From: a virus
Direction: 5' to 3' (one strand)
IMG/VR virus record: IMGVR_UViG_3300049719_000074
Coordinates: 1 to 20,562 of that record
DNA: 20,562 bases
This document shows, piece by piece, positions 1-20,562 of this stretch (position 1 is its first letter; the number at the start of each line of letters is the position of its first letter). The translations under genes were made by a program, and so were the position numbers. The notes under the pieces were generated by a model, which was not told where the DNA came from, did not search any database, and was given only the letters and a program-made list of their open reading frames with translations.

Positions 1-1175
1 TTGGTCCCGACGGCCACGGTGGCGACGACGGTGTTGTCACTGGTTCGGATGACCGAGACGGTGGCGGAGCCGTAGTTGGCCACGTAGGCGTAGGCGCCGC
101 TGGGCGTGACCGCTACGCCGATGGGGCCGGTCCCGACGGTTACGGTGGCGACGACGGTGTTGTCACTGGTTCGGATGACCGAGACGGTGGCGGGGCCGTT
201 GTTGGCCACGTAGGCGTAGGCGCCGCTGGGCGTGACCGCTACGCCGAGGGGGCTGGTCCCGACGGTTACGGTGGCGACGACGGTGTTGTCACTGGTTCGG
301 ATGACCGAGACGTTGGCGGAGCCGTTGTTGGGCACGTAGGCGTAGGCGCCGCTGGGCGTGACCGCTACGCCGATGGGGCCGGACCCGACGGCCACGGTGG
401 CGACGACGGTGTTGTCACTGGTTCGGATGACCGAGACGGTGGCGGAGCCGTGGTTGGGCACGTAGGCGTAGGCGCCGCTGGGCGTGACCGCTACGCCGTA
501 GGGGCCGGACCCGACGGCCACGGTGGCGACGACGGTGTTGTCACTGGTTCGGATGACCGAGACGTTGGCGGAGCCGTTGTTGGCCACGTAGGCGTAGGCG
601 CCGCTGGGCGTGACCGCTACGCCGACGGGGTTGGTCCCGACGGTTACGGTGGCGCACCCGACACCGAACCAAAAGGGGGTCCGCTGAGCGCTTGGAGCGG
701 ACGCTCGGACGCCGCGATCGTCCGTGATGTTCCCTGCCGTGATCGTGGATGCGAGGGCAGCGACGGCGATCTGCGCCAGGCTGATCTCCCAAACTCCCGC
801 GGCGACCTGCGTCAGCGCGGGGACGGCAGGAGAGACGGAGGCGATACCGGGAAGGACAGCGAGCAGGCTCGTGCGGTTGGCGAGATCTCTGCGGACCACG
901 ATCCGGTCGATCCTGGCGTGTGAGGCATCGGCAGCCGCGAGCGCGAGCGTCTCCTGGCCGGTGTAGACCTCCAGCATGTAGCCCTGGACGAATGCCGCCC
1001 CCGTGTTCACCCGGACCGACATGGCAGCCGGAGACGAAGCTGAGACGGCGAGCTCGTTTGCGAACCCCGAGACCACGCCGTCGCTCATCATGTGGGCGAG
1101 CACCTGCGCCCAGGCGTCCGAGGTGTAGATGCGGTCGCCGCCGACTGAGTCGTAGAACCTGCTGCGCTGCGTCAT
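1..1175 (-). CDS. Tail fibre / receptor-binding-like protein with YVTN beta-propeller repeats (partial)
   Basis: The reading frame opens at ATG 1175 behind a good ribosome-binding site (AGGTGAT) and stays open to the left window edge, so the C-terminus is missing. Residues 1 to about 170 (MTQRSRFYDSVGGDRIYTSD...) resemble the N-terminal attachment domain of phage minor tail or upper-baseplate proteins; this is a judgement from sequence style. From about residue 175 come 42-residue repeats with the core VAVTPSGAYAYV and VSVIRTSDNTVVATV, which match the YVTN/NHL beta-propeller blade pattern. Five blades are visible here. It lies 10 nt downstream of the Gp37-like tail gene, at the end of the tail module where receptor-binding proteins usually sit. 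The inferred role is a tail-tip or side-fibre adhesin. A cell-surface propeller protein of bacterial origin is the alternative source of the repeats. Confidence 0.75.
   Translation of the reverse strand, partial: MTQRSRFYDSVGGDRIYTSDAWAQVLAHMMSDGVVSGFANELAVSASSPAAMSVRVNTGAAFVQGYMLEVYTGQETLALAAADASHARIDRIVVRRDLANRTSLLAVLPGIASVSPAVPALTQVAAGVWEISLAQIAVAALASTITAGNITDDRGVRASAPSAQRTPFWFGVGCATVTVGTNPVGVAVTPSGAYAYVANNGSANVSVIRTSDNTVVATVAVGSGPYGVAVTPSGAYAYVPNHGSATVSVIRTSDNTVVATVAVGSGPIGVAVTPSGAYAYVPNNGSANVSVIRTSDNTVVATVTVGTSPLGVAVTPSGAYAYVANNGPATVSVIRTSDNTVVATVTVGTGPIGVAVTPSGAYAYVANYGSATVSVIRTSDNTVVATVAVGT
4..633 (-). repeat. Five 126-bp in-frame tandem repeats encoding propeller blades
   Basis: Copies lie at 4-129, 130-255, 256-381, 382-507 and 508-633, each exactly 126 bp (42 codons), with partial units on both sides. 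A framework including the segment encoding RTSDNTVVATV is identical in all copies. Differences fall in about nine codons. The array probably continues beyond the left edge. Confidence 0.93.
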
Positions 1176-1185
1176 GAGATCACCT

Positions 1186-2280
1186 TTACGCTAGTTCGCT
1201 CGTGCTGATAAGCCCCGCGGGCGAGGTCGGGAACGGCCGCCCCAGAATGGCGACCACTTCGGGCACCACGGAGGACTGGACCGTCTCATCAACTTCTACG
1301 ATCCGGGCGGGATAGGACAAGCCGCGTTCCTTGTTGCGGACGGTCACGATGTCTCCGAGGAACCAATCGACCCCGTACCGGAACGATCCATACGCCGAGA
1401 CGTTGGCCTCTAGGCTGAACTGGCCGGCGTTGGCCGCGAGCACATCGTCGCCGCGACGCCCGAGCAAGGTCGTATCTCCAACGGTGACGTCTCGGGCGTC
1501 AACGAATGCCTCGCGTCGATCGAACCCGGTTGGCTCTACGGCGGGGCGCGTGACGATGTCTCGGGCGGCGCCCAAACCCTGACCGGCGACCAGAGCGAGG
1601 CTGATCGAGCCCGAGAGGTTCGTCAGTTCCGTCCACGACGCGAGAGTCTCGAACGAGAAGTCGAAGAACACGCTCGCAGAGCGATCGGTCCCCGCGATCA
1701 CGTCGAACGTGAAGCCGCTGGGGAGGCCCAGAGTCGTCGCGAGCGTGGTCTTCCATCCCAGCGCCCCGGCCTGGCCGATCTCCGCCAGCAGGTCGACAAG
1801 GTTCTGGTACCGGGCGTCCTTGGAGATGACGGCTCCGCGTGCGATGTCCGCCGCACAAGCGAGCCCGGGAACGATCCGGGCTGCAGCAGCGGCGGGCCCC
1901 ATGTTGTCCCCGACGTAGTGCTTCATGGCCGTCTCCGCCGCGACCGAGGTCTGCGAGTCGTATGCCATGCCTGCGGTGGGGAGACAGAGCCGCGGGAGCC
2001 CTTCGATCGAGCTGCCGTTTGCGGTCATCGTGTAGTTCGCGGCTGAGCCCGACTGATCGATCTCCAGCGTGTCCACCAAGTAGACCAGCTGGTCGCCGCC
2101 GGAGGGGTCGGGCACGAACAGGAGCCGGCCGGCCTCTAGATTCGGGGCCTGGCGCCAGTTGGCGACCAGCTCGATCGTGTCGACGCCCCAGAACCGGCGC
2201 TTAAGGGTGAGTCGGGTCGAGGCTTCCCCCACCAGCCCCAGGGTCGCGAGGGTGTCTCGGTCGAGGATGTAGGCTCTCAT
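1186..2280 (-). CDS. Siphovirus ReqiPepy6 Gp37-like tail protein
   Basis: The 364-aa protein begins MRAYILDRDTLATLGLVGEA, followed by FWGVDTIELVANW and a segment on lines of VYLVDTLEIDQSG. This order matches the N-terminal half of the ReqiPepy6 Gp37-like family, which lies between the distal tail protein and the fibres in actinophages and is thought to form the tail hub or baseplate core. The C-terminal part (GDIVTVRNKERGLSYPARIVEV) is the usual family ending. The open frame extends upstream to 2805, but ATG 2280 is chosen because it gives the ATGA overlap with the preceding gene's stop at 2277 and has AGAGGT upstream. No enzymatic motif is visible. Confidence 0.8.
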   Translation of the reverse strand: MRAYILDRDTLATLGLVGEASTRLTLKRRFWGVDTIELVANWRQAPNLEAGRLLFVPDPSGGDQLVYLVDTLEIDQSGSAANYTMTANGSSIEGLPRLCLPTAGMAYDSQTSVAAETAMKHYVGDNMGPAAAAARIVPGLACAADIARGAVISKDARYQNLVDLLAEIGQAGALGWKTTLATTLGLPSGFTFDVIAGTDRSASVFFDFSFETLASWTELTNLSGSISLALVAGQGLGAARDIVTRPAVEPTGFDRREAFVDARDVTVGDTTLLGRRGDDVLAANAGQFSLEANVSAYGSFRYGVDWFLGDIVTVRNKERGLSYPARIVEVDETVQSSVVPEVVAILGRPFPTSPAGLISTSELA

Positions 2281-3158
2281 ATCCCGCTGTACCTCTGGCG
2301 CCAGTAGAGCGCGGCGTAGCCTGAGACGTTCAGGCCGGCGCCGAAGCTGACCCAGTTGGAACCAGGAACGAGGCTCCAGAAGTCCGCATTGGAGAGGTCC
2401 AGCGCCGACATGAGATCGGTCCGGGTAGCACCCGAAACCAGAGTGACCGACTTGGCGCCGAAGCTCGTAGCGATCTCGACATAGTCGCCTGCCGCCAGAG
2501 CCGTCAGGATCTTGACGATCTGGCCCGTCGTCAGGTTGGACATGTAGACGTTCGTGGCCTCGCCGTACATCCGAATCAGCACCGGAGCATCCACGTCGCC
2601 GAGATTGACGATTTCCTGACTGACGGCACCGCCCTGCATCGCGAGGGGGAACAGGAGCGGCCAGCTCCACCCGCCGGAAGAGTAGAAGTAGAGCCCGACG
2701 TCCGCGATCTCGCGCCAGTTCGGGTAGGGCGCGTAGAACTCCACATCGGTCGTGATGATGCCTACGGAGGAGGGAGACGGAAGGTTGACGGAGAGGGGCT
2801 GACACTCGATCTCGAGCGGCGCATGGCCTGGCAGGGTGACGCGCAGAATGCCTAGCGCCTGTGTCTCGCCGGGTCGGACAGGCTGTCGAACGAGGGCACG
2901 GGCGAACGCGGCGCGCGCCGTCCAGAAAGCATCCGCGTCAGCGGCCTGGAGCAAACCCGTGACGGTGACCACGCGCGCGGGGGTATCCGTGTCGAGCAGG
3001 GTCTGGCCCGACTGTCCCGGGGTCTTGGTAGTCAGCGGGGAGACGGTGATCGGGCCGACCCCGTCGAGGGCCATCAACGTGATCGGATCGCCTGGGGTGG
3101 TGGTCCAGACCAAGGATGTCCCGCCGTCGGCCGGGAAGAACTCGACGAGGTAGCTCAT
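2277..3158 (-). CDS. Distal tail (Dit-like) protein
   Basis: This 293-aa protein starts MSYLVEFFPADGG at ATG 3158, two bases after the tape-measure stop. The N-terminal beta-rich half and the segment VEFYAPYPNWRE match the phage distal tail (Dit) / siphovirus tail component family. In that family, an N-terminal half forms a ring under the tail tube and a C-terminal galectin-like half carries adhesins. Here the C-terminal half includes DVDAPVLIRMYGEATNVYMSN, typical of that second domain. Position directly after the tape measure and before the Gp37-like gene is the expected one. The gene ends in an ATGA overlap with its downstream neighbour, suggesting coupled translation. Confidence 0.75.
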   Translation of the reverse strand: MSYLVEFFPADGGTSLVWTTTPGDPITLMALDGVGPITVSPLTTKTPGQSGQTLLDTDTPARVVTVTGLLQAADADAFWTARAAFARALVRQPVRPGETQALGILRVTLPGHAPLEIECQPLSVNLPSPSSVGIITTDVEFYAPYPNWREIADVGLYFYSSGGWSWPLLFPLAMQGGAVSQEIVNLGDVDAPVLIRMYGEATNVYMSNLTTGQIVKILTALAAGDYVEIATSFGAKSVTLVSGATRTDLMSALDLSNADFWSLVPGSNWVSFGAGLNVSGYAALYWRQRYSGI

Positions 3159-3159
3159 C

Positions 3160-6132
3160 CTAGAACCCCAGAGCTAGGCGACGCTGCGCCCGGATGATCT
3201 GGCGCTCGACATCATCGTGAGTGACGCCATTGACGATCATCTGACCGATCAGGGGGCCGCTAGGGCTCGCGCCGGCCGAACCGCCAGCCGGACTACCGCC
3301 CGCCATGAGTTGGGCATGCGACTCAACCGCCGCGCCCTGTGGCAGGTAGACTCGCTCCCGACCCGCCTCGCCGACGTCATAGAAGCCGGCCTCCTGAACG
3401 TAGGGCGTACCCTCTGCAAAGCCGTAGGTGGTGGCGCCACTGCCAAATCCGCCTACCTGCGCCGGGACCTTTATCGTCTTGCTCAGCGCGGTATTGAGTA
3501 CGTCCCAGACGCTGGAGGCGGCGGATTTGGCGGCTGCGAGTGCCGTCTCGGTAGTCATTCCTGCGAAGATGCCGCTCACGATGATTCCGCCCGTGGTGGC
3601 AGGAGGGGTGACGCCGGCCTCGATCAGGGCTTCTATGCCCTCAGCCGCTTCCTTGATCTCCGGGTTCTTCGATTTCAGCCCGGCAGCCAATTCGGCCATT
3701 GCCGCTTTGCCGAGCGGCTGGCCGCCCTCGACCAACTGTTGCAGCCGTGCCATCGCGTCGGCCTGCAACTGCTCGCACTGCGCCACCAGAACAGGGTCGC
3801 CGGAGGCCAGCCCGTCGGCCAGATTCTTGCTCGTCAGCGCCCCGATGATGTCCGCCTCTTCCATCATGGGAGTGCGGATGTTCTTCAGCCCCTCGACGAT
3901 GTTGTTCCACTCGTTCGTCAGAACGTCGCGGTTCTTCTGAATGCCAGTTGCAATTGCGCCAGGGATCATGGTCGCGATCAGTTCGGCGTCGGTCGCAGCC
4001 TGGTCCACGTTCTTCGGGATGTAGGACGCCAGGTCGCTCGCGGCGGCGTCTACGCTCATGCCGCCCGCGTCGAGCTTGGCGATGATGTCCGGGGGGATGC
4101 CCTGCGCGAGCAACGAGAGGTTGGCCGCTGCCACCGACATGGACGTGGGGATCACGGCAAAGGTGCCATCCGTAGCCTGGCCGAGCGCCCCTTTACCCGC
4201 GAGGATCGCGTCGATGACGCGCTGCGGCACGCCCAGCGCGACCATCGCGGTAGCGGCGGCCTGCTGTTCGGCGGAGTACGGAATCACCATGAACGTCCCG
4301 TCGGCCGCTACCCCGAGAGTGCCTTTGCCCGCCTCCAGCCCGTCAATGACGGACTGCGGCACGCCCTTTGCGATCAGCTTCGTTTCGAGCGCGGCATCCG
4401 CGGCAGACTTCGGGATCAGGGAGAACGTGCCATCTGCGGCTACCGCTAGGGTGCCCTTACCCGCGTCGAGCGCATCGATCAGGTCTTGCGGCACGCCCAT
4501 CGCAATCAGCGTTGCGTCAATGGCCATCTGTTCGAGCGACTTAGTTACGCCGTCCGACATTACGTCGGCCGCAGTCGTTACGGCAGGCTTGGCGTCCTTG
4601 AGCGCCGCGATCAGATCGGCAGGAACGCCCGCCGACTGGTATGCCGCGAGAACCCGGCTCTTTGTGAATTCGTCGGGGAGCGCAGCGAACGCCGCCACGG
4701 CAGCGGCTCGCGTAGCCGGGGTGTTACTGCGGAGGTTATCGTTGATTGCGTCCATTGCGCTCTGAGCAGAGGCAGCAGCCGCAGGTCCGATGTCGTCTTT
4801 TGTGAAGGCGTTTTGCACCGCGCTCGCTATGGCGAATACACCTACCCCCACCGCAAGTGGGATGGCGACCGCCAGAGCCACGCCAGCCAGGGTCCCGAGC
4901 GCCGTACCTGCCGCCGCCATCTCGGGGCCTTCGGCCGCTATGGCTCCAGCGACTTCTGGGCCGCCGGCCGCGATCGCGCCGGTCTCGGCCGCCACTACGG
5001 CTGCGCCTGTGGCCGCGCCTTCGGTAGTGCCTGCGACGATCCACGTCGGCAGTGTGAGCCCGAGTTGCTTGGCGATGATGGGGATGAGGGCCCCGCCGAG
5101 CGAGCCCAAGGAGCCCGCCATCTTCGGGCCGAGTTGCGAGGCAACCAGGAGGAGCGGACCGAACGACTGCCCAAACTCTGCGAGGGTGCCGCCGGCCTGA
5201 TGCATCAGCAACGTGAAGCGGGAGCCCCAGGAGTCTTCGATCGCCTGAGCCGCTTTGTCCGTGGCATCGGTCGTGTCTGACGAGGACGTGGCGAAGTCAT
5301 CCAAGCTCGTGATGCCCGGCTTGAGTGCGTCCGCCATCTGCGACCCGAGCCGCGTCCCAAACACCTTACCGGCCGCCTGCGCGCGCTCTAGCGGGTCCTG
5401 GATCGAGGAGATTTGCACGATGAGGTCGTTGAGCGTCTGGCCGGGCTTGAGGTTCTTGACGGCAGTCTGGAGGCCCAGCGCTGCCTTGCCCGCGTCGATG
5501 CCGGCCGAGGCGAACAGGTTGAGCAGGTCAACGCCGTCTTTCTCCGACATGCCCATCGCCTGCATCGCGGGAGCGATCTTCTGCAGCGCCGTCTGCATGT
5601 CGCCGATGACGGTGCCGTACTTCTGGTGGCTGGCCACGAGCTGGTCCATGATCGTGCCGGCGTCGTTGGCTGTCAGGTTCCACGCGTCGGTATCCATCTT
5701 GAGGTTGTGGACAGCATCGGCAGACTGTCCGGTGGCCTCTTCGTACTTCGCGAACTTCGCGGTGAGGTTGTCTGCCGCCTGGCCTTGCAGCCCGAAGCCG
5801 CTGATGACGCCTGCCAGCGATTGCTCGACCGCATCCATCGACAGGAGACTGGTCTTGTAGATCTGGTCGATGGCGTTGCCCTGCTCCTGGAGGGCGGAGC
5901 CGGAGAGGCCCGTATCGGCGGCCAGCTTTTGGGTCGCCTCGCCAAGCGCCGCAGCCTGCTGACTCGCGATACCGAACGTCGCACCCAGCGCAGCGAGGCC
6001 CGCTGTCTTGAGGGCCTTGTTCAGGTTGTCAGACAGCGTCTCGCCGACGTTCTGGCCGCTCTTGGAGGCGAGCGCGGTGGCTTGCGCCTCGAAGCCCGTG
6101 CCGTCGAGCGTTAGGCGAATCGCTGCGAACAC
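3160..6132 (-). CDS. Tape measure protein
   Basis: At 990 aa this is the longest protein in the window. Residues 1-300 are helical with the phage minor-tail (PhageMin_Tail-like) pattern, for example QNVGETLSDNLNKALK and LGEATQKLAADTGLS. A hydrophobic stretch at about 409-439 (LAGVALAVAIPLAVGVGVF) could cross a membrane during DNA delivery. Residues 502-721 are five 44-residue repeats. The C-terminus has the tape-measure signature YDVGEAGRERVYLPQGAAV. The track of one residue per 0.15 nm known for helical tape measures would predict a tail near 150 nm. GTG 6132 is the first usual start after the chaperone stop, but it lacks a good ribosome-binding site. A GGGAG at 6158-6162 lies 7 nt before an in-frame ACG, so the true start may be slightly upstream. 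Confidence 0.93.
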   Translation of the reverse strand: MFAAIRLTLDGTGFEAQATALASKSGQNVGETLSDNLNKALKTAGLAALGATFGIASQQAAALGEATQKLAADTGLSGSALQEQGNAIDQIYKTSLLSMDAVEQSLAGVISGFGLQGQAADNLTAKFAKYEEATGQSADAVHNLKMDTDAWNLTANDAGTIMDQLVASHQKYGTVIGDMQTALQKIAPAMQAMGMSEKDGVDLLNLFASAGIDAGKAALGLQTAVKNLKPGQTLNDLIVQISSIQDPLERAQAAGKVFGTRLGSQMADALKPGITSLDDFATSSSDTTDATDKAAQAIEDSWGSRFTLLMHQAGGTLAEFGQSFGPLLLVASQLGPKMAGSLGSLGGALIPIIAKQLGLTLPTWIVAGTTEGAATGAAVVAAETGAIAAGGPEVAGAIAAEGPEMAAAGTALGTLAGVALAVAIPLAVGVGVFAIASAVQNAFTKDDIGPAAAASAQSAMDAINDNLRSNTPATRAAAVAAFAALPDEFTKSRVLAAYQSAGVPADLIAALKDAKPAVTTAADVMSDGVTKSLEQMAIDATLIAMGVPQDLIDALDAGKGTLAVAADGTFSLIPKSAADAALETKLIAKGVPQSVIDGLEAGKGTLGVAADGTFMVIPYSAEQQAAATAMVALGVPQRVIDAILAGKGALGQATDGTFAVIPTSMSVAAANLSLLAQGIPPDIIAKLDAGGMSVDAAASDLASYIPKNVDQAATDAELIATMIPGAIATGIQKNRDVLTNEWNNIVEGLKNIRTPMMEEADIIGALTSKNLADGLASGDPVLVAQCEQLQADAMARLQQLVEGGQPLGKAAMAELAAGLKSKNPEIKEAAEGIEALIEAGVTPPATTGGIIVSGIFAGMTTETALAAAKSAASSVWDVLNTALSKTIKVPAQVGGFGSGATTYGFAEGTPYVQEAGFYDVGEAGRERVYLPQGAAVESHAQLMAGGSPAGGSAGASPSGPLIGQMIVNGVTHDDVERQIIRAQRRLALGF
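3970..4629 (-). repeat. Five 44-residue (132-bp) tandem repeats inside the tape measure
   Basis: Units begin GVPADLI, GVPQDLI, GVPQSVI, GVPQRVI and GIPPDII (residues 502, 546, 590, 634 and 678), each exactly 44 residues apart. The three central units share GKG-L, a DGTF turn and an IP motif. The first and last are degenerate but keep the register. Confidence 0.88.
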
Positions 6133-6153
6133 ATCGGCGAGTGCGGCCGTGGC

Positions 6154-6965
6154 CTAGCTCCCTTCTGCCTTGCGGGTACGCATGTTCCGCGGGTACCTGG
6201 CAGCGAGCGCAGCCACTTGCGCACGGCCCTTGGCTAGATCGCGGACCGGCTCAGCGGCGTCCGGCAGATACCACGGACGCGGGTACGTGGGCAGCTCGGT
6301 GTAACGTCTCGGCGGCTGAACCGTCAGGATGTACAGCGGGGCGACGGCCTCACGGACCCCATCGCGGACGGCCACGAGCATCTCAGTCATGCGGTCGCGT
6401 CGGTCCTTCTCGCGCTCCGCCTGGTCTTTCGTCCAGAGGAGGGCGACTTGGGAGTCAGTGTATCGCTCGTCGAGCTCGGTAGGACCAATGCGCCAGTGGA
6501 CAAGCGCGAACCGATAAAGCTCACCTGGCGTGAGGCTACGGCCTCGATCAGACTCATCCCCAGCAGCGGGGCCATGCCCGCCAGGACTAAAGGGGAGAAG
6601 ACTTCCTCACAGATCGCGTCATAGAGCACGCGGATTTCGCGGTCTGTGGCGTGATTGTCGAGCCAGTCTCGGCCGCCGAACGTGGCGACGTGGTACGGCT
6701 CACCATCCTCGTCGCGCGCCTCGTCATAAGCGACGATCATGTCGAGCAGCACGTCGCCCGTGAGTTCGGCCGCCTCGCCGAACGACTTTCCGAGGTCTTC
6801 GGCGGACTTCTCGGCGGCCATACGCTCCCGCCAGAGAGCGCGCCATTCGCGCGCCCCCCTGCGGGGTAGGACCGGTAGCCGGCGAGCTACGCCGGCTACC
6901 GTGACGGGGAGGACGGCCGCCATGACCGTCCCCTCCTGTTCCGGGGTGAGGTTGTCAGCGTCCAT
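6154..6965 (-). CDS. Tail assembly chaperone, long form made by -1 frameshift (gpGT-like)
   Basis: The first 126 codons are shared with the short form (6965-6588). A -1 slip on CCCTTTA at 6588-6594 re-reads base 6588 and continues 144 codons to TAG 6154-6156, giving about 270 aa. The -1 frame after the slip reads SPGGHGPAAGDE, then LTPGELYRFALVHW and IGPTELDERYTDSQVALLW. This is coherent protein sequence with a Gly/Pro linker, whereas the zero frame over the same bases turns Ser/Thr/Arg-rich and ends at 6387. Its position between the major tail and tape measure genes is where lambda G/GT-type chaperones sit. They bind the tape measure and guide tube assembly. An ATG at 6390 could start a 78-aa version of the tail end alone, but it would cut the coherent -1 frame protein in half. 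Confidence 0.78.
6387..6965 (-). CDS. Tail assembly chaperone, short form (gpG-like)
   Basis: The unshifted product is 192 aa, starting MDADNLTPEQEG at ATG 6965, only 3 nt after the major tail stop. The first 125 residues contain the helical core (GARRE-type RREWRALWRERM... and VLLDMIVAYDEARDED) seen in phage tail assembly chaperones or tail tube initiators. The residues after about 145 look like an out-of-frame tail: low complexity and Ser/Arg-rich. That fits the usual arrangement in which most ribosomes make the short form and a minority shift. It acts in the cytoplasm, coating the tape measure during tail assembly. No close family name can be given from sequence alone; the assignment rests on gene order plus the frameshift. 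Confidence 0.78.
   Translation of the reverse strand: MDADNLTPEQEGTVMAAVLPVTVAGVARRLPVLPRRGAREWRALWRERMAAEKSAEDLGKSFGEAAELTGDVLLDMIVAYDEARDEDGEPYHVATFGGRDWLDNHATDREIRVLYDAICEEVFSPLVLAGMAPLLGMSLIEAVASRQVSFIGSRLSTGALVLPSSTSDTLTPKSPSSGRKTRRSARRTDATA
6588..6594 (-). promoter_or_regulatory. Predicted -1 ribosomal frameshift slippery site
   Basis: On the minus strand the zero-frame codons are tcC CCT TTA gtc, an exact X XXY YYZ heptamer. In the -1 frame the last upstream stop (TGA) lies just before it, and the frame then stays open for 144 codons. Both tRNAs can re-pair (CCT to CCC, TTA to TTT). It is the only canonical heptamer I found in the overlap. Confidence 0.75.
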
Positions 6966-6968
6966 GGG

Positions 6969-7727
6969 TTACGGGGTCAACCGTTCCCAGGACCACGGCG
7001 CGAGCGTCGGGTCGGCCGCCAGGACGTGGCCGGTGAACGTCACCGAAGTACCGGCGGGCGATGCCTCCCCGAACGAGACATCGAACGTGCCATCGCTCAG
7101 GGCGTTGAAGATCGTGACTACTGCGGGCTCGCCGTCCGGGCCAACGGCCTGGAAAACGAAGTCCTTGTATGACGCGACCGGGATCATCCCGACGCGCTGC
7201 TGGAGGATGGTGGTACCCGCGTCGTTGACCATGACCACGGCATCGCCGGAGTCGTGGGCTCGGATCAGGGGCGTGGTGAGGTTGAGCGTGAGCCCGGAGA
7301 CGTAGGTGCCGACCTTGACGATCTCGGTCTCCAGCGCATCCCCGACCTTGAGGTAGCTGCCGGTGGCAACGTTGGTAGCCGCCGTCACGACGATAGACGT
7401 GGCCCCCAGGGCCGCATCGGCCGAGAGGGTCGTCGCGAGGCCGGACGGGCTCGTGGTGGCAGCCGTGCCGACTACCGGGGTGATGTTGTGCAGGATCATC
7501 TGCAAGACCGCGAGCGACAACTCGTTGAGCGTCACGGTCGCCGATGCCACGCTCTCGTTGAGGCGGGACAGGCCAGCGACGTCGGCCGCTGCGCCCATAG
7601 GCCGATAGCCGACCACGGTTTCCTTGATGGTGACCTTGGCGGGCTGATCGCTCGGGCCCAACGGCGTGCCGCCGAATGACTGAGCTGTCGGAGGTCCGAA
7701 GATGTAGCTTGTGCTGTCTATGGTCAC
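6969..7727 (-). CDS. Major tail (tube) protein
   Basis: The 252-aa protein starts MTIDSTSYIFGPPTAQSFGG at GTG 7727, with AGGAGA 7 nt upstream, among the better ribosome-binding sites in the window. The strong signal fits a highly made structural protein. The region DQPAKVTIKETVVGYRPM followed by beta-rich sequence is typical of siphovirus tail tube subunits, which stack as hexameric rings around the tape measure. Residues 100-172 form a separate beta module (VATGSYLKVGDALETEI, TYVSGLTLNL, HDSGD) that also occurs in the head-closure protein of this phage. It sits directly before the chaperone genes, as expected. The product name rests mainly on gene order and fold-like features. Confidence 0.78.
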   Translation of the reverse strand: MTIDSTSYIFGPPTAQSFGGTPLGPSDQPAKVTIKETVVGYRPMGAAADVAGLSRLNESVASATVTLNELSLAVLQMILHNITPVVGTAATTSPSGLATTLSADAALGATSIVVTAATNVATGSYLKVGDALETEIVKVGTYVSGLTLNLTTPLIRAHDSGDAVVMVNDAGTTILQQRVGMIPVASYKDFVFQAVGPDGEPAVVTIFNALSDGTFDVSFGEASPAGTSVTFTGHVLAADPTLAPWSWERLTP

Positions 7728-7800
7728 GGTACGTTCTCCTGTCGTGCTCCGGAGGGGATAAACGGGCGGGCGGAACTACCCAAAGGCCGCCCTCCCTCTG

Positions 7801-7895
7801 GTGTACAATGAGCGTGTCGGCAGTTGTGTTGCCGCTTTCTCATGCCCCTTCGTCGGACACAACCCGGCGAGGGGGCTATCCATGTGGAGACCACG
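7801..7895 (+). ncRNA. Structured kissing-hairpin leader of the first HNH gene (copy 1)
   Basis: Hairpin 1 is CGGCA/TGCCG (7818-7822 with 7830-7834) around a 7-nt loop GTTGTGT (7823-7829). Hairpin 2 is a 13-bp stem (7844-7856 with 7864-7876, two G-U pairs) around a 7-nt loop ACACAAC (7857-7863). The loops are perfectly complementary. A TACAAT at 7803-7808 could be a -10 box, placing the RNA start at the foot of hairpin 1; no clear -35 is seen. GGAGA at 7886-7890 precedes GTG 7896. A copy with compensating changes lies at 9237-9331. Confidence 0.72.
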
Positions 7896-8546
7896 GTGCC
7901 CTTCGACAAGAAGGCTTACAACGCGGCATATCGAGCGGCATACCCCGAGAGAATGCGGGCCGCCAGCGCGCGATGGGCCGCCAATCATCGCGCAGAGAAC
8001 CGGGCTTGCAGCGCGGCTTACCATGCGTCTCACCGTGAGGAGGACGCGGCCTACGCCCGAACCTATCGAATGGCCCACATTGACGAGGTTCTGGTTTCCG
8101 ACCGGTCCTATGCCGCTGAACGTCGCCCGGCACACCGGGCCGAAGCAAGGGCCTATGCCCTGGCCTATCGGACGGCGCACCCCGAGAAGGTGAAGGCCGA
8201 TAATCGAGCCTATGCTGACGCCCATCGCGAAGAGATAGCGGCGTACCAGGCGGGCTACCGAGCGGCACATGCCGACGCGGCCCGTGAGCATTACCGGAAG
8301 GCCAAAGCCATCCGCCGGGGGGCCGCCCTGTGCGACCATCCGGGCTGTCTGACCATCGGGCCTGACGCTCTCGCCTGGCAGACCAACCCGCATGTCTGCC
8401 ACCTGTGCGGTACGCCCGTCTGGCGTGGTGTGAACCTCCACATGGATCACGTCGTGCCGATCTCTCGGGGAGGTCTGCACTGCGCCGACAACCTGAGGCC
8501 GGCATGCGGTCCGTGCAACGTGCGGAAGGGCGCCCGGGTGGCGTGA
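7896..8546 (+). CDS. HNH endonuclease with Tyr/Ala/His helical repeats (copy 1)
   Basis: The 216-aa protein starts at GTG 7896, chosen because it aligns with the paralogue's GTG and follows GGAGA. Residues 1-140 are about eight 15-residue units of the form AAYRAAHPExxxA, predicted helical and basic. The last 70 residues hold a CDHPGC pair and then the HNH domain: CHLCGTPVW, MDHVVPISRGG, DNLRPACGPCN. Two CxxC pairs should bind a structural zinc; the DH histidines and the following Asn are the metal-dependent catalytic site of the beta-beta-alpha-metal fold. It reads opposite to the structural operon and ends 10 nt from the convergent neighbour's stop. It is probably a free-standing homing-type nuclease; the repeats may contact DNA, which is inference. 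Confidence 0.85.
   Translation: MPFDKKAYNAAYRAAYPERMRAASARWAANHRAENRACSAAYHASHREEDAAYARTYRMAHIDEVLVSDRSYAAERRPAHRAEARAYALAYRTAHPEKVKADNRAYADAHREEIAAYQAGYRAAHADAAREHYRKAKAIRRGAALCDHPGCLTIGPDALAWQTNPHVCHLCGTPVWRGVNLHMDHVVPISRGGLHCADNLRPACGPCNVRKGARVA
8370..8416 (+). repeat. 47-nt exact repeat shared by HNH copies 1 and 2
   Basis: Identical 47-nt sequence at 8370-8416 and 9935-9981, inside the zinc/HNH coding part. Similarity continues with scattered, mostly third-position changes to about 8520 and 10085. The third HNH gene carries a more diverged version around 12136-12290. This indicates recent duplication. Confidence 0.9.
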
Positions 8547-8556
8547 CACTGGCTGG

Positions 8557-8799
8557 TTACTCCTGCTCTGTGACCGGCTCGGCCGGGGCTTCGATGGGTT
8601 CCGGCTGCGCCGGCTTGTGCCGCCTTACGGGTGGCTGAACGATGGGAGACGCCTCGCGCGTCAGCCGCTCGTATTCGGCGATGGCGGCCTCGCCGGCCGC
8701 TTGCTCCGCTTCCTGTGCCGCGGCCTGTGCCTTCTGACGTGCGGCTCGGCCATTCCAGAGAGCTACATTTCCCTTGTACGTCATGGCGGCTCCACTCAT
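8557..8799 (-). CDS. Small hypothetical tail-module protein, coiled and Pro-rich
   Basis: I do not recognise a family. The 80-aa protein starts MSGAAMTYKGNVALWNGRAA, then has an Ala/Gln/Glu helical stretch (QKAQAAAQEAEQAAGEAA), and ends in a Pro/Glu-rich tail. ATG 8799 overlaps the tail-terminator stop as ATGA. ATG 8784, five codons in, has a better ribosome-binding site (GGAG, 5 nt) and is an equally likely start. It lies between the tail terminator and major tail genes, where a small minor structural or assembly protein is plausible. The first HNH insertion separates it from the major tail gene. Confidence 0.6.
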   Translation of the reverse strand: MSGAAMTYKGNVALWNGRAARQKAQAAAQEAEQAAGEAAIAEYERLTREASPIVQPPVRRHKPAQPEPIEAPAEPVTEQE

Positions 8800-9224
8800 G
8801 TGATTGCGTCGATGGTTGTGGGGAATTTGACGACCAGCTGCCAAAGAGGCTGGCCGGTTCCGGTTGGGGGGTAGGGGTCGTGATCGATCCCGCCCGAGAT
8901 GACCTGGCTGTGCCAGATGCCCAGCCCTGACGCGGCCTTGCGGGCCCCGACGTTGCGGAAGACCGCCTCTGCCAGCATCCCAAACGCCTCAGCGTCGGCG
9001 TAGGTCGTGCCGTAGAGCCGGACGTACAGCGTCACGTCCCGGATGGGCATATGCGGGATGGGCGGGCCATCGCCCCAGGACACGACCACGAACCGCTGGA
9101 AGGGGGTCTTGGAGTCGCCCGCTGCCGGCTCGTGTGCGCGGATCCGGTTGGCGCATGTCGAGCCCACGGCGGCCCGCAGTTCGGCGATCGCGGCAGCGAT
9201 TGGGGAGAGCGCTTCGGCGGTCAT
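8796..9224 (-). CDS. Tail terminator / tail completion-like protein
   Basis: The 142-aa protein begins MTAEALSPIAAAIAELRAAV and contains VTLYVRLYGTTYADAEAFGML, followed by an Asp/His-rich segment and a closing beta strand (WQLVVKFPT). Length, alpha/beta pattern and position between the gp10-like gene and the major tail gene fit the phage tail terminator group (lambda gpU / HK97 gp10-neighbour, DUF3168-like). Those proteins cap the tail tube as a ring and join it to the head. No catalytic motif is seen. The start is ATG 9224 with a GGGGG stretch upstream. The gene is flanked on its upstream side by the second HNH insertion, whose leader starts 12 nt away. Confidence 0.6.
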   Translation of the reverse strand: MTAEALSPIAAAIAELRAAVGSTCANRIRAHEPAAGDSKTPFQRFVVVSWGDGPPIPHMPIRDVTLYVRLYGTTYADAEAFGMLAEAVFRNVGARKAASGLGIWHSQVISGGIDHDPYPPTGTGQPLWQLVVKFPTTIDAIT

Positions 9225-9236
9225 GGCTGCCCCCAG

Positions 9237-9331
9237 GTGTACAATGTGCGGGACGGCAGGCTTGGTGCCGGTTTTCTATGCCCCGTCTTCGGCCAAGCCC
9301 CGGAGGCGGGGCACTCCATATCGGAGAGGCT
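9237..9331 (+). ncRNA. Structured kissing-hairpin leader of the second HNH gene (copy 2)
   Basis: It aligns without gaps to 7801-7895. Hairpin 1 is CGGCA/TGCCG (9254-9258, 9266-9270) with loop GGCTTGG (9259-9265). Hairpin 2 is a 14-bp stem (9279-9292 with 9300-9313, three G-U pairs) with loop CCAAGCC (9293-9299). The loops are again perfectly complementary although four of seven pairs differ from copy 1. TACAAT at 9240-9245 and GGAGA at 9323-9327 are conserved. Confidence 0.72.
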
Positions 9332-10111
9332 GTGAGAGACCCCGCAGAGCAGAAGGCGTACGACGCGGCTTACCATGCGGCGCACCGCGAGCAAGACAAC
9401 GCCCGGAGCGCAGCCTATGGCGCCAGCCACCGAGCCGAGAAGAAGACATACGACGCGGCCTATCGTGCGGCGCATCATGACGAGCGAAGGGCATACGACG
9501 CGGCCTATGCCCACAGGGACCCGCCGGCGAGGAAGGCGTACTCGGCCGCCTATTACACCGCCCACCGGGCTGCTCTTCTCGCGTCCGCCAACGCCTACCG
9601 TCTGGCCCATTTGGAGGAAGAGCGAGCGAACCACCGCCGCTATCATGCCGCGCATCGGGAGAGGGCCAACGCCCGGCGCAGCGACCATTACGCGATGCAT
9701 CGCGAGGGCCTGAGGCCTTACTTTGCCGCTCGCTACATGGCGCACCGTGAGGAGATCAAGGCCTACGGCGCTGCGCGTTACGCGGCGCATCCCGAGAAAA
9801 GCAAAGCCACCACGGCCGCTTGGCGAGCCGCCCATCCAGACGAGGCGCGCGAACGGGACGGTAGGCACACCGCGCAACGTCGCGGCGCTGTTGCGTGCGA
9901 GCATCCGTCCTGCCTCGCTATCGGTCCTGTAACCCTCGCCTGGCAGACCAACCCGCATGTCTGCCACCTGTGCGGTACGCCTGTCTGGCGCGGCGTGAAC
10001 CTTCATATGGACCACGTCATCCCGATCTCTCGGGGCGGGCTGCACTGTGCCGACAATCTCCGGCCAGCGTGCGCGTTCTGCAATCTGAGCAAGCACAACC
10101 GGGTGGCGTGA
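9332..10111 (+). CDS. HNH endonuclease with Tyr/Ala/His helical repeats (copy 2, longest array)
   Basis: The 259-aa protein starts at GTG 9332 after GGAGAGG. The open frame continues upstream through the leader, but the leader's RNA-like covariation and the paralogue alignment favour this start. It has about eleven 15-residue units (for example RSAAYGASHRAEKKT and YGAARYAAHPEKSKA), three more than copy 1. The C-terminal zinc/HNH domain reads CHLCGTPVWRG, MDHVIPISRGG and DNLRPACAFCN, with all expected Cys, His and Asn residues present. It is convergent with the gp10-like gene, ending 5 nt from that gene's stop. It is probably an active homing-type nuclease; its target is unknown. Confidence 0.85.
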   Translation: MRDPAEQKAYDAAYHAAHREQDNARSAAYGASHRAEKKTYDAAYRAAHHDERRAYDAAYAHRDPPARKAYSAAYYTAHRAALLASANAYRLAHLEEERANHRRYHAAHRERANARRSDHYAMHREGLRPYFAARYMAHREEIKAYGAARYAAHPEKSKATTAAWRAAHPDEARERDGRHTAQRRGAVACEHPSCLAIGPVTLAWQTNPHVCHLCGTPVWRGVNLHMDHVIPISRGGLHCADNLRPACAFCNLSKHNRVA

Positions 10112-10116
10112 GCCGG

Positions 10117-10623
10117 TCATCCTGGCACCGCCCGAAGCCGCTTAGAAATCGACGGCAGGATGCATTTCTCGGCACCGCCTATAGCTCTGGAGAAAGCGGG
10201 CAGAAGCGTAGGGTGCGCCACTTCATGGATCGTGCCGAGTTCGGCGAAGTGCGCGATGGGCGAGTCGACCATGACGAACCCGACCACCTGATCCGCCGGC
10301 GTCACGGCACCCTTCGGCTTGTTGCCGGCCGCGGTCCGCTCCCCGGTGCCAGCCACGAGCTTGCCAGCGGCATACACCGCGACACGGCCGCAGTCAGCCA
10401 TCATCGGCACGCCGCGCTCAGAGGCCGTCTGCGGGTCGCGCGGAGCGTTGGCGGCGTAGTCGTCGCGGACCTGTTCGAGCATCTCTTCTACGCCGTCAAC
10501 CACCCCGGCGTACAGCGCATCGACGGCGGCGCGGTTGTAGGCGATGGTCACCTCTCTGCGCGTGACCGTGCGGAACGTGGTTCCGGGTGCCTTGACGACT
10601 TCGCCGAATGCGGAAGTAGCCAT
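10117..10623 (-). CDS. HK97 gp10-like head-tail joining protein
   Basis: The 168-aa protein starts at ATG 10623 with CGGAGG 8 nt upstream. The C-terminal motif HFAELGTIHEVAHPTLLPAFSRAI is the hallmark of the HK97 gp10 / tail-component family (a Glu-Leu/Phe-Gly-Thr turn, then HPTLLPA). Members act at the head-tail interface between closure and terminator proteins. The N-terminal half contains an amphipathic helix (GVVDGVEEMLEQVRDDYAANAP) also usual in the family. It is cut off from its upstream neighbour, the head-closure gene, by the third plus-strand insertion (10654-12317), and from the tail terminator by the second. Confidence 0.8.
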   Translation of the reverse strand: MATSAFGEVVKAPGTTFRTVTRREVTIAYNRAAVDALYAGVVDGVEEMLEQVRDDYAANAPRDPQTASERGVPMMADCGRVAVYAAGKLVAGTGERTAAGNKPKGAVTPADQVVGFVMVDSPIAHFAELGTIHEVAHPTLLPAFSRAIGGAEKCILPSISKRLRAVPG

Positions 10624-10653
10624 TACGCGGCCCTCCGAATGTGGCTAATCTGC

Positions 10654-10682
10654 TTGACATTCTCTCTACGCTGGCGTAGTAT
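10654..10682 (+). promoter_or_regulatory. Sigma70-like promoter of the methyltransferase/HTH/HNH operon
   Basis: TTGACA (10654-10659) is followed by a 17-bp spacer and TAGTAT (10677-10682), then an A/G-rich leader to the ATG at 10720. It is divergent from the gp10-like gene at 10623. It is the best consensus promoter I see in the window. Confidence 0.72.
10666..10679. promoter_or_regulatory. Palindromic operator candidate in the promoter spacer
   Basis: CTACGC-TG-GCGTAG is a perfect 6-bp inverted repeat lying between the -35 and -10 boxes and overlapping the first bases of the -10. A protein bound here would block RNA polymerase. The HTH protein of the same operon is the obvious candidate, by inference. 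Confidence 0.5.
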
Positions 10683-10719
10683 TCTGGAGTCAAGAGAAGC
10701 ATCAACCGGAGACGAACCG

Positions 10720-10926
10720 ATGCACGGCAAGATGATCAGCGACATGACGAACGGATACGGCGTCCGCATCCAGACCTTCGATGACGGGTCCTCCGCAGTC
10801 GTGGTAGACGAAGCGACCGCCCTCCGCCGGGAGCGCGCCACCCTCGCCTTCAAGGTCCGCGTCAACAAGGCTCTCGGTGTGGCATCCCCGAAGATGGAAG
10901 CCCGCATCGCTGAACTGTCCCGGTGA
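10720..10926 (+). CDS. Hypothetical 68-aa protein, first gene of the plus-strand operon
   Basis: I do not recognise this protein. It reads MHGKMISDMTNGYGVRIQTF, then a short acidic beta-like part (DDGSSAVVVDE) and a basic helical C-terminal half (RRERATLAFKVRVNKALGV). ATG 10720 has CCGGAG upstream at about 8 nt and is the first start after the promoter. Its stop overlaps the methyltransferase GTG start as GTGA, so the two are probably co-translated. Codon use looks like a real high-GC gene. A small regulator or anti-nuclease is possible, but nothing in the sequence decides this. Confidence 0.65.
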   Translation: MHGKMISDMTNGYGVRIQTFDDGSSAVVVDEATALRRERATLAFKVRVNKALGVASPKMEARIAELSR

Positions 10927-11618
10927 GCGACAGGCCGCGTCTGCTTGACCTGTTCTGCGGAGCGGGCGGCGCGGCGATGGGATACAGCCGTGCCGGGTTC
11001 GAGGTGGTCGGCGTGGATATCAACCCCCAGCCGCACTACCCGTTCGAGTTTCACTTGGCCGACGCCATGACGTGGCCACTGGACGGTTTCGACGTGATCC
11101 ACGCCAGCCCGCCATGCCAGGCGTTTACCGCTCTCAAGACGATGTACAACGCGAAGCCGCACATCGACCTGCTCACTCCGATGCGCGAACGGCTTGTGGC
11201 ATGGGGCGGGCCGTCGGTAATTGAGAACGTGGCAGGAGCCCCGATGGCCGACTATATCCGTCTCTGCGGAACGTCCTTCGGATTGGGAACGGGGGAAGCT
11301 GAACTTCGCCGCCATCGGTGGTTCGAGGTCAGGCCCGAGCCGCCCTTCCCGCAACCGCAATGCGTCCACGGGGGCCGGTTGGTGATCGGCGTCTACGGCG
11401 GACACGGGCGCGACCGCCGCCGGATGCGGCCCGCAACCGTTGGGGTCTATGGCAGCGCGGGGGGAACGTGCGTCCGTGACGGAACGCAACAGTTCAGTAC
11501 CGCCGAGCGGGCCGAGGCAATGGGCATCGACTGGATGACCGGCAACGAACTCTCGCAGGCCATCCCCCCGGCCTATACCGAATGGATAGGTTGCCGACTG
11601 CTGGAGGCTATCGCATGA
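10923..11618 (+). CDS. C5 cytosine-specific DNA methyltransferase
   Basis: This 231-aa enzyme shows the ordered C5-MTase motifs. Motif I is LLDLFCGAGGAAMGYSRAGF (residues 7-26, SAM binding). Motif IV is SPPCQAF with catalytic Cys65. Motif VI is ENV at 101-103, and motif VIII is RRHRWF at 129-134. The motif IX/X region is LSQAIPPAYTEWIG near 210-223. It transfers a methyl group to carbon 5 of cytosine in a specific DNA site; the short target-recognition stretch (about 140-195) does not reveal the site. It is shorter than typical bacterial members (300-400 aa) but keeps all key residues. GTG start 10923 overlaps the upstream gene; the stop overlaps the HTH gene as ATGA. It may protect phage DNA from host restriction or from the linked HNH nuclease. 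Confidence 0.93.
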   Translation: MSDRPRLLDLFCGAGGAAMGYSRAGFEVVGVDINPQPHYPFEFHLADAMTWPLDGFDVIHASPPCQAFTALKTMYNAKPHIDLLTPMRERLVAWGGPSVIENVAGAPMADYIRLCGTSFGLGTGEAELRRHRWFEVRPEPPFPQPQCVHGGRLVIGVYGGHGRDRRRMRPATVGVYGSAGGTCVRDGTQQFSTAERAEAMGIDWMTGNELSQAIPPAYTEWIGCRLLEAIA

Positions 11619-11773
11619 CCCTGATCGAAGCCGCCCAATCGCTTGGAGTGACCGCCGACACCTTGCGCCAGCAGATCGCCAACGGGAGACTACGTGCGCG
11701 GAAGGTCGGGCGAGACTGGACCGTGACGCCGCGTGAGGTCGAGCGGTATCGACGGGAGTCGCGGCGTGGCTGA
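11615..11773 (+). CDS. Excisionase-family helix-turn-helix protein
   Basis: The 52-aa protein reads MTLIEAAQSLGVTADTLRQQ, then IANGRLRARKVGRDW, then VTPREVERY. This is the complete pattern of the excisionase/MerR-like HTH (HTH_17) domain: recognition helix TADTLRQQIANG, wing RARKVGRDW, and closing VxxYxR. It overlaps both neighbours (ATGA with the methyltransferase; 8 nt with the HNH gene). In such operons a protein of this type may act as a transcription regulator or as a DNA-binding partner of a nuclease. The palindrome in the operon's promoter is a possible target. There is no integrase in the window, so an excision role is unsupported. Confidence 0.82.
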   Translation: MTLIEAAQSLGVTADTLRQQIANGRLRARKVGRDWTVTPREVERYRRESRRG

Positions 11774-12317
11774 GGACCCCGCGAAGGTCAAGGCATACCA
11801 CGCGGCATACCATGTCGCGCATCGAGAGGTACACAACGCTCGCAGCGCGGCTTACCAGACTGAACATCAGGAAGACCACGCCCGCCGCAGTACCGCTTAT
11901 TACGCAGCGCATCGAGAGGAGTGCTCGGCTCGGGTTATCGCTTACCGCTTGGCCCACCCTGAAGCCGACCGTGCCTACCATGCGGCGCACCGAGACAAAC
12001 GCAACGCTCAGACCAGAGTCTGGTCCACCGCCCATCCTGACCAGCGCCGCGAACAACACCGGAAGGCCACGGCTATCCGGCGTGGTGCCCCGGTCTGCGA
12101 CCATCCGAGCTGTCTCACTCTCGGAGCATCGGCGCTCGCCTGGCAAGTCAATCCCCACGCCTGCTACCTCTGCGGGACGCCCGTCTGGCAAGGCGTGAAC
12201 TTGCACATGGATCACGTCATGCCGATCTCTCGGGGAGGGCTGCACTGCGCCGACAATCTCCGGCCCGCCTGCGCGCCGTGCAACATGCGGAAGCATGCCA
12301 AGATAATCGCAGCGTAG
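11766..12317 (+). CDS. HNH endonuclease with Tyr/Ala/His helical repeats (copy 3, shortest array)
   Basis: The 183-aa protein starts at GTG 11766 with CGGGAG upstream; the open frame reaches back to 11733 but overlaps the HTH gene. About six 15-residue units (for example RSTAYYAAHREECSA and RVIAYRLAHPEADRA) precede the HNH domain, whose residues CYLCGTPVW, MDHVMPISRGG, DNLRPACAPCN are intact. It lacks the kissing-hairpin leader of copies 1 and 2 and is instead the last gene of the methyltransferase operon. DNA similarity to the other copies is clear but lower. It could be a homing nuclease or the restriction half of a modification pair; the sequence does not decide. Confidence 0.84.
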   Translation: MAEDPAKVKAYHAAYHVAHREVHNARSAAYQTEHQEDHARRSTAYYAAHREECSARVIAYRLAHPEADRAYHAAHRDKRNAQTRVWSTAHPDQRREQHRKATAIRRGAPVCDHPSCLTLGASALAWQVNPHACYLCGTPVWQGVNLHMDHVMPISRGGLHCADNLRPACAPCNMRKHAKIIAA

Positions 12318-12325
12318 TACGGTCA

Positions 12326-12913
12326 TCACGCCACCTTCGTAAGGGTCAATTCCAAATGATGGCCCGCACCGGCGCCGTCAAAGATGCCCGTGATATCGAA
12401 CCTCACGCCGTCCATCTCAATCCAGTCGGCCGTGGTGAGCCCGGAGAGCGGCCAGACATACCCGCGGTGAGTCGAAACCACGGCCCCGCCCTGGCTGAAC
12501 AGCGGCACCTCGCGCGCCGTCAGCGGGCGAATCCGCCCATCGACGGTCGCAACTGTCTCTTCCGCGAGGACCGGTTGATACATCCCGTCAAGCGCCGGGG
12601 TGCCAGCGCCGTCGACCTCGCGCACCTGGTCCCCGGAGTCGTGGGGCAGCATCAGCGGCGTGACGAGCGCCACGGTGAGTCCGGAGACGTAGGTGGCGAC
12701 CTGGGCGATCTCCGTCTCGCCGACGTCGCCGATGCGCAGGTAGCGGCCCGTGGCGACGTGTGTGGCGGCCGCCACGGCGACAGTGAGCGCGCCGGGCGCA
12801 GTGTCCGCGGTGAGCAGGGTATTCGCCCCACCGACCGTCTCAGCGTCGCTGGAGAGGACAGGTGCCAGCCGCTTGATGACGAGGGTGGCGTTTAGGAGGC
12901 TGCTGAAGCTCAT
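12326..12913 (-). CDS. Head closure / head-tail adaptor protein with an inserted beta module
   Basis: The 195-aa protein starts MSFSSLLNATLVIKRLAPVL at ATG 12913 in an ATGA overlap with the connector gene. The C-terminal part (VATVDGRIRPLTAREV, GAVVSTHRGYVWP, DWIEMDGVRFDITGIFDGAG) fits the SPP1 gp16-like head-tail adaptor family, which closes the portal channel after packaging. Residues 33-105 do not belong to that core. They form a beta module (VATGRYLRIGD, ETEIAQVATYVSGL, HDSGDQV) nearly the same as one in the major tail protein. The 3' end lies 8 nt from the third HNH gene, which reads towards it. Confidence 0.72.
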   Translation of the reverse strand: MSFSSLLNATLVIKRLAPVLSSDAETVGGANTLLTADTAPGALTVAVAAATHVATGRYLRIGDVGETEIAQVATYVSGLTVALVTPLMLPHDSGDQVREVDGAGTPALDGMYQPVLAEETVATVDGRIRPLTAREVPLFSQGGAVVSTHRGYVWPLSGLTTADWIEMDGVRFDITGIFDGAGAGHHLELTLTKVA

Positions 12914-13560
12914 CCGGTCGCCCCGATCCGGTCATCCTCGGACGAGGTTCGGATGCGCATGGTGCCCTTCGGCAGGTGCGTCATAAGTGAGCGGATCAGC
13001 GCCTTGCGCGGGTCGATTTCTCCAGGCCCCGGCCGGAGGTGCTTGGCGTAGCTGTAGTCGCCGATATGCTCGGCCTGGTAGCCCGATTCGGTCATGGTCA
13101 TCCGGCAGAGTTCGATCACGACGCGGATTACTTCCAGTTCGTCGTTCGGCGTGTAGGTGACCTCGACCAGCGGGCCATTCCAGCCTCCGGATGCCCGTTC
13201 CACGAGCGTCCCCTGACGCAACAGGCGGATATCACCCGCCGAGATGGTCACGCCGTTGTCTACAACTGTCACGGCGTCCGTGGGGCGAAGCAGGCCAAGC
13301 GGTCCGAGACGATCGTTCATCATCCAGAACGCCGCATAACCGGAGCGGTCCGGCTGCATCGCCACGGTGTCGATATAGAGCCCCATCTGGGCTGGGTCGC
13401 CGATGTAGTACGCCTGCGTCCGGGAACCGGAGAGGTCGGTGATCTGCCGCGCGAGCATCGCCTCCTCGCGATTGATCACATCCTGAATGTCCGCGTCGGC
13501 CATCGGTTGCGCGGGTGATACCAGCGCCTTGACCTGTGCGAGGGTCGTCAGACTCGTCAT
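12910..13560 (-). CDS. Head-tail connector (adaptor) protein
   Basis: The 216-aa protein begins MTSLTTLAQVKALVSPAQPM. A helical segment (DADIQDVINREEAMLARQIT) is followed by beta-rich middle sequence and a helical C-terminus, matching phage gp6/gp15-type connectors that attach below the portal. Start ATG 13560 is chosen over ATG 13575 because it gives an ATGA overlap with the glycosyltransferase stop and has GGGAG 8 nt upstream. The name rests on gene order (after capsid, before closure) more than on a firm motif. Coupled by overlap to both neighbours. Confidence 0.6.
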   Translation of the reverse strand: MTSLTTLAQVKALVSPAQPMADADIQDVINREEAMLARQITDLSGSRTQAYYIGDPAQMGLYIDTVAMQPDRSGYAAFWMMNDRLGPLGLLRPTDAVTVVDNGVTISAGDIRLLRQGTLVERASGGWNGPLVEVTYTPNDELEVIRVVIELCRMTMTESGYQAEHIGDYSYAKHLRPGPGEIDPRKALIRSLMTHLPKGTMRIRTSSEDDRIGATG

Positions 13561-14285
13561 CGCGGCCACTCCCATTCGATCCTGTCGCGGACCACGATCT
13601 CGTGGCTGCCGTTGTTATCGCCGAGCGGACCCCACGTCGTCAGGAGCGCATGACCCGCGAGCATGTCCGGGACCTTGGCGATGCGGATGCCAGCGGCTTG
13701 GAGTCGTTCGCCGAATTCGATGTCGAGGCCGCCGTACTTCCACGCCTCTTTGACGACTTCCTTGACTGTCTTCACATCCCCGAAGTGCCACGTCACGGTC
13801 TGCTGACCGGTGGTGAACCACGGCCGTGGAAGCGCCTCGAAAACCCTACGGGAGATGAGCGTACAGCCGAACGGCGCCCATTCGAGGATGCCATCCTTGT
13901 TCGGTCGGGGTACGCATGGCCAACAGCCGGGAGACTTGGCGCCCCCGTCTCCGCTGTCAGCGCGTTTCGGGACGGTCCAGCCCTTCGGATAGCCAACGGG
14001 GTAATCGACACAAGCGACAGGAGTTTTGAGTTTCAAGAGAGCCACGAGCGCATCCGACGGTGGCACCATGTCCTCTTCCAAGAGAAGCAGGAAGTCGGCA
14101 CCCGTTTCCATCCCCATTTCGACCACGCGCTCGTGGCTCTCTGGGATTGGGAGATCATGCGTCAGGAGCCAGCCACGCGAAACGTGACCGGCTCCCACCG
14201 CTTGCTCGACGTTTGCCATGACGGCCTCGACGGTCCTGGAGTGAACCAGGCCGCGCGAGGGCGTCAGGGCAACGAAAGAGGACAC
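13557..14285 (-). CDS. GT-A-type glycosyltransferase-like protein in the head module
   Basis: The 242-aa protein has the GT-A order: FVALTPSRGLVHSRTVEAV, then a hydrophobic strand ending in the acidic metal/nucleotide motif LLLEEDMVPP (residues 67-76). Next comes GLDIEFGERLQAAG (186-199), where an acidic residue usually acts, and a late AGH (210-212) typical of metal ligation. It should transfer a sugar from a nucleotide donor. It starts at GTG 14285, 3 nt after the upstream stop. Position between capsid and connector suggests a virion target: glycosyltransferases near capsid genes have been linked to capsid or tail glycosylation in actinophages. That target is inference here. Confidence 0.75.
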   Translation of the reverse strand: MSSFVALTPSRGLVHSRTVEAVMANVEQAVGAGHVSRGWLLTHDLPIPESHERVVEMGMETGADFLLLLEEDMVPPSDALVALLKLKTPVACVDYPVGYPKGWTVPKRADSGDGGAKSPGCWPCVPRPNKDGILEWAPFGCTLISRRVFEALPRPWFTTGQQTVTWHFGDVKTVKEVVKEAWKYGGLDIEFGERLQAAGIRIAKVPDMLAGHALLTTWGPLGDNNGSHEIVVRDRIEWEWPR

Positions 14286-14288
14286 GAA

Positions 14289-14690
14289 CTACTCGTGAGG
14301 ATCGTTGATGCCGGGAGGCGTGCTGGAGATCACGACCCCAGACGCATCCTTGACGTTGGTAACGCCCTCGGTGGTGACCGTGGTCGTCCCGCCGTCCTTG
14401 TTCACTGTCGTCCCGGAGATTGGGGCCGCCTGCGGGGGCTCCAGCGGCGGCACGACCGCGTTGCCAGCCGGGGGGGCGGCGTCGATTGCCGTCCGTCCGA
14501 CCTGTGGTGCGAACCCAGCCGGACCGTTCTGCCTCGGGTCTGTCGGGATGGTGAGGGAGGCGACGGCCTCGATGGTGACGGGCTTGGGGACGAACGGTCC
14601 CGGCACGTCGGCGGCGTTGACCGCATCGACCTGGGCCTGTGTTTCGGCTCCGGGGAGGTCCCCCGGACCCTTGGACTGGTTCTTGGCCAT
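14289..14690 (-). CDS. Hypothetical Pro/Thr-rich head-module protein
   Basis: I do not recognise a family. The 133-aa protein MAKNQSKGPGDLPGAETQAQ... is rich in Pro, Ala, Thr and Val with few aromatic residues, suggesting an extended or beta-rich protein. It has no membrane segment or signal peptide. ATG 14690 has GGAG upstream, 13 nt away. It directly follows the major capsid gene, where small head decoration or stabilising proteins often lie, and precedes the glycosyltransferase by 3 nt. Its Thr/Ser-rich C-terminal half could be a sugar acceptor; this is speculation from context. Confidence 0.6.
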   Translation of the reverse strand: MAKNQSKGPGDLPGAETQAQVDAVNAADVPGPFVPKPVTIEAVASLTIPTDPRQNGPAGFAPQVGRTAIDAAPPAGNAVVPPLEPPQAAPISGTTVNKDGGTTTVTTEGVTNVKDASGVVISSTPPGINDPHE

Positions 14691-14731
14691 CGGAATGCTC
14701 CTACTCCTCTGGGGAGGGCTTTGGGGTTGGC

Positions 14732-15664
14732 TTAGGACTTGACGAGAACGACGTGGTTGGTCCGGAGCGCCTTGACGCCGTACAGGATGTCGAAGCCCGC
14801 CCGGACGGCCCGGTCGACCATCGAGTAGTAAATCTGGAAGCGCAGGCTGATCCCGCTCTCCGGGTCTTGCACCTGCGCCTCGCGCACGCCCGAACTCGCG
14901 AGGGCGGGCATGAACGGACGTGAGGCGAATATGAAGCCGTTGCGAGCCAGGGCCAGGTTGTTTGTCGAGGTTAGGACCGACGTGGAACTGGTCGGGGTGA
15001 GCTGGCTGACGTAGAGGTCGAAGCCGTAGAGCGAGCCCATGCTGCCCTCTGCGACCGCGCCAGGCTTGGCGAACGCGAAGTAACTTTGGAGGGTCGTGTC
15101 ACTGAGAAGCGCGATCTCGTCCTTCGTGCTCAAGACGAGCGAGCGGCCGACCTGCGGGACCTTGGCGTCGTTCATGGCCTTCCGAGCCGCGCGGATCGTT
15201 GCGGCCGTGATGTCCACGCCATAAGTCCCGACGGTCGTGACGCCGTTCGTGTTCCAGAGCGCGAACAGGTCAGCTTCCAGGCCCTCCACGAGGGCGATGA
15301 CCGATCCCTCGATGTATCGGTCGATGAGGTCCGGGGCACCCTGCGCCGTCTGGGCTCGGGCGACATCCTCGACAAGCCAGTCAACGTAGGCGTGCTGATC
15401 GAGCACGACGGGGACCGTCGCCCCGCCCACCGGCAACTGGAGCGTCGTCGGGGTGTCGGCCGTCTTCTTGTTGGCCGTGAACGTTCCGGGATACGGAATG
15501 TTGAGAGTCTTTCCCCGCCAGCCAGCCTCGAAGTCCGTGTCACGGGCGACGAGCTTGCTCAGGGTGATGTTGGCTCGCAGGATGTCGAGCGCGCGCTGCG
15601 CCCAGATCTGCGGAATGAACCCCGCGGTATCCGCGGTGCTAGTGAGAATGGCCCCTGTCGGCAT
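14732..15664 (-). CDS. Major capsid protein
   Basis: The 310-aa protein starts MPTGAILTSTADTAGFIPQI and reads IWAQRALDILRANITLSKLV, then GKTLNIPYPGTFTANKK, a capsid pattern close to the P22-coat-like branch of the HK97 fold. The C-terminal part (YGVKALRTNHVVLVKS) is typical for this group. It forms the icosahedral shell after assembly on scaffold. AAGGAG (15670-15675) 5 nt before ATG 15664 is the strongest ribosome-binding site in the window, as fits the most abundant protein. It follows the scaffold gene directly. No N-terminal extension that would need proteolytic removal is evident. Confidence 0.87.
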   Translation of the reverse strand: MPTGAILTSTADTAGFIPQIWAQRALDILRANITLSKLVARDTDFEAGWRGKTLNIPYPGTFTANKKTADTPTTLQLPVGGATVPVVLDQHAYVDWLVEDVARAQTAQGAPDLIDRYIEGSVIALVEGLEADLFALWNTNGVTTVGTYGVDITAATIRAARKAMNDAKVPQVGRSLVLSTKDEIALLSDTTLQSYFAFAKPGAVAEGSMGSLYGFDLYVSQLTPTSSTSVLTSTNNLALARNGFIFASRPFMPALASSGVREAQVQDPESGISLRFQIYYSMVDRAVRAGFDILYGVKALRTNHVVLVKS

Positions 15665-15666
15665 GG

Positions 15667-15680
15667 GATCTCCTTAGATC
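15667..15680 (-). promoter_or_regulatory. Small hairpin holding the capsid ribosome-binding site
   Basis: On the minus strand GATCT-AAGG-AGATC is a perfect 5-bp stem with an AAGG tetraloop. The AAGGAG ribosome-binding site spans the loop and the 3' stem. It lies between the scaffold stop and capsid start and could tune capsid translation. Confidence 0.35.
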
Positions 15681-16317
15681 ACTTTGGGTTGTCATCCACG
15701 ACCCGGCCGTCACGCAGGGCCTGCATGATCGCGGCTTGGTTAGCCACGTAGAACGCGCGATCGTTGAGCTGGGATGCCCGGAACGTTGGGGCGCTACCGA
15801 GTGCGGTAGGGCTTCCGGCATCCCAAGAGCCGGGGCGCTTGCCGCCGAACAACTCGGAGTAAGCGGTCTTAGCCTTGCTCACTTCCTCATTGAGACCGGC
15901 CACGTTTCCGTCCTCATCGACCGCCAAACTGGCGAATGCGGGGGCGTTGGCGAGGAGGTCGGACTTTGTGCATCCGGCGGCCGCGAGTGCCGCCTTCACT
16001 TCGGCCCTGCGGACCTTCGCGTCGGCTTTCACCATCGCTTCGGACGCGCCCTCTGCCTTGGCCTTGGCGACTGCCTGCTCCTGCTCCGACTTGCCGGCGA
16101 GTTCGAGAGCGGCCAACCTGTCGGTCAGCTTCTTGAGTTCGCGTTCAGCAGTCTTGCGAGCGTCGCGCTCTTGCTGGAGGGCTTGCTTTCCGCCTTCGCC
16201 AAGCGCTTCGGCGGTCCCCGTCGCGGGTTCCGTCTCCGGCGCGGCCGGTGGAGTCTGGACAGGCATCGCACCTGTCGCGGCGGGGATCGCCCCCGCGGGA
16301 GTGGTCGTTTCACCCAT
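15679..16317 (-). CDS. Scaffolding protein
   Basis: The 212-aa protein has an Ala/Pro/Thr-rich start, then a long charged coiled-coil helix (residues about 40-100: GGKQALQQERDARKTAEREL, KKLTDRLAALEL) and a compact C-terminus (YVANQAAIMQALRDGRVVDD). This is the layout of phage GP20-like scaffolds, internal proteins that guide procapsid assembly and leave before packaging. The open frame extends to a TTG at 16344, but ATG 16317 is preferred, with GAAAGGA about 12 nt upstream. It is placed directly before the capsid gene, whose start is 15 nt away. Confidence 0.82.
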   Translation of the reverse strand: MGETTTPAGAIPAATGAMPVQTPPAAPETEPATGTAEALGEGGKQALQQERDARKTAERELKKLTDRLAALELAGKSEQEQAVAKAKAEGASEAMVKADAKVRRAEVKAALAAAGCTKSDLLANAPAFASLAVDEDGNVAGLNEEVSKAKTAYSELFGGKRPGSWDAGSPTALGSAPTFRASQLNDRAFYVANQAAIMQALRDGRVVDDNPK

Positions 16318-16363
16318 GGTAATTCGCGTCCTTTCGGGATGCAAGGGTCTTTTGGCGATACAT

Positions 16364-16615
16364 CTAAGCCAGTTCTAGCTCTCTCGCCGAGATTTTCTCG
16401 GTCAACTCGGCGACCGTGCCGGAGCCCTTTAGCCCGAGTTCCTTCGCGCGCTTGACCAACTCGGCGCGGGCGGCCAGGCCGGCGGCCGGTGCCTTAGGTG
16501 CCTTTTCCTGTTTTCCAGGAGCCAGGCCTAGACTCTTGGCTAGTTCGGCGTCTTCCTCGTATGTCTCGCCCAATCCGTCGTCCATGACCATCGCGCCGAT
16601 CTTCCATTTCGCCAT
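16364..16615 (-). CDS. Small basic protein with SAP/Rho-N-like C-terminus
   Basis: The 83-aa protein starts MAKWKIGAMVMDDGLGETYE at ATG 16615; the frame is open further up to 16897 but that part overlaps the methyltransferase in another frame and is a shadow. The C-terminal 35 residues (ELVKRAKELGLKGSGTVAEL, then TEKI) look like a SAP or Rho-N helix-extended-helix nucleic-acid-binding fold. The middle is Lys/Ala/Pro-rich. It could be a head-completion or DNA-binding structural protein; small proteins of this type are frequent beside capsid genes. Function is not established. Confidence 0.6.
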   Translation of the reverse strand: MAKWKIGAMVMDDGLGETYEEDAELAKSLGLAPGKQEKAPKAPAAGLAARAELVKRAKELGLKGSGTVAELTEKISARELELA

Positions 16616-16623
16616 TTCGGTGC

Positions 16624-17088
16624 CTACTCTTTCTTGTGCGCTTCTGCCCTGAGCGTCTCCTGTTCGTAATCCCAGGTGGTTTCGACTGTGGTCACGAACC
16701 CGGCTGCTTCGATGGCCGCCCGGAAGGTCGCCAGACTCCAGCCGGTCTTGTGGAACTCGCCCTCGTGAGCCTGATTGCCGAAGATGATCTGTTGCGCCCA
16801 TGTCTCGCCGGGATGGTCGAGCCAGTAGCGGCACGCATAGTCCAGATTCGGGACTTGAATGACTGCCGTACCGCCCGGACGGAGGACACGGAACCATTCG
16901 GCCAGCGTCGGGGCGACTTGCGCGAGCGGAACGTGCTCCAGGGCGTGGCTCGACCAGATCTCGTCAACCGAAGCGTCGGCCAGCGGCAGAGCCCACATCT
17001 CGGCCCGAATGTCCGCCCCGGTGAAGGCGTCCACCGTCTTGAAGTCCGAAGCGTGCCGGATCGGGCCGGCGCCTATGTCGAGTTTCAC
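16624..17088 (-). CDS. Class I SAM-dependent methyltransferase
   Basis: The 154-aa protein begins MKLDIGAGPIRHA: LDIGAG (3-8) is motif I for SAM binding, with the acidic VDAF at 19-22, motif IV-like SSHALEHVP (46-54), and the LRPGGTAVIQVPN (69-81) strand. It belongs to the Methyltransf_11-type fold; the substrate cannot be read. It is compact for the family (usually 200 or more aa) but keeps the core. GTG 17088 overlaps the portal stop (GTGA), so it is a true part of the head operon. Together with the glycosyltransferase downstream it may modify virion proteins, sugars or DNA; this is inference. Confidence 0.78.
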   Translation of the reverse strand: MKLDIGAGPIRHASDFKTVDAFTGADIRAEMWALPLADASVDEIWSSHALEHVPLAQVAPTLAEWFRVLRPGGTAVIQVPNLDYACRYWLDHPGETWAQQIIFGNQAHEGEFHKTGWSLATFRAAIEAAGFVTTVETTWDYEQETLRAEAHKKE

Positions 17089-18602
17089 TTCGGCGGGGCG
17101 TCCGGGGCGCCTGTCGCGGCCATCATCGGCAGACCGTTGCGGCCGCCTCCAGCGGCCGGCGGCATGGCGTCCATCGCCATCGGATCGGGGTTAGCCGTCG
17201 TCACGATAATCGGAGGCGGGGGAGGTTCGGCAGCCTTGGCCGCTGCGATAATCTGCTTCGCCCGTTCGATCTGCTGCGGTGTCAGGCCCGCCATCTCCCA
17301 GAGCATCTCTTCCGGCACGCCGAGCGAGCCGAGCTTGACCAACGAGTCCACATGGGCGGCCTCGTTGCGGCTCTCCGGGTCGCGCCAGATCGTCTCGGAG
17401 TCCATGATCTTGCCGCGGGGGTCGCCCCTGACGAGGAAGCCGAGGCGGATGACCTCTTCCCAGCCCTCGCCGAGGAACCGCTGCTTGCGCTCGGCCTTGC
17501 GCGTCAGACCTGTCTCGGAGGCAGCCAGCGATTCGCCGGACGGAAAACTGCCCTGGCCGCCCATGAAGTAGTGCGCCGGTGTGCGGGTTTCGGACGCGAT
17601 GTGCATGACGACGAGTTCAATCGCCTGCCGATAGTTGTCGAGGTCCGTGACCTCGAACTCGCCGAACTTGACGTTCGGGTTCTCCTCGGCCCAGAGTTCG
17701 CCGGCGCCTGCCTTGTACGGCTCGACTGCCTTGCCGGTGTCGGGGTCAACTTCCAGCTCCAGCCCGACGGCGTACCTCTGGCGGTAGGCCGCGAACTCGG
17801 ACGCCACGAGCATGTCGAGGAAGAGCTTGTTCAGGGCGTTCTGCTTGGGGATCACGTCCCGGATCTCTGAGACGCCCGGACCCCGCAGGCGCGGCCGGTT
17901 GACCAGCGGGACGACAGGCACGACGCCGAGCGGGTTTGCCAGCGGCCACGTCTCGCCGGAGACCTCTCGCGGGATCAGCCCATAACGGCCGACCGTTCGT
18001 GTTGCGGTAGTTCCTCCCTTGGCTGGCTTCGTGCGCCATTTCTCGATTGAGTCGGGCAGATAGAGGGTGAAGCAGACAGACCCATCGTCCTCACCCCATC
18101 GCTTCAGCGCGGCCAGTCGATCGCCACTGCATCGATCGACCCCGACCGCCATTTCGAGCGCGTCCTGGACGGTGAACTCGGCCTTCGTGTCGTCCTCTTC
18201 GTCGGGTGAAACGAGGATCGAGCATTGACCCTTGACGAGGGCCTCTGTGTGGGCGATCTGGGACCACGCATCCATGCCGTTTTCCTGCCACATCCGCCAG
18301 GCATCATCGTCGGCTTCGAGGTCCGCGCCCATGCGGAACCCCTCCACGTCGAGCCGTTCCTCGACGGCATCCACCACGAGGCCGCAGAAGTTGTCCGAGA
18401 AACCGGCGAACAGGTTGCCGAACGCGGCGCGGTACTTGGCGCCGGCATAGAGCATCGGATGCTTGCCCTGGTAGTAGTCGTCAAACCGCTGCATCGGAAA
18501 CGCCCGGTCGTCCAGCTCGCGCGAGAGACGGTTCATCCACCATTCGGGCGAATAGACCGTGGCAGAGGTGGAGATAATCGGGGCGCCCGTCATGTCAATC
18601 AT
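17085..18602 (-). CDS. Portal protein, SPP1 gp6-like
   Basis: The 505-aa protein starts MIDMTGAPIISTSATVYSPE at ATG 18602 with GGAG 7 nt upstream, 11 nt after the terminase stop. Conserved portal features are DYYQGKHPMLY near residue 42, the long helical stem region (QNALNKLFLDMLVASEFAAY) and the C-terminal QQIERAKQIIAAAK helix. It forms the dodecameric ring at one capsid vertex through which DNA enters and leaves. The length and order fit the SPP1 gp6 (PF05133-like) branch. The last 40 residues are Pro/Ala-rich. The gene order terminase-portal is standard. Confidence 0.88.
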   Translation of the reverse strand: MIDMTGAPIISTSATVYSPEWWMNRLSRELDDRAFPMQRFDDYYQGKHPMLYAGAKYRAAFGNLFAGFSDNFCGLVVDAVEERLDVEGFRMGADLEADDDAWRMWQENGMDAWSQIAHTEALVKGQCSILVSPDEEDDTKAEFTVQDALEMAVGVDRCSGDRLAALKRWGEDDGSVCFTLYLPDSIEKWRTKPAKGGTTATRTVGRYGLIPREVSGETWPLANPLGVVPVVPLVNRPRLRGPGVSEIRDVIPKQNALNKLFLDMLVASEFAAYRQRYAVGLELEVDPDTGKAVEPYKAGAGELWAEENPNVKFGEFEVTDLDNYRQAIELVVMHIASETRTPAHYFMGGQGSFPSGESLAASETGLTRKAERKQRFLGEGWEEVIRLGFLVRGDPRGKIMDSETIWRDPESRNEAAHVDSLVKLGSLGVPEEMLWEMAGLTPQQIERAKQIIAAAKAAEPPPPPIIVTTANPDPMAMDAMPPAAGGGRNGLPMMAATGAPDAPPK

Positions 18603-18613
18603 CGATCGTCTCC

Positions 18614-20062
18614 TCAGAAGCTCGCGTGTCGGTAGATTTTCTTGATGGTCGGTGGCTCAGAGGCGAGCCACACTGCCCGGATCGCCGCGAGCGCGGCAGT
18701 AATCGGTCGGTCGTCATTACCGCGGACGGCTTGGAAACTGCCGGACTCGTCATGCTCCTTGCGGGCCGTCCAGACAAGGTCGTTCGTGACGGCTGCGCAA
18801 TCCGTCCACTTCACCTTCCCGGCCTCGACTGCCGTCACGAACCGCGAAGAGGCGTTGGCGTACTGCTGTCCGGCGATCGCTTCCGACTTCGGGAAGAACT
18901 TGGCGAGCACGGCGTCGGTGAGGGGGTCGAAGCCGACATCGACCACGCCGTACTGTGTCGCGGCGATGCGTAGGTCTGCCCCTAGCTTGTCCGTATCGAT
19001 CGGGTTGCCCGGAACATCGAAGAGGAGTCGGAGGCCGGTCGTTCCATCCGCCCGGGGCCAGGCAATCGCGGCACTGGCGCGCTGGCCGCGCGGGTCGAGC
19101 GCAATCCCCATGAACGCCTTGGTCGGGATCTCGACTTCAGTCTCGCCGAGCTTCCACGCGGCCTCGCTGACGAGGCGTTCACGTATCGAAACGACCCAGC
19201 GGCAGAGGTGCTCCACTTCGAAGATTGAGAGCGTCCCGGCAAGCTTGTTCGAGAGGTACTCGGATTCGAGGTTGCCGAAGACCGAACCCATACCCTCGGG
19301 CTCGTGTCCCATCGCGGGGTTCGCTTCGGCCCACCCTTTGACATCATCTGCGGGGAGTGAAGGGGTCGCCGACCATTCGAGATACGCGAGTCCGGGGTCT
19401 TTGTCGGCCCTATCGCGGAGCGCGTTCAGGACGACGCTCTGCTCGTCACCCGCGTTCGAGAGGTAGAGGATCTGCGGATCAGTGGAAGCAATCGTCGTGG
19501 GTTTTGCGGCGGCGATGAAGTCCCACGAGTCGAACTCGCGCAGTTCATCAATGATGACGAGGTCGCGGGACGGCCCACGAGCGCCGCCTCGGGTCGGGGC
19601 GACGATGCTGTAGACGCCGCCGTTCGAGAGCCGGATTTCCTCCTGGCCGTTGGCGTAGCGAGGCTTGGTCTGGCGGTCGTTGCGCAGCGGAAACAGGACG
19701 TTGTCCTGCTCCCACATGATGTCCGCCACGCGGTAGAAGATGTCCCGCGGCAGTGAGCGGTCCTGCGCCGTGTGCATGATCCGCTTGCCCTCGCGGAGAC
19801 GCTTGACGATCAGCGGAACAAGGATTTCGGTCTTGCCGTTCTGCCGGGCAACGACGATCGCGACCTCGCGGAAGAGATGCCGGCCGTCCCGCCCCGTGGC
19901 TTCGAGGTAGCGCGCTGCAGACACCTGCCAGGACATGAGCGAGATGCCGACGCCGACCGCGGTCTCGCGGAACGCGGCGAGGTCGGACTTCGCGGGGGTC
20001 GGGGGTGAGACACGCGGCTTGGCGCGTCCCTTCGGCGATGCGACTACCGGCATGGCGAGCAT
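18614..20062 (-). CDS. terL: Terminase large subunit
   Basis: Residue numbers are from GTG 20077. Walker A-like VARQNGKT lies at 76-83, Walker B VIIDE at 174-178 and the coupling motif LYLSNAG at 204-210, forming the packaging ATPase. The C-terminal nuclease has acidic residues in ALDPRG (D328), VGFDP (D384) and GNDDRPITAALAAI (D456). It cuts concatemeric DNA and drives it into the head through the portal. The frame is open to GTG 20077; ATG 20062 is preferred because it forms TGATG with a tiny upstream frame and is the first ATG. ATG 20053 is also possible. None has a strong ribosome-binding site. No small terminase subunit is seen in the window. Confidence 0.92.
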   Translation of the reverse strand: MLAMPVVASPKGRAKPRVSPPTPAKSDLAAFRETAVGVGISLMSWQVSAARYLEATGRDGRHLFREVAIVVARQNGKTEILVPLIVKRLREGKRIMHTAQDRSLPRDIFYRVADIMWEQDNVLFPLRNDRQTKPRYANGQEEIRLSNGGVYSIVAPTRGGARGPSRDLVIIDELREFDSWDFIAAAKPTTIASTDPQILYLSNAGDEQSVVLNALRDRADKDPGLAYLEWSATPSLPADDVKGWAEANPAMGHEPEGMGSVFGNLESEYLSNKLAGTLSIFEVEHLCRWVVSIRERLVSEAAWKLGETEVEIPTKAFMGIALDPRGQRASAAIAWPRADGTTGLRLLFDVPGNPIDTDKLGADLRIAATQYGVVDVGFDPLTDAVLAKFFPKSEAIAGQQYANASSRFVTAVEAGKVKWTDCAAVTNDLVWTARKEHDESGSFQAVRGNDDRPITAALAAIRAVWLASEPPTIKKIYRHASF

Positions 20063-20130
20063 CAGGCCGCCCGCCACTCAGCGGCGGTGGCAGCGTAGGC
20101 GGCGCGGCGTTCAGGGGTAAGCGCCCTCAC
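20062..20130 (-). CDS. Possible 22-aa coupling peptide between HNH and terminase genes
   Basis: GTG 20130 overlaps the HNH stop (GTGA) and the TGA at 20064-20062 overlaps the terminase ATG (TGATG). The peptide reads VRALTPERRAAYAATAAEWR plus two Ala, a helical LTPER-type sequence. The double overlap would let ribosomes pass from HNH to terminase. It may equally be chance in high-GC DNA. Confidence 0.28.
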   Translation of the reverse strand: MRALTPERRAAYAATAAEWRAA

Positions 20131-20456
20131 TTGGTGTAGTCCTTCACGACGACGGACGAGTCAGTCGGCGGCCCCATGCGGGCCGGAGCCAAACCGCCGC
20201 CCTGAACCTGACGCGCGGCTAGGACTTCCGCGTCGGTCATCAACGAGCCACCCTTGATGAGGTTGCACGCGCGGCAGAGCACACGCATATTCTTCGGGTC
20301 AAAGACGGGACCGCCGAAGTGCCGCGGGACGATGTGGTCAACGTGTTGCGGTCGGTCGGTCGAGCCGCAGATCTGGCACTGGTTGCGGTCGCGGCGGCGG
20401 ACGAACTGGGCGAGCCTCTGATAGCTCCGCGTGCCCAGAGGCTTAGCGGCGACCAT
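20127..20456 (-). CDS. HNH endonuclease adjacent to terminase
   Basis: The 109-aa protein has a complete HNH module: CQICGST (zinc CxxC), VDHIVPRHFGG (DH catalytic part), DPKNMRVLC and CRACNLIKGG. It is unlike the three repeat-carrying HNH proteins: it lies on the operon strand, has no repeats, and is only domain-sized. Small HNH proteins next to terminase (as HK97 gp74) assist terminase cutting at cos-type ends. ATG 20456 with GGGAG 6 nt upstream is chosen over ATG 20477, which lacks a ribosome-binding site. A packaging role is inferred from position. Confidence 0.85.
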   Translation of the reverse strand: MVAAKPLGTRSYQRLAQFVRRRDRNQCQICGSTDRPQHVDHIVPRHFGGPVFDPKNMRVLCRACNLIKGGSLMTDAEVLAARQVQGGGLAPARMGPPTDSSVVVKDYTK

Positions 20457-20562
20457 TAGGGGCTCCCGGTGGTGCATAGAGTGGAGTGCATAAACGCGCC
20501 GCCGACCTGATACCGAGTGGATAGCAGGGCGTGGAAGCTCGGGGGAGAGAGAAAACGGAAGG
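20457..20562. other. Non-coding right flank upstream of the HNH gene
   Basis: I see no gene here. The strip holds the HNH ribosome-binding site and two copies of TATGCAC (minus strand), 14 nt apart, just upstream. GAGTGGA also occurs twice. No firm promoter, terminator or cos end can be named. Confidence 0.4.

Follow-up and report, generated by a model that had tools for sequence, protein, structure and literature searches.

The locus described here raises the question of how tandem copies of a repeat can remain nearly identical in DNA while the few differences between them almost all change the amino acid. The window, by which we mean the whole stretch of 20,562 nt analysed, covers 20.6 kb of the genome of a siphovirus-like phage (an IMG/VR record) and carries terminase, portal and major head protein genes. 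A tail-fibre/adhesin-like gene lies at 3-1175 on the minus strand; 391 codons are seen from a start at 1175, and the reading frame is open at the contig end, its 3' part being truncated (ORF list; TIGR02276, E 6e-48; N-terminal PHROG matches). An N-terminal domain plus linker of 176 codons (648-1175, minus strand; matches to PHROG 5339, 1220 and 9534 over residues 1-155) precedes five complete blades of 126 bp or 42 codons, placed by the codon table on the same strand at 522-647 (blade 1, VTVGTNPVGVAVTPSGAYAYVANNGSANVSVIRTSDNTVVAT), 396-521 (blade 2), 270-395 (blade 3), 144-269 (blade 4) and 18-143 (blade 5), and the first five codons of a sixth blade at 3-17 are cut by the contig end, so that the copy number is a lower bound. 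Tandem Repeats Finder reported a single array in the window (3-654, period 126, 5.2 copies, 94% matches), and TIGR02276, the YVTN beta-propeller repeat, matched the blades in five stretches with 160.6 bits against a curated cut-off of 27.85.

The gene stands in a tail-tip module on the minus strand, in the order tape measure protein (3160-6132; PF10145, TIGR01760), distal tail (Dit-like) protein (2277-3158; PF22768, E 9e-9; PHROG 33), Gp37-like minor tail protein (1186-2280; PF14594, E 4e-41; PHROG 538) and propeller gene. The PHROG label of the N-terminal domain (648-1175, minus strand) is 'head protein', which may be wrong; a role in the tail is more in keeping with a gene that follows those for the tape measure, Dit and Gp37-like proteins. 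Among annotated phage genomes, no record matched at least 80% of the window protein; the matches listed mainly covered the N-terminal domain, and one unannotated faecal contig showed similarity to the propeller. Other repeats were seen in the window. The tape measure protein contains internal repeats of ca. 44 residues (xGVPQxxIDxLxAGKGTLxVAADGTFxxIP) that are ca. 69% alike in DNA, and three ORFs for HNH endonucleases, which run against the direction of the structural genes (7824-8546, 9134-10111 and 11733-12317, plus strand), each start with an N-terminal run of degenerate AYxAAHxEE-like repeats. In the HNH ORF part, a sister phage (L005/G002) is 84-86% similar to the window, as compared to 95-96% in most other aligned stretches. 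A cytosine methyltransferase-like gene occupies 10923-11618 on the plus strand; an ORF in a longer contig of the same phage (G001, 28385-28840, minus strand) shares with it a nearly identical C-terminal stretch of ca. 40 residues joined to the start motif, and looks like an internally deleted copy.

The five near-identical 126-bp copies reported in the preliminary description are present at 18-647, with a mean nucleotide identity of 95% and 33 of 42 codons identical base for base, including the uncommon GTA, CGA and AGT. The retention of these uncommon codons in every copy points to descent, not codon bias, and codon bias was ruled out as the source of the silent identity by 26 silent codon changes in the N-terminal domain of the same gene. 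About nine codons had been said to vary; eight of them change the residue (codons 2, 5, 6, 8, 22, 24, 26 and 28) and one, codon 1, is silent (GTA/GTG), codon 27 joining them when the blades of L005 are included. This sole silent variation is, as described, always paired with an amino-acid change within the window (ACC/GCC at codon 2), but the pairing is broken in L005, which has GTG-ACC. The minimal events within the window were 13 replacement and 1 silent (1/14), giving a binomial P for the silent deficit of 0.047 at a neutral silent fraction of 0.30 and 0.087 at 0.26. From the window alone, the deficit is borderline, suggestive but not decisive.

In the AlphaFold2 model of the window blades (pLDDT 94.7), the strands are formed by blade positions 7-12, 18-23, 28-33 and 38-42+1-2, and the best match of the model among solved structures was 1l0q (Z 31, rmsd 1.2 over 215 residues, 49% identity). 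On this model, with the blades of the window and L005 taken together, variable codons 2, 5, 6 and 8 fall at the D-A connection and 22, 24, 26, 27 and 28 at the B-C turn; no variation is seen in the A-B (13-17) and C-D (34-37) loops of the same blades. In the window, all eight residue-changing codons lie within a loop-side set of 15 of the 42 positions (P 5e-5; the set was drawn after seeing the data and follows the modelled strands), and with L005 all nine do so (chance 1e-5, for the same set drawn after the fact). In propellers, the D-A and B-C loop sets make up one face. Hence the earlier claim that the changes cluster in turns of one propeller face agrees with the model, in which the variable residues share one side, and the designation of this side as the top face comes from the strand assignment together with general propeller topology. 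A complete relative (L040) has a seven-blade gene with a confident model (pLDDT 89.7, pTM 0.88), so the window gene probably forms a seven-blade ring as well. In L040, the propeller is followed by ca. 500 residues of RARxVALAxSSASV-like repeats (4990-6568).

A check set beforehand, whether phages that share these repeats have diverged at silent sites in the ordinary way, was made on the sister phage, whose aligned stretches are 84-96% identical to the window and which has four complete blades and a partial fifth. The N-terminal domains of the two phages diverge in the usual manner of purifying selection (pS 0.242, pN 0.035), whereas no such ordinary silent divergence was seen in the blades (pS 0.019, pN 0.063), where only 3 silent changes, all at codon 1, accompany 26 replacement changes. 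At the N-terminal rate, ca. 39 silent changes would be expected (P 1e-15), and the contrast between the blades and the adjoining domain was strong (Fisher P 2e-7). The replacement excess, which is thus also seen in the closest relative, gave P 0.012 against neutral 30% silent, the 29 changes not being fully independent. The almost purely nonsynonymous variation originally proposed, borderline within the window (P about 0.05), is therefore convincing once this related sequence is included. Since the blades are nearly identical at silent sites and the N-terminal domains have diverged, the two arrays share a much younger ancestor than their neighbouring sequence, which suggests that they were recently exchanged or homogenised. 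A 12-codon linker ahead of the blades is identical in DNA between the two, directly after a 69-nt indel that could be the edge of a module exchange. Blade order is conserved with P 0.067, weak support for the descent of the array as a unit.

These patterns were compared with a set of 47 YVTN arrays, drawn from contigs of phages and genomes of prokaryotes; blade pairs of at least 85% identity occur in thirteen of the arrays. By the same measure, pN/pS among near-identical blades was 0.14-1.33 in cellular arrays, 0.9-1.1 in other phages and 3.7-3.9 in the window and L005. The loop-side share of replacement changes was 0.6-0.8 or more in most arrays, as compared to 0.36 expected, without enrichment in L064 and L053, and more distant phage blades of 43 residues contain silent divergence (pN/pS about 0.4-1.1) with replacements still enriched on the same side. 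Side-biased variation is thus common for YVTN blades; what sets the window and L005 apart is that they have almost no silent change. The enrichment in most cellular arrays would also be accommodated if the array were merely young, a product of recent amplification or transfer with few silent changes yet, whose loop face tolerates replacements without diversifying selection. Near-identical propellers do arise continuously (Pereira and Lupas, PMC9218822), and taken by itself the window gives a borderline P, about 0.05-0.09, for its silent deficit. Relaxed constraint, however, allows pN/pS up to about 1, as against the observed 3.3-3.9, and at several variable codons at least three residues occur, with five events required for codon 8 by itself (P 0.002); we regard mere youth of the array as rather unlikely, albeit the most serious of the alternatives.

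Repeat shuffling, the second part of the original suggestion, was not seen in the window's own phage: over 20,547 nt the 34.6-kb record G001 is identical to the window, down to the order of the five blades. A different phage family is the only one in which shuffled arrays and altered copy numbers were observed. There, G007 and G008 differ at 6 sites in 20,996 nt, five of them within 100 nt of the aligned end; the sole internal SNP turns a top-face Gly into Ser (blade 3 of the propeller, codon 9), at a site where the blades of that family also differ from one another. Between G009 and G010, the flank has 1 mismatch in about 11.9 kb, and the array differs by about 30 mismatches in some 520 nt and by an indel of one 129-nt blade, a local alignment counting more mismatches. 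Approximately 45% of the array 25-mers are private to each of the two, which indicates more than reordering, and the changes include silent ones and so look like blade replacement rather than point selection; both arrays of this comparison lie at contig ends, where assembly error is possible.

Repeat arrays derived from metagenomes may be misassembled, and the blades of several strains or paralogues might have been collapsed or misordered. Every contig of the window phage ends inside the array, and the window and G001 end on different sixth-blade alleles (GTGG in the window, GTAA in G001 at L018 1-2), a disagreement that reflects either strain variation or an assembly branch point. An artefact is nevertheless improbable as the source of the pattern, given two records identical over the shared stretch with the same blades in order and a separate phage with the same invariant codons; moreover, assembly errors would have no reason to fall on a single side of the propeller. 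The other end of G001 (L019, 34036-34542) also breaks within a repeat gene, composed of AESQKAYDAAL/AEPRKAYYA units.

Retroelement-driven mutagenesis is the best-known programmed route of phage adhesin diversification, and a search for a reverse transcriptase had been advised for this phage. Targeted mutagenesis of this kind, acting on adenines, could account for the adenine found on the coding strand at 12 of 14 variable nucleotide sites and for the third-position C kept by the replacement-variable codons. The adenine bias is weak (P 0.03 for biallelic sites), two variable sites lack A, and A is found without variation at 17 sites. Among these are two silent ones, in codon 10 (GTA in 10 copies) and codon 33 (CGA in 9 copies); a blade-wide adenine mutator would have hit them as well, which rules against adenine-specific retroelement variation despite the over-representation of A. 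Besides, no reverse transcriptase (RVT_1) was found in 14 phage records, a search that is not final as possibly all of them are fragments, and no second copy of a conserved blade 39-mer occurs outside the arrays in G001 or G002. A reverse-transcriptase mechanism is thus unsupported, and targeted mutagenesis appears highly improbable.

Nine further loci (L134-L142; L134 and L023 come from one phage) combine this N-terminal domain with unrelated C-terminal modules, among them tails of HGH repeats and an unrelated domain with WTADA at its end. These swapped C-termini, along with a gene order in which the tape measure and Dit genes come first, accord with an adhesin that exchanges its tip; accordingly, the window gene is annotated as a putative tail-tip adhesin, a probable assignment in which gene position and exchangeable C-terminus match a phage receptor-binding protein. 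The D-A/B-C face would then bind the host receptor. Of the diversified receptor-binding surface envisaged earlier, the one-sided replacement excess in the window and L005 stands, and we infer the binding. The propeller could instead serve as an enzyme or as a structural component, with its variable face bound to a partner from the phage or to a small ligand that changes, the fold being common to lactonase-like and other enzymes. We consider this improbable, because gene order behind the Dit and Gp37-like genes and the swapped C-termini fit an adhesin, and a hotspot on the loop face is expected for recognition rather than catalysis.

Based on these results, the explanation that we favour, with some confidence, is that homogenised or exchanged blades undergo diversifying selection on the binding face of a tail-tip adhesin, in a manner resembling the fungal sensors HET-D/HET-E. 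A conserved N-terminal attachment domain would be followed by a YVTN propeller of near-identical 42-residue blades. Arrays would recently have been exchanged and recombined, by unequal crossing-over or gene conversion, both within a phage and from one phage to another, which would keep the blade DNA identical and erase silent differences between blades, while mutations at about nine codons on the D-A/B-C side would be retained or favoured by diversifying selection because this face is proposed to contact the host surface. The small number of events, and the silent differences carried by similar blades of other phage families, weigh against this explanation. If it is true, phages also diversify by recombination and selection on propeller repeats, the same solution as in fungal self/non-self recognition, and the contact residues can be read directly from sequence. 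A broader idea, tentative and possible rather than probable, is that the exchangeable near-identical blade arrays of environmental phages form a shared recombining repertoire of host-binding faces, in which host recognition would be changed free of retroelements by array swapping, blade gain and loss, and selection on loop codons. Genes of this sort are probably undercounted, given that contigs of the window phage type end where the array lies.

In the open-access literature, adhesins with propellers and sensors of fungi turned up, but no phage in which near-identical blades are diversified. The propellers phi11 Gp45, PRD1 P2 and PhiKZ gp131C occupy known or proposed host-recognition positions, with a proposed sugar site in phi11, and the window gene likewise encodes a beta-propeller at a putative host-recognition position; unlike the window gene, they are not described with near-identical blades or repeat diversification in the available part of the source (PMC4901313). 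The archaeal surface-layer YVTN propeller 1l0q has the same blade family and fold, although it is a cellular surface protein with diverged blades. Highly repetitive, recently amplified propellers including WRAP (PMC9218822) resemble the window blades in near-identity of DNA; those propellers were amplified independently even when very similar, whereas the window and L005 share blades nearly identical at silent sites, which points to exchange. The PRDM9 zinc-finger minisatellite works alike, combining near-identical repeats with positive selection at contact residues according to the available parts of PMC2779102 and PMC3890296, but is an unrelated protein with an unrelated role. The HET-D/HET-E (HNWD) WD40 sensors of Podospora anserina show near-identical repeats, concerted evolution and instability of repeat number (PMC1805685, PMC2873952, PMC12222747), and their few codons under diversifying selection (d-a loop, codons 7 and 9; b-c turn, codons 25 and 27) lie on the interaction face (PMC1805685), so that window codons 5/6/8 and 24-28 occupy the same two loops. 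The fungal proteins are NACHT receptors with WD40 blades, in contrast to a phage tail gene with YVTN blades, and the NACHT receptor architecture is absent from the window gene, whose N-terminal domain is a phage structural domain. By this analogy, the window propeller probably works like HET-D/HET-E without belonging to that family.
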